64,000 nucleotides of DNA from Eubacteriaceae bacterium ES3 (GTDB lineage Bacteria > Bacillota > Clostridia > Eubacteriales > Eubacteriaceae): positions 614,680 through 678,679 of the forward strand of contig CP130741.1 of the NCBI GenBank assembly GCA_030586155.1, read 5' to 3'. Each line of letters begins with the position of its first letter. Position 1 is the first letter of the stretch. Under the pieces are notes generated by a model. It made no database searches. It saw only the letters and a list, made by a program, of their open reading frames with translations, and was not told the origin of the DNA. Positions 1 to 64,000 of the stretch are shown here, piece after piece. The translations under genes and the position numbers were made by a program.

Positions 1-399
1 AAGCCACTGAAGGCCTGTAATGTAAAAACAATGCCCTATCCAGGTTTTCCAACTGACCTCCAGCAGCCGATGGCAGTTTTAATGACCATTGCTGAGGGTA
101 CCAGTACTATTACTGAAAGTATTTTTGAAAGTCGTTTTAAATATGTGGATGAACTGCGTAGAATGGGGGCAAATATCTCAATTAATGGTCGGACAGCGAC
201 GATTAATGGGGTGAAAGAATTATCGGCAACCAAAATTAAGGCCACAGATTTGCGGGCTGGAGCAGCTATGGTATTGGCTGGCCTGGTGGCTGACGGGGAA
301 ACGAAGGTTACCGATATTGTTCATATAGATCGTGGTTATGAAAAACTTCAGGAAAATATGCGCAGTCTGGGCGCCGTGATTCGCCGTATAGCTCTGTAA
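1..399 (+). CDS. murA: UDP-N-acetylglucosamine 1-carboxyvinyltransferase, C-terminal part (cut by window edge)
   Basis: Cytosolic enzyme of the first committed step of peptidoglycan synthesis, enolpyruvyl transfer from PEP to UDP-GlcNAc. The frame is open from base 1, so the gene starts outside the window; about 132 C-terminal residues are seen. The segment PYPGFPTDLQQP, the ESRFKYVDELRRMGA stretch and the final DLRAGAAMVLAGL and IDRGYE motifs are typical of the second EPSP-synthase-like domain of MurA. The catalytic Cys lies upstream of the window. Firmicutes often carry two copies (murA/murAB); which this is cannot be told. Confidence 0.93.
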   Translation, partial: KPLKACNVKTMPYPGFPTDLQQPMAVLMTIAEGTSTITESIFESRFKYVDELRRMGANISINGRTATINGVKELSATKIKATDLRAGAAMVLAGLVADGETKVTDIVHIDRGYEKLQENMRSLGAVIRRIAL

Positions 400-543
400 G
401 AGTTTTTCGGATAGTTATTTCTTAAATCGGATAAAGTTCCGTTAAGTCATCTTTAAGTATGCTTCGATAGGATAAGGAAGCAATCAGATCCCGGTTTAAC
501 AAAGAAACTTTAACCATTGAGTCAATAAACAAGGGAGAAATGA

Positions 544-1332
544 TTGAAATTTTGTAGCTTATATAGCGGAAGTTCTGGAAACAGTTTATTTGTTTCACAC
601 GGGCAAACGAGCTTGCTGATTGATGCAGGAATGAGTGGCATAAAGATTCAGAATGCAATGAAAGCCATCGAGGAAGACCCCAAAAAATTAAAAGGGATTC
701 TGGTGACCCATGAACACCGGGATCATATTCATGGGATTGGTGTTTTATCGCGGCGTTTTGATTTGCCTGTTTATGCGACCACAAAAACCTGGGAGGCAAT
801 GGGTGAAAGTCTGGGGAAAATTGCTGAGAATAATCGAAAGACTTTTGAATCCGGTGAGGACCTGAACATTGAAGAACTGCAGATCAGGCCTTTTAAAACC
901 TCTCATGATGCAGCTGAATCATGTGGTTTTGTAATTGATGACGGTACTTGCCAAATGGGTATTGCAACGGATACCGGCGTTGTTACAGAACAGATGATTG
1001 AAGCATTGATGGGATGCAAGCTTACCGTGATTGAGTCCAATCACGATCTGGGTATGCTGGAAGCTGGTGCTTATCCTTTCTATCTAAAGCAGAGGATAAA
1101 AAGTGACTTTGGACATTTATCTAATGAAGTAGCCGGGAATCTCGTGAAAACACTGGTTGAGAATGGAACCGAAACTGTTTTACTGGCACATCTGAGTCAG
1201 GAAAACAATTTTCCTTTGCTGGCCTATGAAACAACCTCGCGAATTCTATCGGAAGCAGGGATTAACCCTCAAAAGGATATTTGTTTAGCGGTTGCCAAGC
1301 GAAGTTGCGTGAGTGAAATAATTAAATTGTAA
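544..1332 (+). CDS. WalJ/YycJ-like metallo-beta-lactamase-fold hydrolase
   Basis: 262-residue protein of the metallo-beta-lactamase fold. The metal-binding signature HEHRDH is at about residues 56-61, with further His/Asp ligands near H100 and in the SNHD segment (about residue 166). N-terminal SLYSGSSGNS and overall length match WalJ/YycJ, in many Firmicutes the partner of the WalKR cell-wall two-component system and proposed to process nucleic acid ends. Here it is not beside walKR but between murA and an htrA gene, the protease that follows yycJ in Bacillus, so the yycJ-htrA pair is kept. Start is TTG behind GGGAGAAA. Confidence 0.8.
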   Translation: MKFCSLYSGSSGNSLFVSHGQTSLLIDAGMSGIKIQNAMKAIEEDPKKLKGILVTHEHRDHIHGIGVLSRRFDLPVYATTKTWEAMGESLGKIAENNRKTFESGEDLNIEELQIRPFKTSHDAAESCGFVIDDGTCQMGIATDTGVVTEQMIEALMGCKLTVIESNHDLGMLEAGAYPFYLKQRIKSDFGHLSNEVAGNLVKTLVENGTETVLLAHLSQENNFPLLAYETTSRILSEAGINPQKDICLAVAKRSCVSEIIKL

Positions 1333-1361
1333 AGACTTCAAAAAAAATTTGAGGTGGAACA

Positions 1362-2468
1362 ATGAATGATGATTTAAAAATCCCCAAACAATCGAAAGTA
1401 AGTCTCTTTCTGGTCGGAATAATCGGTGCAATTATTGGCGGACTAATCGTAGGTGGTGCTTTTTTGGCTTTTTTTACCCTAAATGGCAGTGCTGATACGG
1501 TAGTTGAAGGTGCTACTCAGCAGATTGTTGTCAGTGATTCCAATGCGGATTCAGTGGTAGAAGCTGTAGCTCAGGTAGTTCCCCAGTCGGTGGTGGGTAT
1601 AGAAACCACCGTTACGACGATGACAGTAATGGGAGCGGCTGAAGGCACCAGTGTCGGTTCGGGTTTTATTTTAACAAGTGATGGATATATTGCAACAAAT
1701 CACCATGTTGTCGAAGGGGGAAGTACAATCACCGTTTCTCTTGATGATGGCAGTACTTATGAGGGCGATCTGATTTGGTCAGATTCAGTTCTCGATATGG
1801 CAATTATTAAAATTGATGCCAAAGATTTACCGGTGTTGGAATTAGGTGATTCTGATGATATTTCTGTGGGCGAGTTGGCTGTTGCAGTTGGGAATCCCAT
1901 GGGTTTAAATTTTGAACGGACAGTTACCTCCGGGATTGTTTCAGCACTTAATCGAAGCATTCCACTGGATAACGGTTTGGCTGAAGACCTGATTCAGACT
2001 GACGCCTCTATTAACGAAGGAAATAGTGGTGGTCCCCTGGTCAATAAAAACGGAAAAGTAATTGGGATTAATACCTATAAACTCAGCTCTGGCGAAGGAA
2101 TGGGATTTGCGATTCCGATCAATATTTTAAAACCTATCCTCAATGAGATTGTAGCAACTGGTACCTTTACTCCGACAGTAATCGGTATTACCGGCTACGA
2201 CCGGGCAATTGCCGATTATTATCTGACGGATGCTGGAGATGACTTTGATGAGGGCATTTACATCGCCTCTATTCAACAGGGCTATGGAGCTGCTGAAGCT
2301 GGTCTGCAACAAGGGGATATTATTCTCTCTATTGATGGTGTGGAAACTAACACTATGCTTAAAATGAAAGAAATCCTTTACGGAAAAGATCCCGGTGAAT
2401 CGGTCACAGTGACCTTTTTAAGAAACGGCAGTAGTCAGACTGCTGAAGTGACAGTATCAGCATCATAA
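1362..2468 (+). CDS. htrA: HtrA/DegP-family membrane-anchored serine protease with PDZ domain
   Basis: Extracytoplasmic quality-control protease of family S1C. One N-terminal membrane segment (about residues 13-40) anchors it with the protease domain outside. The catalytic triad is visible: His115 in TNHHVV, Asp145 in DSVLDMA, Ser222 in NEGNSGGPL. A single PDZ domain fills about residues 275-365 (GLQQGDIILSIDGV). Length 368 is normal for Firmicute HtrA. It follows the WalJ-like gene by 29 bp with RBS GAGGTGG, so the two are probably co-transcribed; a strong terminator follows. Confidence 0.92.
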   Translation: MNDDLKIPKQSKVSLFLVGIIGAIIGGLIVGGAFLAFFTLNGSADTVVEGATQQIVVSDSNADSVVEAVAQVVPQSVVGIETTVTTMTVMGAAEGTSVGSGFILTSDGYIATNHHVVEGGSTITVSLDDGSTYEGDLIWSDSVLDMAIIKIDAKDLPVLELGDSDDISVGELAVAVGNPMGLNFERTVTSGIVSALNRSIPLDNGLAEDLIQTDASINEGNSGGPLVNKNGKVIGINTYKLSSGEGMGFAIPINILKPILNEIVATGTFTPTVIGITGYDRAIADYYLTDAGDDFDEGIYIASIQQGYGAAEAGLQQGDIILSIDGVETNTMLKMKEILYGKDPGESVTVTFLRNGSSQTAEVTVSAS

Positions 2469-2481
2469 ATATAAAAAGTTT

Positions 2482-2522
2482 AAAAAGTGCATCGAAAACG
2501 TGTGTTTCGATGCACTTTTATG
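2482..2522 (+). terminator. Intrinsic terminator after htrA
   Basis: Perfect stem of about 16 bp (arms around AAGTGCATCGAAA and its complement, loop ACGTGTG) ending in a T-rich tail. It lies 14 bases after the htrA stop and closes the murA-side cluster. Confidence 0.88.
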
Positions 2523-2668
2523 TTTTATGACTGTTAGTCAGTTCGTTTAATAGTTGGCAGTAGGGGGATAAAATAGATGACCATTGAATCATTTTAAAAG
2601 AGAATGGCTAAAAGTGAATAAATGTATTATAATGAGAATAATAACAGGACGAAAGCTGGAGGTAAAAT

Positions 2669-3214
2669 TTGGTTTATCTGATGCTATTGTTTATATCAAT
2701 ATTAATAATTCTAGCATATCTTTCGAAGCGGCAGGTTGAAAATTATCATCAAGCTTTGAAAGAACTTTATAATAAAGAGGTAGTACTGGGAATCGGTCAT
2801 CAAAATGGCATTCCATTTCCTGGCAATGCAACGATCATAATTCTGGCAGTGGATAAAAAGTCGAATCGGATAGTCGGGTGCAGAAGACTGGCAGGGATAA
2901 AAATATGGCAACCCTTTGAAAAACTTACAATATATGACAGTTATTCACTGGATGAACTACGGGAACTAGCAATTTATGAGGATTTTTTACTTAATCGCCG
3001 AGCTGAAAAACTCAAAGTTAATTATACAAAGTTAGCCGATCTTTTTTACCGTAAAGGCGCACTGCTCCAAGCAGTTGAAGCACTAGAGCAGCGGATTCAG
3101 AAGCAAAAGATAATGGCAATCAACGAAAAGAGACTTAAGAAAATTGAAGACTCTAAGCGTCTTAGCTTTCATTCTTTATTGAATGAAATGGAAAAAGAAG
3201 TGGAAGGAGCTTAA
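2669..3214 (+). CDS. gutM: GutM-like glucitol operon activator protein
   Basis: 181-residue protein with one N-terminal membrane segment (residues 1-17) and the GutM-like core: a conserved helix (YHQALKELYNK), then VVLGIGHQ and IIILAVDKKSNRIVGCR. In enterobacteria GutM activates the glucitol (gut/srl) operon. The C-terminal third is charged and helical, longer than the enterobacterial protein. Start is TTG behind GGAGGT. It is the first gene of a tight cluster with the three glucitol PTS subunits, which supports the assignment despite low primary similarity. A TATAAT box lies at about 2628. Confidence 0.7.
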   Translation: MVYLMLLFISILIILAYLSKRQVENYHQALKELYNKEVVLGIGHQNGIPFPGNATIIILAVDKKSNRIVGCRRLAGIKIWQPFEKLTIYDSYSLDELRELAIYEDFLLNRRAEKLKVNYTKLADLFYRKGALLQAVEALEQRIQKQKIMAINEKRLKKIEDSKRLSFHSLLNEMEKEVEGA

Positions 3215-3217
3215 AAT

Positions 3218-3748
3218 ATGAATCTTCTGGCAGATGCTGGTGAAAAATATTATGGACTATTTCAGGAAGGTGCAGAATTTCTCCTGATGTATCTTGAGAA
3301 GTTTTTACCAGTGATTCTTCTTTTAATTATGCTGGTCAATGTTTTTAGAAACTTATTAGGTCAGGAAAGGATCGAAAAACTGCTTTTGTTATTAAGTAGT
3401 AATGTCCTGAGCAGATGGACTTTATTTCCAATCTTTTCAGTCATTTTGTTGGGGACTCCTGGTTTTTTAGGCGCAGCAGCGCTATTGAAAAACAGGCAGA
3501 AAGCAGCTTTTTTAGATGCAGCTGTTTCTTTTTCACATCCTGCAACAGGGCTGTTTCCCAGTGCAAACAGGCGGCAGCTGTTTATTTTTCTGGGGATTGG
3601 AACTGGTGTTTATATGGCCGGTTATGATATCTCTTTTCTGGCGATTGCCTATTTCGTGACAGGATTGATCGTGATGCTGTTTCGAAGTCTGATAACCAGG
3701 ATTATCGTTGAGATTATGACGAGATATCATAAAAATAAAGAGGTGTAG
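3218..3748 (+). CDS. srlA: Glucitol/sorbitol PTS permease IIC component
   Basis: Integral membrane subunit of the glucitol/sorbitol phosphotransferase transporter. The 176-residue length, the N-terminal amphipathic ALADAGEKYYGLFQEGAEFL-like start, LGQERIEKL, the central VSFSHPATGLFPSANRRQLFIFLGI block and the final VTGLIVMLFRSLITR match SrlA/GutA, with about four membrane segments. Starts 4 bp after gutM and ends 2 bp before srlE, so it is translationally coupled on both sides. Confidence 0.88.
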   Translation: MNLLADAGEKYYGLFQEGAEFLLMYLEKFLPVILLLIMLVNVFRNLLGQERIEKLLLLLSSNVLSRWTLFPIFSVILLGTPGFLGAAALLKNRQKAAFLDAAVSFSHPATGLFPSANRRQLFIFLGIGTGVYMAGYDISFLAIAYFVTGLIVMLFRSLITRIIVEIMTRYHKNKEV

Positions 3749-3749
3749 T

Positions 3750-4754
3750 ATGTATTCAACGGTATTTATCGAAAAAGGTAAGAACGGTTGGGGTGGTCCT
3801 CTTCTGATCGAACCGAACGAAGAGAAGGATAAAATAGTATCGATTACTGGCGGCGGGATTGATGAAGTTACTTTAAAAATTGCCCAGCTGACCGGAGCTG
3901 TCGCTGTAGATGGTTATAACGAAGCGGTTACGGATGAAGAAACCGCTTGTGTGGTGATTGACTGTGGTGGAATGCTTCGTTGTGGCCTTTATCCCAAAAA
4001 AGAAATTCCAACGATTAATCTGGTTGCTGTCGGGCAGTCCGGACCCTTTAAAGAATTTATGACCAAAGAGAACTATGTTTCAGGGGTGACACCAGATAAT
4101 GTTTTTCGGGTAGACAGTTTGGAAATATTTGATATAGAGCTTCCTGAACCGGTAGTTTCAAATAAGTTGGAGGAAGTTGTAACTGAAGCGGAAGAAGTGA
4201 CTTTTGAAGCGGATACAAAAAAGGAGCGGAAACCGAGAATTAAAGTTCAGAGGGCTTCATTAACAGACATTGTTATAGATGCCGGCAAGGACGCTGTTGA
4301 TAGTGCGATTCGCGATATTATTCCCTTCATGCTGTTTTTTGCTTTGATTGCCGGTGCAGTTATGTACACTGGATTGGGGGATTTGATGAAAGAGTACCTT
4401 TTTCCATATCTTGCCAGTGTGCCAGGCTTGCTGATTTTGGCTTTTATTTGTTCTATTCCGCTTATATCAGCGAAAATTGGGTCAAATGCTTTGGTCGGCC
4501 AGCTTTTATCAGTGCTGATTGGGATTGGCATTGCGCTGGGGGCGGTTCCTGTATACTTGGCATTACCGGCTTTATTTGCAGTAAATGCCCAGGCTGGCTG
4601 TGATTTGATATCCGATGTACTGACATTGGGTGAAGCTGATGAAAACGACCGGGAAATTGGCCAAAAAGCTGTCCTGATCGCCAGACTATTAACGGGTCCT
4701 GGGGCTGTTCTGATCGTATTGTTTATTTCGTTATGGCTTTATGGTCTGTTATAA
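3750..4754 (+). CDS. srlE: Glucitol/sorbitol PTS IIB component with second membrane domain (IIBC)
   Basis: 334 residues. The N-terminal cytosolic IIB domain (FIEKGKNGWGGPL) carries the phospho-accepting Cys region in VIDCGGMLRCGLYPK (about residues 73-87), with PTINLVAVGQSGP following. A charged, glutamate-rich linker (about residues 130-165) leads to a membrane domain with IRDIIPFMLFFALIAGAVMYTGLGD and LPALFAVNAQAGCD, both diagnostic of SrlE. It accepts phosphate from SrlB and passes it to the sugar during import. Confidence 0.92.
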   Translation: MYSTVFIEKGKNGWGGPLLIEPNEEKDKIVSITGGGIDEVTLKIAQLTGAVAVDGYNEAVTDEETACVVIDCGGMLRCGLYPKKEIPTINLVAVGQSGPFKEFMTKENYVSGVTPDNVFRVDSLEIFDIELPEPVVSNKLEEVVTEAEEVTFEADTKKERKPRIKVQRASLTDIVIDAGKDAVDSAIRDIIPFMLFFALIAGAVMYTGLGDLMKEYLFPYLASVPGLLILAFICSIPLISAKIGSNALVGQLLSVLIGIGIALGAVPVYLALPALFAVNAQAGCDLISDVLTLGEADENDREIGQKAVLIARLLTGPGAVLIVLFISLWLYGLL

Positions 4755-4791
4755 ACTGATAAGAGTTGTCTGGAAAGGATAATAGGGGAAA

Positions 4792-5196
4792 ATGTATTAT
4801 AATACGAGGATAACTGCGATTGGCAAAATGGTAAAAGATCTGCTTAAGTCGGGATTACTGGTGGTATTCAACGAAGATGCTCCTGTGGCAGTTCAGGAAA
4901 TTACTGTTCTGCACACTATTGAAAGCCTTGAAAAAAATGTGGAGAAGGGTGATTCGGTCATTTTTGGCGATCAAATTTATCTGGTCACAGCGGTAGGGAG
5001 TGCGGCAAATAATACGCTTAAGAATCTGGGCCATTGTACTTTCTCTTTTAGTGGCAGAACAGAGACTTTAAATCCTGGCTGGATTGAGCTTAAAGGGGTT
5101 AAAAAACCGATATTAAAGACAGGCGACTGTTTTCAGATAAGAAGTTCAGGAAAGGATGGAGGTTACAATGCATCGCAAAGAAGTGAAGATTATTAA
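4792..5196 (+). CDS. srlB: Glucitol/sorbitol PTS IIA component
   Basis: Cytosolic IIA subunit, taking phosphate from HPr. MYYNTRITAIGKMV at the N-terminus, the probable phospho-His in TVLHTIES (about residue 42) and the LVTAVGSAANNTLKNLGH segment match GutB/SrlB. The C-terminus runs a few residues past the usual family end and overlaps the next gene by 29 bp, so translation of the HPr gene is probably coupled. The RBS region (GGAAAGGATAATAGGGGAAA) is purine rich. Confidence 0.88.
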   Translation: MYYNTRITAIGKMVKDLLKSGLLVVFNEDAPVAVQEITVLHTIESLEKNVEKGDSVIFGDQIYLVTAVGSAANNTLKNLGHCTFSFSGRTETLNPGWIELKGVKKPILKTGDCFQIRSSGKDGGYNASQRSEDY

Positions 5197-5440
5197 TGAG
5201 TCTGGTTTACATGCCAGGCCCGCCGCTGAATTCTGTCGAATTGCCAGCCAGTTTAATTCAGAAATTCTGATTACCAGGATGGGGGATGAGGAACGGCATG
5301 GCAATGCTAAATCGGTGATTAGTGTTGTTTCAATGATGGTAGAGAAAGGGATGAACCTCTTAATTACCGCTGAAGGGAACGATGAAATGATTGCCGTTGA
5401 GACCCTGGCAGCCCTGGTCAACAATGGTTTTGGAGAATAA
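5168..5440 (+). CDS. HPr-type phosphocarrier protein encoded in the glucitol PTS operon
   Basis: About 90 residues with the HPr active site GLHARPAA (phospho-His) and the NAKSVISVVSM segment holding the regulatory Ser46 position. I chose ATG at 5168 because GGAGGT sits just upstream; an in-frame ATG at 5156 lies inside that RBS. A transporter-linked HPr suggests a dedicated phosphate relay. No enzyme I and no sorbitol-6-phosphate dehydrogenase occur nearby, so these must be encoded elsewhere. Confidence 0.88.
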   Translation: MHRKEVKIINESGLHARPAAEFCRIASQFNSEILITRMGDEERHGNAKSVISVVSMMVEKGMNLLITAEGNDEMIAVETLAALVNNGFGE

Positions 5441-5466
5441 AAAACAGGCTTAGCCTGTTTTTTTAT
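5440..5466. terminator. Bidirectional terminator between the glucitol PTS and nif operons
   Basis: Stem AAACAGGC / GCCTGTTT with a TTA loop, A-run on the left and T-run on the right. It can serve both convergent operons: the HPr gene ends at 5440 and nifV-alpha ends at 5463. Confidence 0.85.
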
Positions 5467-6257
5467 TGTTTAAATATAGTAGCATGAAGCATTGACTGAT
5501 GCCATTTAAGCTCATTACGATCAATACCAAAATTAAAATGTGGGGCGCCGGCAGTCAGCAGATGCTCCAGGTTGCAATTGCCGGCCCGTTCACCAATCCC
5601 AAACAGGGTGCAGTCAGCGTAAGTTGCCCCACTCTTCAGCCCTTGAATTGAATTAGCGACAGCCATGCCCAAATCGTTATGCATATGGATTTCAATATTG
5701 ATTTTTTCTGGTAAAGCGGCAATGGCTTCCTTACATAATCGTGGCGTCAGAATACCCACAGTATCAGAGAACCTCAAGGTTGTAGCACCCAATTCGATAC
5801 CCTTTTTAATCAATGTTTTAACGAAAGAGGCATCAGCACGTGAGGCATCTTCAAGGCCCAGGGTAAATTCTTTTTTAGCTGACCGAATCCGGTCAGCACA
5901 CTGAGTCAATTCATCAAGAATACGATCTCTTGTTTTTCCTAACTTTTCGGTAATTAAAAGATCAGAAGCAGGAGCACAGACATGGATAATATCAGCACCA
6001 CAACTGATTGAAGCTTCAATATCACCCATCTTCATCCGATTCCAGCCAATTATTTTTGAATGATTGCAGATTGATTTAATTCGTTCAAAGCTTTGGCATT
6101 CTTCCTTGCCCATAGCTGGAGTTCCGGCTTCAATTCGGGAGACCCCCATCTGATCGAGAGATTTAGCAATAGCTACCTTTTCATTATGGGTAAAAGCCAG
6201 TCCCGGGGTTTGCTCACCATCTCTGAGGGTGGTATCGACTATATATTTGTTAATCAT
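5463..6257 (-). CDS. nifV: Homocitrate synthase, catalytic (alpha) part, NifV-alpha
   Basis: Makes homocitrate, the organic ligand of FeMo-cofactor, from acetyl-CoA and 2-oxoglutarate. This 264-residue polypeptide carries the TIM-barrel catalytic half: DTTLRDGEQTPG at the N-terminus, the HMHNDLGMAVANS metal-binding segment and GIGERAGN. The C-terminal regulatory/dimer region is missing and is supplied by the preceding gene, with which it overlaps by 8 bp. Such a split into omega and alpha polypeptides is known from Clostridium pasteurianum. Last gene of the nif operon. Confidence 0.9.
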   Translation of the reverse strand: MINKYIVDTTLRDGEQTPGLAFTHNEKVAIAKSLDQMGVSRIEAGTPAMGKEECQSFERIKSICNHSKIIGWNRMKMGDIEASISCGADIIHVCAPASDLLITEKLGKTRDRILDELTQCADRIRSAKKEFTLGLEDASRADASFVKTLIKKGIELGATTLRFSDTVGILTPRLCKEAIAALPEKINIEIHMHNDLGMAVANSIQGLKSGATYADCTLFGIGERAGNCNLEHLLTAGAPHFNFGIDRNELKWHQSMLHATIFKQ

Positions 6258-7164
6258 TTTGTACCTCCATAACGAGTGTTGCCAGTTCCAGATCTGAGAG
6301 ATTACGTCCCAGGTGTGTGCATTGTTCTTTGATGGTTGAAAGAATCTTTTTTAAACATAAATCAGAAAGCTGATAATCTTTCAATTTATGAGTAATTGAC
6401 TTTTGGCCAGAATGTTTGCCTAAAACAATTTCCCGCTGTTGTCCAACAATTTGAGGATCAAAGGGCTCATAGATAGATGGATTTTTAAGGATACCGTCGA
6501 CATGAATACCGGACTCAACCTTAAAAATTCTTTCGCCAAGAACAGGTTTATTAGCTGGTATAACCTCCCTCGAGAACTCAAGAAAAGCTGACTTAGCAGT
6601 TTGAAGGGCTGATAAATCCCCGGTAAAGCTATCAGGAAAATGATAAGTCAGGCCCATCAAAACTTCTTCCAGCGGCGCCATGGAGCCAATTCCGGTAAAA
6701 CTGACACTGATACTTTGTCCGCCTTGGGCAAACCATTCCATACTTAAAGCCGTAGCACAATGAAGGGTGTTTTCCGGAGAAAAGTTTAAATTCTTAGGAA
6801 AGTCCTCAAAATGTGCTAAATAATCACCAAACCGGTCAGTATCCATTAAATCACTGATTCCTGTCAAACGACAGGGAGTATTGGAATCTGGAAGGTCATT
6901 GAGGGATTTATCCAAGGGCAGATAAAGGTTTTCCGTCATCAAAAATTGATGGTTTTCATCAATGCTTAAGAGACAGGACTTCTTAGCTGCTAGAGCGCTG
7001 AAATCTTTATAAGTCTCAGGAAAAACCCGATAAAAAAGGACAGGGGCCGCCTCAATATGAGTGACCCCGCTTTTAAACAGACTGATAATAAATGTATAAA
7101 GTGATTCACGATCTGCGTGAAAACTATTTACATGACCCATGGTCCGATCGATAATGGTAATCAT
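6250..7164 (-). CDS. nifV: Homocitrate synthase, omega part, NifV-omega
   Basis: 304 residues. The N-terminal part is a degenerate TIM barrel (DRTMGHVNSFHADR replaces the usual RDGEQ motif). The C-terminal half has KVESGIHVDGILKNP and VLGKHSGQKS, the region absent from NifV-alpha. It therefore probably forms a complex with NifV-alpha rather than acting alone. Co-transcribed, start ATG behind AGAGGT, 17 bp after the ferredoxin gene. Confidence 0.88.
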   Translation of the reverse strand: MITIIDRTMGHVNSFHADRESLYTFIISLFKSGVTHIEAAPVLFYRVFPETYKDFSALAAKKSCLLSIDENHQFLMTENLYLPLDKSLNDLPDSNTPCRLTGISDLMDTDRFGDYLAHFEDFPKNLNFSPENTLHCATALSMEWFAQGGQSISVSFTGIGSMAPLEEVLMGLTYHFPDSFTGDLSALQTAKSAFLEFSREVIPANKPVLGERIFKVESGIHVDGILKNPSIYEPFDPQIVGQQREIVLGKHSGQKSITHKLKDYQLSDLCLKKILSTIKEQCTHLGRNLSDLELATLVMEVQND

Positions 7165-7181
7165 AATATACCTCTTCCTGT

Positions 7182-7490
7182 TTAAATCAGGAGGTCTTCG
7201 ACGGGGGTGCCTCCTTCAATATGTTCATCCATAATTCTTTCTACATCATCGGGTGATACATTACCGTACCAGACACCTTCGGGATAAATAACCACGATTG
7301 GTCCTTTATCACAGATACCGAAGCAACCAGTATTGTTAATCATAACATCGCCGGATAATTCCCGATCATCAATTTCTTCCAGAAATGCCTGGACGATACT
7401 AACGCCCTTCTGCTGATAGCAGTAACCTTGTTGCGTACCATTAATTCGTGAGCTTGTACATACAAAAATGTGATGTTTAGGTGATACCAT
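7182..7490 (-). CDS. Thioredoxin-fold 2Fe-2S ferredoxin of the nif operon
   Basis: 102-residue cytosolic electron carrier. Cluster-ligand candidates are Cys11 (HIFVCTSSR), Cys24 (GYCYQQKG), Cys56 and Cys60 (NTGCFGICDKGP), the pattern of the Clostridium pasteurianum 2Fe-2S ferredoxin and Azotobacter FeSII type. The C. pasteurianum protein is linked to nitrogenase and has been proposed to interact with the MoFe protein. It sits 2 bp after nifN-B with a strong GGAGGAA RBS. Confidence 0.88.
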   Translation of the reverse strand: MVSPKHHIFVCTSSRINGTQQGYCYQQKGVSIVQAFLEEIDDRELSGDVMINNTGCFGICDKGPIVVIYPEGVWYGNVSPDDVERIMDEHIEGGTPVEDLLI

Positions 7491-7492
7491 TG

Positions 7493-10204
7493 TTAGATTC
7501 CTCCTGATACTTTTATTAATGAATCAGCCGCTGTCTTAACGGCATCTTCAATACGGTCATAGGTTGAAAATACTTTAATTCCCTTTTTTTCAAGCCGAGA
7601 TGAAGGTCCTTCACCAATTCGCATGGAGATTACTCCATCGCAGTCCTCAAGTTCTTTTAAAATTTTATCAATCTTATCTTCTTTATCGTCACAGTTTTCA
7701 ACGCCTTCGCAGTATTTTTTCACGGTTCGCTTTTCTTTGAAAGCGACGGCATCTTCAGCATAGTCGTAAATATAAAGTTCAGTAGCCTGCCCAAAATGCT
7801 GATCAACAAGGATACCACTTTTGGAAACAGTTGCAAATCTTAATGGTTTTTCTTTAGCTTCAATTTTAGCGGGTTCTTCTTTGATTTGTCTGAATTCAAT
7901 CGATAAATCTTCATCAAGTTTTCCGATGGCATCAGCCCGACACTGTTTACAGTGGTACATCTGTTTTAAATGAAGGCCGCATCGGTCGCGAATTTCAGTA
8001 ATTTCAATATTGCTGGCCATTTCCAGGTTTTCAAAGGCACTGCCTTTAACCGGAATCAGTGGCATGATATTGGAAATATAGCAGCCCAAATCGCGCATGG
8101 TCTTAACGACTTCCTCAATATGACCATCATTGATGCCTTTTAAAGTAACGGTATTGATTTTAACGACCACACCCAGGTCAACCAGTTGTTTGATGCCGGC
8201 TAGCTGATTGGCCAGAAGAATGGAAGCAGCAGCTTCGCCGGTATAATGTTTGCCCATGAAATTAACAAATTTATAGATTTTGGCTCCAATGGAAGGGTCA
8301 ACTGCATTGACAGTGACAGTAACATGAGAGACATTTAAGTCTGCCAGCTCCTTAGCATGGTAGGGAAGCATCAGTCCGTTGGTTGAGACACAGAAGGTAA
8401 TATTAGGATCATCCTCATGGATTAGTTCTAAAGCTTTTTTCGTCTCGGAAAAATTAGCCAGGGCATCACCAGGTCCGGCAACACCGATAACAGTCAAATT
8501 TTCAACTTTCTCTTTAACCTGTTTATATTTAGCAAAAGCTTCTTCAGGCGATAATACAGCAGTAGTAACACCAGGTCGACTTTCGTTCATACAATCATAT
8601 TTTCTGACGCAGTAGTTACATTGTATATTACACTTAGGGGCAATAGGAAGATGCATTCGGGAATTCTTCTGTGAAGCGCCACAGTTAAAACAAGGGTGGT
8701 TTGCTGTTTTTTCTTCTAAAGTCATCGCTTTATTAGTCATCTCTACATTTACCTCTTTTTCTTTAGCATCTTTCTCTTCAGGAGCCTCAGCTTCTGCAGG
8801 GGATTCCAGTCCATATTTAGTTTTAGGACCTTCTTCATAATACTTATTGTACAAGTGAGCTCTAAAACCGCCTTCAACTTTTTTAAGAACGGTGTTGGTC
8901 ATTTTATCCAGTAGATTCATCGATCCGTCATATCCAAGGGTGCGAATTCTTTGACCACCAATCTGATCATGAATCGGGAATGCTGTTCGTATTAGGGGAA
9001 TTCCGGTTTTTTCTTCGATTCGACGGGCATCAGAATTCCCTAACATCATGTTTGCTTCGAGTCGAAGGGCTTCAGATTCGATGGTTTCAAAGTCAACATC
9101 ATTTAAGATAACAAATTCTTCAATAAACAGGCGGTCCGCCAGTTTTTGAATAATCGGTTTAATGTGCATTTCAAGCTCCGGTACGTTTGAGCCGGTTGCT
9201 GTAACGACTGGCATAATGCCATTTTCACAACAAAGTTCAACAGCTGCCATCACAAAGTCCGGTTCACCAAAAATAACAACTCGACCTTCGGCATTGTATT
9301 TATGGGAGTCAACCATCCCATCCAGGAAACGGCCGCGGGCTTTCTTGATGGCCTCTGGAATCTCTTTCCCGGAAATTTTGGAAAGAGTTTTAATCAGGGT
9401 ATCAGTATTTTTAAGACCTATTGGCAGGTTTAAGCGCTGATAGGGAATCCCAAATTTTTCATTTAAATAAACGCCTGCGGAAAATTCAGGGCGAATACTG
9501 TTGGAGATTTCCAGAGTATGTCTGGCTCCGCCCATTTTTTTAATGTCTTCAATGCTGGTTCCGTTAGCAGGTAAGCGATCATAGTCGGGTTGGTGAATGC
9601 CATCCAGGTTTTCTGAAAGATCAGGCAGTAAAATGATATCAAGCCCAAAGGCTGCAAACAGATCTTTCAGGTATCGGGTATCAGCAGGAGAGATCATTGA
9701 CGTGATGACATTAATCTTGTTATTTGGCGTGGTATCCATCGGGACATTCTTGACAATGGATTTTATAGTAGCCATATAGCCTTCGAACTGAGTACCGCCA
9801 TAACCGGCTGTTTGAACTGGGATAATGGTCACATCCTGATACTCAGGATGTTCCTGATAGAACTGCTGAATAATAAAAGCAACGTCTTCGCCAATGGTTT
9901 CTGCCAGACAGGTGGTCGAAACACCAATGACTTCCGGACCATAGATTTTAATCAGATTTTCAAGTCCCAGCTTCAAGTTTTTCTCGCCACCGTATACGGT
10001 TCCTTCTTCAGTTAAAGAGGAAGACGCAATATCGACTGGTTCATTATAATGAGTAGCCATATGACGTCTGATATAGGTAGAGCAGCCCTGTGAGCCGTGG
10101 AGCAGGTTCATACATTTTTTAATACCATAGAAGGCATTGGCAGCGCCCATTGGCATACACATTTTACAGGGATTAACATTTAAATTAACAAGATTTTTAG
10201 ACAT
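7493..10204 (-). CDS. nifN-B: NifN-NifB fusion with C-terminal NifX-like domain
   Basis: 903-residue fusion for FeMo-cofactor assembly. Residues 1 to about 445 are NifN (scaffold partner of NifE; CKMCMPMGA, HGSQGCSTY, TTCLAETIGED). A Glu/Lys-rich linker (about 460-500) follows. The radical-SAM NifB domain has CNIQCNYC (CxxxCxxC, about residue 530), which makes the NifB-co core. The last ~120 residues (RFATVSKSGILVDQHFGQA onward) are the NifX/NafY cofactor-carrier domain. Such N-B fusions are known in clostridial nif clusters. Start set at ATG 10204 behind GGAGGT; overlaps nifE by 8 bp. Confidence 0.95.
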   Translation of the reverse strand: MSKNLVNLNVNPCKMCMPMGAANAFYGIKKCMNLLHGSQGCSTYIRRHMATHYNEPVDIASSSLTEEGTVYGGEKNLKLGLENLIKIYGPEVIGVSTTCLAETIGEDVAFIIQQFYQEHPEYQDVTIIPVQTAGYGGTQFEGYMATIKSIVKNVPMDTTPNNKINVITSMISPADTRYLKDLFAAFGLDIILLPDLSENLDGIHQPDYDRLPANGTSIEDIKKMGGARHTLEISNSIRPEFSAGVYLNEKFGIPYQRLNLPIGLKNTDTLIKTLSKISGKEIPEAIKKARGRFLDGMVDSHKYNAEGRVVIFGEPDFVMAAVELCCENGIMPVVTATGSNVPELEMHIKPIIQKLADRLFIEEFVILNDVDFETIESEALRLEANMMLGNSDARRIEEKTGIPLIRTAFPIHDQIGGQRIRTLGYDGSMNLLDKMTNTVLKKVEGGFRAHLYNKYYEEGPKTKYGLESPAEAEAPEEKDAKEKEVNVEMTNKAMTLEEKTANHPCFNCGASQKNSRMHLPIAPKCNIQCNYCVRKYDCMNESRPGVTTAVLSPEEAFAKYKQVKEKVENLTVIGVAGPGDALANFSETKKALELIHEDDPNITFCVSTNGLMLPYHAKELADLNVSHVTVTVNAVDPSIGAKIYKFVNFMGKHYTGEAAASILLANQLAGIKQLVDLGVVVKINTVTLKGINDGHIEEVVKTMRDLGCYISNIMPLIPVKGSAFENLEMASNIEITEIRDRCGLHLKQMYHCKQCRADAIGKLDEDLSIEFRQIKEEPAKIEAKEKPLRFATVSKSGILVDQHFGQATELYIYDYAEDAVAFKEKRTVKKYCEGVENCDDKEDKIDKILKELEDCDGVISMRIGEGPSSRLEKKGIKVFSTYDRIEDAVKTAADSLIKVSGGI

Positions 10205-11552
10205 CTTCAGCACCTCCAATTGTACTCCAAACCGGGCTGTTCATCGAAAGGTTGATTTCTGAGGCGAAGTTAAGTGCGCCCTCATAGCCGGCTAAAGGAT
10301 GCTTTCGTTCATGGTTGTGATCACAGAAGGCTACGCCCAATTTATAGGCAAGGGGTCTTTCTTTTACGCCACCAACCAGGATATCAGCACCTTTTTCACG
10401 CATGAATTTTTCAAGCTCTGCGGGGTTGGCATCATCAAGAATAACAGCGTCTTCCTCAACCAGGTTACCGATTAATTCATAGTCATCTTTGCTACCCGTT
10501 TGGGAACCGACCATGACAGTTTTCATCCCAAATTCATTAAACTGTCTGATTAGTGAAATAGCTTTGAATCCACCACCTACATAGATAGAGGCTTTTTTTC
10601 CGCCCAAATTTTTCTTGTATTTTTCAAGTAAGGGAAGGACACGATGCTCTTCTTCTTTGGTAAACTCTTTTGCTCGTCTAATCACGTCAGGATCTCCGGT
10701 AGCATAAGCGATTCGCATGATCGAATCAGAGGTGTCAGTTACGCCGAAGAAAGAGACTTTTATAAAAGGAATATCATATTCTTCTTCCAGTTTTTTTGCC
10801 AGGTAGGTCATTGATCCGGCACACTGAACCAGATTGAGTTTAGCTTTTGGTGCTTCACGCAGGTTATCAACCGAGGCATCACCAGTGAAGTGAGAAACCA
10901 CATTAACACCGATGCGTCTTAGATAAGATTTCATAATCCACATTTCACCGGCCAGGTTAAAATCTCCTAAAATATTAACCCCATCAACTTTTTCCAGTGG
11001 TTCTTCTGGTGTAATCAGATCCATAATGGCGTTACAGGCCATTTTATAACCAGTTTTTTTGGTTCCGGAGAAGCCTGAAGATTTAACGGGAATAACTTTG
11101 ATATTGTACTTCTCTGAGGCCAGACGACAAACCGCATCCACATCATCACCAATAACGCCGACAATACAAGTAGCATAAATAAAGATAACTTTTGGTGAGT
11201 GAACTTCCATCACTTCGTCGATCGCGGCCGCCAGTTTCTTTTCTCCACCGAAAATTACGTCCTTTTCGCGAAGGTCGGTGGAGTAGCTGTTTCGATAGCC
11301 TTCTTCACCGCTTGAGAGGCTTCCTCTGATATCCCAGGTATAACTGGCACAGCCAATTGGACCATGGACAATATGAAATGCGTCTGTAATGGGATTGAGA
11401 ACGACTCGAGCGCCACAGTAAACACAGGCGCGCTGGCTGATAGCTCCGGAGACGCTCTCAGATTCGCATTTGATACCACTGCCATCGCCACTGCAGCCAG
11501 TTGAACGAATGGACTGTGATCTTTCTGGTAATATATCATTGGCAGTTTTCAT
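10197..11552 (-). CDS. nifE: FeMo-cofactor scaffold protein NifE
   Basis: With NifN forms the scaffold on which NifB-co matures to FeMo-co. Cluster-site residues are seen in RACVYCGARVVLNP, HGPIGCASYTWDIRGS and TCIVGVIGDD. 451 residues from ATG 11552, which follows a perfect AAGGAGG. An open frame extends further upstream but covers the intergenic hairpins and lacks an RBS, so the longer start is rejected. The gene is separated from nifK by 145 bp holding an attenuator-like hairpin. Confidence 0.94.
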   Translation of the reverse strand: MKTANDILPERSQSIRSTGCSGDGSGIKCESESVSGAISQRACVYCGARVVLNPITDAFHIVHGPIGCASYTWDIRGSLSSGEEGYRNSYSTDLREKDVIFGGEKKLAAAIDEVMEVHSPKVIFIYATCIVGVIGDDVDAVCRLASEKYNIKVIPVKSSGFSGTKKTGYKMACNAIMDLITPEEPLEKVDGVNILGDFNLAGEMWIMKSYLRRIGVNVVSHFTGDASVDNLREAPKAKLNLVQCAGSMTYLAKKLEEEYDIPFIKVSFFGVTDTSDSIMRIAYATGDPDVIRRAKEFTKEEEHRVLPLLEKYKKNLGGKKASIYVGGGFKAISLIRQFNEFGMKTVMVGSQTGSKDDYELIGNLVEEDAVILDDANPAELEKFMREKGADILVGGVKERPLAYKLGVAFCDHNHERKHPLAGYEGALNFASEINLSMNSPVWSTIGGAEDV

Positions 11553-11570
11553 TTTAGCCTCCTTATTTAA

Positions 11571-11596
11571 TAAAAACAGGGAGGAAATCCTCCCTG
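11571..11596 (-). terminator. Terminator-like hairpin between nifK and nifE (putative attenuator)
   Basis: On the mRNA strand an 8-9 bp perfect GC-rich stem CAGGGAGG / CCTCCCTG closes on an ATTT loop and is followed at once by TTTTTATT. It lies 18 bases before the nifE start codon. A leaky terminator here would lower nifE and nifN-B relative to nifHDK, fitting the known need for far more structural than scaffold protein. Confidence 0.75.
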
Positions 11597-11605
11597 AGGT
11601 AGAAG

Positions 11606-11661
11606 CGCCGGAAAATTTAGATAAATTAGGAATAAAAGAAACTAGAGGTAATTTACCGGCG
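11606..11661 (-). other. Long-range hairpin in nifK-nifE spacer
   Basis: Arms CGCCGG plus A/T extension at 11656-11661 and 11606-11611 pair across a loop of about 35-40 bases. It lies directly upstream of the terminator-like hairpin on the transcript and might protect the 3' end of the nifHDK message or compete with the terminator. Confidence 0.5.
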
Positions 11662-11697
11662 TAAGAGTTGAGCAGTTTAAATTTTAAATTCAGGGTA

Positions 11698-13068
11698 TTA
11701 CATAACGACTTCGAAATCTTCTTCAGCAGCATCGCGATCCATACGATCCATAATAGCTGTCAGAATCAGTTCGATTAGTCGCATTGCTCCTTTATATCCA
11801 ACAATTGGCATATAAGAGTGTACATAACGGTCAAGGATTGGGAATCCAGCACGAACCAGTGGAATATCTTCGGCACGGGCAATTGCTTTTCCGTAGCTGC
11901 CACCGATTAATACATCAACAGGTTCATTTTTGATCCACTGGTGCATTTCAAAGAGGTCAGAGTTTGCTTTAACGGTAGAACCTTCAATCCCAAATTTTTC
12001 CAGGATTGCATTAGCTCGTTTTTCAAACAGCGATCCAGGCGTTCCGGTAATAACATATTTTGGAATCATTCCAATTTCACAGGCAAGTTGAGTGATACCA
12101 AGTACAGTATCGGGATCTCCGTAGATAGCACAAGTTTTGCCATTTGAATATTGGTTTGAATCCAGCATGATATCCATCAGCTGGCCACGTTCTTCTTCAA
12201 GCGCGTAAGGAACTTCAGTTTTTGAGAATTCATTCAAAGCCATAATGTATTTATCAGTATATTCTACACCTATTGGCAGTGGCAGAGTTTGATAAGCCAC
12301 TTTACATTGTTTTTCTAAAACATCAGCTGGCATTTCACAAGCAATTTCGCCTAAGGCCAGTGACATTTCGCAGTTACCTAAATCTTGAATTTCTTCAACA
12401 GTTGTTCCGCCTTTAGGATACATTTCATAATGATTTCCCATTGGAGCATCCATAACACCGCTGGTATCTGGAAGCATCGTGTAGTCAACACCCATCAGTG
12501 TGGCAATTCTTTTCATTTCACGCATATCACCAGGATTAACAAAGCCAGGGATTAATGCCATTTTGCCATTTTTTTCGCCGGTATTTTCAGAAAGGTATTT
12601 AATAAATCCGGCAATCATGTTAGAATAACCAGTGATATGTGAACCGACATAGCTTGGAGTATTTGTATGAACAACAAATCTTCCTTCGGGAATTTTGCTT
12701 TCATAATCAGTGATATAAGCATTTAAGTCATCACCAATGGTTTCACTCAGGCAAGTGGTGTGAACAGCGATAATTTTTGGGTCATAGATGTCGAAAATAT
12801 TTCGCATTGCTGTTTTTAAGTTGGAACCACCACCGAAAACTGAAGCACCTTCGGTAAATGAGCTTGATGCAGCGATTGCTGGATCTTTGAAATGTCTGGT
12901 CAGGAAGGTTCGATGGTATGAGCAGCATCCCTGTGAACCATGGCTGTGGGGCATACAGCCATAAACACCTAGAGCAGCATACATTGCTCCAACCGGTTGA
13001 CATGTCTTTGCCGGGTTGATTCGCAGGGCTTTACGATCTGCGACTTCTTTAGTTGTGAAATTTAACAT
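11698..13068 (-). CDS. nifK: Nitrogenase molybdenum-iron protein beta chain
   Basis: Beta subunit of dinitrogenase; with NifD binds the P-cluster. The P-cluster cysteines lie in AKTCQPVGA (about residue 22), HGSQGCCSYHR (about 47) and TTCLSETIGDD (about 105). 456 residues: the short clostridial form lacking the ~50-residue N-terminal extension of proteobacterial NifK. Its start overlaps the nifD stop (shared base 13068), giving 1:1 coupling. Confidence 0.96.
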   Translation of the reverse strand: MLNFTTKEVADRKALRINPAKTCQPVGAMYAALGVYGCMPHSHGSQGCCSYHRTFLTRHFKDPAIAASSSFTEGASVFGGGSNLKTAMRNIFDIYDPKIIAVHTTCLSETIGDDLNAYITDYESKIPEGRFVVHTNTPSYVGSHITGYSNMIAGFIKYLSENTGEKNGKMALIPGFVNPGDMREMKRIATLMGVDYTMLPDTSGVMDAPMGNHYEMYPKGGTTVEEIQDLGNCEMSLALGEIACEMPADVLEKQCKVAYQTLPLPIGVEYTDKYIMALNEFSKTEVPYALEEERGQLMDIMLDSNQYSNGKTCAIYGDPDTVLGITQLACEIGMIPKYVITGTPGSLFEKRANAILEKFGIEGSTVKANSDLFEMHQWIKNEPVDVLIGGSYGKAIARAEDIPLVRAGFPILDRYVHSYMPIVGYKGAMRLIELILTAIMDRMDRDAAEEDFEVVM

Positions 13069-14657
13069 TATTCGTTACCTCCTAAGCTGCCGTTCAATGT
13101 TGGTGTTTTTTTCCATGGGGCAGTCAGCATATCCCAGGCTGGAATATGTGTAGCCATGCTTACATCGTTGGCAAAATTGAGAGCACCCTTGAATCCGGCA
13201 TAAGGACCAGAGTAGTCATATGAATGTAACTGTCGAGAAGGAACACCCATTCGTGTAATTACGTATTTGTCTTTGATACCTGAGAAGAAGATGTCAATGC
13301 CAAGTTCTTTAATAAATTGTTCAGTTTCGAAATGGTTGTAGTCATCAGTGATAACTGCGCCATCCATAATATCTTCCCACATACCGTTGTATTCTTCCAT
13401 TGGAATACCATCAGCCCGCAGGGCTTCCAGTTCTTCTTCAGTTAAACGTTCTTTATAGTAGCTTTCGTCTTTTGATACAGTAATACTTTCAATGTTTTTA
13501 GAATCAGCGTCTTGTTTAATGGTTGGAATAACTTCACGACCTTCATAGTCATCACGGTGAGCAAATTCATAGCCGGCTAAAACAGTGTCCACACCTAAAC
13601 TATTTAGCAGATTGATGTAGTGGTGGCTTCGTGAACCCCCAACGTAGATGGCGGCTTTTTTACCTGTAAGTTTTTCTTTACAAGCGGCAATCCCTTGAGC
13701 AATTGATGATTCTTCTTCAGCAATAACTTCTTCAGTTCGTTTTATCAGCTCCGGATCGTTGAAGTATTTGGCAACATCACGGAGTGATTTTTTAGTTGTG
13801 TCAATACCGATAAAGTTAACTTTCATCCAGTCAGTCCCATATTTTGTTTTCATCATTTCAGCGATGTAGTTAATAGAACGGTGACATTGAACAAGATTCA
13901 AGTCGGCAGTATGTGCGTTTTTAAGGGTTGCGTAAGATCCGTCACCAGTCATGATAGAGATAACATTGTAGCCGATTCGTTTTAATAAACGTTCAACTTC
14001 CCAGCCGTCACCACCGATATTGTACTCACCAAGTAAGTTGATGGAGTATTTTACAGGTGCTGCATCACCGGTACCAATGACTTTTTTCATTAAACCGTTA
14101 TTGGCAATATGATGGCCGCCAGATTGGCTAACCCCTTTGTAACCCTCGCAGCTAAATGCCATAACGGTAATCCCGTATTCTTTTTCTGCTTCCGAAGCAA
14201 TCGCGTGAATATCATCACCGATTAGTCCAACCGGACAGGTTGAGGCAATTGCGATACATTCGGGATCAAAAATTTCTACCGCTTCTTTAATTGCCTGTCG
14301 GAGTTTTTTCTCGCCACCGAATACGATGTCGGTTTCCTGCATATCGGTTGATAAGCAGTACTCCAGGAAGGATTTTGTGTCTTCATCACCTTTTGCTTTA
14401 TTACGACGAGTTCCCCAGCTGTAGAAACCACAACCGATAGGACCATGAGTAATGGTTAGAACATCTTTAAGTGGTCCGATAACAACCCCTTTGGCACCGG
14501 CGTAGCAGCAGCCTCGGTTAGTCATGATACCAGGAAGCGTTCTTGTATCGGCAGCAATTACATTAGGTTCGCCTTCTTGAATAGTAATGACATGGTCTTT
14601 TCTATTTTTATATACTTTAGAACTATATTTATCTAATACTTTTTCTCTTGAATCCAA
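13068..14657 (-). CDS. nifD: Nitrogenase molybdenum-iron protein alpha chain
   Basis: Alpha subunit carrying FeMo-co. P-cluster Cys are in NRGCCYAGAKG, GPIGCGFYSWG and STCPVGLIGDD. FeMo-co ligands are the Cys in LVQCHRSINYI and the His in SRQLHSYDYSGPYAGFKGA; the substrate-site His is in SGGHHIANN. 529 residues, including the ~50-residue insertion (about 380-435, Glu/Asp-rich, KDESYYKERLTEEELEAL) seen in clostridial NifD. These features mark a Mo nitrogenase, not V- or Fe-only. Confidence 0.97.
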   Translation of the reverse strand: MDSREKVLDKYSSKVYKNRKDHVITIQEGEPNVIAADTRTLPGIMTNRGCCYAGAKGVVIGPLKDVLTITHGPIGCGFYSWGTRRNKAKGDEDTKSFLEYCLSTDMQETDIVFGGEKKLRQAIKEAVEIFDPECIAIASTCPVGLIGDDIHAIASEAEKEYGITVMAFSCEGYKGVSQSGGHHIANNGLMKKVIGTGDAAPVKYSINLLGEYNIGGDGWEVERLLKRIGYNVISIMTGDGSYATLKNAHTADLNLVQCHRSINYIAEMMKTKYGTDWMKVNFIGIDTTKKSLRDVAKYFNDPELIKRTEEVIAEEESSIAQGIAACKEKLTGKKAAIYVGGSRSHHYINLLNSLGVDTVLAGYEFAHRDDYEGREVIPTIKQDADSKNIESITVSKDESYYKERLTEEELEALRADGIPMEEYNGMWEDIMDGAVITDDYNHFETEQFIKELGIDIFFSGIKDKYVITRMGVPSRQLHSYDYSGPYAGFKGALNFANDVSMATHIPAWDMLTAPWKKTPTLNGSLGGNE

Positions 14658-14672
14658 TTAAATCACCTCTTT

Positions 14673-15056
14673 CTAAAATGCATCAGCATGCTGTTCGCCG
14701 CTACGCACTCGGATTGATTCATCGATTGGGAGAACAAAAATTTTGCCATCTCCCGGATTACCAGTGGTATTTGCATCCATAATGATGGATACAACCTGAT
14801 CCACATCATTATCTTCGACAATTAATGTAAAGAATCTTTTTGAGATGAGCCGAGAGGACTCGGTCATAGATTCACTAACATCTGATAATGGCATCTCACC
14901 TGATGCGACAATGTCGTTGACTAAGGATAAATCGATGGATTTTTTTCCTCGACCAAGGACTTTTAAACAGGTGAATGCGGGAAAACCTTCGGCAACCAGG
15001 GCTTCTTTAGTCTGATTAACCTTGTTCTGTCTAATAATAGCCATAACTTCTTTCAT
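14673..15056 (-). CDS. nifI2: PII-like nitrogenase regulator NifI2
   Basis: 127-residue PII-family (GlnB-like) protein. MKEVMAIIRQNKVNQTKEAL and the C-terminal GNPGDGKIFVLPIDESIRVRSGE match NifI2; the T-loop (about residues 40-65) differs from GlnB and lacks the uridylylated Tyr context. In methanogens and clostridia NifI1/NifI2 bind dinitrogenase and switch it off with ammonium, relieved by 2-oxoglutarate. Lies between nifI1 and nifD, the standard order. Confidence 0.93.
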   Translation of the reverse strand: MKEVMAIIRQNKVNQTKEALVAEGFPAFTCLKVLGRGKKSIDLSLVNDIVASGEMPLSDVSESMTESSRLISKRFFTLIVEDNDVDQVVSIIMDANTTGNPGDGKIFVLPIDESIRVRSGEQHADAF

Positions 15057-15078
15057 CTGGTTCCTCCTTCACAAGACC

Positions 15079-15405
15079 TTAAAGTCCTGCTTTTCCTGTA
15101 CTGATTGTATAAGCCTCTTCAACTGGAGAAACAAAGATACGTCCATCTCCAAAAGTTCCTGCTTCGCCGGTTTTGGCATTTTTAAGAATTACGCGAACCA
15201 GATCATCTTTATCAGCATCTTCAATAATTGTTAAAAGCATTACTTTGGGGATTTCGTCATAATGAACTTCACCCACTTTAATTCCTTTTTGTTTACCACG
15301 TCCGTAAACATCCAGTTTTGTAACAGCCGGGAAACCAGCATCCAACATTTCCGATAAAATAACTCCAGCTTTTTCAGGTCGAATAATAGCTCTTACCATT
15401 AACAT
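15079..15405 (-). CDS. nifI1: PII-like nitrogenase regulator NifI1
   Basis: 108 residues, PII fold. MLMVRAIIRPEKAGVILSEM, the YGRGKQKGIKVGEVHYDEIPK loop and GTFGDGRIFVSPVEEAYTI are typical. Partner of NifI2 in post-translational nitrogenase switch-off. 21 bp after nifH. Confidence 0.93.
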   Translation of the reverse strand: MLMVRAIIRPEKAGVILSEMLDAGFPAVTKLDVYGRGKQKGIKVGEVHYDEIPKVMLLTIIEDADKDDLVRVILKNAKTGEAGTFGDGRIFVSPVEEAYTISTGKAGL

Positions 15406-15426
15406 ATTTCCACTCCCTTTCCTTAC

Positions 15427-16284
<858 letters not shown>

Positions 16285-16294
16285 CTACGGATAT

Positions 16295-16341
16295 AAAAAC
16301 ACGAGGCCTTTTCGTTTTGCGAAAAAGACCTCGTTGTCTTT
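16295..16341 (-). promoter_or_regulatory. nif leader module 3: A1/G4 hexaloop hairpin overlapping an intrinsic terminator
   Basis: On the transcript a 6-bp stem AAAGAC / GTCTTT closes the hexaloop AACGAG (16324-16341). The 3' arm and loop are also the 5' arm of a longer stem (ACGAGG...CCTCGT, 16301-16334) followed by GTTTTTAT. The two structures exclude each other. ANTAR-domain antiterminators bind hexaloops with A at position 1 and G at 4, exactly as here. The upstream partner hairpin is weak (CAG/CTG around CTAAGC). This is the module nearest nifH and the best terminator. Confidence 0.75.
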
Positions 16342-16428
16342 GCAGTGGCTTAGCCTGTATTACAGCTGGTACTGGCAGCAATTTGTAGTGCCGGCTGTAA
16401 AAGTTTTGGTCAAACGGTTTGTAAACGC

Positions 16429-16476
16429 AATGAAGTCTTGGAGTTTTTTATAAAACATCCAAGACTTCATTGTCTT
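16429..16476 (-). promoter_or_regulatory. nif leader module 2: A1/G4 hexaloop hairpin overlapping a perfect 14-bp stem
   Basis: AAGAC / GTCTT closes the hexaloop AATGAA (16461-16476). The same bases begin a perfect 14-bp hairpin (arms 16429-16442 and 16458-16471, loop of about 15). The U-tract after it is weak (GCGTTTAC), so it may terminate poorly or act by pausing. Confidence 0.65.
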
Positions 16477-16487
16477 ACTGTGGTTAA

Positions 16488-16539
16488 ACAAAAGGTCTTA
16501 GAAAGCTCCGTGTAGGGAGCTGACTAAGACCTCTTTGTC
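16488..16539 (-). promoter_or_regulatory. nif leader module 1: A1/G4 hexaloop hairpin overlapping a terminator-like stem
   Basis: GAC / GTC closes the hexaloop AAAGAG (16528-16539), a weaker 3-bp version. The overlapping hairpin pairs AGGTCTTAG with CTAAGACCT with an inner AGCTCC / GGAGCT stem, then TTTTGTTT. It is the promoter-proximal of the three related modules. Confidence 0.65.
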
Positions 16540-16576
16540 GTTTGCCGTTTCCGTATGTGTTTGTTTTCTTGGTCAT

Positions 16577-16605
16577 ATTATCCATGTTTGAGGATTAAAA
16601 GTCAA
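16577..16605 (-). promoter_or_regulatory. Sigma-70-type promoter of the nif operon
   Basis: -35 TTGACT at 16600-16605 and -10 GATAAT at 16577-16582 with exact 17-bp spacing. Predicted start at about 16570 gives a ~320-nt leader before nifH. No sigma-54 -24/-12 element is seen, so control is probably by the leader rather than by NifA. Confidence 0.75.
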
Positions 16606-16747
16606 ATCAATTTTGCTGTAAACCCTTTACAGAATCGTGATACGACAAAAGAATGGTAAAACGTATAGTGTGGTGCGAACAATTGTATTTAATTTTTATG
16701 GGTGTAAAAGTGTGGGTTTATAAGGGTGAAATCAGTTTCAAAAATTT

Positions 16748-16770
16748 ACATTGTATACATGATACAATGT
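16748..16770. promoter_or_regulatory. Perfect 9-bp inverted repeat (operator or hairpin)
   Basis: ACATTGTAT / ATACAATGT around the spacer ACATG, about 145 bp upstream of the nif -35 box and 30 bp after the stop of the upstream gene. It could be a repressor operator, or a weak terminator for the gene ending at 16800 (AAATTTTTG follows on that strand). A second, looser pair CCTTAA / TTAAGG lies at 16771-16798. Confidence 0.45.
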
Positions 16771-16799
16771 CCTTAATATACTTAAAACATTCTTAAGGG

Positions 16800-17759
16800 T
16801 CAACCGCTGTGACTGCAGCTTGAACAGCTGGAACAGTCGCCACAACCAGATATTTGAGGTTCTTCTACCAGGATGCTTTTGATAATGTCCTTAATAAAAA
16901 GGGTGTAGGCGGTGTTGTTTTGTCTGATAAATACTTCATCCGTATCAAAACGAATAATTAATGGGTTGGGAACAGAAACCTCAGGATTGATCATTGATGG
17001 GATCATTAAAGCCTTGATCAGGATTTCTTCACCGGACAGTATGGCCTGGATTCCTGAGTGGATCGTTTTAAGTGCCTGAATAGCGCCTTCTTTTTTATAA
17101 ACAACCGAATTGATATCGCAGTTAATACCATGGGCATTGGGGTCGAAGGCCAGAATTACACCAGCAGGGGTTGTCAGTGGTTCGGGAATGGCTGGTTCAA
17201 AACTATGGAGTGTACCATCTTCATATAGTGAAAAGCCAAAACGGCATTTTACCGGACCGTCTGGACTGTTGAGTTCAATCATTTGCCCTGGCCAGATCGT
17301 CAGGCTTTTAAGGGCACCAGATTCGTAAAAAGAAAAAGAGATAATTTTAGCAGTGATGGTACCAACAGTCAGCTCCAAAGTATAGGGCGTGGTTAATGCG
17401 GCTTCATCTTCTTCACTCCAGTAGCCACTGATTTGTCCGTTTAATGGAAACAGGCGATGCAACTTTCCCGATGGATAGAAGCTTAACCGTTCTGCCGGAA
17501 AGCTTCCAAAAAGAGTTTCGATTATAACAGAATCCTCAAGATTAATGGCTTTGATTTCGCCGTTATCAAAAAACTCCAGGTCATAGCCATTTCTTTTTCT
17601 GACGTTAACTTCACCATAGGCAGGAACCAAATCGCCGTAATCAGTGTTTAAAGTAAAAGGCTCTTCAAATTTGCAGGCTTTAATCATTCCGGACTCATAG
17701 GTCGTTACGTGTTTTATTCCAGTTAGTGTTCCATAATTGGGGTGGGTGTAGGTACTCAT
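16800..17759 (-). CDS. Unknown protein with repeated Tyr-x-Ser/Asp-Gly motifs and a Cys-rich tail, upstream of nif
   Basis: 319 residues, not recognised. It contains about five repeats of a short beta-hairpin-like motif of type F/Y-Y/F-x-S/D/N-G-x-L/I-K/H (YESGMIKA, FFDNGEIKA, FYPSGKLHR, FYESGALKS, LYEDGTLHS), spaced 40-60 residues apart, so probably an all-beta repeat protein. The C-terminus ends in CGDCSSCSSCSHSG: four Cys and a His within 14 residues, a likely metal or cluster site. No signal peptide or membrane segment. Starts with an ATGA overlap with the AnfO-like gene, so both form one unit just upstream of the nif promoter. Confidence 0.75.
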   Translation of the reverse strand: MSTYTHPNYGTLTGIKHVTTYESGMIKACKFEEPFTLNTDYGDLVPAYGEVNVRKRNGYDLEFFDNGEIKAINLEDSVIIETLFGSFPAERLSFYPSGKLHRLFPLNGQISGYWSEEDEAALTTPYTLELTVGTITAKIISFSFYESGALKSLTIWPGQMIELNSPDGPVKCRFGFSLYEDGTLHSFEPAIPEPLTTPAGVILAFDPNAHGINCDINSVVYKKEGAIQALKTIHSGIQAILSGEEILIKALMIPSMINPEVSVPNPLIIRFDTDEVFIRQNNTAYTLFIKDIIKSILVEEPQISGCGDCSSCSSCSHSG

Positions 17760-18397
17760 TTGACAGATCCTTTCTTTTCGACAATTACATGGGTCATTTT
17801 ATTGGAGTCTTCTACAATGGTAAAGGTCAGCCCCATCTGCGGGAAACGTTCCGTAAACCATGGTGGAAAATGTTCACAGATAACATCCAATAGTATAAAA
17901 TCACCTTTTTCAAAAAAGGGCATCAGAGCCATTTTTGATGAGATGTCTGGACGGTTTTTTTGTAATTTGTCAAGATCAATAAAATATCGGCCGGGTTCGT
18001 CAGTTGGTATTGGGGCAGTTGGCTGGTTAGTATTAGCCATCATATCCTCTTTTTGTGTCTCCAACAGGTCCTGACGAATGGCATCAAGAAGTTCAATATC
18101 AAAAGAATCAGATTCACAGATGATAAAGCCGGATTGATCAAAAATTTGATAGGCCATTCCTTTTATGCCACTGGTTATAATTACCCGACAGGGTTTAATG
18201 CTTTCAGCAGTTTCTTTGAGCTTTTTCCTTAGTTCACCGGGAGCAAGTGTCATATCCGGAGAAAAAGCAATTGATTTTGAGATTTCCCATGTATCATTAA
18301 GATTTTCATATATCTTAATGACGGCCATAGATGAAAATTCCGAAATATTATCATTTTTATCTGTAAATACAGCCATCATACCAAAGTTTTTTTTCAT
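17756..18397 (-). CDS. AnfO-like nitrogenase accessory protein
   Basis: 213 residues. The N-terminal domain (about 1-115: FGMMAVFTDKNDNISEFSSMAVIKIYE, CRVIITSGIKGMAYQIFDQSGFIICE) resembles AnfO, an accessory protein of Fe-only nitrogenase. A Pro-rich linker leads to a second domain (about 135-210) with MPFFEKGDFILLDVICEHFPPWFTERFPQMG, reminiscent of small DUF2249-type domains. No anfHDGK is visible, so the homologue would act with the Mo system here. Start set at ATG 18397 behind GAGGTG; a GTG at 18406 is possible. Family call is from memory of the pattern. Confidence 0.55.
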   Translation of the reverse strand: MKKNFGMMAVFTDKNDNISEFSSMAVIKIYENLNDTWEISKSIAFSPDMTLAPGELRKKLKETAESIKPCRVIITSGIKGMAYQIFDQSGFIICESDSFDIELLDAIRQDLLETQKEDMMANTNQPTAPIPTDEPGRYFIDLDKLQKNRPDISSKMALMPFFEKGDFILLDVICEHFPPWFTERFPQMGLTFTIVEDSNKMTHVIVEKKGSVK

Positions 18398-18509
18398 TTT
18401 GTTCACCTCGCGATTATTTAAATCTCAAAGCCTGAATTATTCATTCTGCTGCCAAAAATGAAAAAATCAAACATTTTCTGGATTTTAAGATGGTTCTTAA
18501 ATTAATGTT

Positions 18510-18518
18510 AGTATAGCA
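18510..18518 (-). promoter_or_regulatory. Extended -10 promoter of the AnfO-like gene
   Basis: TGCTATACT reads as an extended -10 box (TG-N-TATACT) about 110 bases upstream of the start; no good -35. The leader between contains a CCAGAAAATG / CATTTTTGG hairpin. Confidence 0.4.
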
Positions 18519-18560
18519 TAAAATGTTTGTAGTTTAGAACAATTAAGAAAAAAAACGATT

Positions 18561-18589
18561 GCAAAAAACGGATTGAAATTCAGTCCGTT
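18561..18589 (-). terminator. Intrinsic terminator after the DUF6773-like gene
   Basis: Minus-strand stem AACGGA / TCCGTT extended by TGAA / TTCA, followed by TTTTTTG. It ends the gene that stops at 18592. Confidence 0.75.
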
Positions 18590-18591
18590 GC

Positions 18592-19089
18592 TTATTGAGT
18601 GCTGTCATCGCCTTCTTCATCAAATTCCTGAGCCAGTTTTGTCTGGCGTTTTTTTGTCAGATGGCCTGTCAAGGCAAGGAGTGCAAAAATTAGTATAAAG
18701 AGAAATGCAAATAAAAAAAAGGTAAATATTAAAAGGGCTGAAAGGTTGGTTTTCAGGTAATCATTATTGAGATATGCAGCAATGGAAAAAATTACCGAAA
18801 AAATGCCGGAACCCGCCAGACTGTACAACAGATAGGTTTTGATTGTCGGTTTAGTGTAATAGTCCCACTGACCTTTTTTATAACTGCCAATTGCCATACC
18901 AACAGATCCAATCATAAAAATAAACCACTCAAAAGCCCATTCTTTAAAAGGCGAACCCATAAATGTCGCTTGAACAATAATACTGCCTAAAAGCAGCCAG
19001 TAAAGCACCCAGAAAAAAAGATGTTCAATTTTATAAAGTTCCATTTCCTGGCGCTCATCGATGACTTTTTTAAATTTTTTCATTTTCAT
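18592..19089 (-). CDS. Four-helix membrane protein (DUF6773-like), regulator partner
   Basis: About 165 residues. After a basic start and DERQEMELYKIEHL come four hydrophobic segments (about residues 27-47, 55-73, 88-110, 122-146), then an acidic cytoplasmic tail. The DERQ...E start and four segments resemble the DUF6773 family, commonly encoded beside small XRE regulators. Function unknown. Start ATG 19089 behind GGGAGGAAA; overlaps the regulator gene by 20 bp. Confidence 0.65.
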   Translation of the reverse strand: MKMKKFKKVIDERQEMELYKIEHLFFWVLYWLLLGSIIVQATFMGSPFKEWAFEWFIFMIGSVGMAIGSYKKGQWDYYTKPTIKTYLLYSLAGSGIFSVIFSIAAYLNNDYLKTNLSALLIFTFFLFAFLFILIFALLALTGHLTKKRQTKLAQEFDEEGDDSTQ

Positions 19090-19282
19090 TTTCCTCCCAG
19101 AATAAATCATTTAAAGTTTTATCAAGTGCCCTGCAGATTGAAAGACAAAGCTGCAGGGATGGATTAAATTTATTGGCTTCAATCATGCCGATTGTTTGCC
19201 TGGTTACCCCTACAATCCGGGCCAGATCTTCCTGAGAATAGTCTTTCTGAGCGCGTGCAGCCTTCATTTTTAAATTTTTCAT
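19070..19282 (-). CDS. Small XRE-family HTH regulator
   Basis: 70 residues made almost only of one helix-turn-helix domain (YSQEDLARIVGVTRQTIGMIEANKFNPSLQLCLSICRALDKTLNDLFW), the YozG/YvaO type often paired with a membrane protein. Likely represses its own two-gene unit. RBS GGAGG is 15 bases upstream. Confidence 0.9.
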   Translation of the reverse strand: MKNLKMKAARAQKDYSQEDLARIVGVTRQTIGMIEANKFNPSLQLCLSICRALDKTLNDLFWEENENEKI

Positions 19283-19541
19283 AACATCACTGATTGGCCT
19301 CCTAGATAAATTTTAATGCAAGCACATTGTAATATATAAAACTTAAAATGTCAAATATATATTACATAAAGCGGAATAAAAAATGCATTAAAGAAAAGCT
19401 AATAAAAAATATTACCTTTGTTTAATGCGATTAATTACCGGCAGAAGTTGATTTGTGATAGATAATGAGGATCATATTTTGTGATCGAACAAAGATTGTC
19501 ATCTTTGATTTTTCTGGCAGGATTGTCAGATAACTTCTGAG

Positions 19542-20432
19542 TTAGGGCAAATCAAAAATTGAAATCTGTTTCTGGAGCGTTTTTTTCTGATAGGCTTCGA
19601 TAATGGCCGGCATTGAATAAAGCAGTTGCTGATGATCACATTCTTTCTGGAAAATATTTTTCAAGTCTGTGGCCTTGAGTGATCCACAGGAATAGCGATT
19701 GCCGTAATGAAAAAGATATTTTTCTTTAAGGCCTGGAAACAGTCTGTCGAGCTGCTTAAAATAATAGAGACGCTGGCGATCTCTTAAAGTCACACCAAAA
19801 CCAGGGTAAATAAAAGAAGCACCATTTTCTTTGGCAAGACGGACAATTGATTTGATGTTTTCCGGGGTGTCGGTGATAAAGGGCAGGACTGGCATAAGTA
19901 GGATTCCACAGAAAATACCATTGTCAGATAGCTGCCTAATGGCTTTGAATCTCTGACTCGAAGGGGCAACACCAGGTTCTATTTGTTTAGAAAGATTATC
20001 ATCAGATGTAGTAATAGTCATTTTTATAAGTAGTGGAGAATGGATGTTAATCGCCTCAAATAAATCAAGATCTCGGGTAACCAGCGGGCTTTTAGTAGCC
20101 AGGGACAGACCAAACTGATACTGGTTGATAAGTGAAATGGCTTGTCTGGTCAACTGATATTTTTCTTCCAGAGGATTATAGGGATCACTCATAGAACCCA
20201 GACCGATAACGCCCCTTTGGCGTTTACGTTTAAGGTTGTCTTCCAGAATTGTTAAGGCCTGTTCTTTAGCACAAATAGTGGGAAAATCTTCGATGCCATA
20301 GCATTCACTGCGGCTGTCACAATAAATACAGCCATGAGAACAACCGCGATAAAGGTTCATGGTATAATCGGTTCCGAACCAATAGCTATTTTTGGTTTTT
20401 ATTAGGATATTTTTTGCAGGAATAGTTTTCAT
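19542..20432 (-). CDS. SPL-family radical SAM protein
   Basis: 296 residues. The cluster motif CSHGCIYCD (CxxxCxxC, about residues 31-38) follows the NLYRGC start typical of the spore photoproduct lyase-related group. GLGSMSDPYNPLE and TKSPLVTRDLDLF are family landmarks. Such stand-alone proteins often have no assigned substrate; I cannot name one. RBS AAGAGGT. Confidence 0.8.
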   Translation of the reverse strand: MKTIPAKNILIKTKNSYWFGTDYTMNLYRGCSHGCIYCDSRSECYGIEDFPTICAKEQALTILEDNLKRKRQRGVIGLGSMSDPYNPLEEKYQLTRQAISLINQYQFGLSLATKSPLVTRDLDLFEAINIHSPLLIKMTITTSDDNLSKQIEPGVAPSSQRFKAIRQLSDNGIFCGILLMPVLPFITDTPENIKSIVRLAKENGASFIYPGFGVTLRDRQRLYYFKQLDRLFPGLKEKYLFHYGNRYSCGSLKATDLKNIFQKECDHQQLLYSMPAIIEAYQKKTLQKQISIFDLP

Positions 20433-20489
20433 ATAAACCTCTTAAACTAGATGATACTATAATAAACCAATATATTATTTGTAACTTTT

Positions 20490-21134
20490 CTATTTTATTT
20501 TGACGCCTAGAAGTCGGGATAATTTAGCGGCTTGATCATAAGAAACATAACAACCAGCCAGATCGGAAATTGAGACAACCAGGTTATTGATAGACGCATT
20601 TGAAAAATCTATTCCTTTTAATAAGGTTTTAAAGAAATTTGAATTATCCAGGTTGACAGACTCTAAAGTCACCATTTTTAATTGCGATTCAGTAAAATAG
20701 CTTTCACTGCAGTCGCAATCTGAAAAAGAGACGGTAGTAAGTCGGGCTTTAGAAATATTAGAGAAATTTTGCTTACACCCTCTAAAAAGAATGTTTTGCA
20801 GTATACTGTCAGAAAAATCTGCCCCAACCAGTTTGCAGTTTATAAACTCGCATCGGTTGAAAAAAGCGTCCGTGAAATTGCCGTTTGAAAAGCTGCAATT
20901 GGTAAAACGCAAGTCTCGAAAGTCAGTGCGGGAAAAATTGCCATCAGAAAACTCACATGATTCAAAAATGCAATCTGAAAAAGTAGTATTGGAAAAATTA
21001 TTCTCAAAGAGATCAATATTTTTAAACAGTTTTGTTTCAATAGATGATTCTTCTTCAAGAGCAGTGGCAATCAGTTTAATTAAATCATCTGTTTCATGAT
21101 GGTTCTGGGATAATCGAGGTTTTTCGGGTTTCAT
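20490..21134 (-). CDS. Pentapeptide-repeat protein
   Basis: 214 residues; from about residue 45 onward a right-handed beta-helix pattern repeats every five residues with central F/L (FENNFSNTTFSDCIFESCEFSDGNFSRTDF...). Acidic and serine rich. Roles in this family range from DNA-gyrase protection to scaffolding; none can be assigned here. RBS AAGGAGT. Confidence 0.85.
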   Translation of the reverse strand: MKPEKPRLSQNHHETDDLIKLIATALEEESSIETKLFKNIDLFENNFSNTTFSDCIFESCEFSDGNFSRTDFRDLRFTNCSFSNGNFTDAFFNRCEFINCKLVGADFSDSILQNILFRGCKQNFSNISKARLTTVSFSDCDCSESYFTESQLKMVTLESVNLDNSNFFKTLLKGIDFSNASINNLVVSISDLAGCYVSYDQAAKLSRLLGVKIK

Positions 21135-21301
21135 AAGGACTCCTTCAAATTTTTCAGACAGTTGAGTTATAAGTAATAAATAGCTGTTTTGTTTAGTTTA
21201 ACATTGATTATTTATGAGGGGAATTAAATTTATGCCTAATTTGCTTTTTGTTACGGCAGCGTTTATAATTTTCATAAGAAAACCATAAAATGGAGACGGA
21301 T

Positions 21302-22510
21302 ATGCAAATTTCAAAAAGAACACTAAAAATGGGTGAGCCGGCATTATTAAAATATTATCCTTTAGTGGAAGAAGCAAAACAAAAGGGTAGAAAAGTATAT
21401 TTTTTAAATATCGGACAGCCAGACATAAAAACTCCGAGTGCTTTCATAGAAACTGTTTGTAACTATCAGCCGATGGTGGTTTCTTATCAGGCTCCAGAAG
21501 GGCTTTTAGAGCTGCGAAGAGCTGCTGGAAGCTACTATCAACGATTGGGTTTAGCCTATACTGAAAATGATATTTTCATTACTAATGGGGGGAGCGAAGC
21601 GCTTCTTTTTACATTTTTGAGCATTTGTGATCCCGGTGATGAAATTCTGACACCGGAGCCCCTGTATAGTATTTATAAAGAGATCGCAGCGGCCGCAAAT
21701 GTAAAATTGGTGGGAATAAAAACATTTGCGGAGGATGGTTTTTCATTGCCGGATATGGAAATGATTGAGCCATTGATTAGCGCAAAAACCCGGGCAATTC
21801 TCATTACCAATCCGGGAAATCCGACGGGGAAAGTATTTACAAAAGATGAAATCAACACTTTGAGCGCACTGTCAAAAAAATATGGTCTTTATTTTGTTAG
21901 CGATGAAGTCTATAGAGAATTTTTATATGAAAACCTGACTTACCAAAGTCCGGCTCAAAAGGCTGATGTATTGGGTCAGGTGGTTCTGGTTGATAGTATC
22001 TCAAAACGATATAGTGCCTGCGGGGCGCGGATCGGCTTTGTGATCACTAAAAATATGGAACTTAAGCAGAGTATCAAAAAACTCTGTCAGATGCGTTTGT
22101 CGGTTTCGGAGATTGATCAGGTTGGAGCAGTTAATTTGATGGAGCTTCAAGAAGATTTCTTCAGCAGTATTTTAAAAGAATACAGTAGTCGTCGTGAAAT
22201 AGTATTTGAAGGACTTAAAAAAATTCCTGGTGTGATCTGTAAAATGCCAAAAGGCGCTTTTTATTTCATGGTAAAATTGCCGCTTAAAAGGACGGCCCAT
22301 TTCATTGAATGGATGATTCGAGATTTTTCCTATAAAAATGAAACTATTCTTTTATCCCCGGCTAATGATTTTTATCTGAATCCTAAAGATGGTGAAGACG
22401 AAGTGCGGCTAGCCTATGTTTTAAATGCGGAGGATATGAAAAAGGGGATGCTGATTCTGGAAAAAGGGTTGGAGGCTTATAAAATGATATTTCCAGAGGA
22501 ATTTAAATAA
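21302..22510 (+). CDS. Class I/II aminotransferase (aspartate aminotransferase-like)
   Basis: 402-residue PLP enzyme of fold type I. NIGQPDIKTP at the N-terminus, TNGGSEALLFTF, ITNPGNPTGKVFT, the Asp-Tyr segment SDEVYREF and the PLP-lysine in SISKRYSACGARIGF are all present, ending with the substrate-binding Arg in VRLAY. Substrate cannot be fixed; aspartate or aromatic amino acids are typical. Start taken at ATG 21302 behind GGAGACGG. Confidence 0.85.
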   Translation: MQISKRTLKMGEPALLKYYPLVEEAKQKGRKVYFLNIGQPDIKTPSAFIETVCNYQPMVVSYQAPEGLLELRRAAGSYYQRLGLAYTENDIFITNGGSEALLFTFLSICDPGDEILTPEPLYSIYKEIAAAANVKLVGIKTFAEDGFSLPDMEMIEPLISAKTRAILITNPGNPTGKVFTKDEINTLSALSKKYGLYFVSDEVYREFLYENLTYQSPAQKADVLGQVVLVDSISKRYSACGARIGFVITKNMELKQSIKKLCQMRLSVSEIDQVGAVNLMELQEDFFSSILKEYSSRREIVFEGLKKIPGVICKMPKGAFYFMVKLPLKRTAHFIEWMIRDFSYKNETILLSPANDFYLNPKDGEDEVRLAYVLNAEDMKKGMLILEKGLEAYKMIFPEEFK

Positions 22511-22651
22511 GGCGAATATAGAAATTATAAAATGATTATATAAAACTAAAATAGTTTCATAAAGTTCAGCAGTTAAAAATTAAATTGTTTGGAGTTTTCA
22601 AAAAAAAATAGAACATGATATGGAATATCGTTGAGCATAAAGGAGTAAAAA

Positions 22652-23599
22652 TTGGAAATAAAAAAGATGAAAAAGGGACAGGAATTCACCGGATTTTTGT
22701 TTATTAAAACACAGCTGGTAAAAACAGCAACAAATGGCAGCCGCTATTTTAATATGATTTTAAATGATCAGAGCTTTGATGAAATTGATGCTAAAAAATG
22801 GGATGTAAAAGAGCATGAAGAAGCAGAATTTACAAACGGGAAGCTGGTTAAGATCAAGGGGAAAGTTCAGGAATACAATAAAAGGTTACAGTTAATTGTA
22901 GAGCGGATGAGAGTGGTGACTGAAGCCGATGGGGTATCAATCAATGATTTTGTTGAAACTGTTCCGGTAGATATTGATGCAATGCTTGCTGCGATTACTG
23001 ATACCATTGAAGGGTTTTCCAATCCTGACATTAAGGCTATCACCCAAACGATTTTCAGTCGTCATACTGATAAGCTGGCCTATTTCCCTGCTGCCAAAAA
23101 ACACCATCATGCCATTAAAGGGGGCCTTTTATATCATACATATTCAATGCTTCGGATTGCTAAAGGTCTTGCTCAGATTTACAGTTTTATAAATCGTGAC
23201 CTCTTGTATGCCGGTGTAATTCTTCATGATATTGGCAAAATTAATGAGATGGAATCAGACGAAAATGGTTCAGTTTCTGACTACACCCCAGAAGGAAAGT
23301 TGTTAGGACATATTACCCAAGAGATTGTCGATCTGGAATTGACGGGCAGAGAGTTAGGAACCGATGAAGAATGTCTGATGCTTTTAAAGCATATGATTTT
23401 ATCCCACCACTACGAACCGGAATTTGGCAGTCCGAAACGACCAATGTTTCCTGAGGCAGAACTTCTCCACCATATTGATATGATCGATGCCCGAATGTAT
23501 ACTATGGAAGCGGAACTTGCACGGATAGAGCCGGGACAGTTCACCCAGCCAAACTGGAGCTTGGATGGTGTGAGCTTGTATCATCGAAGTTTTGAGTAG
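22652..23599 (+). CDS. yhaM: YhaM-like 3'-5' exoribonuclease (OB-fold plus HD domain)
   Basis: 315 residues, the same length as Bacillus YhaM. The N-terminal OB-fold (about 1-90) is followed by an HD phosphohydrolase domain with KKHHHAIKGGLLYHTYSM and the HD pair in VILHDIGKINE. Probably trims RNA or single-stranded DNA from the 3' end. Start TTG behind AAGGAG. Followed after 7 bp by the thioesterase gene. Confidence 0.87.
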   Translation: MEIKKMKKGQEFTGFLFIKTQLVKTATNGSRYFNMILNDQSFDEIDAKKWDVKEHEEAEFTNGKLVKIKGKVQEYNKRLQLIVERMRVVTEADGVSINDFVETVPVDIDAMLAAITDTIEGFSNPDIKAITQTIFSRHTDKLAYFPAAKKHHHAIKGGLLYHTYSMLRIAKGLAQIYSFINRDLLYAGVILHDIGKINEMESDENGSVSDYTPEGKLLGHITQEIVDLELTGRELGTDEECLMLLKHMILSHHYEPEFGSPKRPMFPEAELLHHIDMIDARMYTMEAELARIEPGQFTQPNWSLDGVSLYHRSFE

Positions 23600-23606
23600 G
23601 TGAACG

Positions 23607-24335
23607 ATGGGCGTAATTGCAGAAGAATTCAGACAGATAGCCTGTTATGAATCGGATATTTACGGAAAAATCTTGCCGACTGCAGTGATGAATTACTTCC
23701 AGGAGGTGTCCACTAATCAGGGAATTGCCTTGGGCGTAGGGGCCGATTATCTGAGCCAAAAACAATTAGCCTGGTTTTTGGTTAAATACGATATTCGATT
23801 TGAAAAAACTCCCGAATATCGAAGCCAGGTACGGGTAACTACAGAAGCAACGGGAATGGATCGTTATTGTGCGGTTAGACAGTTTAAAATAACGGATTTA
23901 GACCATAATGACCTGATCGTCGCTGATACCCAGTGGTTGCTTATTAACAGAGAAACCCAGAAAATGGAATCGGTAGATGCTCATCCGGAGTTTATGGTTT
24001 ATAATTGTTTTGAGAAAAAGGAACCAATCTTTAAAAAACTGCCACGACTTAAAAATCCATTAACTGGCAAAAAATTTGAAGTACGCTTTTTAGATATTGA
24101 TTTCAACAATCATGTTAACCATGTTAAATATATAGCGTGGGGGATTGAAGCCCTACCCCTTGAAATTGTTAAAACAAAAGAATTGAAGCGGGCTAAAATT
24201 GTTTTTAAAGAACAGTGCTTTTATGGAGATCAGGTGGAGGTGCTTTCTGAAGCGGTTGAAGAAGATATTTATCGGATAGAGATTCTTAATCAGCAACAGA
24301 AACTTCTTTGCCAGCTTGAACTGACTCTTAAATAA
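23607..24335 (+). CDS. Acyl-ACP thioesterase
   Basis: 242-residue double-hotdog enzyme that releases fatty acids from ACP. Features: QEVSTNQGIALGVGADYL, WFLVKYDIRFEKTPEY, and the second-domain active-site segment DIDFNNHVNHVKYIAW with the Asn-x-His pair, as in bacterial FatA-like proteins. Ends at a shared terminator. Confidence 0.88.
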   Translation: MGVIAEEFRQIACYESDIYGKILPTAVMNYFQEVSTNQGIALGVGADYLSQKQLAWFLVKYDIRFEKTPEYRSQVRVTTEATGMDRYCAVRQFKITDLDHNDLIVADTQWLLINRETQKMESVDAHPEFMVYNCFEKKEPIFKKLPRLKNPLTGKKFEVRFLDIDFNNHVNHVKYIAWGIEALPLEIVKTKELKRAKIVFKEQCFYGDQVEVLSEAVEEDIYRIEILNQQQKLLCQLELTLK

Positions 24336-24398
24336 AATGCCGATACTGACTGGATGACGACTGATAAAAGTTGAAATCCCTGCGGTATCGGCATTTTT
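24334..24398. terminator. Convergent terminator between thioesterase and fbp
   Basis: Arms AAAATGCCGATAC and GTATCGGCATTTTT pair perfectly over 13 bp around a ~38-base loop; A and T runs at both ends allow use from either side. Confidence 0.8.
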
Positions 24399-24410
24399 AA
24401 AAGTAAAAAT

Positions 24411-26405
24411 TCAATATAGTTTTTCCTTAATCAGGCCTTTTCGATAAGCCGTAATGAGCATTTCCAGGTCTTCGATCTGCAACTTTAAATCTTTTCCGGT
24501 ATCGGTATCTCGAACGCGTTTTCGATCAAGCGCTTTTTCAACAACTACAATGGAAGATTGAATATCCAAGCCATCAGCGATGGCTTTTTCGACGGATTCG
24601 AAGGGGGCATGACTGATAAGGGTTAGGCCGTAAGAGTTATAGGTCAGTGTGTAACCGGCGATTCCGGTCGTTTTCTGATAAGCTCTGGCAAAACCGCCAT
24701 CAATGACAAGTTGTTTGCCATTCGCCCGAATTGGGCTTTCACCAGAAGTAGTTTTAACTGGGATATGACCATTAATCATGTGGCCTTCTTCAGGATCAAC
24801 TCCAAATTCAACAAGGATTTTTTTAGCCAGGACATCATCATTGTCAATCAGATGATAAAAGGCTGAGTAATATTCTTTATGAGGGGTTTTATCAGTGATG
24901 AAATAGCGTTCAAAGGTTGCCATTTTATCTTTTCCGAAAAGCGGCGAGTCCTCATGGCACCACAGATACCAGAGAAAATCCGTTTTACAATTCTCTTCAT
25001 AACGATCAGATTGATTGAAAAAGGCTTCTCTGGCCATCTGGTCGTATTTATCCATCAGAGATTTGCCGGAATAAAGACTGTCATTGATTTTCTTTTTTTT
25101 GAAATTGCCGTCTTCATCGACTAGCACACAGGCATGAAAAAGCAGATTATCATTAAAGACTTTATACATACTGCCTTTTGCATACATAAAGCGGATGTGG
25201 CGTTGCAGTTTTTCACTGTGTAAAAAGGCATAAATCAACCGCTCTACAACTTTTTTTTCTTCTTCGGTCAATTCAGCGGGACTTGCTGCATCAAGGGTTG
25301 GAAATAAAGTGTCGTTCAGTTCATAGGAAACCCCTTCGACAGTTACAGTATGATTTTCAAAATCAATGTTTTTAAGTAGCTGACGCTTTTCCATATTATA
25401 TTCCGGACGATTGGAGATCAGATTTTCTTCCAATTTAAATTGAATGATAGCAATAGCCTTGTGCATCTTTGACATCAGAGCAACTTCAGCTTCTGATATC
25501 GCATCATCGGCAGATATTTTAGGCTGGAAGCGCTCACAAGGATCGTTGGCATAAACTCGGTCAGCAAAGGTAGCCAGCGGAAGAAGATTAATTCCGTAGC
25601 CGTTTTCCAGAACGTCCATATTGGCATAACGTAAGGCAATTCGGACTGCATTTGCGATACAGGCGGCATTACCTGCAGCGGCACCCATCCATAAAATATC
25701 ATGGTTTCCCCATTGCATATCAAGGGAATGATGCCGCATTAGGGTATCCATTACGACATCGGGTCCAGCTCCCCGGTCGTAGACGTCTCCGATAATGTGC
25801 AGGTGGTCGATGGTTAGACGCTTGATAACACCAGATATTTCTACGATAAAATGTTTAGCCCGCTCAAGTTTAACCAGACTTTCAATGATTTCATTGTAGT
25901 AATCCTTTTTATTAAATCGATGTTCATCTTCCTGCAGAAGTTCTTCCATGATATATGCAAAGTCTTTAGGTAGTGCTTTTCTGACTTTGGAACGGGTATA
26001 TTTGGAAGCTGAAGCCCTGCACACCTTGACCAATCGGTAGATCGTAAGTTTATACCAGTTGTCAAGGGCTTCATTGGTCTTATCCTTTTGAATCAGATCA
26101 ATTTTTTCTTCTGGATAATAGATCAGGGTAGAGAGCTCATTAAGTTCTTCAATGGAAACGGTGTTGCCCAGCTCCTGATGGACTTTTCTTTTAATAGCAC
26201 CAGAAGCGTTTTGCATGACATGATTGAATGCCTCATGTTCGCCGTGGATATCCGTCAGAAAATGTTCGGTGCCTTTAGGTAGGTTAAGAATTGCTTTTAG
26301 ATTGACAACTTCTCCCACAGCACTGGTGATATTAGGAAAATTCTGCGAAAGAAGTTCTAGATATTTTTTGTTTTCCTGTAACTGAGTTTTAGTATAACCA
26401 TTCAT
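24411..26405 (-). CDS. fbp: Fructose-1,6-bisphosphatase, class III
   Basis: 664-residue Mn-dependent gluconeogenic phosphatase of the calcineurin-like type found in Firmicutes. Metal motifs: FLTDIHGEHEAF, HIIGDVYDRGAGPD, MQWGNHDILWMG. The central insertion and C-terminal FARAYQKTTGIAGYTL block fit Fbp of B. subtilis (671 residues). Start set at ATG 26405 behind GAGGTC; a farther in-frame ATG at 26444 has no RBS. An acetogen needs this enzyme to make sugars from C1 units. Confidence 0.94.
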   Translation of the reverse strand: MNGYTKTQLQENKKYLELLSQNFPNITSAVGEVVNLKAILNLPKGTEHFLTDIHGEHEAFNHVMQNASGAIKRKVHQELGNTVSIEELNELSTLIYYPEEKIDLIQKDKTNEALDNWYKLTIYRLVKVCRASASKYTRSKVRKALPKDFAYIMEELLQEDEHRFNKKDYYNEIIESLVKLERAKHFIVEISGVIKRLTIDHLHIIGDVYDRGAGPDVVMDTLMRHHSLDMQWGNHDILWMGAAAGNAACIANAVRIALRYANMDVLENGYGINLLPLATFADRVYANDPCERFQPKISADDAISEAEVALMSKMHKAIAIIQFKLEENLISNRPEYNMEKRQLLKNIDFENHTVTVEGVSYELNDTLFPTLDAASPAELTEEEKKVVERLIYAFLHSEKLQRHIRFMYAKGSMYKVFNDNLLFHACVLVDEDGNFKKKKINDSLYSGKSLMDKYDQMAREAFFNQSDRYEENCKTDFLWYLWCHEDSPLFGKDKMATFERYFITDKTPHKEYYSAFYHLIDNDDVLAKKILVEFGVDPEEGHMINGHIPVKTTSGESPIRANGKQLVIDGGFARAYQKTTGIAGYTLTYNSYGLTLISHAPFESVEKAIADGLDIQSSIVVVEKALDRKRVRDTDTGKDLKLQIEDLEMLITAYRKGLIKEKLY

Positions 26406-26697
26406 TTTTGACCTCGATAAATTAGTATTTGATGAATCCAACAATTGTGATAAAACATAAGCTGATTAAATTTTTGTTATTTCGGAAAATGTTAGTTGGA
26501 AAAAATTATTTTTAAAAAGTAAATTTTCTACAGTAAATTCATTATACAACGATTTCAGTCAAAAGACCACAAAAACATAAGGATAAAGAATTGATAAGGA
26601 CAAGACAAAAAAAGGTTTACATGATAGAATAATAAACTGTGACAGGTAAAGTGGATTGGGAATAATTGAGGATGAATTGGGGTTACAGGTGGAATTT

Positions 26698-27330
26698 ATG
26701 GAATCGAATTTAATTTCAGCAGTGGAAGCCATCGATGAAAAAAAAGCGCTGGCAGTTCTGCGCTCGGAAATTGAAGCTGGAAAAGATAAACGGGAGTTAT
26801 CTAATCAGCTGAATTTTGCCCTGCAGCGTGTTGCGGCAAGATATGAGGATGGGGAATATTATATTGCCGACCTGATTATGGCGGGTGAGCTGGTGGCTAA
26901 TATTTTAAAAATATTAGGAATTGATGCTGAGAATCCGTCAGCGGGGAAACGGATGGGAAAAGTTGTGGTTGGAACCGTATTCGATGACATTCACGATGTT
27001 GGCAAAAAAATTTTTGTGAGTATGCTTCGGGCCGAAGGGTTTGAAGTGATAGATTTGGGAACCGATGTATCGATAGATAAGTTTGTCCGGATTATTAGAC
27101 AGGAAGAACCCGATATTTTGGGAATTAGCGGGATTCTTACCTCGGTTGTTGACAATATCAAAGAAGTAATCGATGCAATAACTGCGGAAGGGTTGCGTAC
27201 GCCATTAAAAATTATTTTGGGTGGCGCTCTGGCCGGGGAAGATTATTCAAAGTATGTAGGTGCGGATGCATTTTCAAGCGATGCCATCGAAGGCGTTAAT
27301 ATCTGCAAACATTGGATGATCAATGATTAG
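26698..27330 (+). CDS. Corrinoid (B12-binding) methyl-carrier protein
   Basis: About 210 residues. An N-terminal helical cap (about 1-85) precedes the Rossmann-like cobalamin domain with the DxHxxG signature in DDIHDVGKK, then GISGILTSVVDNIKEVI and IILGGALAGEDYSKYVGAD. Such proteins carry methyl groups between a substrate-specific methyltransferase and a tetrahydrofolate methyltransferase. No methyltransferase gene adjoins, so its partner is unknown. ATG 26698 with AGGTGG is preferred; a TTG at 26656 is possible. Confidence 0.87.
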   Translation: MESNLISAVEAIDEKKALAVLRSEIEAGKDKRELSNQLNFALQRVAARYEDGEYYIADLIMAGELVANILKILGIDAENPSAGKRMGKVVVGTVFDDIHDVGKKIFVSMLRAEGFEVIDLGTDVSIDKFVRIIRQEEPDILGISGILTSVVDNIKEVIDAITAEGLRTPLKIILGGALAGEDYSKYVGADAFSSDAIEGVNICKHWMIND

Positions 27331-27338
27331 GTGAGGTC

Positions 27339-28043
27339 ATGAAAAAAATTCTTTATCTAGATATCGTTAATGATATAAAAGGGAAAATTGAAAAAGGAAT
27401 TCTACGGCCAGGTGATTTGTTGGCTTCAGAAAATGAAATGTCTGAGCAGTATGATGTCAGTCGAACGACTCTTAGAAAAAGTCTGGCACTGCTGGTTAAT
27501 GAAAAGTATATCTATACTATCCCCGGAAAAGGAAATTATGTTTGCGAGCCTTCAGCTAATCTCTATCAATTTTATTTTGATGAAATCGACAGTTTAAAGG
27601 GCGAAGTTGAAGAAGTGAAAATGCTTAGTGTGGGCGTTATCACTCCAGGACGTAAATTGATGCGGGAGCTGAAAATCGGTTCCTTTGAAAAAGTGATTAA
27701 GGTTCAAAAATCGGTTCACGTTAAAAATGAGGCAGTTCAGTATGCGGCTATCTTTCTTCCTTATCAGAAGGGGAATCCGATCGTTGAAGATGTCATTAAC
27801 TTTGCAAATTTTCATGGTGTGCTGGAAAAGGGAAAACTCCAGTTTCAATTGAAAAAACTCATTAATCTTGATATTGTAACACCTCCTTTGGAAGTACGAG
27901 AGATTTTGGATATCGATCGGGACGAGGATTGCTTTTTGGTCGCCCAGAATATTATTTCAATGGAAGATAATATGCCCATCTCTTATAATGAGTTTTATAT
28001 CAAGAAAAACTTTTTCACATTAAATGCCGAAACAACTTTTTAA
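27339..28043 (+). CDS. GntR/HutC-family regulator with UTRA domain
   Basis: 234 residues: winged-helix domain at about 5-70 (GDLLASENEMSEQYDVSRTTLRKSLALLVNEKYIYTIPGKGNYV) and a UTRA ligand-binding domain at about 85-230. Starts 8 bp after the corrinoid gene (RBS GTGAGG), so it likely controls use of the methyl donor served by that protein. Confidence 0.88.
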   Translation: MKKILYLDIVNDIKGKIEKGILRPGDLLASENEMSEQYDVSRTTLRKSLALLVNEKYIYTIPGKGNYVCEPSANLYQFYFDEIDSLKGEVEEVKMLSVGVITPGRKLMRELKIGSFEKVIKVQKSVHVKNEAVQYAAIFLPYQKGNPIVEDVINFANFHGVLEKGKLQFQLKKLINLDIVTPPLEVREILDIDRDEDCFLVAQNIISMEDNMPISYNEFYIKKNFFTLNAETTF

Positions 28044-28050
28044 AAAGTGC

Positions 28051-28079
28051 TTTACTTTTTGAATGATAACAATTATAAT
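28051..28079 (+). promoter_or_regulatory. Promoter of tRNA-Val
   Basis: TTTACT at 28051-28056 and consensus TATAAT at 28074-28079 with 17-bp spacing, 17 bases before the tRNA. The flanking AAAGTGCTTT / AAAGCACTTT arms (28046 on and about 28083 on) form an inverted repeat around the promoter and might also end the GntR gene. Confidence 0.75.
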
Positions 28080-28096
28080 AGAAAAGCACTTTAAGT

Positions 28097-28172
28097 GATC
28101 CCGTGGCTCAGCTGGTAGAGCACTACCTTGACATGGTAGGGGTCGCTGGTTCAAGTCCAGTCGGGATCACCA
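28097..28172 (+). tRNA. tRNA-Val (anticodon GAC)
   Basis: 76-nt cloverleaf with encoded CCA. Acceptor stem GATCCCG / CGGGATC, D-arm with GCTC...GAGC, anticodon stem CTACC / GGTAG with loop TTGACAT, T-arm with GGTTCAAGTCC. The GAC anticodon reads GUC/GUU. Its 3' 39 bases plus flank recur at 63361, marking it as the integration site of a genomic island. Confidence 0.96.
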
Positions 28173-28176
28173 TTTA
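28134..28176 (+). repeat. attL: 43-bp direct repeat covering the tRNA-Val 3' end
   Basis: Runs from the anticodon-stem 3' arm through the T-arm, acceptor stem, CCA and TTTA. Identical to 63361-63403. The complete tRNA stands on this side. Confidence 0.92.
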
Positions 28177-28187
28177 AAGCATAAGAT

Positions 28188-28215
28188 AGCGGTTCAGCCG
28201 CTTTTTTTATTTTTT
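28188..28215 (+). terminator. Terminator after tRNA-Val
   Basis: AGCGG / CCGCT stem, TTCAG loop, then seven Ts. It lies just inside the island, so the tRNA now uses an island-borne terminator; the presumed native one is at 63412. Confidence 0.8.
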
Positions 28216-28355
28216 GGATTAAAATTTACCCCTGTTTTACCCCTTATAGAAATTATCTGACTGGGACCGATTTGTTCGGATATCGTTCTATGCTATTCAA
28301 GGGTTTATATTAGGGTGTTTATTAATGGAAGGACGAAAAGTTTATCTGCCCAATC

Positions 28356-28427
28356 ATGAATAAAAGTAAAATATGGTTAGTTATCGTATTTATTTTAGGG
28401 GTTATATCAGTTCCCGTACAGAAATAA
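28356..28427 (+). other. Possible 23-residue hydrophobic peptide / gene remnant
   Basis: ATG followed by a basic start and a hydrophobic stretch (MNKSKIWLVIVFILGVISV), like a signal peptide cut short by a stop. No clear RBS. It is the only candidate in the 28217-28579 gap, otherwise AT-rich sequence with no gene I can support; probably the broken 5' end of a lost exported protein. Confidence 0.2.
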
Positions 28428-28579
28428 ATATCTTGGTTATCTGTTAAGTCTATTATGGCATTGAGGTAATCAGAACCATCGTTATTGTAAATCCCACATA
28501 CTAATATTTTCGACCTATTAATGATAGAAAAATGATTTTCAGGGAATAATAAGAATAGAAAAATTAAAACAGAAAGTGA

Positions 28580-29203
28580 GTGAACAAAATGATGAGATTT
28601 AAGTTAAAAGGACCTGGTTTGTTTTTTCTATTAATTTCTTTAGTTAGCCTGCTATTTCTGTTTACTGGCTGCGGTCAAAGCGACAGCAGCAGCACCGGCA
28701 GTTCGGACAGTAACTCCACGGCGGAGTCCCAGGGTGATCCTTATGCTTTATATAATAAAGTGGAAATAGGACAGACCAAGGAAGAAGTTGATGAAAATCT
28801 TGGGATTACACCGGAAGAACTGGCTTCTGATATCTACATCTATACTGACAAAGATGGATACAGTGTTTCGGTTAGTTTCAGCACCATTTTATCAGATACC
28901 GACACCAATGAAGTACTTACCAAAATGATATATGGTACAAAGACAGCTGAATATATCAGTTCGGTTGGCAAAGAAAACGAGATTACTGATGAACAGGCGG
29001 CCCAGATTACCGAAGGGATGACCTATGATGAAGTCAAAACTATCCTTGGCAGTGACGGGATCGAACAATCCATGAGCGGTGCTTATGGCGGTGGCGTGAC
29101 TGTGAGCCGAATCTGGATGAAAGATGGTATCATTTCTGGACTGGTTCTGGAATTCATGGGAACTGAAGGAAGTAGTACCGTTGACCTGATTATTTCGTTA
29201 TAG
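28580..29203 (+). CDS. Lipoprotein with two SmpA/BLIP-like repeats
   Basis: About 207 residues. A signal peptide ends in the lipobox LFTGC (Cys at about 31), followed by a Ser/Thr-rich spacer. Two repeats begin YNKVEIGQTKEEVDENLG (about residue 59) and ITEGMTYDEVKTILG (about 147), each followed by a beta-rich segment, like BLIP/SmpA-type domains that bind other proteins. First gene of the island. GTG 28580 or ATG 28589 are both possible starts. Function unknown. Confidence 0.75.
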   Translation: MNKMMRFKLKGPGLFFLLISLVSLLFLFTGCGQSDSSSTGSSDSNSTAESQGDPYALYNKVEIGQTKEEVDENLGITPEELASDIYIYTDKDGYSVSVSFSTILSDTDTNEVLTKMIYGTKTAEYISSVGKENEITDEQAAQITEGMTYDEVKTILGSDGIEQSMSGAYGGGVTVSRIWMKDGIISGLVLEFMGTEGSSTVDLIISL

Positions 29204-29220
29204 TTAATATGGACTGGGGT

Positions 29221-29255
29221 GTCGGTAGATAACTGTTTTATCTACCGACTTTCTA
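29221..29255 (+). terminator. Terminator after the lipoprotein gene
   Basis: Perfect 12-bp stem GTCGGTAGATAA / TTATCTACCGAC with a 5-base loop, then TTTCTATT. Confidence 0.85.
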
Positions 29256-29446
29256 TTCTACCGTCCCTATGTGATACGGCTTTTAAATAACGATGAAGGA
29301 AGGATGGGCGTATTTAATTCTAACGAGAAATTTAATTTGAGATCAAAATCCCTGCTGTTAGAATATAAATAGTACAAGTCAAAATGAGAAAGTTCAAAAT
29401 AGAAAAACAAGATAAAATAAACTATCAGTAAACGGAGGATCTCATT

Positions 29447-29731
29447 ATGGCAAAACACTTTGAAAAACAGTTTAAGCTCGATGCAGTTCAATACTATCAG
29501 GATCACAAGGATCTTGGATTGCAGGGATGTGCATCGAATCTTGGTATCAGTCAGCAGACGCTTTCCAGATGGAAGAAAGAGCTGAAAGATACTGGCGACA
29601 TTGAATGTCGGGGATCTGGTAATTATGCTTCTGATGAAGAAAAAGAAATTGCCCGATTAAAGCGTGAATTACGTGATACCCAGGATGCGCTTGATGTATT
29701 AAAAAAAGCCATCGGCATTCTGGGAGAATAA
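29447..29731 (+). CDS. IS3-family transposase OrfA
   Basis: 94 residues: helix-turn-helix DNA-binding part (LQGCASNLGISQQTLSRWKKEL) and a C-terminal leucine-zipper-like coiled coil (EEKEIARLKRELRDTQDALDVLKKAIGIL). A run of seven As at 29701-29707 lies where -1 slippage would fuse OrfA to OrfB, the usual IS3 mechanism. Confidence 0.9.
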   Translation: MAKHFEKQFKLDAVQYYQDHKDLGLQGCASNLGISQQTLSRWKKELKDTGDIECRGSGNYASDEEKEIARLKRELRDTQDALDVLKKAIGILGE

Positions 29732-30642
29732 CAGAAGCCATCTATCTGGAGGTTTCTGAAAAGGCAGAAATTACCCATCAGGAAGACCGCCGAGTTTCTG
29801 TCTCCGGAGTGCTGAAAATTTTAGGCGTTTCCCGGTCCGGATACCGGGCCTGGCTTAACCATGTGCCTTCTGATTTACAGAAACGCAAGGAAGCCGTAAA
29901 ATTCAAAATCAAAGAAATCTATCATGACTCCCATCAGAATTATGGAGCGCCTAAGATCAGGAAAGAACTGCAAAAGAGCGGTGAAATCATTTCAGAACGT
30001 ACAGTCGGTAAATATATGAAAGAAATGGGCATCAGAGCTCAATGGATCAAACCATGGACAACGACAACCAGAGATTCAGATTTTAGTCATGAACTTCAGA
30101 ATATTCTGGATGAACGCTTCAATCCCGAACGCCCAAACGCGGTCTGGTGCAGCGACATAACGTATATTTGGACAACCAATGGTTTTGTCTATCTGACAAG
30201 CATTATGGATCTTTACTCCCGAAAAATCATCGCTTGGACGCTTTCAAAAACGATGGAAGTATCTTGTGTTATTGATACTATTAATAAAGCAAAGGCACGG
30301 CGCAGTAGAGAACTGCCACTGATTCTTCATACAGATCGAGGCAGCCAATTTGTTTCATAAGAGTACCGAAAAGCAACAGCTAAAATGCAGCGAAGCTACT
30401 CTAAAAAGGCATTTCCCTGGGACAATGCATGTATTGAATCTTTTCATTCCCTGCTTAAACGGGAATGGATAAAGCGCTTTAAAATCAGTGATTTCAAGCA
30501 TGCCTATCGGCTTGTATTTGAATATATTGAATCCTTTTATAATACAAGACGGATTCACAGTCATTGCGATTTTATGTCGCCCGATGATTTTGAAAAACTA
30601 TTTGCAAAATTGAACAAATCAGATTTGCAATTAGCTGGTTAA
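29701..30642 (+). pseudogene. IS3-family transposase OrfB, interrupted by an in-frame stop
   Basis: DDE integrase read in the -1 frame from the A7 run. The first Asp is in WCSDITYIW and the second in LHTDRGSQFVS; then TAA at 30358-30360 stops the frame before the catalytic Glu in NACIESFHSLLKREW. Reading resumes in the same frame to 30642, so a single nonsense change is the lesion and the element is presumably inactive. Confidence 0.88.
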
Positions 30643-30854
30643 GATGAGGATAAACTTCTCATTTTAATTTGTACTAAATCTTGACAGAAGACCAAGATGA
30701 ATATTCGGAAAAGAGTCAAATGTGTACTAGCAAGGAAACCGTAGATGATGCCGGTGTTTTTATCTAATCGCGATTGAAGAAAAGATGGCAAGATATTATG
30801 TGATGCTAAACCTGAATTATTCATCCAGATACAATTAACGGCACATTGTGCCGC

Positions 30855-32328
30855 CAGACTGTCAAAGAACCCGGTTTTCAAAATGAAAATCGGGTTCTTT
30901 GCATAAAGAGAAAAAAATATAGAGAGTCTTTAGCTTTCCGGAGTGCCAGTTTTTTCAGATTCATGGCAGCATATTTAAATCGAACCCAGTTTGCAACTGA
31001 ACTCAATCCCCGATAAAGCGTATAGCGCATTGCGTGTTTCTCCTTGGCATCAGCGAAAACGCGTTCAATCGTCTGACTACGGAGTGAATACGACTCTTTG
31101 CCTAGGGGTGAATGACGGATATCTTCAGCCTGATTGATATAATCCTGCCAGATATGGCGGATAACTGTTTTTTCAAAACCTTTATTTTCGGTACATAAAT
31201 GTCTGGCTGTACATCGTTCACAATTAAAAGGGATACTCTTATATTCCCGATAGCCGTTTCGATTCGTTGTTGTATAATACAGAGTCTGGTTTTGGGGACA
31301 GATTATCCAATCATTGTACTCGTCATAAACATATTCGTAACTTTTGTAATGGCCCTTCTTTGGCATTGGTCGTTTATAAGGGAGGGAAGGGACTCGTTTA
31401 TCATCAAAAATCTTTTTACAAATCCAGGGTGTTTTATATCCGGCATCGGCGGTAACCGTTTGAACCTGAGGATATCGTTCGATTACTTTTTTATGAGTTC
31501 ATCAAACACCTGACTGTCATGAATATTTCCTGCGGTCACAACGACATCCAGGATAAAATTGTTTTTATCACATGCCGTATGGGCTCCGTAGGCAAAGCAT
31601 TTCTTGTGTTCGCCTTTGATAAACATGCCAGAATCCGGATCGGTGGTTGACTCTGTCCGCATTCGATCTTCCGGTAGTTTTGTACCTTTAAATGGTCCTT
31701 TTCCGTGATCCCTGCGATCTTCGTTTATTTCCTCAAACAGCTGTTCTTCATATGTCCGGGCTGCTCCCGGTATGGCCTTTTTAATCCGTTTGTTCTGATT
31801 GGCATTCGCTTTTATGTGAGTTGCATCGACAAATATCACTTCCGGTTTGAGATAGCCCTGGCTTTCCACTTCATAAAGAATCCAGGTGAAAATTTCCTCA
31901 ACAACTGATTCTTTGAAACGATGTTTGAAATTGTAATTGACGGTTGCGAAATGGGGGATGCTTTCATTGAGGGTATAGCCCAGAAACCATCGATAGGCGA
32001 TATTCATTTCGATTTCTTTGACGGTTTGCCTTAAAGATCGAATTCCGTATAAATGCTGGATCAATACCATTTTGATCAGTACGACCGGATCGACACCGGG
32101 TCGTCCGTTATCCGAACAATACAGCTCCTCCACAAAATCATACAAATGGGTAAAATCCACTGCAGAATCGACTTTTCTTAATAAGTGATCTGATGGTACC
32201 AGCAGATCGGTATTTACCATCTCGATTACGTTTCTTTCTAGCTTTTCTCGTTTCAGCATCGCTTTATCACCTTTTTGATTTGATTATATCAAAAAAAGCC
32301 AGCTTTAGCTGACTTTTTTGACAGTCTG
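30855..32328 (-). mobile_element. IS1182-type element inside the IS1380
   Basis: Perfect 12-bp ends CAGACTGTCAAA / TTTGACAGTCTG at 30855-30866 and 32317-32328, each followed inward by a hairpin (GAACCCG..CGGGTTC on the left). Flanks on both sides are palindromic (CGGCACA/TGTGCCG and GGCGGC/GCCGCC), suggesting insertion into a hairpin. Confidence 0.8.
30878..32259 (-). pseudogene. IS1182-family transposase, frameshifted
   Basis: DDE transposase with MLKREKLERNVIEMVNTDLLVPSDHLLRKVD start, PEVIFVDATHIKANAN, AGNIHDSQVFDELIKK, then the second part CTARHLCTENKG and the RSQTIERVFADAKEKHAMRYTLYRGL Glu region. The frame breaks in an A-run at about 31480-31490; shifting by one base restores a reading of VIERYPQVQTVTADAGYKTPW and joins both parts. 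Likely inactive unless slippage on the A-run is used. Confidence 0.85.
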
Positions 32329-32384
32329 TGGCGGCATATAGCCGCCAAAATTATTTTTTGTACATGCTTTTATTGAACGCTTAC
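32329..32384. other. Orphan right end of an IS66 element
   Basis: Nearly the same as the right terminus of the full IS66 at about 62161-62216: a GGCGGC/GCCGCC hairpin, TTATTTTTTGTACATGC and final CGCTTAC (inverted: GTAAGCG, the IS66 tip). It abuts the surviving IS1380 transposase codons at 32385. Confidence 0.75.
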
Positions 32385-33023
32385 TTTGCAACGCCTGATT
32401 TGTACAAGCAATGCGAAACCAATGGTGTGTCTTATGCGATCCGTTTAAAAGCGAACAGTGTTTTAAATGACAAAGCGAAACATCTTGATCATGAAATATT
32501 TGAAGCGATGAAAGAAGATATGTCCCAGTATATTGTCCGCTATGATGAGTTTTATTACAAAGCAGGCAAGTGGGAGTACCCGCGCAGGGTAGTTGTTAAA
32601 GTGGAGAAACCTTGCAATCAGTTCACCATTCAGCATTCCTTCATTGTAACCAATATGGACCTGAAACCTGAAGAAATCCTAAGATACTATCGTAACCGAG
32701 GCACTATGGAGAATTTCATCAAAGAAAGCAAGTCCGGATTTGGCTTCGCTTCTACCGGAAGTAAATCCAAAGTAGTCAATGCCAACCGACTGCAACTGCA
32801 TGTGTTGGCTTATAATCTGTTTAATTGTTTCAGACGATTGGTTCTGCCGAAGAGCATGAAAAAGATGCAGATCGATACCATTCGTTTAAAGCTGCTAAAA
32901 AGTGCTTCGAAAATCGTAAAAGCAGCAAGCTATATTTATTTCAAGCTATGCAGCAGTTGTTCCTACAAAGATGAATTTTATAAAACTTTAGAAAATATCA
33001 GACAACTTCCGCAGCTGGAATAA
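32385..33023 (+). pseudogene. IS1380-family transposase, C-terminal fragment
   Basis: About 212 residues starting FATPDLYKQCETNGVSYAIRLKAN, with the conserved MENFIKESKSGFGFASTGSKSKVVNANRLQLHVLAYNLFNCFRRL block that holds the catalytic Glu. The N-terminal half with the first Asp is gone. An ATG upstream in the IS66 fragment (32328) is fortuitous. Confidence 0.85.
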
Positions 33024-33467
33024 CAGTAACTGATGATCTTTGGCAACTTATAATCTTGAAAATAACATCTACGGGATTCGTCTACCCTTTTTTGGTTGAA
33101 ATTCAACCGTCTGTGTATTTAATCCTTGAAAAAGATGTTGTTTCTCGATTTTAAGATTGCTCATAGCTGGATGAATAATTCAGGCTAAATTGTATTATTT
33201 ATAAAATTATGGGATAGAAGCGTTTTGATTTGCTAACATGAACTTTAGTAAGCGCTTATAATGTTGATAATTAATCAAAATAACTAATTATAATTATTTA
33301 TATCGATTATAAAATTTCTGTGTTAGAAACATCTTATAAATCATAAATAATGATTTATATTGTTATAATATATATTAATAGGAAATTAAAATGATATAAA
33401 TGAAAATATTAATCTCGAAGATGTTGATTTTTAAAAATATATAGGAAAAAATGTAATTAATGAATCA

Positions 33468-33497
33468 TTGACACGACGCGTTTATGTTTGATATAAT
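33468..33497 (+). promoter_or_regulatory. Strong promoter of the Pel-like operon
   Basis: Consensus TTGACA (33468-33473) and TATAAT (33492-33497) with 18-bp spacing, about 10-15 bases before the riboswitch. The preceding stretch from 33190 is AT-rich and shows no gene. Confidence 0.85.
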
Positions 33498-33517
33498 CCG
33501 AATAAATGAATAGTAAA

Positions 33518-33600
33518 CACACGAAAAAGGCAAATTCAATGAAAATTGGAGACGCAAAGCTCTGAGTCTAAGGTTTGTGGTTGATTTTTGCAAATTATGA
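33518..33600 (+). ncRNA. c-di-GMP-I (GEMM) riboswitch
   Basis: Conserved elements in order: AAGGCAAA (33527-33534), a hairpin with GAAA tetraloop (CAAT-GAAA-ATTG), GACGCAAAGC (33551-33560) and GAGTCTAAGG (about 33564-33573) as tetraloop receptor, then a second helix. This is the GEMM-I core. A terminator hairpin follows within 10 bases, so the ligand should control read-through into the exopolysaccharide operon. I could not resolve the antiterminator pairing, so ON or OFF is open. Confidence 0.9.
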
Positions 33601-33605
33601 TTGTC

Positions 33606-33632
33606 AAGCTACCAAAAATGGTAGCTTTTTTT
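33606..33632 (+). terminator. Intrinsic terminator, riboswitch expression platform
   Basis: AAGCTACCA / TGGTAGCTT stem with AAAA loop and seven Ts, between the aptamer and the first gene of the operon (starts 33715). Confidence 0.88.
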
Positions 33633-33714
33633 GTTTATTTTGCTAGTACTTTAATAAGTAATAGTCTATTTATGAATAATCGATCCGTTTTGCGATCTAC
33701 AGAGGAGGGAAAGC

Positions 33715-34101
33715 TTGAGTATATTCGTTAATATTGGAACTGTATTAGTCGGAATTATAGTAATTATTATTGTTTTCCGTCTGATGATTGAGAAAAAAAT
33801 GTCCGAATCGCAATCAGTATTATGGATTGCAATTGGATTGATTGCAATTGTCCTTGGAGTTTTTCCCAGTGTAATTCCAATGATCGCTGCAAAACTGGGA
33901 ATATGGTATCCTCCGGCAGTGCTGTTACTAGTTGTTTCAATTGGATTATTATTGATTGTTTTTAGAAATTCAATCGTGGCTTCAATTCATTCAGATGAAC
34001 TGCATGAGCTGGCAATTCAGATCGCTTTGTTGAAGGATGAAAATAAGGAATTGAAAATGCAGTTAAGCGAAATAAAAACGGAAGAGGTTGATTGTCATTA
34101 A
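33715..34101 (+). CDS. DUF2304 small membrane protein
   Basis: 128 residues with three hydrophobic segments (about 5-22, 35-56, 66-84) and a charged coiled-coil-like tail (LKDENKELKMQLSEIK). DUF2304 proteins accompany polysaccharide glycosyltransferases. TTG start behind GAGGAGGG; overlaps the next gene by 14 bp. Confidence 0.78.
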   Translation: MSIFVNIGTVLVGIIVIIIVFRLMIEKKMSESQSVLWIAIGLIAIVLGVFPSVIPMIAAKLGIWYPPAVLLLVVSIGLLLIVFRNSIVASIHSDELHELAIQIALLKDENKELKMQLSEIKTEEVDCH

Positions 34102-36391
34102 AGTATTAGTATGTGGTTCATATAAGAGTGCCTTTCAACAAAAGTTGTGTGCTCGATTGAAAAAGGAGAAACATGATGTATTTGTCCTGACAGGTGAGGA
34201 TACAGGGGATATTAAATCAGTTCATGTTTTTCAAGATTATAGGTTTGCATTTAACAGCGAAAGTATAACAAGTATTATGAAGAGTGTGACGCCGGAAATT
34301 GTTATTTTTTGTGGTGCTCAGGATGAGAGTTATGATTGGGAAAACTCAACAGTATATTTTGTTCAGTATATTTCTGGTTTGATGAACATTCTTTTGTGTG
34401 CAAATGCAATAATGGTTAAAAAGTTTATTTATTTATCAACCTGCAATGTTTTCGATGGAAATGTCGAAGAGGTAGTTAACGAAATGACAATCCCGATAGC
34501 AGTAAGCGAGCGATCAAAGAGAATCCTTCAAGGCGAGCAGGTTTGCCGAACTAATCTGGGTGGGGATAAGAATTTCGAAACTATAATTGTTCGTTTGCCG
34601 GAGATATATGGTATCGAAGGAAGCTACTACACACCTGGCATCTGTGCTGAGATGGCAAATGTTAGTTTAAATCGGCTGATAATAGAAATGGATCACTCCA
34701 AAAAATATAATCTGATGCATCTTGACGATGCGGTGGATGGCATTTACAAAGTTATCATTTCGAAAAGTGATGTTCATTTAGAATTACCGGAAGTTGTACA
34801 TACAGATAGTAGTTATAAATTAAACAGTGTCAGTATGCAGGAACCAATTATTCATTTTACAACCGATGAATTGAATACTCAAAGAGAAATTAAGGAAGTC
34901 TTTGAAAAATGCAGTGAGATTACTATTGAAAGTATTGAGGGAGATGAACAACAGGATACGGTTTTTCAGAAAAAAAACTATCCCAAATTTGAATCTTTAA
35001 CTCAAAAATTTTACGGATTTTCACCCAAGTATCCCCTAGAGGCGGGCATTTGCGATTTTTATAAAAAATTCAGTAAATTAGCCGGTGACCGAAACGGCAA
35101 TAAAAATAAAAGAATAACCAATCAAACGGAGAAAATAAAAAAAATAAAAAAAATCTTTATGCCGTTAATTGAAACGGTACTTGCATTTATTATTGTCCAG
35201 ATGTTTATAATTCTGACTCAAAGAGCGGTTTTCCATCAGGTTGTTGATGTTTATCTATTGTATGTCATTGTGATTGCTGTTACGCTTGGTTCGATGCCCG
35301 CGGTCATAGCGTTTTTTTTAAGTGTAATAGGGAAGCTTGGTCTGATTTTTACGGACGGAAATTTAATTGAGAGTATTACGAATTATGAATTGTATCTATG
35401 GATGATTCAGCTATTCCTGATTTCAATTTTGACAGGCTACATTAAAGATTACTACAAGCGGATGATGTCAAATATGAAGGAGGAAAACATTTATTTAAAA
35501 CATGAGCTGGAGAGTGTTAAAGAAATTAATACCAGCAATGTCGAAGTGAAAAATGTGTTTGAAGAAAGACTAGTCAATTATCGGGACAGCTATGCTAAAG
35601 TATCCGAGATGTTGTCTGAATTAGATGAACTGGAAGCAATTGCGGTTATGTTTAAAGCAGCACCCGTTATTGCAAAAATTATCAATAGTCCAGATGTTGC
35701 AATCTATATCTATGAGTCAAAATATGATTACTGTCGTTTAATCGCAGCAACTACTGAAACCGTACGAAAAAAGGGCAAAAGTTTCAAACTGCAAAACTTT
35801 TCTGGTTTGTCGGAAACAATAAAAACCAAGGGCGTTTTTATGAACCGGACGTTGAAGGCTGGCTATCCAATGCTGGCATCTGGGACCTATAATGAGGAAA
35901 AGCTTGAAGTTATCATTATGGTTTGGTCAATGGAAATTGATAAAATTAATCTGCATGTCAGCAATATGTTAAGTATGGCCAGCAAGTCAATAGAGCGGTC
36001 AATGTCTCGAGCCGTAACTTATATGAACTCGGTTAAGCAGGATGCCTATATTGCCGGAACCAACATATTGGAAACGAAAGCATTCCGAAATATGCTGGAG
36101 ATTTACTGTCAGGGGGAATATGAAGGGATTTTAGAGTACTCTTTACTGATTGTATTATTTTCCGAATTTTCAGAAGAACAGCTTTTTAAAAAGCTTGATC
36201 ATGTGACACGGGAAACAGATTATTTGGGACTTGGAACAGATGGGAAAGTTTACGTTTTACTGACAAATTCTAATGAGCTTGAAACAAAAAATGTGATTGG
36301 GCGGTTTGCTGAAAATGGGATAGATGTTGCTTCAGTGAAGCGTGAAACGGGTAAAACGGTGGATGAAGTCTTTACCAAAGTCTTAATATAA
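34088..36391 (+). CDS. pelD: PelD-like c-di-GMP receptor fused to an N-terminal SDR/epimerase domain
   Basis: 767 residues. Residues 1-270 resemble an extended SDR (epimerase) domain (IYLSTCNVFDGN, RLPEIYGIEGSYY, MHLDDAVDGIYKVI), but the YxxxK tyrosine is replaced (SERSKRILQGE), so it may be inactive. About 355-460 hold roughly four membrane segments, 470-510 a coiled coil, 520-640 a GAF-like domain, and 650-767 a degenerate GGDEF-like domain. An RETD (RxxD, residues about 708-711) corresponds to the c-di-GMP site of PelD. Role: allosteric activation of Pel export. TTG start. Confidence 0.72.
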   Translation: MIVIKVLVCGSYKSAFQQKLCARLKKEKHDVFVLTGEDTGDIKSVHVFQDYRFAFNSESITSIMKSVTPEIVIFCGAQDESYDWENSTVYFVQYISGLMNILLCANAIMVKKFIYLSTCNVFDGNVEEVVNEMTIPIAVSERSKRILQGEQVCRTNLGGDKNFETIIVRLPEIYGIEGSYYTPGICAEMANVSLNRLIIEMDHSKKYNLMHLDDAVDGIYKVIISKSDVHLELPEVVHTDSSYKLNSVSMQEPIIHFTTDELNTQREIKEVFEKCSEITIESIEGDEQQDTVFQKKNYPKFESLTQKFYGFSPKYPLEAGICDFYKKFSKLAGDRNGNKNKRITNQTEKIKKIKKIFMPLIETVLAFIIVQMFIILTQRAVFHQVVDVYLLYVIVIAVTLGSMPAVIAFFLSVIGKLGLIFTDGNLIESITNYELYLWMIQLFLISILTGYIKDYYKRMMSNMKEENIYLKHELESVKEINTSNVEVKNVFEERLVNYRDSYAKVSEMLSELDELEAIAVMFKAAPVIAKIINSPDVAIYIYESKYDYCRLIAATTETVRKKGKSFKLQNFSGLSETIKTKGVFMNRTLKAGYPMLASGTYNEEKLEVIIMVWSMEIDKINLHVSNMLSMASKSIERSMSRAVTYMNSVKQDAYIAGTNILETKAFRNMLEIYCQGEYEGILEYSLLIVLFSEFSEEQLFKKLDHVTRETDYLGLGTDGKVYVLLTNSNELETKNVIGRFAENGIDVASVKRETGKTVDEVFTKVLI

Positions 36392-36409
36392 ATTTAAAGG
36401 CGGTAAAAA

Positions 36410-37327
36410 ATGGAAACAGCGACAATTATATTAAGGATAGCAGTAATATTGAGTGCCGTTATTACATTAGGTTATGTAATTGCCATGTGCTTAAAAAAAC
36501 AGGTTAAACGGGCGATGCTTGTGGGTGGAATGATGATAATTTGCCCAATTTTAGGGCCCTTCATTTTTGCGGTGTCATATTTATTAATGCAGATATTTAA
36601 ACGAACAAATGTCGCTTTTCTTAGTCGGGAGGAATTAAGTTTTAATAGAGAGAAGGTCAAAGTTCAGTTAGGCGATGATCTGCAGCGTGGCCTCAATAAG
36701 GTGCCGGTGGAAGAAGCGTTGCTGGAGTCAAGCAATGAGAATATGCGACGAGTTCTTCTGGATGTTTTAAAAACTGATATTGAAGGGGCCGTTCCAATTC
36801 TGGTAGATGCGGTAAACAGTGAGGATAGTGAAGTTTCACATTACGCTTCATCGGCATTATCGGACGTTTTGGCAAAATTCAAACGCAGTCAGAAAAAATA
36901 TGATGAGCTTTATTGGCAAAATGAATTCGATCAGGAGCTTTTGAAGGACTATACTCAGTTGGTGCTTAAATACTTGTCTTTTGGGATTCTTTCGGATATG
37001 GAACAGAACCAGTATCTGGATTTATATGAGAAATTGATGCGAAAGCGTCATCAGGACTTCAAAGAAGGACTGGCAGCGGAAGAATATGAGGAGTGGATTC
37101 TTTTGTTGGCAAAAAGTGGTCGACCAGAGCAGGCTAACAAATGGTTGTCTCTGCTTAATATAGCTCATCCCGTTCATTTGGCTACCTGGAGAGCTAAGAT
37201 CAAGTTTTATTATGGACAGCAAGACTATGTCTTGTTTGAGAAGACAATCAGAGATATCAAAAATTCTTCTGTATTTTTAGATGCTGAGACATTGGAGATT
37301 GTCAGATATTTTCAGTTCATTGATTAG
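36410..37327 (+). CDS. pelE: PelE-like membrane protein with helical repeats
   Basis: 305 residues: two N-terminal membrane segments (about 5-25 and 38-62), then a soluble alpha-helical region with HEAT/TPR-like character (VEEALLESSNENMRRVLLDVLKTDIEGAVPILVDAVNSEDSEVSHYASSAL). Position directly after pelD and topology fit PelE, a partner in the inner-membrane Pel complex. Sequence identity alone would not decide it. Confidence 0.6.
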   Translation: METATIILRIAVILSAVITLGYVIAMCLKKQVKRAMLVGGMMIICPILGPFIFAVSYLLMQIFKRTNVAFLSREELSFNREKVKVQLGDDLQRGLNKVPVEEALLESSNENMRRVLLDVLKTDIEGAVPILVDAVNSEDSEVSHYASSALSDVLAKFKRSQKKYDELYWQNEFDQELLKDYTQLVLKYLSFGILSDMEQNQYLDLYEKLMRKRHQDFKEGLAAEEYEEWILLLAKSGRPEQANKWLSLLNIAHPVHLATWRAKIKFYYGQQDYVLFEKTIRDIKNSSVFLDAETLEIVRYFQFID

Positions 37328-37338
37328 GTAGGGGTAAT

Positions 37339-39528
37339 TTGTATATAAAAAGTGTGTTGGAATTAGTAGTTGTGTTCGCCGTTTATATGATAACAATTTT
37401 TGGTCTGGCAGAGATTGTTGCCAGACCATTTACAAGAAGTAAACGGTTAGTGATTCGCTATTTGATCGATTTGATTGTTGGGCATGTTTACATCGTCAAC
37501 ATGATGTTTTTGTTGGGATACATAAATTTGATTTCGCGGTCAGCTGTAATAATTGCTTTACTGCTGGTAGCAATTCTTATCCGATATATGATTGAACCCA
37601 AACGGATTAATGCCTACTGGCTTGAAAAGTTTAGAGTGTTGACTCAAATTTTTGCCAGAGAGTATGGTGTTCGATTGGTAGTTCGAAATACAAGAAGAAC
37701 ATTTGACTTAAATATAAGAGCTAAGTTAAAAAATATCACGATTAAAAATTTGATTGAGGGCATATTTGTTGCCGGTGTACTTGGGATCCAAATTTATTAT
37801 GCAAGTTATCAGACTTTAAATTTTATTTCTTACGGAGCCCCTGATGTTGAAGTCCATTTATACTGGATTCAATCACTGGTCGGGGGCAAATTGTTTCCTG
37901 CAGGAGTATATCCTTTTGGTATGCATTGCATCGGAGCTGCCCTTAGCCTTATATATGATATTCCAGCGGTAATAATTGCTAGAATGCTTGGCGTTGTGGC
38001 ATCGACTTTTATTATGCTAAATTGTTACATCTTTATCAGCGAGATTTGCAAGCTGAGATATGTTGCGGCAGTAGCCATGATTTTTTATCTTCTAGGAAAT
38101 TACGGTACCTTTTCAACCTATTCCCGTTTTCAGTATATGATTACGCAGGAATATGCCATGCTGTTTTTGTATCCGATGGCAATTTTTTTGTATCGATACC
38201 TGAAAAAGAAAAGAAGAGCTGATCTGTTTTATTTCGGGATGGCATTTTCCTTAACGCTGTCCATTCATTTTTATGTGACTGCGATTGCCCTGTTTTTATG
38301 TCTGGCGGTCGGCATGGTATTTATTATCCATATTATAAAAAACAAACTGTTACTGTCTCTGTTAATTACCGGGATTCTCAGTACATTTATTGCCATTTTA
38401 CCACTTGGAGTTGGGTTGCTTGTCGGTTATGAGCTTGAACAGTCCTTTCAGTATGGCGCAGCTGTGGTTACCAATGATATGGGTCTATACGGCGGTGAAG
38501 AGGAAGAAAAAAATGATCTTACACTAGAAAAACCATATAAAATAAATGAGATTGGGGAGAAAGTAAAGCAAATCCTGTTATCTTACCTCGTTACGACAAA
38601 GCAATACTTCCTTTTTTATCTGATTCCTATGGCTGTCATATTTATCAGCGGTACGATTAGATTAGTGATAAATGCTTTTAATAAAAGAAGTGACTTTGAT
38701 TCGCTTAGATCAATTTCAATTCTTGTATTTGCACTCTTGCTTTTTGCTCATGAATTTGCAATTATTTTCGATTTGCCAGTTATTTTAGATGCTCAGAGGA
38801 ACGCGATTTTTTTGGCTTATCTCAGTCCGGTACTGCTCGCACTATCAACAGACAGTATCTATCAGTGCTTTAGTGAAGTAAGGTGGCTTTCACGTAGTGT
38901 AAATATAATCATGGGCCTTTCTCCTGTTCTTTTAGTTTTTCTGATTATACAGTTTGAATTTGTTAAAGACCACGGATATATCTATTATTTTCAGACAAAA
39001 GGTGCTATGGCTGTGATGGAGGATATTATTCATAATTATGACCAGTATATGTGGACGGTAGTATCGCCAGTTAATGAAACAAGCATTGTTTATAATAATG
39101 GCTATCATTATGAATTAGTCGAGTTTTTGTTTGAACAGGAAGATTATGACGAAGATACAGAAATATTTATTCCCACACCCAATGTTTTTTTTATTATCGA
39201 AAAATTACCGATCGACCGTTATGGTTATGGCTTTACTGCTGATGAGATCAGGGAGCTTGACAGAGAGCCTGTTTCCTTTGATTTGATGATGGAAGACATC
39301 ACCGGTGAAGCTAAACTTGATGACTATTATCACGAGCAAAGGGCAAAACTGATGTCACGAATCTATTATTGGGCACAAGTTTATCAGGTCTTGTTTCCGG
39401 ACGAAATGACGGTTTATTATGAAGATAAAGAGATCATCGTTTATCGCCTAAGACAAAATGCCTATGCCCTTAATAATTTATCAATTGATTATAAAAATTT
39501 GGCCAGAGAGGAAAGTGAAAATGAGTAA
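37339..39528 (+). CDS. Large multi-spanning membrane protein of the Pel-like operon
   Basis: 729 residues with about 12 hydrophobic segments between residues 5 and 560, a loop with acidic patch GGEEEEKND (about 385-395), and a soluble C-terminal domain (about 565-729) rich in Tyr/Asp. The layout resembles GT-C glycosyltransferases or polymerases, but I see no decisive motif. Its place between PelE and a GT2 suggests polymer modification or polymerisation. Confidence 0.7.
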   Translation: MYIKSVLELVVVFAVYMITIFGLAEIVARPFTRSKRLVIRYLIDLIVGHVYIVNMMFLLGYINLISRSAVIIALLLVAILIRYMIEPKRINAYWLEKFRVLTQIFAREYGVRLVVRNTRRTFDLNIRAKLKNITIKNLIEGIFVAGVLGIQIYYASYQTLNFISYGAPDVEVHLYWIQSLVGGKLFPAGVYPFGMHCIGAALSLIYDIPAVIIARMLGVVASTFIMLNCYIFISEICKLRYVAAVAMIFYLLGNYGTFSTYSRFQYMITQEYAMLFLYPMAIFLYRYLKKKRRADLFYFGMAFSLTLSIHFYVTAIALFLCLAVGMVFIIHIIKNKLLLSLLITGILSTFIAILPLGVGLLVGYELEQSFQYGAAVVTNDMGLYGGEEEEKNDLTLEKPYKINEIGEKVKQILLSYLVTTKQYFLFYLIPMAVIFISGTIRLVINAFNKRSDFDSLRSISILVFALLLFAHEFAIIFDLPVILDAQRNAIFLAYLSPVLLALSTDSIYQCFSEVRWLSRSVNIIMGLSPVLLVFLIIQFEFVKDHGYIYYFQTKGAMAVMEDIIHNYDQYMWTVVSPVNETSIVYNNGYHYELVEFLFEQEDYDEDTEIFIPTPNVFFIIEKLPIDRYGYGFTADEIRELDREPVSFDLMMEDITGEAKLDDYYHEQRAKLMSRIYYWAQVYQVLFPDEMTVYYEDKEIIVYRLRQNAYALNNLSIDYKNLAREESENE

Positions 39529-40261
39529 AGTAAGTTTGACGAGAAGTGGTGTTCTGATTATTGTTCCTGCCTACAATGAAGAAGAAAGTATCGGTCCGTT
39601 TCTTGAGACCAGATCATTATCACAGATTGCAATGCAGGCAGATTGGCTGATTGTTAATGATGCTTCAACAGATCAAACTGCAGTAATTGCTGGTAAATAT
39701 GACGTAAAAGTGATCAGTCAGGTTTATAACATGGGCTATGGGGCAGCCCTTCAGCTGGGATATAAATATGCCGTTGAACAGGGTTATGAGTATGTTTTGC
39801 AACTGGATGCCGATGGACAGCATGATATCAGGAATCTAGATCTGGTGTACAAACGATTAACGGATGAAGAAAATCCCTATGATATAGTTATTGGTTCAAG
39901 ATTTCTGGAAAAAAGTGTATCTTATCCTATTGATCCATTGCGCAAAATGAGTATTTTGTTTTTTCGAACTGTGATCAAATGGGTGGGAAAGGCCGATATT
40001 TCGGATCCAACCAGCGGTTTACAGGGACTTGGCAAAACAGCATTTGAATACTATGCAAAATTTGGTCAATTTGACTACAAGTATCCGGATGTCAATATGA
40101 TTATGCAAATGTTACTGCAGGGCTTTAAAATTGCAGAATGTGAAGCGATTATGCATCCCCGAAAGGCGGGTGTTTCTATGCATGTAGGAATTTGGAAGCC
40201 ATGCAAGTATATAGTGCTGATGTTTCTCAGTACAATCAATGCCATTGCCAGAAACAACTAA
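39521..40261 (+). CDS. Family 2 glycosyltransferase (DPM1-like)
   Basis: 246 residues, GT-A fold. IIVPAYNEEESIG at the start, the DxD-like QLDADGQHD, and GSRFLEKS and DPTSGLQGL as in polyprenyl-phosphate sugar transferases. Start ATG 39521 behind GAGGAAAG, overlapping the previous stop by 8 bp. May charge a lipid carrier for the neighbouring membrane protein. Confidence 0.85.
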   Translation: MSKVSLTRSGVLIIVPAYNEEESIGPFLETRSLSQIAMQADWLIVNDASTDQTAVIAGKYDVKVISQVYNMGYGAALQLGYKYAVEQGYEYVLQLDADGQHDIRNLDLVYKRLTDEENPYDIVIGSRFLEKSVSYPIDPLRKMSILFFRTVIKWVGKADISDPTSGLQGLGKTAFEYYAKFGQFDYKYPDVNMIMQMLLQGFKIAECEAIMHPRKAGVSMHVGIWKPCKYIVLMFLSTINAIARNN

Positions 40262-40318
40262 TGGTGTTGTAAAATTATGAAAAGCAGATAAAGAAGACAA
40301 AATGAAAGTGGTAACAGC

Positions 40319-41992
40319 ATGAAAGAACCAATTTTTATAGGACAACGTCTGCGAAAAAGAATTTTTACAGTTATTACGGTAATTCTTTTTCTGTTACTTA
40401 TTATTTTTCAGGTGACCGGCAATTTTTCTTTTATTCGCTATCACGATCCGGAAGAAATCTTACTGGAAGAGATGGAAAATGCTTACCTGGATGAAATGGC
40501 GCTAGAAGTAAAGTCTCTTGGTGGCTTTACTTCAAGTGTTGATCCAGAGATTCTTGTGATTAACGAGGAATATGCACAAAGTAATATGGAAGTATCGGCG
40601 ATTCTTGAAACTCTGGATTGTATGAAAGTCAAATATATGTGTTTAACACGAGCTGAAGTTCAAAGTCAGAATTCTTTGCAGATACCGAATTCGATAGAAA
40701 CTGTGATTATTTCGGGTGATACCGAAGGGGATACACTTTCACAAAGTCAAATTGAATGGCTAAATCAGAAGGGTATTAATTTTATTTATACTTCAATGCC
40801 GAAAGCTGCGGGGATAGAAAAAAATAATCTTTATGGGCTTATGGGCATTAAGGCTTTAAATGGGATTATTGAACAGGTGGGTATGCGTTTTACCGATGAT
40901 GTTTTTCTTGGCGGGCTTCTGGAAGTAAAAGATATTAAATATCAGCTGGAGGATGTTGAGTTAATGGCGTCCTGCAAGGAATATGCTTACGGTTTAAAGG
41001 TTAAAGATGAAGAGGTTGTCGAGCGAAATGAACAGTTGCCGCCACTGTTGTGGAGGAATACCTATGGTGACAGCAAAGTGTTTGTGGTAAATGGAGACTA
41101 CTTTACATCGAATATGGGCTATGGCTTATTGACGGCCATGCTTGTTTCACTCCATGGCGATAACTATATGTATCCGGTGGCAAATATGTCGGTTATGATA
41201 TTTGACTCCATTCCTTATGATGGCTTGGCCAATGAAGAATTGCTGCAAGAATTATACAGCCGGGATTCTTTGCAGTTTCAAACAGATATTCTGCTGCCCA
41301 GTTTAATCAGTACTTGTCGACGGTTGGATATTATTCCGACATTTTATACCTCATCAGATGAAACGTTAAGACAAATGGATTATTTTCGCAGATCAATCCT
41401 TGATTTGCACGGGGAGTTGATCTTTTCAGAATCTGCCCAGGTCAGTGCCAGGGATATCTCGATTCCCGAAGGAAAAATATGGGACCAGTATCCTGATATA
41501 CCGGTTATTATAACTGGATTCGAGAAAAGCGATGCCGATATTTTACGGCTATATTCGATCAGTTCAACTTTTGGTGCAATTATCCATCGCGTCGATACAG
41601 CCGAAGTGATTGTTCCCGAAACTGAAGCCGACAATTGGGTAAATGTTGAAAAAGAGTTTTCTAAGTATATCGCCTTATATCTAGATGATTTTGCGCCTCT
41701 TGAGGAATTAACAGCATCAGATGCGTCGATACGCTTTATGGAATATCGTTATATGATGCCGACAATTACATATGAAGAAAATAAAATTTTAGCTAAAATT
41801 GATAATATGACGGACCAGGCAAGTTTTGTGCTTCGTACGGATAAAGAGATTGAAGAGGTGGATGGCGGTCAGTATTATGAGATAGATGAAAATGCTTATT
41901 TAATTGAAACAACGAATGAAGAATTCTCAATTCAATTAAAAAATCCGGAAAACGATATCTTTCAGGGGAATTTTTTAAGTGTGCAGAAGTGA
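40319..41992 (+). CDS. DUF2194 protein, membrane-anchored, deacetylase-like (PelA-like role)
   Basis: 557 residues with one N-terminal membrane segment (about 14-34) and a large extracellular part. A GATase-like first domain (ILVINEEYAQSN, TVIISGDTEG) is followed by a region with MSVMIFDSIPYDGLANEE and LISTCRRLDIIPTFYTSSDE resembling the NodB-type fold. DUF2194 proteins occur in Pel loci of Firmicutes in place of PelA deacetylase. The canonical metal Asp-His-His set is not clear, so activity is uncertain. Confidence 0.6.
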   Translation: MKEPIFIGQRLRKRIFTVITVILFLLLIIFQVTGNFSFIRYHDPEEILLEEMENAYLDEMALEVKSLGGFTSSVDPEILVINEEYAQSNMEVSAILETLDCMKVKYMCLTRAEVQSQNSLQIPNSIETVIISGDTEGDTLSQSQIEWLNQKGINFIYTSMPKAAGIEKNNLYGLMGIKALNGIIEQVGMRFTDDVFLGGLLEVKDIKYQLEDVELMASCKEYAYGLKVKDEEVVERNEQLPPLLWRNTYGDSKVFVVNGDYFTSNMGYGLLTAMLVSLHGDNYMYPVANMSVMIFDSIPYDGLANEELLQELYSRDSLQFQTDILLPSLISTCRRLDIIPTFYTSSDETLRQMDYFRRSILDLHGELIFSESAQVSARDISIPEGKIWDQYPDIPVIITGFEKSDADILRLYSISSTFGAIIHRVDTAEVIVPETEADNWVNVEKEFSKYIALYLDDFAPLEELTASDASIRFMEYRYMMPTITYEENKILAKIDNMTDQASFVLRTDKEIEEVDGGQYYEIDENAYLIETTNEEFSIQLKNPENDIFQGNFLSVQK

Positions 41993-42024
41993 AACTAATA
42001 AGTTAGTCAGGAAACGGATAAAAA

Positions 42025-43461
42025 ATGAAAATATGTATGATTGTTGAAGGGGCTTATCCTTACGTTACTGGGGGTGTCTCGAGTTGGGTGCATCAGGCGA
42101 TTACAGAAATGTCTGAACACGAATTTGTGCTCATTACGTTGGGTGCCAGCCGAAAAGAAGAAAGAAAAATTAAATATCGAATTCCTCAAAATGTAATTGG
42201 GGCATATGAGTTTTTTTTACAGGATGAGGTTGAGGTTACGGGAAATAAGCAGGTGCGATTTAAAAAGCGTGAATATGAGGCTTTTGAAAGTCTTTTTTTC
42301 GGTGATGGTGCAGACTGGGAAACCGTAATGCAGTATTTTAAAGTGCATCCAACTTCGCTAGATGCCATGCTGATGGGTAAAGAGTTTTTAAAGATGGTCA
42401 TGTCCTATTATCGATCCAATTTCAAAAGGGTGGTCTTTTCTGACTTTTTATGGACCATGCGTTCCATCTATTTGCCCTTATTTTCGATACTGACATCTAA
42501 GGTGCCAGAGGCCGATCTTTATCATTGTCTGTCAACCGGTTATGCCGGGGTATTAGGGTGTATGTGCAAGTATTTTTACAATAAACCCTTGCTAATTTCC
42601 GAGCATGGCATCTATACAAGAGAGCGTGAGGAAGAAATTATTAAGGCGGATTGGGTAAGAGGGATTTACAAGGATCTATGGATTAACCAATTTAAAAAAT
42701 TTTCTGATATATCTTATCAGCAGGCTGATACTATTACGGCCCTTTATCCAGGAAACCGAGATTTGCAGGTGGAATTTGGCTGTCCGCCTGATAAAGTCAG
42801 AATTATTCCCAATGGCATAGACGTTAAAGATTTTGAAGGTATACCTGGAAAAAATTCCGATGATCCATATATTAATATTGGAGCAATTTTGAGGGTGGCA
42901 CCAATCAAAGATGTAAAAACGATGCTTAATGCCTTTGCTGCGGCAAAAAAGCGGAATAATCGACTTAAGTTATGGATTATGGGGCCTCTAGATGAACAGC
43001 CGGAATATGTTAGAGAATGTCAGGATATGGTTTCCTATATGGAAATCAGAGATGTTGTGTTTACCGGGCAGATTAATATTAAAGAATATATTGGCAAGAT
43101 GGATTTTTTAGTGTTGAGCAGTTTAAGTGAAGGCCAACCGCTTGTTATTCTGGAAGGTTATGCAGCAAAAAAACCATTTATTGCTACCAATGTCGGCGAC
43201 TGCAAGGGTCTTATTGAAGGATATCAGGATGGCTTGGGAGATGCTGGTGTGATCGTTCCGGTAATGAATATTGCAAAAATGGCAGAGGCCATGCTATTGC
43301 TGGCGGAAAAAAAGGAGATGCGCTTAAAAATGGGCGAAGCGGGCTATCAGAGAGCCTTGAATTATGGAAAAAGTGAATGCTTTAACAGCTATCGGTTACT
43401 GTATAAAGAATTAATAAAAAATAGTAAAGGGGGGCAAAAAAATGGCGGGTATCGGCTTTGA
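42025..43461 (+). CDS. pelF: Pel glycosyltransferase PelF (GT4)
   Basis: 478-residue cytosolic GT-B transferase. The start MKICMIVEGAYPYVTGGVSSWVHQ is a PelF hallmark. The middle has LISEHGIYTREREEEI and RIIPNGIDVKDF; the C-terminal nucleotide-binding part has VLSSLSEGQPLVILEGYAAKKPF with the ExFG..E-type motif (SEGQPLVILE). Polymerises the Pel chain from UDP-sugars. Overlaps pelG by 20 bp. Confidence 0.93.
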   Translation: MKICMIVEGAYPYVTGGVSSWVHQAITEMSEHEFVLITLGASRKEERKIKYRIPQNVIGAYEFFLQDEVEVTGNKQVRFKKREYEAFESLFFGDGADWETVMQYFKVHPTSLDAMLMGKEFLKMVMSYYRSNFKRVVFSDFLWTMRSIYLPLFSILTSKVPEADLYHCLSTGYAGVLGCMCKYFYNKPLLISEHGIYTREREEEIIKADWVRGIYKDLWINQFKKFSDISYQQADTITALYPGNRDLQVEFGCPPDKVRIIPNGIDVKDFEGIPGKNSDDPYINIGAILRVAPIKDVKTMLNAFAAAKKRNNRLKLWIMGPLDEQPEYVRECQDMVSYMEIRDVVFTGQINIKEYIGKMDFLVLSSLSEGQPLVILEGYAAKKPFIATNVGDCKGLIEGYQDGLGDAGVIVPVMNIAKMAEAMLLLAEKKEMRLKMGEAGYQRALNYGKSECFNSYRLLYKELIKNSKGGQKNGGYRL

Positions 43462-44923
43462 ACTGAAGAGAATTTTTAAACAGGAAGGTCTTAGCAGTAT
43501 CTTGGCAGGTGCCGCATACAGTACCCTGGTGGTTATTGGTCCGACAATAATGGTTATGCTGACACTTTTGATTTTATACGCGACGGTTGGATATTTAAAG
43601 ATATCCTATACAGAAAGAGAACTGCTTTCGTCGACAATTTTATATATATTTGTCTTTGGACTCATTATCACTGGGCCTATTAATGCCGTTATGTCGCGAT
43701 ATATAGCCGATAAGTTTTATGAAGAAAAATATGAAGATATTTTACCTTCTTATTATATGGGACTTTTGATTTGCATGGTTATTGGGGCTATTTCCGGTGG
43801 GATTTTTTGCTATCGTCTGATAACAGTGGGAGAATTAGAAATCGTTTATGTGGCAATTGCTTATCTGATGTTTATGGCATTGATTACGGTGTTTTATTCA
43901 CTGACATATTTATCGGCAACCAAGGACTATAAAATTATTGCTATGGATTTCCTGATTGGTATGATTTTAGCCTTTGTTAGTGTACAGTTTTTGAGACTTG
44001 GATTTGGGCTTACGGTGCGCTTTGCAATGCTTGCTGGACTACTAATCGGCTTTAGCATTATTGCAACACTGCAGATGGCTTATATTAGACATTATTTTGT
44101 GTTCAGAAATAAAAATTACATGGAATGTCTAGGTTACTTTAAAAATTTCAAACGATTATTTTTTGGAACACTGTTTTATACTCTTGGTATTTATGTACAT
44201 AATTTCGTATTCTGGACTACACCAGAGCATTTAGTTATTGCCGATAGTTTTGTAACCTATCAGGCTTATGATATGGCGGCTTGTTTGGGTATGTTTACCA
44301 GTATCTCAGCAATGGTTATCTTTACCGTTATGGCAGAAACAAATTTTCATGAAATATATCAGAAGTACATAGAATCGGTCATTGGGGATACGCTGGAAAA
44401 TATTGAGCTTAATAAAAGGAAAATGTTTCGATTGCTGGTTCAGCAAATAGGGTATGTTGTAAGGGTTCAGGCGGTCATTTCAATTGTTATTTTTTTATTG
44501 GCGATTGTATTTTTACCCGATTACGGTTTTACCGGCCTCGAGATGACAATGTATCCAGCACTTTCGGCGGCTTTTTTCGGTATTTTTATAATGTACTGTA
44601 ACATCATTTTTTTATATTATTTTAATGACAATACCGGAACCTTTATGACGGGCCTTATCTTTTTATCAGGTGTACTGGTCGGAAGCCTGATTACCAAAAA
44701 TCTGGAGCCACAGTTTTATGGTCTGGGAGCTTTTGCTGGTGCCCTTTTGGGGTGGACATATAGTTTTTTCAGAATCCGCTATCTTGAGAAGAATTTTGAC
44801 TATCATATTATGTGCAACAGCAAAATATTTGATAAAAAGCGTAAAAAGACAAATGTGACAGATGGTCTGCTGGTTCATAAAAAAGATTCATATAAACAGA
44901 GGAAGACTTCAAATGTTGGTTAG
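43442..44923 (+). CDS. pelG: Pel export membrane protein PelG
   Basis: 493 residues with about 12 membrane segments, MATE/Wzx-like. MAGIGFELKRIFKQEGLSSIL at the N-terminus is characteristic of PelG. Forms the inner-membrane transport unit with PelD and PelE. The C-terminal cytoplasmic tail is basic. Confidence 0.92.
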   Translation: MAGIGFELKRIFKQEGLSSILAGAAYSTLVVIGPTIMVMLTLLILYATVGYLKISYTERELLSSTILYIFVFGLIITGPINAVMSRYIADKFYEEKYEDILPSYYMGLLICMVIGAISGGIFCYRLITVGELEIVYVAIAYLMFMALITVFYSLTYLSATKDYKIIAMDFLIGMILAFVSVQFLRLGFGLTVRFAMLAGLLIGFSIIATLQMAYIRHYFVFRNKNYMECLGYFKNFKRLFFGTLFYTLGIYVHNFVFWTTPEHLVIADSFVTYQAYDMAACLGMFTSISAMVIFTVMAETNFHEIYQKYIESVIGDTLENIELNKRKMFRLLVQQIGYVVRVQAVISIVIFLLAIVFLPDYGFTGLEMTMYPALSAAFFGIFIMYCNIIFLYYFNDNTGTFMTGLIFLSGVLVGSLITKNLEPQFYGLGAFAGALLGWTYSFFRIRYLEKNFDYHIMCNSKIFDKKRKKTNVTDGLLVHKKDSYKQRKTSNVG

Positions 44924-45980
44924 TATCATAATTCCTGTTTATAATATGGAAAAATATTTAGAACGCTGTGTAAAAAGTGCGCTCGCACAAACCCATCAGG
45001 AACTACAGATTATTTTGGTTGATGATGGCTCAACTGACGATTCGCCAGCAATGTGTGATGAATATGCGGGAATGGATTGTCATATTAATACGATTCACAA
45101 ACAAAATGCCGGTTTAGGGTATGCGCGAAACACAGGGCTGAAAATGGCGAAAGGTGTGTACGTTTTTTTTCTTGATGCAGATGATTGGCTGCCGAAAGAT
45201 GCTATTGAATTATTGGTGCATAGTTCGTATAATGCGACATTTGATGTAATCAGAGGTGTGCATTATATTCAAAAGGGGACAAGTTCACAGTTGGCAAAGT
45301 TTACTTTTTCAGAGGGTGTTGTCAATCGGAATGGGAGTATAGCTGAAAAGGAGCGCTATCGGCAGATTAAAACCAGCAGTACATTTGGTTATGCCTGGGG
45401 TGCTTTGTTCAAACGTTCGTTTTTGTTGAAGTATAAATTGGACTTTGATGACAATCGAAAGATTTTTTTAGAAGATACTTTATTTAATTTAAAATTATTT
45501 GCTAACAAGCCCAAGTATTATGTGATTTGTAAACCTGTTTACTACTACTTGATTCAAGAAGTATCTTTATCAAGTAATTCTAAGCAAGGCGATGATGAAA
45601 GGTTGCTTTTGCTTCTAAAAACATATACAGAATATCTCAAAAATATAGGTGCTGAAAAAGAGAATTTAGATTTAATCGTACCATTGCTTGCAAGACATTT
45701 CTGTTTTTGTGTGGCTAAAAGTTTGACTTTTGAGAATAGTAGTTTTAAAACAGTTAAAGAAGTAATTATTACGTTTGGAGAAAATAGTGTTGTCAGCAGT
45801 TTGTTGGCACAAAAAGGTGCCATCAGATACTTGAAAATGATATCCAGTAAAGCAGAGATGTTATTCTACGCCTTTTGTCTTTTCTTTTTAAAACATAAGG
45901 CATGGGGATTTCTGGCGATGTTATTTTTAGTATTGAGGCCTTTTCTCAATCAATATATTAAAACCCATCTGAAAGTTTAG
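44913..45980 (+). CDS. Family 2 glycosyltransferase A
   Basis: 355 residues, GT-A fold: VSIIIPVYNMEKYLERCVKSALAQT, ILVDDGSTDDS and the DxD motif in FFLDADDWLP. C-terminal hydrophobic stretch (about 318-350) may anchor it in the membrane. Close paralogue of the next gene (shared segments ELQIILVDDGS, MCDEY, LEDTLFNLK/LEDMLFNLK). Start ATG 44913 behind AGAGGAAG. Confidence 0.88.
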   Translation: MLVSIIIPVYNMEKYLERCVKSALAQTHQELQIILVDDGSTDDSPAMCDEYAGMDCHINTIHKQNAGLGYARNTGLKMAKGVYVFFLDADDWLPKDAIELLVHSSYNATFDVIRGVHYIQKGTSSQLAKFTFSEGVVNRNGSIAEKERYRQIKTSSTFGYAWGALFKRSFLLKYKLDFDDNRKIFLEDTLFNLKLFANKPKYYVICKPVYYYLIQEVSLSSNSKQGDDERLLLLLKTYTEYLKNIGAEKENLDLIVPLLARHFCFCVAKSLTFENSSFKTVKEVIITFGENSVVSSLLAQKGAIRYLKMISSKAEMLFYAFCLFFLKHKAWGFLAMLFLVLRPFLNQYIKTHLKV

Positions 45981-46017
45981 GTTTTTGATTAGTAAAAGTT
46001 ATTGAGGTAAAAAAAGG

Positions 46018-47085
46018 ATGTTAGTTACAATTATAATACCAGTTTATAACATGGCGTTATATTTAAATAAATGTATGCAAAGTGTGTCAAATCAAACATA
46101 TAAGGAACTACAGATTATTTTGGTTGATGATGGTTCAAAGGATAGCTCTCCGATAATGTGTGATGAATATAAAAAAAATGACAACCGAATTGAAGTGATT
46201 CATAAGGTCAATGGGGGATTGGGCTTTGCCAGAAACAGCGGAGTGAAAAAGGCAAGAGGAGAATATATTTTCTTTTTAGATGCAGATGATTGGATTCCCG
46301 ATGACAGTATCGAAAAACTGGTCGCGGTGGTTAAAACTTATCCCTATGATATCATAAAAGGGCTGCATTATTTAGTGAAAAAGGATAAAACAACATTAAC
46401 TGTCTATTCATATTCTTCTGGTGTTGTGAAACGAAATGGAAATAAAGAAGAAACTGAACGCTACCAGAAAATAAAAACTAAGAGCACCTTTGGCTCTGCA
46501 TGGGCGGCACTGTATAAAAGAACATTTTTGATAGAAAATTATCTGCAATTTGACGAAAATAAAGTCATTTTTTTAGAGGATATGCTGTTCAATCTAAAAG
46601 CATTTTCTCATCAACCTGAATATTATGTACTTTGCTATCCTGTCTATTATTACCTAGTTCGTCAAGGTTCGATAATGAACAGTCGACGTAAAAATTTGTC
46701 AACCCAACTATTAAATTTAAATCGCTCTTACTGTACTTATCTGCAGGAAAGGGGATGGGTAGAGGATAACATGGATTTGATCATTCAACAGTTGGCAAGG
46801 TATTTTTGCTGGTCGGTTTCTGATACAACTGCAGTGGCAAAAAACAAATTTTTGGAAACAAAGGCAGTCATTGAGGAATTTGGTAATGATCAAGCAGTTG
46901 TTAAGATTCTGTCTAAAAAAAATGTGTTAAAGTATTTAAAAAAAATGGATAATAAAGCGGATGTATTTTTTTACAGCGTTTGCATGTTTTTGTTAAAATA
47001 TAAGTATTTTAAAGCATTAACGATGATGTTTGTAGCAATTGATCCGATCATGAAGCGGTATAAAAGTAAAAAGACCAGAGCTTAG
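46018..47085 (+). CDS. Family 2 glycosyltransferase B (paralogue of the preceding gene)
   Basis: 355 residues, exactly the length of its neighbour, with the same architecture: VTIIIPVYNMALYLNKCMQS, VDDGSKDSS, FFLDADDWIPDDS, TFGSAWAALYKRTFL. Probably arose by tandem duplication and then diverged, to add a second sugar or branch. Confidence 0.88.
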   Translation: MLVTIIIPVYNMALYLNKCMQSVSNQTYKELQIILVDDGSKDSSPIMCDEYKKNDNRIEVIHKVNGGLGFARNSGVKKARGEYIFFLDADDWIPDDSIEKLVAVVKTYPYDIIKGLHYLVKKDKTTLTVYSYSSGVVKRNGNKEETERYQKIKTKSTFGSAWAALYKRTFLIENYLQFDENKVIFLEDMLFNLKAFSHQPEYYVLCYPVYYYLVRQGSIMNSRRKNLSTQLLNLNRSYCTYLQERGWVEDNMDLIIQQLARYFCWSVSDTTAVAKNKFLETKAVIEEFGNDQAVVKILSKKNVLKYLKKMDNKADVFFYSVCMFLLKYKYFKALTMMFVAIDPIMKRYKSKKTRA

Positions 47086-47106
47086 TTTAGAAGATGAGGT
47101 GAATCG

Positions 47107-48618
47107 TTGAAAAAAAATAAAAGGGCGAATAACGCTGACAGAACGTATTTTAAAAAGATAATACTACTCTTAACGATTTGCATGTTTAATGGTTTTATTT
47201 TGCTGGCACAGTCAGTTTTTTGTGCAGATGCAGAAGTTGAATCAAGACAGAATGTTAATGGGGATGTAATTTCTACACTGGCTACAGATGCGACTTCTAA
47301 CAATGGATTGATAATACCGGATGCAGTTATTTCTTTAGATGATTATCTGACAGGAAAACGGACAAGTAGTCTTTATCTTGGGCAATATGAACAGGATAAT
47401 AACCCGGATTCAATTGAAGGCATTTTGTGGCAGGTGCTTGAAAATGATGAAGGGATACTTTTCTTGTTGGCAGATCGAAATATTGATACAATTCAGTATC
47501 ATCAAAAATATGAAAATATTACTTGGGCTGAGTCTTCCCTTAGAGAATGGCTAAACAGTGATTTTTATGAGAATGCCTTTAGTAAAGCCGAACGAACCTT
47601 AGTCAAGCTGACAAAATTGCCCAATGATTCAAATACTGCTTACGGGACCACTGGTGGACTTGATACAGAGGATTATTTCTTCCTTTTATCAATAGCGGAT
47701 GTCTACAATCAAGATTATGGATTTTCTGATAGCGCATCAAGAATGGTGATTAATACGCATTATACGGGCAGTCGGGGAGCAACTGGTAAAGAATTGGGGG
47801 ATGGATTCTGGTGGCTTCGGTCTCCCGGCAGAAGCAACAGAGATGCACTGGTTGTATATTTTGATGGTTTTACAACTAATTATGGCTATAATGTCGATTT
47901 TGTAGGCATTGGTTTACGTCCGGCATGTAATTTTGATACAGCTAATATTATGATGTTACGCAATTCAAAAATAAGTCAATCGGATGCAGTGGGATCACAG
48001 CTATTTGAGATTATTAATTCAGAAAATAATCAGAATGAAAATGAGACAGTGGCTTATGTTCCAACGATCTGGAACGAACAGATGCTATTGACAATAGATA
48101 AAACAGACGCAATATTTTTGAATTCTCATGTTTCGGAACCTGAAAGAAGCTATACTTACAATTATGATGCAGTGATAGAATCTAATATTGATAATACATA
48201 TATTTCGGCAGTTATTGAAGATGGAAATACACATCATACATTATATTATGCAAAATTGAAAAGCATCGCCCAAAAAGAAGATTTAACCGGACAGGTGACC
48301 CTTACCTTGCCAGAAGAACTGGAAAAGGGCGGATATGTATTACGATTATTTCTGGAAACTTGCAATGAAAAAAACAGGGTGGATTTTGCCAGCGAATTTG
48401 TGACAATACCGGTTTCTGTGGAAACAAATGAAAATATCATAAGCCTTGATAATTTTGAGCAAAGCGAACGTTCGACGGAAGAAAATAGTCTGACTGCTTG
48501 GGATAAGCGGTTAATTACTCGATTTTTAATGGTTACTGTGGTGATCTGCGCTGTTTTGGTAGCTATGTTTTTATGGTGGATAAAAAAGAGGAGAAAAGCG
48601 AAAATAAAAAGATTATAA
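47107..48618 (+). CDS. Exported DUF6273 protein with C-terminal membrane anchor
   Basis: 503 residues. N-terminal signal or anchor (about 15-38); a domain with LYLGQYEQD...EGILWQVL, WAESSLREWLN and GDGFWWLRSPGRSNRDALVVYFDG...GLRPAC (about 75-275) typical of DUF6273; a beta-rich region (about 315-430); a single C-terminal membrane segment followed by KKRRKAKIKRL. Surface protein facing outward; may bind the exopolysaccharide. TTG start behind GAGGTG. Confidence 0.7.
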   Translation: MKKNKRANNADRTYFKKIILLLTICMFNGFILLAQSVFCADAEVESRQNVNGDVISTLATDATSNNGLIIPDAVISLDDYLTGKRTSSLYLGQYEQDNNPDSIEGILWQVLENDEGILFLLADRNIDTIQYHQKYENITWAESSLREWLNSDFYENAFSKAERTLVKLTKLPNDSNTAYGTTGGLDTEDYFFLLSIADVYNQDYGFSDSASRMVINTHYTGSRGATGKELGDGFWWLRSPGRSNRDALVVYFDGFTTNYGYNVDFVGIGLRPACNFDTANIMMLRNSKISQSDAVGSQLFEIINSENNQNENETVAYVPTIWNEQMLLTIDKTDAIFLNSHVSEPERSYTYNYDAVIESNIDNTYISAVIEDGNTHHTLYYAKLKSIAQKEDLTGQVTLTLPEELEKGGYVLRLFLETCNEKNRVDFASEFVTIPVSVETNENIISLDNFEQSERSTEENSLTAWDKRLITRFLMVTVVICAVLVAMFLWWIKKRRKAKIKRL

Positions 48619-48701
48619 TAAATATAAACGACTGGCCAGAGTTTGAGATAAGTGGCTTTAAACGAGCTAGGATAGTGTCGAGCTAGACGGGGAGATAATC
48701 T

Positions 48702-49727
48702 ATGAGAATATTAGTAACTGGTGGTTTAGGTTTTATTGGCAGTCATACTGTTGTTGAATTAATAAAAAATCAACATGAAGTTATTATTGCCGACAATTTG
48801 CTTAATAGTAAATTAGAAGTATTAGACCGCATATATCAAATTACTGGCGTTCGTTCGCTTTTTTATCGGATTGACGTGACGGATGAGGTAAAAACAAAAG
48901 CGATATTTGAAAATAATCATTTAGACGGAGTTATTCATTTTGCAGGTCTAAAATCGGTAATAGAGTCAGTTTCCAAACCGTTAGCATATTATCGCAATAA
49001 TTTAGTTTCCACGATGGTGCTGAGCGGCCTCTGTTTAAAATATAAAGTTGCCAGATTTGTATTTAGTTCATCAGCAACTGTCTACGGTGAACAGCCGTCA
49101 CCCCTAAAAGAAGATATGACATTGATGAAAACCACAAACCCCTATGGTGAGACCAAAGCAATGAGCGAACGGATTCTTCAGGATATAGCTGTAGCTAAAA
49201 GCGATTTTTCAGTGACATTATTGCGCTATTTTAATCCTGTTGGTGCTCATAAAAGCGGCTTGATTGGAGAAGACCCAAACGGAATTCCCAATAATCTGAT
49301 GCCTTTTGTAACAAAGGTAGCGAAAGGTATCCTGCCTAACCTGAATATCTTTGGCAATGACTATGATACCATCGACGGAACCGGTGTAAGAGATTACATT
49401 CATGTTGTCGACTTGGCCAAAGGTCATGTGGCAGCAATAGAAAACACATCATATGGCGCAAATATTTTTAATTTAGGAACTGGCAAAGGGACATCGGTAC
49501 TGGAGCTTGTAAGTACTTTTATCAGAATAAATGACATAGATGTGCCCTATGTGTTTGTCGAAAGACGGGCTGGTGATATTGCTGTTTGCTATGCCGATAC
49601 CGAAAAGGCAAAAATTGAATTGGGATGGGAAGCCGAACTGACACTTTTGGATATGGTTCAGGACGCATGGAATTTTGAAATAGCAAAACATTTTAGTTTA
49701 AATGAAACTGAATTAGGAAATCAATAA
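48702..49727 (+). CDS. galE: UDP-glucose/UDP-GlcNAc 4-epimerase
   Basis: 341-residue extended SDR. NAD-binding TGGLGFIGSH at residues 7-16; catalytic Ser-Ser-Ala and Tyr-x-x-x-Lys in FSSSATVYGE and NPYGETK; LRYFNPVGAH and GTGVRDYIHVVDLAKGH complete the GalE pattern. Pel is rich in GalNAc, so this enzyme may supply UDP-GalNAc as PelX does in Pseudomonas; that role is inferred from position. Confidence 0.9.
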   Translation: MRILVTGGLGFIGSHTVVELIKNQHEVIIADNLLNSKLEVLDRIYQITGVRSLFYRIDVTDEVKTKAIFENNHLDGVIHFAGLKSVIESVSKPLAYYRNNLVSTMVLSGLCLKYKVARFVFSSSATVYGEQPSPLKEDMTLMKTTNPYGETKAMSERILQDIAVAKSDFSVTLLRYFNPVGAHKSGLIGEDPNGIPNNLMPFVTKVAKGILPNLNIFGNDYDTIDGTGVRDYIHVVDLAKGHVAAIENTSYGANIFNLGTGKGTSVLELVSTFIRINDIDVPYVFVERRAGDIAVCYADTEKAKIELGWEAELTLLDMVQDAWNFEIAKHFSLNETELGNQ

Positions 49728-49873
49728 TCACTTTGTTACGTTGTTTAGAAATATTCTAATAACAGTTTAAATTTAAAATGTACTACGCAATTATTTTGTG
49801 TTGAAGCTTGATTGTGATCCTGTATCTCAAACTCAAAGAATCTAAATGAATATTTATTAGAGTGGTGTAAATT

Positions 49874-50914
49874 ATGCATAAAGAAATGAATTTATTAACG
49901 GACTATGAAATTAGACAACATAATATAAATGAGAACTCATCTTTCGAGATAGCGTATGTCGATCCCGAAAATCTTTTTCTTCCTGGTAGAATTGATATTG
50001 CTGCAAAGTTAGCCTTTATAGAAGCATATGAGACTGGAATAGGAATTTCTGAAGCGGAAGAGTTATATAAAAAACATATCGAAGCATTTACCAATGGCAA
50101 TTTTTATGAATACGGAAGCAAAGAAAAAAATTCTTATGAAAAATTTAAAGAATCTTTCATTAATACGATAGAATCAATTAAAAACGACGGCTTTAAAGAA
50201 GATGTTTCTATTATCCCTGTAGGTGCCGCAAATGTGGCATTTAATGGCGCTCACAGAATTGCATGCGCTATATATTTTAAAAAGAAAATAAAAATAATAA
50301 TATTTCCGCATGTGAAAAGAAATTATGATTTTCAATTTTTCAGAAAACAATTGCTTGAAGAAAAATATATTCTTCAAATGATCAGAATATTTTGTAGATA
50401 TAAATCAGATGTTTTTTTGACACTTATTTGGCCAAAAGGATATTCAAATAAGAAAATTGTTCTTGATGAATTAGAACAGAGACATGGAATGATAGTCTAT
50501 AAGAATCAGTTTACGACAAATTTTGAAACATATGAAGAGTTTATACATAAAATTTATGCAGATGAGGAATGGATTGGTAGCGAAAAAGACAATTACATAG
50601 GTGTGACAAAAAAAGCTCTTTCTTCGTTTGAAACACATGGAAATATTATTGGAATTCTTGTCTGGGGAATGGACATTGGAACATCTTCTGAATTTAAAGA
50701 AATAGTCAGAATGAAAATGGGGCAAAAGAAAAGAACACTTCATACAACGGATTCTCTGGAAGAAACGAAAGAAGTATTTTCGCTTTTTTTTGAGTTTGGA
50801 GATAGTGTTGGTGGAATAAAATCGGGTAATATGTTGCTTTTGAAAAAGAAAATTCGTTTTATCATTTCGTGTTTGATTATCAAGATCAAAAAAATAGTGG
50901 GACTCCCCTGTTAG
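49874..50914 (+). CDS. Unknown protein with ParB/sulfiredoxin-like GAHR motif
   Basis: 346 residues, not recognised. Segment IPVGAANVAFNGAHRIACAIYFKKK (about 118-142) resembles the xGxHR motif of ParB/Srx-like nucleotide-binding domains. The second half (LIWPKGYSNKKIVLDELEQRHGM onward) is alpha/beta, without membrane segments apart from a mildly hydrophobic C-terminus. Base composition is distinctly lower in GC than pelDEFG. Placed before the flippase, so probably surface-polysaccharide related. Confidence 0.6.
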   Translation: MHKEMNLLTDYEIRQHNINENSSFEIAYVDPENLFLPGRIDIAAKLAFIEAYETGIGISEAEELYKKHIEAFTNGNFYEYGSKEKNSYEKFKESFINTIESIKNDGFKEDVSIIPVGAANVAFNGAHRIACAIYFKKKIKIIIFPHVKRNYDFQFFRKQLLEEKYILQMIRIFCRYKSDVFLTLIWPKGYSNKKIVLDELEQRHGMIVYKNQFTTNFETYEEFIHKIYADEEWIGSEKDNYIGVTKKALSSFETHGNIIGILVWGMDIGTSSEFKEIVRMKMGQKKRTLHTTDSLEETKEVFSLFFEFGDSVGGIKSGNMLLLKKKIRFIISCLIIKIKKIVGLPC

Positions 50915-50933
50915 CTATAGTAAGAAGGTAAGA

Positions 50934-52454
50934 ATGAATAATGAACCAAGAGTAAAGAATTCTATAAGAAATATATATGCAGGATTAATATTTCAGATAA
51001 TATCGTTGCTGATGAATTTTTTGGCAAGAACAGTATTTATTAAGGTATTAGGGGTAGATTACCTTGGTGTAAACGGACTTTTAACGAATATCTTTACGAT
51101 TCTTACATTTACTGAACTGGTCTTTGGTGTTGCACTCAGTTACAGTATGTACAGACCAATTGTTGACAATAATATTGAAAAGATAGGTGGAATATTTAAT
51201 TATTACAAAACATTATACAAAAAAGCTGTAATAATAATTGGAATAGTTGGTGTCTGTATTATTCCGCTTCTTCCATATATGATAAATTCAAATATTGCTA
51301 CAAAAGAAATAATATTATATTACATTATATTTTTGATAAATATAGTAATCTATAATTATTTCATAATAAATACATATTTAATGATAGCTGATCAACGCAG
51401 GTATATAATCTCAATGGTACGAATTGTGGTAGATGTTGTTTGTTTTACCGTGTTGATAGTGGCAATTATCTTATTTGAAAATTATCTTTTGTATCTGCTG
51501 TTGATTACCATAAAAACGCTGATATTTTCTGTGATAATACACATTTTGTTAAAAAAACATTATCCATTTGTTAAAGAAAATTTTTACGTCACTGAAGTAG
51601 ATAAAAAAAGAGCAATTATGAATATAAAAGATCTTTTTATATATCGATTTTCAATGGTAATGTTGAATGGTACCGACAATATTCTCATTTCAGTTTTTGT
51701 CAGCACAAATATGGTGGGGGTTTATTCGAACTATATAATGGTGATAATGGGACTTGACGCTCTTGTTGAAGTAATATATTCTGCTGTTTCTGCCAGCATA
51801 GGTAATCTGGCCGCAGAAAAAAATAATGAGTCATTGGCAGAAATGTTCAGAATGGTGCAGGTTGTTTCAATCTGGCTATCAGGGACGATATCGGTGTGTT
51901 TACTTATATTATTCAACGATTTTATTATTGTTTGGATAGGGGCGGATTATTTGTGTGCTGGAGGAACGGTAATAATTATTATCGTGAATTTCTATCTAGC
52001 ATGTGTTAGGGATTCTATGAAAATGTTTATAGAAGCGCTTGGATTGTTTTCTAAAGTTAAATATATGACGTTAGCAACGGCGGTACTAAATATTGTTTTT
52101 TCTGTTTTTCTGGGGTATAACTTTGGTATAACAGGAATACTTGCAGCAACGGCAATTTCAGCGATTCTTACATTTTACTGGTATGAAGCGGGAATAATAT
52201 ATAAAGCAATGAACTCAAAAAAAAATTGGGAGTATTTTCTGCTGCAGATTATAAGTATCGTACTGATAATTGCAAATTTTATCATTACAAACAATGTACT
52301 TAAGTTATTTGAATTCAATGGCGTTACAGGTTTTGTTATAAAAATGGTTTTATGCTTTGTGATTTGTAATTCAATATATTTTGCAATATTATTCAGAACA
52401 AAAGCAGTGAAATATTTAGTTAAGATAATTTTCAAGACTTTTAAATGCAGTTGA
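50934..52454 (+). CDS. Wzx-type oligosaccharide flippase
   Basis: 506 residues with about 12-14 membrane segments. The N-terminal NSIRNIYAGLIFQIISLLMNFLARTVFIKVLGVDYLGVNGLLTNI is typical of the polysaccharide-transport (MATE-like) flippases. AT-rich like the preceding gene, 19 bp apart. The IS3 composite lies 86 bp after the stop. Confidence 0.85.
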   Translation: MNNEPRVKNSIRNIYAGLIFQIISLLMNFLARTVFIKVLGVDYLGVNGLLTNIFTILTFTELVFGVALSYSMYRPIVDNNIEKIGGIFNYYKTLYKKAVIIIGIVGVCIIPLLPYMINSNIATKEIILYYIIFLINIVIYNYFIINTYLMIADQRRYIISMVRIVVDVVCFTVLIVAIILFENYLLYLLLITIKTLIFSVIIHILLKKHYPFVKENFYVTEVDKKRAIMNIKDLFIYRFSMVMLNGTDNILISVFVSTNMVGVYSNYIMVIMGLDALVEVIYSAVSASIGNLAAEKNNESLAEMFRMVQVVSIWLSGTISVCLLILFNDFIIVWIGADYLCAGGTVIIIIVNFYLACVRDSMKMFIEALGLFSKVKYMTLATAVLNIVFSVFLGYNFGITGILAATAISAILTFYWYEAGIIYKAMNSKKNWEYFLLQIISIVLIIANFIITNNVLKLFEFNGVTGFVIKMVLCFVICNSIYFAILFRTKAVKYLVKIIFKTFKCS

Positions 52455-52569
52455 GATATTTTTCAACAGTTGCAAATAGTTTTTTTCGGAATCGAATGCC
52501 AAGCAAATTCTGCAAGCGATGTTTTTAAGTTATCGGTAGTTGTCAAGATAGTTGGCGGTTTTTCTTGAA

Positions 52570-52946
52570 TTAACCGACTGACTTATTGGTTGTATTCGTT
52601 TCATCTTTTTCGGGATTTAACCATACTTCGTTTTCCAGAGACCACTTGCGAATATTTTTAGTCCAGCGGTTGGGATTATTCTGCCGTGCGGCCTCATAAA
52701 CAGCTGTACGGTTTGAAAAAATCTCTTTATCCATGCCGGTATGCCGCTGATTTGGGGTCAGGAAATTAAGCCCACTGTGGCAGTGTTCAAAATTATAGTA
52801 ATGCGTAAATTCGAGAACCCATTGTCTTGCTTCCATGATTGTTTTAAAGCCCTTGTAAGGGTAATCAGGACGATACTTACAGGTTTTAAAGATGGATTCG
52901 GCATAGGGATTGTCATTACTGACTCTCGGTCTGCTTTTGGATGAAA
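52570..52946 (-). pseudogene. IS3 (copy 2) OrfB, C-terminal piece
   Basis: Carries the catalytic Glu region (SNDNPYAESIFKTCKYRPDYPYKGF) and the end of the integrase. Joins in frame to 55521-56189 once the IS21 is removed (…GIVSS + KSRPRVSNDNPY…). Confidence 0.88.
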
Positions 52947-53098
52947 TGTTTAGTGTAAGCTATAAATACAGAAAGTTGCAAAAGCAAAATCCAGAGTATT
53001 GCAAGCTGCAAAATCCAGAATAATGCAAAAATCCATTGCGGGCAAAACTCAAATCAAATATCCTTGTATCTGACCAAAGAACAAGGAGGAAATGGAGA

Positions 53099-54631
53099 AT
53101 GCTCACAATGGATCAAATACATGATATCAGATTTCGGTTTTATGAGAAAGGGGAAAATATTTCACAAATCGCTGAAGCACTGCACATGGACTGGCGGACT
53201 GTCCGCAAATATATTGATCAGACGGATTTCAACGAACCGGCACCCAGGCCGGCAGTTGAAAAAAAATTCTGTCCCAAGTTAGAACCTTATAAAGCGATCA
53301 TCGATGAATGGCTGCTCAATGACAAATCTGCTCCCAGAAAACAGCGTCATACCGCCAAACGGGTGTTTGAACGTCTGCAGAAAGAAACACCCGGTTTTGA
53401 CTGTTCCTATCGGACCGTTGCCAGTTATTATGCAGAAAAACACAAAGAAATTTTTAAACAGAACCCAAAAGCATTTCTGCCACTGGTACATCAACCAGGC
53501 GAAGCGCAGGTCGATTTTGGCACTGCTGAATTTTATGAAAATGGCCGCAAGCTGACCGGAAAATACCTGGAGGTCTCTTTTCCGTACAGCAACAAAGGTT
53601 ATCTTCAGCTGTTCTACGGCGAAAACATGGAATGCCTGCTGGAAGGACTTGATGCCATCTTTCGGCATATCGGGTGTGTTCCGGCTGAACTCTGGTTTGA
53701 CAACACAAAAGTTATTGTTACGGACATTATCCGTGGCGGTGGGCGTAAACTCACCGAAAAATTCGAGCGTTTCCGGGAACATTACGGTTTCAAGGCAGTC
53801 TTCATGAATCCAAACGAAGGCCATGAAAAAGGCAATGTTGAGAACAAGGTCGGCTATCAGCGCCGTAACTTTCTGGTGCCGGTTCCGCACTTTCTGTCAC
53901 TGCCGGATTATAATCGTGGTTTGTTTAATCAATGCGAGGAGGATGCACAGCGGGATCATTACCGGTACGATGAGACGATTGAATCGCGTTTTCAGGCTGA
54001 TCTGAAGGCATCGCGCGAATTGCCGTCTGTTCCTTTTAATCTTAATGGGCATAAGACCCTGAAAGCCGACAAATGGGCAAAGGTTTATCTGAATAAAGGC
54101 AGGCATGCCTATTCAGTGGCCCCTAAATATGCCCAGTGTTCGGTTCATCTGGTACTGACGTCAGCTGCTGTTATCATTCAGGATGAAAACTTTAGAGAAA
54201 TCGTCCGCCATCGACGATTATACGGTGACAGCAAACAGGAACAGATGGACTGGCTGCCCTATCTGAAGCAGTTATCTCAGCGACCACGAGCGGTCAAATA
54301 TTCGGGAATTTATGAAATGATGCCCGAAACCATGCGGTCTTTTTTGGCCTCCTGCTCAGACAGTGAAACCGCTCAGGTCATCAGACTGCTTTCAGAACTG
54401 ACCAATCGATCCGGTTTTGAGAGCGCTCTGAATACAGTCGATCATGCCATTGCCTGTCAGGTAAAGGATGCTGACAGTCTTGCAAGTCTCTACCGGAGGC
54501 TGTATGCCGATGTTCCTGAACTTCCGGCCATGAATCTGCAGCCCGGAATTCCTCAAATGCAGCCGCTGATGCCGAATCTGGATGCTTATGACCGGCTACT
54601 TAATCAGAAGGAGGTTAGCCCCCATGCTTGA
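53099..54631 (+). CDS. istA: IS21 transposase IstA
   Basis: About 510 residues: HTH (GENISQIAEALHMDWRTVRKYI), DDE integrase core with QVDFGTAEF (first Asp), LWFDNTKVIV (second Asp) and NEGHEKGNVENKVGY (Glu), then the C-terminal Mu-type domain. ATG 53099 follows AGGAGG. Confidence 0.92.
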   Translation: MLTMDQIHDIRFRFYEKGENISQIAEALHMDWRTVRKYIDQTDFNEPAPRPAVEKKFCPKLEPYKAIIDEWLLNDKSAPRKQRHTAKRVFERLQKETPGFDCSYRTVASYYAEKHKEIFKQNPKAFLPLVHQPGEAQVDFGTAEFYENGRKLTGKYLEVSFPYSNKGYLQLFYGENMECLLEGLDAIFRHIGCVPAELWFDNTKVIVTDIIRGGGRKLTEKFERFREHYGFKAVFMNPNEGHEKGNVENKVGYQRRNFLVPVPHFLSLPDYNRGLFNQCEEDAQRDHYRYDETIESRFQADLKASRELPSVPFNLNGHKTLKADKWAKVYLNKGRHAYSVAPKYAQCSVHLVLTSAAVIIQDENFREIVRHRRLYGDSKQEQMDWLPYLKQLSQRPRAVKYSGIYEMMPETMRSFLASCSDSETAQVIRLLSELTNRSGFESALNTVDHAIACQVKDADSLASLYRRLYADVPELPAMNLQPGIPQMQPLMPNLDAYDRLLNQKEVSPHA

Positions 54632-55385
54632 CAATGAAATCTCTGAATGCTGCCGGAAACTGCGTCTCAGCCGGAACCTGGCCGAATTGGCTCAGACTGC
54701 CGAAGGTGACAGTCATCAGGAATATCTGTACCGGATTCTCAGCGAGGAACTCCAGTATCGGGAGATCTCCCGGACTGAAAAGCTGGTCAACAGTGCCGGA
54801 TTCTACAGCCGTCAGACTTTTGAAGGCTACCGCTTTGACGAAATCACGCTGCCTGCGGATCTGACCCCTGAAAGCCTGAAATCACTTGCTTTTATTAATG
54901 ACCACAAAAATATCATCATGTACGGCGGTACCGGAACCGGTAAAACCATGTTGTCAACCGCCCTTGGTGTGGCAGCCTGCCTTCAGGGTATACCAGTTAA
55001 ATTTTTTCGAACAGCGGCACTGGTCAATAAGCTTTCTGAAGCAAAAGCAGCCGGAACATTGACTGCTTTTCTTAAAAAACTGAATAAAGCTGAGTTGCTT
55101 ATTCTCGATGAATATGGCTATGTGCCGCTGGATCGGACGGGCTCCCAGCTGCTGTTTGAGATTATCTCCGACTGTTATCAGAACAGAAGTATTATTCTTA
55201 ATACCAATCTGGAATTTTCCCGATGGGTCAATGTCCTTTATGATGAACAGATGACGGCTGCCATGCTGGATCGGTTGCTGCATCACTGTCATCTGATTTT
55301 ATTCCCGGGTCCCAGTAACCGGATGCGAGAATCCAGCATTAATGACTTATATCGATCGATTTCGGAGAATCAGCCGAAAAACTGA
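54624..55385 (+). CDS. istB: IS21 helper ATPase IstB
   Basis: 253-residue DnaC-like AAA+ ATPase. Walker A GGTGTGKTML (about residue 100) and Walker B LLILDEYGYV. Starts at ATG 54624 behind AAGGAGG, overlapping istA by 8 bp. Confidence 0.92.
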   Translation: MLDNEISECCRKLRLSRNLAELAQTAEGDSHQEYLYRILSEELQYREISRTEKLVNSAGFYSRQTFEGYRFDEITLPADLTPESLKSLAFINDHKNIIMYGGTGTGKTMLSTALGVAACLQGIPVKFFRTAALVNKLSEAKAAGTLTAFLKKLNKAELLILDEYGYVPLDRTGSQLLFEIISDCYQNRSIILNTNLEFSRWVNVLYDEQMTAAMLDRLLHHCHLILFPGPSNRMRESSINDLYRSISENQPKN

Positions 55386-55520
55386 CAAACATTGCCTGCA
55401 ATGCGGTAATTTCTGCTGAAATTGCTTTGTATTTCAGTTTGCAAAACTATGGATTTTCCAGAATGCAACATTCTGTATTTTTCACTTGCAACTTTCTGCA
55501 AAAAGAACTTGCAAAAAACA

Positions 55521-56189
55521 GGATGAAACAATTCCCAGTTTTTGAAGGGTTTCCATCAACGAAGCTCCTTTCATCGGACTCCCGTTATCGGAATGCAGAA
55601 CCAGCGGCTGTTTAGCGGTTGAAATCGTTTCTGAAAGCGCTGCTTTTCGAACAAGTATGCTGGCATTTTGTGCGGATTCTTCCGGCCAGATTTCCCAGCC
55701 AACGATCTTTCGACTGTAAAGATCCAGAATCAGATAAAGATAATAGTGAAACCCCTTTACCGGACCCAGCAGCCACGTGATATCCCACATCCAGACCTGA
55801 TTCGGCCCTGTTGCTTTGTGGCTTGTGATAGTGCGCTTCTGAGGTTTTGATGAACGACCCCGATGATTATTCATGCCGGCTTCTTTCATCACACGGTATA
55901 TGGAAGATTCGGATGCAATATAGCGCCCCTCCTCATCTGCCAGACGGGGAACAATCTGACTGGGCGGCAGACTCTGATATTTTTTCGAATTCACGACTTT
56001 TATTATCTCTTTCCGTTCTGCTGGTGTCAGTTTATTGGAGGGAGTTGGCCGAATCCCAACGGGACGCTGATCTTCCAGCGGTGTTGCCGGATTTTTCCAG
56101 CGTGAAAAAGTACGTTCGCTGATGTTCAGCTCACGGCATGCCATAAATTGGCGGGCTCCGTTTTGAATGGCTACTTCGATTAAAGCAAC
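55521..56189 (-). pseudogene. IS3 (copy 2) OrfB, main piece
   Basis: Contains the HTH ELNISERTFSRWKN and the first two Asp of the integrase (VWMWDITWLLGP; LHSDNGSPM). Its first 13 codons lie at 62217-62254 beyond the IS66; there the OrfB start ATG overlaps the OrfA stop (ATGA). The 55521-55528 bases are one copy of the IS21 target duplication. Confidence 0.88.
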
Positions 56190-56257
56190 GTAAGCGTCCA
56201 ATAAACACATGGATTTAAAAATTGCCAAAAACATGAGAAAATAGACTCAAAAAATAA

Positions 56258-56297
56258 CTTTTAGTGTGTTCAGAGTGACTCTGAAAACACTAAAAGT
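56258..56297. other. Strong hairpin upstream of IS66 tnpA
   Basis: Near-perfect inverted repeat CTTTTAGTGT…ACACTAAAAG with inner TTCAGAGT / ACTCTGAA, just before tnpA. Likely blocks transcription or translation entering from outside the element. Confidence 0.6.
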
Positions 56298-56315
56298 AAG
56301 ATTGGAGAGTTAATA

Positions 56316-56678
56316 GTGGCACTGATGAAAGTTACCAATCACGCCATTCAAAAGGAAAAATGGCAGACAATGATCCAGGAGCGCATAGAAAGTGGATTGT
56401 CGATAAAAGCATGGTGTGCTAAAAACCAGGTTTCAGAAGGCAGTTATTATTACTGGCTCAAAACAATCAGAGAAGATTCATTGTTGAGGGCAGGTACGCT
56501 TGCGGTTACCGGTGGCACAGAGTTTGCAGAACTTTCTAGGAAAGCTACGGAAAGTAAAAGGAAATCAGATGGAGTCTGCGCAGTTATCCATTTTCAGGAG
56601 ATTGAGCTCGACATTTATAATGGCGCTGATTATGAGACACTGGAAACGGTGATTCAGCTCATCAGACAATCATGCTGA
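56316..56678 (+). CDS. tnpA: IS66 accessory protein TnpA
   Basis: 120 residues; N-terminal HTH-like part (KWQTMIQERIESGLSIKAWCAKNQVSEGSYYYWLKTIRE) as in IS66 OrfA. GTG start with GGAGAG RBS. Overlaps tnpB by 7 bp. Confidence 0.88.
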   Translation: MALMKVTNHAIQKEKWQTMIQERIESGLSIKAWCAKNQVSEGSYYYWLKTIREDSLLRAGTLAVTGGTEFAELSRKATESKRKSDGVCAVIHFQEIELDIYNGADYETLETVIQLIRQSC

Positions 56679-57028
56679 TTCGTTTCTCTGAAGATATTCG
56701 GATTTTTATAGCCTGTGGCTATACTGATATGCGACGGCAAATCGACGGACTGGCGGCCATCGTTCAAATGAACTTTCAGCTGGATCCATTTCAAAACGCC
56801 CTTTTCTTGTTCTGCGGTAAAAAACGGGACCGAATGAAGGCACTGTTTTGGGAAGGCGACGGATTCCTGTTGCTCTACAAGCGGCTTGAAAGTGGTATGT
56901 TTCAGTGGCCAAAATCAACAGATGAAGTTAGAGAAATTACCCCACAGCAGTATCGATGGTTATTGGAAGGACTCTCCATTGATCAGAAGAAAGCCATCGT
57001 CAATGTTAATAACAAGCGTTTGCTATAA
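56672..57028 (+). CDS. tnpB: IS66 accessory protein TnpB
   Basis: 118 residues. YTDMRRQIDGLAAIVQ and LFLFCGKKRDRMKALFWEGDGFLLLYKRLE are the classic IS66 Orf2 motifs. A hairpin near 57031-57065 follows. Confidence 0.92.
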   Translation: MLIRFSEDIRIFIACGYTDMRRQIDGLAAIVQMNFQLDPFQNALFLFCGKKRDRMKALFWEGDGFLLLYKRLESGMFQWPKSTDEVREITPQQYRWLLEGLSIDQKKAIVNVNNKRLL

Positions 57029-57136
57029 CCTCTGAAGCCCTTATATTTAGGCTGTTTCAGAGGTTTTTTCATGGTGAATCAGACCAGTTTATGGTATAAT
57101 AAGATCATAAAAAATCGATGAAAGGGTTCAGGTTCA

Positions 57137-58512
57137 ATGGTTGAAAAAACAACTGACAATACAGTCCTGCTTGATGTGATCAGGCAGCAGAATGAAACAA
57201 TTGCAGCGCTGAATAATACCATTGAACAGATGAATGCCGACTCAAAAGCACTTCGGGAACAGCTGGATTTTTTAACCCGCAAGCTGTTTGGGAAAAAGAG
57301 TGAAAAAACATCGGTGATATCGGGACAGATTGTTATGGAAGAGTTGGCTTTTGGTCAGTTTGATGAAGCAGAAATCGAAGCCTGCGCAGATGAGCCTGAA
57401 CCTGTCATTACACAAAAGAAAACCCGTGCCGGTTACTCCCGTGAAAAAGCGCTGGCCAATCTGCCTGAAGAAGACCGGATTTATTCACTACCGGAAGACC
57501 GTCAAATATGTCCTGCCGACGGAGCTGAACTCAATTATGCCGGGAAAAAATATTTGCGGACAGAGATCGAACATCTTCCGTCAACGTTAAAACTGGTTCA
57601 CATCTATCAGGAGACCTGGGAGTGTCGGACCTGCCGTAAAGAAGGTCGGCCTTACCACATTCAGGCGCCAGCGAACGAACCGTTGCTCCAGCATTCCATG
57701 GCCAGTCCATCCAGTGTCGCCTGGATCATGTATCAGAAATATGTCAACCATGTGCCGCTATACCGGCAGGAAAAAGACTTTAAAAATCTGGGGATGGAAC
57801 TTTCACGAAGCACCCTGTCCAACTGGATTGTAAAAATATCCGATGAATGGCTTGGCGCCATGGTATCCCGGTTTCACGAAAAGCTTCTGCTGCAAACGCA
57901 TCTGCATGCCGACGAAACACCGATCCAGGTCATGAAGGAGGAAGGGCGCCCCAATAGCGCTAAATCTTATATGTGGGTATTCACCTCCGGTTCACGGACT
58001 GATCAGTCGATTCGAATTTTTAAGTATCGGACCGGACGGGCCGGAAAGAATGCCACAGAATTTTTAAGTGGCTATCAAGGATATCTGCATACCGATGCTT
58101 ACTCAGGATATGGCGTTGTTAAAAATGTTAAAAGGTGCCTTTGCTGGAGTCATGCACGACGTTACTTTGTCGATGCCATGCCTAAAACGACTAAAAGCAC
58201 AGACGCTATCCTGCCGCAACAGGGTATTGCCTACTGCAACAAACTTTTTGAAATTGAAGAAACCCTGAAAAATTTAACGTCTGAAGAACGGCGAGTTCAG
58301 CGTCTAAAACAGGAAATCCCTGTTTTGGAGGCCTTTTGGGCGTGGGTTGATACCAATCTTGAAGTGGTGTTATTACGGTCTAAAATTGGTAAAGCTTTGC
58401 AGTATGTAAAAAATCAGAAAACTTTACTGATGACATATCTGGACGACGGGGATTGCGAGATTTCTAATAATCTTGCTGAAAACAGCATCCGCCCCTTCAC
58501 GGTAGGAAGAAA
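57137..58512 (+). pseudogene. tnpC: IS66 transposase TnpC, 5' part (split by the RIT element)
   Basis: Coiled-coil N-terminus, RKLFGKKSEK, a zinc-binding C-x2-C type segment (WECRTCRKEG), and the DDE core with LHADETPIQV, LHTDAYSGYGVV and, near the break, NNLAENSIRPFTVGRK. Only the last ~70 residues are missing and lie at 61930-62143; the catalytic Glu (LAENSIRPF) remains in this part. A stop inside the RIT end closes the frame at 58528. Confidence 0.9.
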
Positions 58513-58634
58513 TTATGTACTCAACTAGGTTATGTGCTGAATATGAAATAAAATATTTCTGGAAATTAAATTTTTCGAAACATCAGCACATAACAACATA
58601 AGCATATCTTGCTATTATAAGCAAAAAGGAGACA

Positions 58635-59852
58635 ATGCTTATGGACTGTGAAATGAAATGTAATGATTCGTTAATAAACTTTGAGGTCTATTTAAAGGAA
58701 AATGGTTATTCTAAAAATGTTATTCCGATGTATATACGAACAGTTCGGACATTTTTAAAAACCAATGAACTATTCTGGTCTTCATCAAAAGATACTGTTG
58801 AACTTAAATCTAATTTTTCAGATTATCTGAAAAATCAGCCATTGAATAGTCAAAAATCTATGATTCAGGCTGCGCTTCATCTTTTCTACTATTTTATTAG
58901 TGGTGAACAGTTTAACAGACGCCTCAATAGTAAGGATTTTAATTTTAATCCGTTGATTGAAACTGAAATTGAACGATTTCAAAGGTACTTAAAAGAAGTT
59001 GCCGGTCTCAGTAACAATACAATCATTTCTCAATGTAACACCATCAAAATATTTCTTTATAGCAATTTTCAGAAAACAGAATTTTCACCTGAGAAAATAA
59101 CGGCTGATCTTGTTCGTATTCATTTCACCCATACGCTTGGCCATGTTTTGCCATCATCGAAGAAAACAATCATTACCAGAATAAGGAGTTACATACGTTT
59201 TCTTGAATTTAGCGACGGATTCAGAGCAGATGAAATATTAAAATTGCCGATGACATCTCCAGTCTGGCGTCGTTCAGGGTTGCCCAAAATTTTAACCGAT
59301 GACGAGTTGAACCGTCTTTATAGTGTCTATGATCAAACAGAGCCGACAGATATCCGCAATTATGCAATTCTTCGCAGTTTAAAAGATTTGGGTTTGCGTT
59401 GTTCAGAAGTTGCAGGGTTAACGTTAGATGATATTAACTGGCCTCAGGGAACAATGCGAATAAAAAACACCAAATCTCATTCTGAAAGATTGCTTCCATT
59501 ACCGGCAATGACTGGTCAGGCACTTGAAGCATATTTGTTAAAGGTTCGCCCCGTAACCGAAGAGCGAACTCTATTTGTAAGGTTTAAAAATGAAACTGGT
59601 TTTCCAATGGGAGTATCGCAGATCCGTCAAACTGTAAGAAAAGCAGCAACCAAAGCTGGGCTTGAAAATTTTACGGGTACTCATATGTTAAGACACACAA
59701 CAGCGAAAAAAATGATTAATAATGGTACCAGTTTGAAGACAATTGCAGATATTCTTGGGCATGAATCCATTGAAACGACCAGCATTTATACAAAAGTCGA
59801 CATTGTTCAGTTACAGGAAGTGGCTGGTATATGGCCTGAGGTAATAAAATGA
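58635..59852 (+). CDS. RIT tyrosine recombinase A
   Basis: 405 residues, site-specific recombinase of the phage integrase fold: an N-terminal duplicated SAM-like core-binding region, then the catalytic set Arg in LGLRCSEVAGL, HMLRHTTAKK, ILGHESIETTSIYTKV (Tyr nucleophile). AAAAGGAGA RBS. Stop overlaps the next start (ATGA). Confidence 0.92.
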   Translation: MLMDCEMKCNDSLINFEVYLKENGYSKNVIPMYIRTVRTFLKTNELFWSSSKDTVELKSNFSDYLKNQPLNSQKSMIQAALHLFYYFISGEQFNRRLNSKDFNFNPLIETEIERFQRYLKEVAGLSNNTIISQCNTIKIFLYSNFQKTEFSPEKITADLVRIHFTHTLGHVLPSSKKTIITRIRSYIRFLEFSDGFRADEILKLPMTSPVWRRSGLPKILTDDELNRLYSVYDQTEPTDIRNYAILRSLKDLGLRCSEVAGLTLDDINWPQGTMRIKNTKSHSERLLPLPAMTGQALEAYLLKVRPVTEERTLFVRFKNETGFPMGVSQIRQTVRKAATKAGLENFTGTHMLRHTTAKKMINNGTSLKTIADILGHESIETTSIYTKVDIVQLQEVAGIWPEVIK

Positions 59853-60811
59853 ACGCTCATCTCATTACCAGGCAAGTAGAAGACTATATTGCTTACAAAA
59901 AAGGTCTGGGCTATCAGATCAAAGTAGAATCGGGTGAATTAAGACGCTTTGCTGCGTACACTCAATCCATTGGCTACGAAGGTTCATTAACTGTTGAACT
60001 TGCTTTTCAGTGGGCGATGCTTAAACCCGAATATTCACGCTGGTACATGGCAAGAAGGATGGAGACAGTCCGGACATTTGCAAAATATATTTGTGTTTTT
60101 GATCCAGATGCACAAATGATTCCCAAAGGTATGTTCGGGAAATGTCATGGCAGAACAACTCCTTATATTTTTTCTACCGAAGAAATTTGCACCTTGATGA
60201 AAGAAGCAACAAAGTTATATTCCCCTGATGGGCTGAGACGACTAACCATAGCAACCGCAATTGGTCTTTTATGGGTTACTGGGATGCGGCCGAATGAAAT
60301 CTGTCAGCTAATAAATAGCGATGTTGATTTGGTAAATGGTCAAATTCTTATAAGGGAAACAAAGTTTTTTAAAAAACGGCTTCTTCCTTTAGATGAAACA
60401 ACCATTGCTGCACTTAAAACATATGTAACAAACAGAGATCAACTTCGAAAATATTTTTCGGATGAACATTTTCTGATTATGACTGGTGGTCAGCAATTGA
60501 AGTTACGTAATCTTGAGTATGCAATGCAACTGATCAGAACAGTGCTTTTATCAGAAACCCAGAATTGGGTGCATCGACCACCCAGACTTTATGATATCCG
60601 CCATTCATTTGCATGCCATACTTTGTTAAAATGGTTAAAAAGCGGAATTGATGTAAATGCCAAAATACTTTATCTTAGCACTTATCTTGGTCATGTTAAG
60701 GTAGCCGATACTTACTGGTATTTGACGGGTACCCCAGAGTTGATGGACTTTGCTTCTTATTCTTTTGAATGTTTCTTTTATGGAAACGTCGGTAAGCATG
60801 ATGAAAAGTAA
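59849..60811 (+). CDS. RIT tyrosine recombinase B
   Basis: 320 residues. Catalytic Arg in TGMRPNEICQL, YDIRHSFACH, YLGHVKVADTYWYL with Tyr. The first His of the HxxR box is replaced by Tyr (YDIRH), as often in this second member. Translationally coupled to both neighbours. Confidence 0.9.
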   Translation: MNAHLITRQVEDYIAYKKGLGYQIKVESGELRRFAAYTQSIGYEGSLTVELAFQWAMLKPEYSRWYMARRMETVRTFAKYICVFDPDAQMIPKGMFGKCHGRTTPYIFSTEEICTLMKEATKLYSPDGLRRLTIATAIGLLWVTGMRPNEICQLINSDVDLVNGQILIRETKFFKKRLLPLDETTIAALKTYVTNRDQLRKYFSDEHFLIMTGGQQLKLRNLEYAMQLIRTVLLSETQNWVHRPPRLYDIRHSFACHTLLKWLKSGIDVNAKILYLSTYLGHVKVADTYWYLTGTPELMDFASYSFECFFYGNVGKHDEK

Positions 60812-61808
60812 AGATTTTCAGAGCCTGCTCCAACGCTATTTCGTGGAAAGACTGATTAATCAGCAAAGGGTTTCCCCTTGTACCATCGAATCCTATCGTG
60901 ATACATTTCGAATATTCTTGAAGTATATGCATGATGTGCAGCATATAAAATCAGATAAAATACAAATGGAAGATCTCAATGCTGATACTGTTGTTGAATT
61001 CCTGAATTATCTGGAAAAAGTCAGAAAAAATCAGGGAAAAACTATTAATAACCGTCTTGCAGCTATAAAAGCATTTATGGATTATGTTTCCTATCAATTT
61101 CCAGAATCTTTGGAATTAGTTCGTAGAATCAAAGCCATTCCTTTTCGCAACATCGATAAAAAAGATATTTCTTATCTTACAAAAGATGAAATAGATTGTT
61201 TGCTCAATGCCTGTAATATCAAAAATTCAGAGGGTAAACGTGACTATCTGATGGTGTTACTACTTTATAATTCCGGGATAAGAGTATCTGAAATGATCAC
61301 TATCCAGGGGAAAGACATTATTATTTCTGATAATGACCGCAGTCATTTAAGGATTATGGGAAAAGGTAGAAAAGAACGAATCGTTCCTTTGTGGCAATCA
61401 ACTACAAAATACCTCATTGAATATTTGCAGTTCAATAAAATTTCGGATCATGACTATCTGCTGTCTGGCAGAAATGTTAATCATTTGACCCGTTCGGGCG
61501 TTCGTTATCGAATTGACTGTATTGTTAAAGTCGCATCAGAAAAAAATTCGAAATTAAAAACCAAAAACATAACGCCACATGTATTTCGCCATTCAACAGC
61601 AATGAGTCTGCTCCAGGCAGGCGTTGACCTTTCCACAATTGCAATATGGCTTGGACATGAAAGTATAGAGACGACTCACAAATATATGGTTGCTGATATA
61701 ACGTTAAAAGAAAAAGCGCTAGACAAACTTAATGAACCCAACGTGAATCAGTCAAACAATCGATATCATGCTACCGATGATATTTTGCAATTCTTAAACT
61801 CATTATGA
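60798..61808 (+). CDS. RIT tyrosine recombinase C
   Basis: About 336 residues. Catalytic Arg in SGIRVSEMI, HVFRHSTAMS, WLGHESIETTHKYMVAD. Overlaps recombinase B by 14 bp. Starts at 60780 or 60750 are also in frame; 60798 gives the family length. All three catalytic sets look intact, so the element may be functional. Confidence 0.9.
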   Translation: MMKSKDFQSLLQRYFVERLINQQRVSPCTIESYRDTFRIFLKYMHDVQHIKSDKIQMEDLNADTVVEFLNYLEKVRKNQGKTINNRLAAIKAFMDYVSYQFPESLELVRRIKAIPFRNIDKKDISYLTKDEIDCLLNACNIKNSEGKRDYLMVLLLYNSGIRVSEMITIQGKDIIISDNDRSHLRIMGKGRKERIVPLWQSTTKYLIEYLQFNKISDHDYLLSGRNVNHLTRSGVRYRIDCIVKVASEKNSKLKTKNITPHVFRHSTAMSLLQAGVDLSTIAIWLGHESIETTHKYMVADITLKEKALDKLNEPNVNQSNNRYHATDDILQFLNSL

Positions 61809-61929
61809 TAATTAGGTTATGTGCTGGACCGATAGAAAAAACGTCTGACGAATCAATTTTTGCCCAGTTTCAGCACATAACCTAGTTGAGTACATAATTT
61901 CTTTTATGTGCTTAAGCACATAAAAGAAA

Positions 61930-62143
61930 GAACTGGCTTTTCGCAGGCAGTCCTGACGGCGCGAGTGCCAGTGCGATTGTTTACTCGATTGTTGAAACTG
62001 CCAAAGCGAATCAATTGAATCCCTATAAATATCTGGAATTTTTATTGAAAAAGCTTCCAGCGATTCCATTCCATGAAGACAAAACTCTGCTGGATCAGCT
62101 GCTTCCCTGGAATGCTGATGTTCAGACTATGTGTAAAGTTTAA
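61930..62143 (+). pseudogene. tnpC: IS66 transposase TnpC, 3' part
   Basis: Resumes with NWLFAGSPDGASASAIVYSIVETAKANQLNPYKYLEFLLKKLP and ends LLPWNADVQTMCKV, the normal TnpC C-terminus. The removed join reads GRK-NWLF. Confidence 0.9.
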
Positions 62144-62250
62144 TAGTGTAAATAGAAAATGGCGGCTTTTAGGCCGCCATACTTATTTTTTGTACATGCT
62201 TTTATTGGACGCTTACAAAGCAACAGCGATTTTGCGATCTGAGGTTGGGA

Positions 62251-62748
62251 TCATTCGTCCTCGGGCTCCCCCCAGATCGCTTGTGCCTTTTTTCTAAGCA
62301 CCAGTAATGCTGCTGTTTCAGCCAATGCTGCTTCCTTTCGCTTCAGTTCGCGATTGAGTTGGGTCACCTGTTTTTTTGATTCGCTTAGATCTTTTTTAAG
62401 TCTCTTTGATTCATTGGCAACACTCCCATTGGCATTGATGCAGGCATCCCGCCAGGCTTCGATTTGTTCAACATAAAGGCCTTTTTCACGGCTATATTCA
62501 GCCAGCTCAGCCTGATTCATACGGGCTGTTTCCAGGACGATCAGAAATTTATCCTCACTGGACCAGTCTTCTGAAGTTCCTGTTCCCGAGGGTGCTGCCA
62601 TTCCGGACGCTTTTGCCTGCTTCTTCCACTTGAAAAGTGTCTGCTCTGAAACACCGGTTTCATTATGCAGCTGGCGAACTGATTTGCTGATCGGCGGCAA
62701 CATCTGCTGGATAATATGTTCTTTGAATTCATCGCTATATTGTGTCAT
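62251..62748 (-). CDS. IS3 (copy 2) transposase OrfA
   Basis: 165 residues: HTH (ISKSVRQLHNETGVSEQTLFKWKKQAK), then a long helix with coiled coil (SKRLKKDLSESKKQVTQLNRELKRKEAALAETAALL). Intact, but its OrfB is disrupted. OrfB begins at ATG 62254 overlapping this stop. Confidence 0.88.
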   Translation of the reverse strand: MTQYSDEFKEHIIQQMLPPISKSVRQLHNETGVSEQTLFKWKKQAKASGMAAPSGTGTSEDWSSEDKFLIVLETARMNQAELAEYSREKGLYVEQIEAWRDACINANGSVANESKRLKKDLSESKKQVTQLNRELKRKEAALAETAALLVLRKKAQAIWGEPEDE

Positions 62749-62826
62749 GTGATACTCCTATCCTTTTCTATATTTACTATAATATAGTATATTCAATCAC
62801 CTGACAACTATCCTAACACATAGTGA

Positions 62827-63165
62827 ATTGATGGTGGTATTACTTATACTACTCATGTTGAGAATATTGGTTGGCAGGATTATGTATCTAATGGTGTTAT
62901 GGCGGGTACTTCTGGTCGGGGTTTGAGACTTGAGGGAGTCCGAATAAAATTGACTGGAAACGCAGCGAATCAGTATGATGTTTATTATCGTACTCATGTT
63001 CAGAATATTGGTTGGATGGCTTGGGCTTCTAATGGTGCTGACTCTGGTTCTGCGGGGTATGGATGGCGTTTAGAGGGTATTCAGATTCAGTTAGTTCCTA
63101 AGGGGGATCCTGCACCTTCTAATGCTGATGCAGCTAGTAGTGTTCCTTTTGCTCAGGCTGATTAA
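62827..63165 (+). pseudogene. ChW-repeat surface protein, C-terminal remnant
   Basis: About 112 residues with two clostridial hydrophobic-W repeats (HVENIGWQDYVSNGVMAGTSGRGLRLEGVRIKL and HVQNIGWMAWASNGADSGSAGYGWRLEGIQIQL). The 5' part ends at the IS3 border (62820), where stops occur, so the IS probably truncated the gene. Codons are unusually rich in T at third positions compared with neighbours. ChW proteins are secreted and cell-surface associated in clostridia. Confidence 0.85.
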
Positions 63166-63178
63166 TTTGAAAATAAAA

Positions 63179-63216
63179 ATAAAGACTTGTATATTTAAGT
63201 ATGCAGGTCTTTTTTT
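63179..63216 (+). terminator. Terminator after the ChW remnant
   Basis: AAAGAC / GTCTTT stem with a further short pairing, then seven Ts. Between here and the att repeat at 63361 the sequence is AT-rich with no gene seen. Confidence 0.7.
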
Positions 63217-63360
63217 GAAAATAAATATTGAAAATTTTATCAATAAAGCATGATTTTTCCCGCGGATTTCCCGCAAATTTGATTAATTTTGATAGTTTTA
63301 TAAATTCTAAAATGGCTTTAAATAGCCAATATACTCACTTTAAAAACACTACTTTTCATT

Positions 63361-63403
63361 TGGTAGGGGTCGCTGGTTCAAGTCCAGTCGGGATCACCAT
63401 TTA
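63361..63403 (+). repeat. attR: 43-bp copy of the tRNA-Val 3' end
   Basis: Identical to 28134-28176 but without the 5' half of the tRNA, so it is not a functional gene. It marks the right edge of the island. Confidence 0.92.
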
Positions 63404-63411
63404 TGAATCAT

Positions 63412-63436
63412 AACGCCGTTTAGGGCGTTTTTTTAT
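63412..63436 (+). terminator. Terminator beyond attR (presumed original tRNA-Val terminator)
   Basis: AACGCC / GGCGTT stem followed by seven Ts, 9 bases beyond the tRNA fragment. In the uninvaded chromosome it would follow the tRNA. Confidence 0.8.
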
Positions 63437-63451
63437 TTTTTGATTTTCACA

Positions 63452-63480
63452 TTGCAGGTATAAGTAGTTAGGTGTAAAAT
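63452..63480 (+). promoter_or_regulatory. Promoter of the thioredoxin-like gene
   Basis: TTGCAG (63452-63457), 17-bp spacer, TAAAAT (63475-63480). Gives a leader of about 120 nt. Confidence 0.6.
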
Positions 63481-63546
63481 TTTTTTAATATTGTATATAA
63501 ACTTTGTTAGCTATCGAGCTAAACTAGTTAATAAAATGAAAGGACT

Positions 63547-63594
63547 TTAAGCAAGAAATCTGAAGCGTCAAAATAGCGAGATTACTTGGCTTAA
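63547..63594 (+). other. Structured leader hairpin before the thioredoxin-like gene
   Basis: Nested arms TTAAGC/GCTTAA, AAG/CTT and AATCT/AGATT enclose a ~17-base loop, 15 bases before the start codon. No known riboswitch was recognised; it may govern translation. Confidence 0.45.
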
Positions 63595-63609
63595 TGATTG
63601 TAAGAAGAA

Positions 63610-63936
63610 ATGAAACAGATCACATCAAATGAAGAAATCAACAGATTAAATGCAGAAAATCAGATGTTTTTGTTATATTTTTCAGGGGAAATGTGTAGTG
63701 TGTGTCATGATTTAAAGCCCAAGGTTGAAGAAATGCTGATGAATTACTCTGGTATTGACGTGGCCCAGGTTGATATTAAAAAAGCAGCCGCGATTGCTGC
63801 AAGTTTTCAGATATTTACTGTTCCGGCCGTCATATTTTTTATTGAAGGTAAAGAAACGATACGTCAGGCAGGTGTTTTTAGTATGACAGCGCTTGAAGAA
63901 AAAATAGCTAGATATTATAGACTTCTTAATGAGTAG
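63610..63936 (+). CDS. Thioredoxin-like protein (CSVC active site)
   Basis: 108 residues, thioredoxin fold. The redox motif reads GEMCSVCHDLKPK (CxxC at about residues 30-33), unlike WCGPC; the cis-Pro is in FTVPAVIFF. Cytosolic, no signal peptide. Weak RBS (AAGAAG). Likely a thiol reductase; specific partner unknown. Confidence 0.88.
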   Translation: MKQITSNEEINRLNAENQMFLLYFSGEMCSVCHDLKPKVEEMLMNYSGIDVAQVDIKKAAAIAASFQIFTVPAVIFFIEGKETIRQAGVFSMTALEEKIARYYRLLNE

Positions 63937-64000
63937 AGATAAATAATTTGTAATGGCTGTATAATAAACAAGAACTGAGATGCGTTGAGAAATCTTGAAT

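Follow-up and report, generated by a model that had tools for sequence, protein, structure and literature searches.

The leader upstream of nifH in the window (the whole 64,000-nucleotide stretch of DNA that was analysed) is probably a stack of attenuators, each centred on a single hexaloop hairpin, by which a NitR-like ANTAR protein would antiterminate nif transcription under nitrogen scarcity. This reading draws on features obtained here by computation: the anatomy of the leader, its conservation, covariation in the terminator helix, the absence of an upstream hexaloop hairpin (P1) before the hexaloop hairpin that overlaps the terminator (P2), an apparent nitrogen regulon and a single ANTAR gene in the genome.

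Anatomy of the nif leader

The leader lies on the minus strand, and its transcription would begin near 16570, as judged from the position of a predicted promoter. Its features, together with those of the presumed operon, are as follows.

16577-16605, minus strand: predicted sigma-A promoter, TTGACT-N17-GATAAT (sequence, aligned genus leaders, promoter score)
16528-16539, minus strand: module 1 P2 hairpin, GAC(AAAGAG)GTC (sequence)
16486-16535, minus strand: module 1 terminator, hairpin 16535-16490 with U-tract to about 16486 (terminator scan, folding energy)
16460-16477, minus strand: module 2 P2 hairpin, TAAGAC(AATGAA)GTCTTG (sequence)
16428-16472, minus strand: module 2 long hairpin, without a U-tract (sequence, folding energy)
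16360-16400, minus strand: extra stem-loop TTACAGC...GCTGTAA, between modules 2 and 3 (leader alignment)
16324-16341, minus strand: module 3 P2 hairpin, AAAGAC(AACGAG)GTCTTT (sequence)
16295-16334, minus strand: module 3 terminator, hairpin 16334-16301 with U-tract to 16295 (terminator scan, folding energy)
15427-16248, minus strand: nifH, first gene after the leader (TIGR01287 above cut-off)
7493-15405, minus strand: rest of the presumed operon, with two P-II family genes, nifD, nifK, nifE and a NifN-like/NifB fusion (family matches)

The initial annotation had described three hairpins with A1/G4 hexaloops on GAC/GTC stems, each overlapping the 5' arm of a longer hairpin, and this is what the minus strand holds: in each of the three modules, the 3' arm of P2 is also the 5' arm of the long hairpin. 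The long hairpins have energies of -27.7 (T1), -26.2 (T2) and -18.2 (T3) kcal/mol, and the small P2 hairpins alone reach -2.0, -4.2 and -4.0 kcal/mol in modules 1, 2 and 3, respectively, so much weaker that the small form would need stabilising in order to win. The last long hairpin had been called a textbook terminator, a description borne out by the energy of T3 and by its U-tract, which runs to 16295. Of the three serial terminator switches further proposed, modules 1 and 3 are U-tailed and module 2 is not; T2 is followed by GCGTTTAC, which fails the U-tract criterion, and in the window the terminator scan picks up modules 1 and 3 alone, so that two of the three hairpins are convincing as terminators in this genome. 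The extra stem-loop between modules 2 and 3 is present in the window and in a sister metagenome-assembled genome (L158) and absent from the other aligned leaders. Within the operon, the NifN-like and NifB parts are fused in a single 908-residue ORF (7493-10219, minus strand), whose NifN match falls below the curated cut-off.

The leader has no Rfam match at gathering scores. Below those scores, 13 matches were obtained between 16000 and 17000 (best E 0.061, to a microRNA family); these being weak and mostly to microRNA families, a riboswitch or T-box leader was rejected. Elsewhere in the window, a c-di-GMP-I riboswitch lies at 33519-33616 (plus strand), and HPnc0260 matches above its gathering score at 63361-63511 (minus strand), where the matching 3' part resembles, on inspection, a tRNA in antisense, so that this match is probably not a separate RNA.

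Conservation of the stacked modules

The genus, apparently Acetobacterium, was searched in 19 genomes, 18 of which have a nifH-like gene. The promoter and at least three modules are kept in all 16 genus leaders examined, including that of the window, and the conservation among related nif leaders that had been set as a check on the earlier claims was thus found. A covariance model gave three matches in 15 of these 16 leaders and four in the remaining one (G003); in G006 the leader lies on a contig separate from that of nifH and was attributed by similarity. A single match came from each of G009 and G011, where it sits on a small contig or at the end of one, and G007, which is without nifH, gave zero. 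For two leaders (L163, L164), the stricter scan detects two modules and the covariance model three.

Across the genus leaders the promoter is constant, its distance to module 1 is nearly constant, and the modules are usually spaced by 73-83 nt. The window and the sister genome differ in having spacings of about 65 and 135-136 nt, the extra stem-loop and a second hairpin without a U-tract. One spacing of 66 occurs in L163, and in the G003 leader (L151) the four modules ahead of nifH are separated by 66, 244 and 73, the gap of about 244 nt falling between the second and third. In other Clostridia, nifH is preceded by one- and two-module versions.

The first transcribed stretch (about 16545-16576 in the window, with its counterpart in L149-L164) is also strongly conserved, reading GCCCATAGAAAACAATGNNATACGGATT in most genus leaders. 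The box CATAGAAA is common to most genus leaders and is also found in some distant ones; starts resembling it occur in some Lachnospiraceae nif leaders and in a leader of the same genome upstream of a URO-D family gene (L109). As a substitute for P1, this conserved 5' box by the predicted start was rejected, since it occurs in 9 of 79 leaders against 6.5 expected and is not enriched.

Absence of the P1 hairpin

The initial annotation had judged the upstream hairpin of each pair to be weak and had proposed a variant recognition element. The variant part of that proposal holds, but P1 is absent across the regulon, at the level of chance, rather than weak. In a scan for an upstream hexaloop hairpin with A1 and G4, run against shuffles on three partly overlapping sets of modules, such a hairpin preceded 2 of 43 nif modules (1.6 in shuffles), 0 of 46 genus nif modules (1.5) and 1 of 32 modules of other targets (0.7), and none was found before the three modules of the window. 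The two nif sets both contain the window, and five genomes of one are probably identical with L002-L005 and L012 of the other. The set of other targets left out L167, L170, L171, L176, L177, L182, L199, L202, L206 and L209; among these, L170 and L171 are near copies of L168 and L169, L199 is close to L196 and L198, and L206 is a nif leader. Two further loci (L173, L197) entered this set and gave no strict module.

The room available before P2 points the same way. A good predicted promoter was found for 43 of 55 first modules, against 15.6 in shuffles, a background by which some predicted start sites may be due to chance; in L151, L163 and L164 a later module was used in place of the first. Among these 43 leaders, 11 would have RNA of at most 13 nt before P2, too short for a P1. 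One of these 11 belongs to a methyltransferase operon of the same genome (L086), where TTGACA-17-TAAAAT would place the start about 7 nt before P2. The Acetobacterium nif leaders leave about 30 nt before P2, yet carry no P1.

The foremost alternative is that these are ordinary dual-hairpin ANTAR sites in which P1 was missed, being short or having another loop size or other letters, and we regard it as unlikely. EutV is reported to require P1 in vivo (PMC3369931, PMC8934654), and real-looking exceptions do exist: a genuine A..G P1 is present in the Clostridium paridis leader L007 and in L109. Hairpins whose loops differ lie upstream in L017 and L030 (both strong), before module 3 of L003 (a pentaloop) and in leaders of corrinoid-protein (MttC) genes. 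In the latter (L084, L166, L169, L171), a UUCCAA..UUGGAA hairpin lies directly before P2, and its loop is not an ANTAR hexaloop. A degenerate P1 may be present in L017, L030 and the MttC leaders. Against a general oversight stand the shuffle-level frequency of upstream A..G hexaloops, the absence of an A1/G4 hexaloop from the remaining upstream hairpins, and the 11 leaders with too little room. A similar scan does detect a canonical pair, although in only one of four EutV-like loci: run as a control on these four and one NitR-like locus, it found a single canonical pair with an 8-bp P1 at L185 (eut-like, from a congener) and none in the other three EutV-like loci or in the NitR-like locus.

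A related idea, that the hexaloop of one module acts as P1 for the next, is also unlikely, because the modules of the window lie 65-136 nt apart and adding 20 nt to the linker is reported to abolish EutV antitermination (PMC8934654).

Other leaders that carry the module

The covariance model was built from 35 modules. With 150 of 3822 first-look candidates scored, the search of the window's own genome returned five matches at E < 3e-4, namely the three nif modules, C1:1186814 and C1:1179556; the next match among the scored candidates had an E of 0.12, with none other below 0.1. Both additional sites head operons that encode a corrinoid protein together with MttB-like methyltransferases (MttC/MttB, assigned by Pfam matches above cut-off and NCBIfam equivalogs below theirs), and one of the two leaders has two consecutive modules. 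An IS256-family transposase lies between these two operons (L095, 9234-10445, minus strand). A pattern search added C1:2950519, before the URO-D family gene of L109. It gave 13 rows at 8 distinct places, and a backward control pattern gave 15 rows, so that the pattern alone proves little; three of the 8 places were already known and L109 was read. A module at the organism's own glnA was rejected, the site having by eye no more than a weak AAC(AAAGGC)GTT-like hairpin. In the leader of the second, GSIII-like glutamine synthetase, a terminator bears the hexaloop hairpin AGC(AATGGT)GCT (L082, about 2610-2660, minus strand), which is a candidate only.

In relatives, modules precede P-II genes (L184, L195; P-II is a later gene in L178 and L179), AmtB (L181, L198), glutamine synthetase (L210), amino-acid permeases (L172, L175), an ornithine cyclodeaminase-like gene (L180), a dicarboxylate symporter (L183), URO-D (L174) and corrinoid protein genes (L165, L166, L168). 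Among 20 loci examined, L167, L177 and L182 are without a strict module, L176 is doubtful, and the hexaloop of L173 sits inside the loop of another terminator. Taken as a whole, the target set looks like a nitrogen regulon.

The candidate ANTAR regulator

The profile search found no ANTAR gene within the window, as had been stated earlier, and a single match in the genome outside it (C1:163150, E 3.9e-15). This gene lies directly behind a glutamine synthetase gene, a position which fits the name NitR, given to a clostridial antiterminator of ammonia assimilation (PMC4676874). The initial reading of the leader as an ANTAR target appears well supported by conservation, by the nitrogen regulon and by this single gene behind glnA.

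In an alignment of NitR-like and EutV-like proteins, in which some rows repeat the same genomes and positions were read against the EutV residue numbers of PMC8934654, the phospho-acceptor position is Asn in the organism's own protein and in 12 of 13 NitR-like rows (Cys in the other) and Asp in 8 of 8 EutV-like rows. The position presumed to stack on G4 is His in 13 of 13 NitR-like rows and Tyr in 8 of 8 EutV-like rows. As read from the alignment, EutV Met172 and Lys147 correspond to Met and Arg in the own protein, and the RNA-contact residues Arg142 and Lys143 to Leu and Gly, a difference that speaks against the preferred reading. With Asn at the phospho-acceptor position, the protein is probably a pseudo-receiver. 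The initial annotation had envisaged an ANTAR protein with a partner kinase: the ANTAR gene exists, but for a regulator with an Asn-bearing, pseudo-receiver-like domain such a kinase is not expected, and by eye none was recognised among the ORFs near the gene (L082). Nitrogen might be sensed through contact with glutamine synthetase or a P-II protein, which is a guess on our part.

Among 137 Clostridia genomes, the model matched (E 0.001) in 16, at least one of which (G068) shows no strict module; an ANTAR match was present in 13 of these 16 and in 60 of the 121 others (one-sided p 0.015, a value that ignores kinship among the genomes). In the organism's own family, 26 of 40 genomes have model matches and 38 of 40 an ANTAR match, so that co-occurrence there has little power. 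Two genomes (G131, G070) have credible modules, yet no ANTAR gene was found in them, as would be the case if the modules were read by a non-ANTAR RNA-binding protein or a trans-acting RNA. We consider such a reader improbable, considering that the loop rule, the overlap with a terminator and the target genes match ANTAR systems (PMC3369931) and that an ANTAR gene adjoins the glutamine synthetase gene in the window's own genome.

Hexaloops and terminators compared with chance

The association of hexaloop and terminator was assessed with the pattern [AG]AC-N6-GT[CT], the loop left free, overlapping a U-tailed helix. In 80 nifH leaders, including that of the window and partly non-independent, 41 such hairpins were found against 1.08 expected from first-order Markov shuffles. 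Their loops are of the A..G (33), G..G (7) and A..A (1) classes. Of the loop rule given in the initial annotation, G4 thus held in the window and in 40 of the 41 hairpins, whereas position 1, which is A in the window, is A or G in relatives. That the GAC-N6-GTC element is the DNA operator palindrome of a repressor, as its palindromic stem letters might suggest, is scarcely credible given the asymmetric loop with its G4 and the tie of the site to the 5' arm of the terminator.

A terminator scan blind to the hexaloop gave a consistent picture. In leaders L002-L081, an R..G hexaloop on such a stem was present in 25 of 44 terminators and in 18 of the 33 leaders that bear a terminator. In the window and five other loci it was present in 4 of 64, these being two nif terminators and two terminators of methyltransferase leaders; two further terminators had a different loop class, and none of the 60 terminators outside target leaders had an R..G hexaloop of this form. 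We likewise give almost no credence to the idea that the modules just end transcription of the upstream gene (16800-17759) and take no part in regulation. Two of them do make good terminators, but the modules lie between a conserved promoter and nifH, and this zero count among other terminators also speaks against the idea.

Across 35 modules from many Clostridia, the terminator helix shows covariation at 9 of 12 pairs. No covariation was found in the P2 stem, where 81.5% of cells are paired against 82.4% in shuffles; this stem hardly varies, and the 35 rows were picked by a pattern that fixes the stem and loop letters.

Discussion

The preferred reading of the nif leader, as stacked one-hexaloop attenuators, can be put as a sequence of events. 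Transcription would begin at the sigma-A promoter, which lies some 40 bases before module 1. In the default state the long hairpins would fold, and the U-tracts of modules 1 and 3 would be where transcription ends. Under nitrogen shortage, the NitR-like ANTAR protein encoded behind glutamine synthetase would bind each P2 hexaloop, and the bound P2 would keep the 5' arm of the terminator occupied, so that polymerase could continue into nif. Recognition in each module would depend on one hexaloop (a purine at position 1, G4 and GAC/GTC closure), without an upstream P1, and terminators placed in series would multiply leakage down and induction up. We infer that NitR binds, that nitrogen is the signal, that one hexaloop is enough for antitermination and that stacking is of use.

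The dual-hairpin definition of ANTAR sites comprises two hexaloop hairpins with A1/G4 and stems of at least 3 bp, set a short linker apart, with terminator overlap as an extra screen only (PMC3369931). The window has P2, the terminator overlap and an ANTAR protein in its genome, and lacks P1. Like the Enterococcus faecalis eut operon controlled by EutV (PMC3369931, PMC8934654), the leader combines A1/G4 hexaloops over terminators, an ANTAR protein and several attenuators per operon. Unlike it, the leader has one hexaloop per module and a regulator whose receiver is without Asp; EutV depends on a kinase-driven Asp receiver and on two hexaloops separated by a linker of 5-12 nt, and loss of P1 or alteration of that linker impairs induction. 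In the structure of EutV, a tyrosine provides the surface on which G4 stacks, and A1 has no specific contact with the protein (PMC8934654); the G4 and the purine at position 1 of our modules agree with this.

The AmiR protein of Pseudomonas aeruginosa (PDB 1qo0; PMC8934654) is likewise a pseudo-receiver ANTAR protein, and the sequence match with it covers residues 112-199 of the own protein. AmiR differs in being under the control of AmiC and is counted with the dual-hairpin systems (PMC3369931). The NitR of Clostridium acetobutylicum resembles the own regulator in its link to ammonia assimilation, with the own gene behind glutamine synthetase; neither an RNA target of NitR nor a connection to nif was found in the literature searched, including PMC4676874, where NitR is named.

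ANTAR control of nitrogenase and other nitrogen genes was predicted in 2012 for Pelobacter carbinolicus and Desulfotomaculum acetoxidans, with 13 elements in six transcription units of one species (PMC3369931). The link to nif and the repetition of elements are therefore not new. The regulons predicted there resemble the present one in their nitrogen genes, nitrogenase included, and in having several elements per unit. They differ in that they came from a dual-hairpin model, whereas the modules described here are without the first hairpin and extend to corrinoid methyltransferase operons.

A single hexaloop was proposed in 2022 as the minimal ANTAR binding motif (PMC8934654), and the modules of the window each present such a motif, one loop with G4. 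In the model of that study, P1 is a recruitment hairpin, needed since polymerase leaves little time; where polymerase sets no such limit, sites with a single hexaloop may occur, and more bioinformatic and experimental work was said to be needed on the role of single hexaloops. In the titles and abstracts searched, a scope that excluded subscription papers, we found no one-hexaloop attenuators, no NitR control of clostridial nif and no ANTAR-controlled methyltransferase operons. What is new is an apparent one-hexaloop attenuator regulon, something the current model would not anticipate while transcription is under way, together with genus-wide stacking and methyltransferase targets.

We are evenly divided over a broader proposal, in which NitR-type ANTAR proteins would form a second mechanistic class that acts on a single hexaloop, with no P1 recruitment hairpin and no phosphorylation, even where P2 is the first RNA to leave the polymerase. 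Acetobacterium would then stack three or four such sites as gain control for nitrogenase, in a regulon that includes corrinoid methyltransferase operons.

In summary, these leaders appear to be attenuators that work under the time limit set by polymerase, with one hexaloop each and in leaders as short as a single hairpin, so that small constructs can test the model. The leader gives a concrete candidate for the switch that governs nitrogen fixation in acetogens and in other clostridia, and it suggests serial attenuators as a means of tightening the expression of a costly enzyme.
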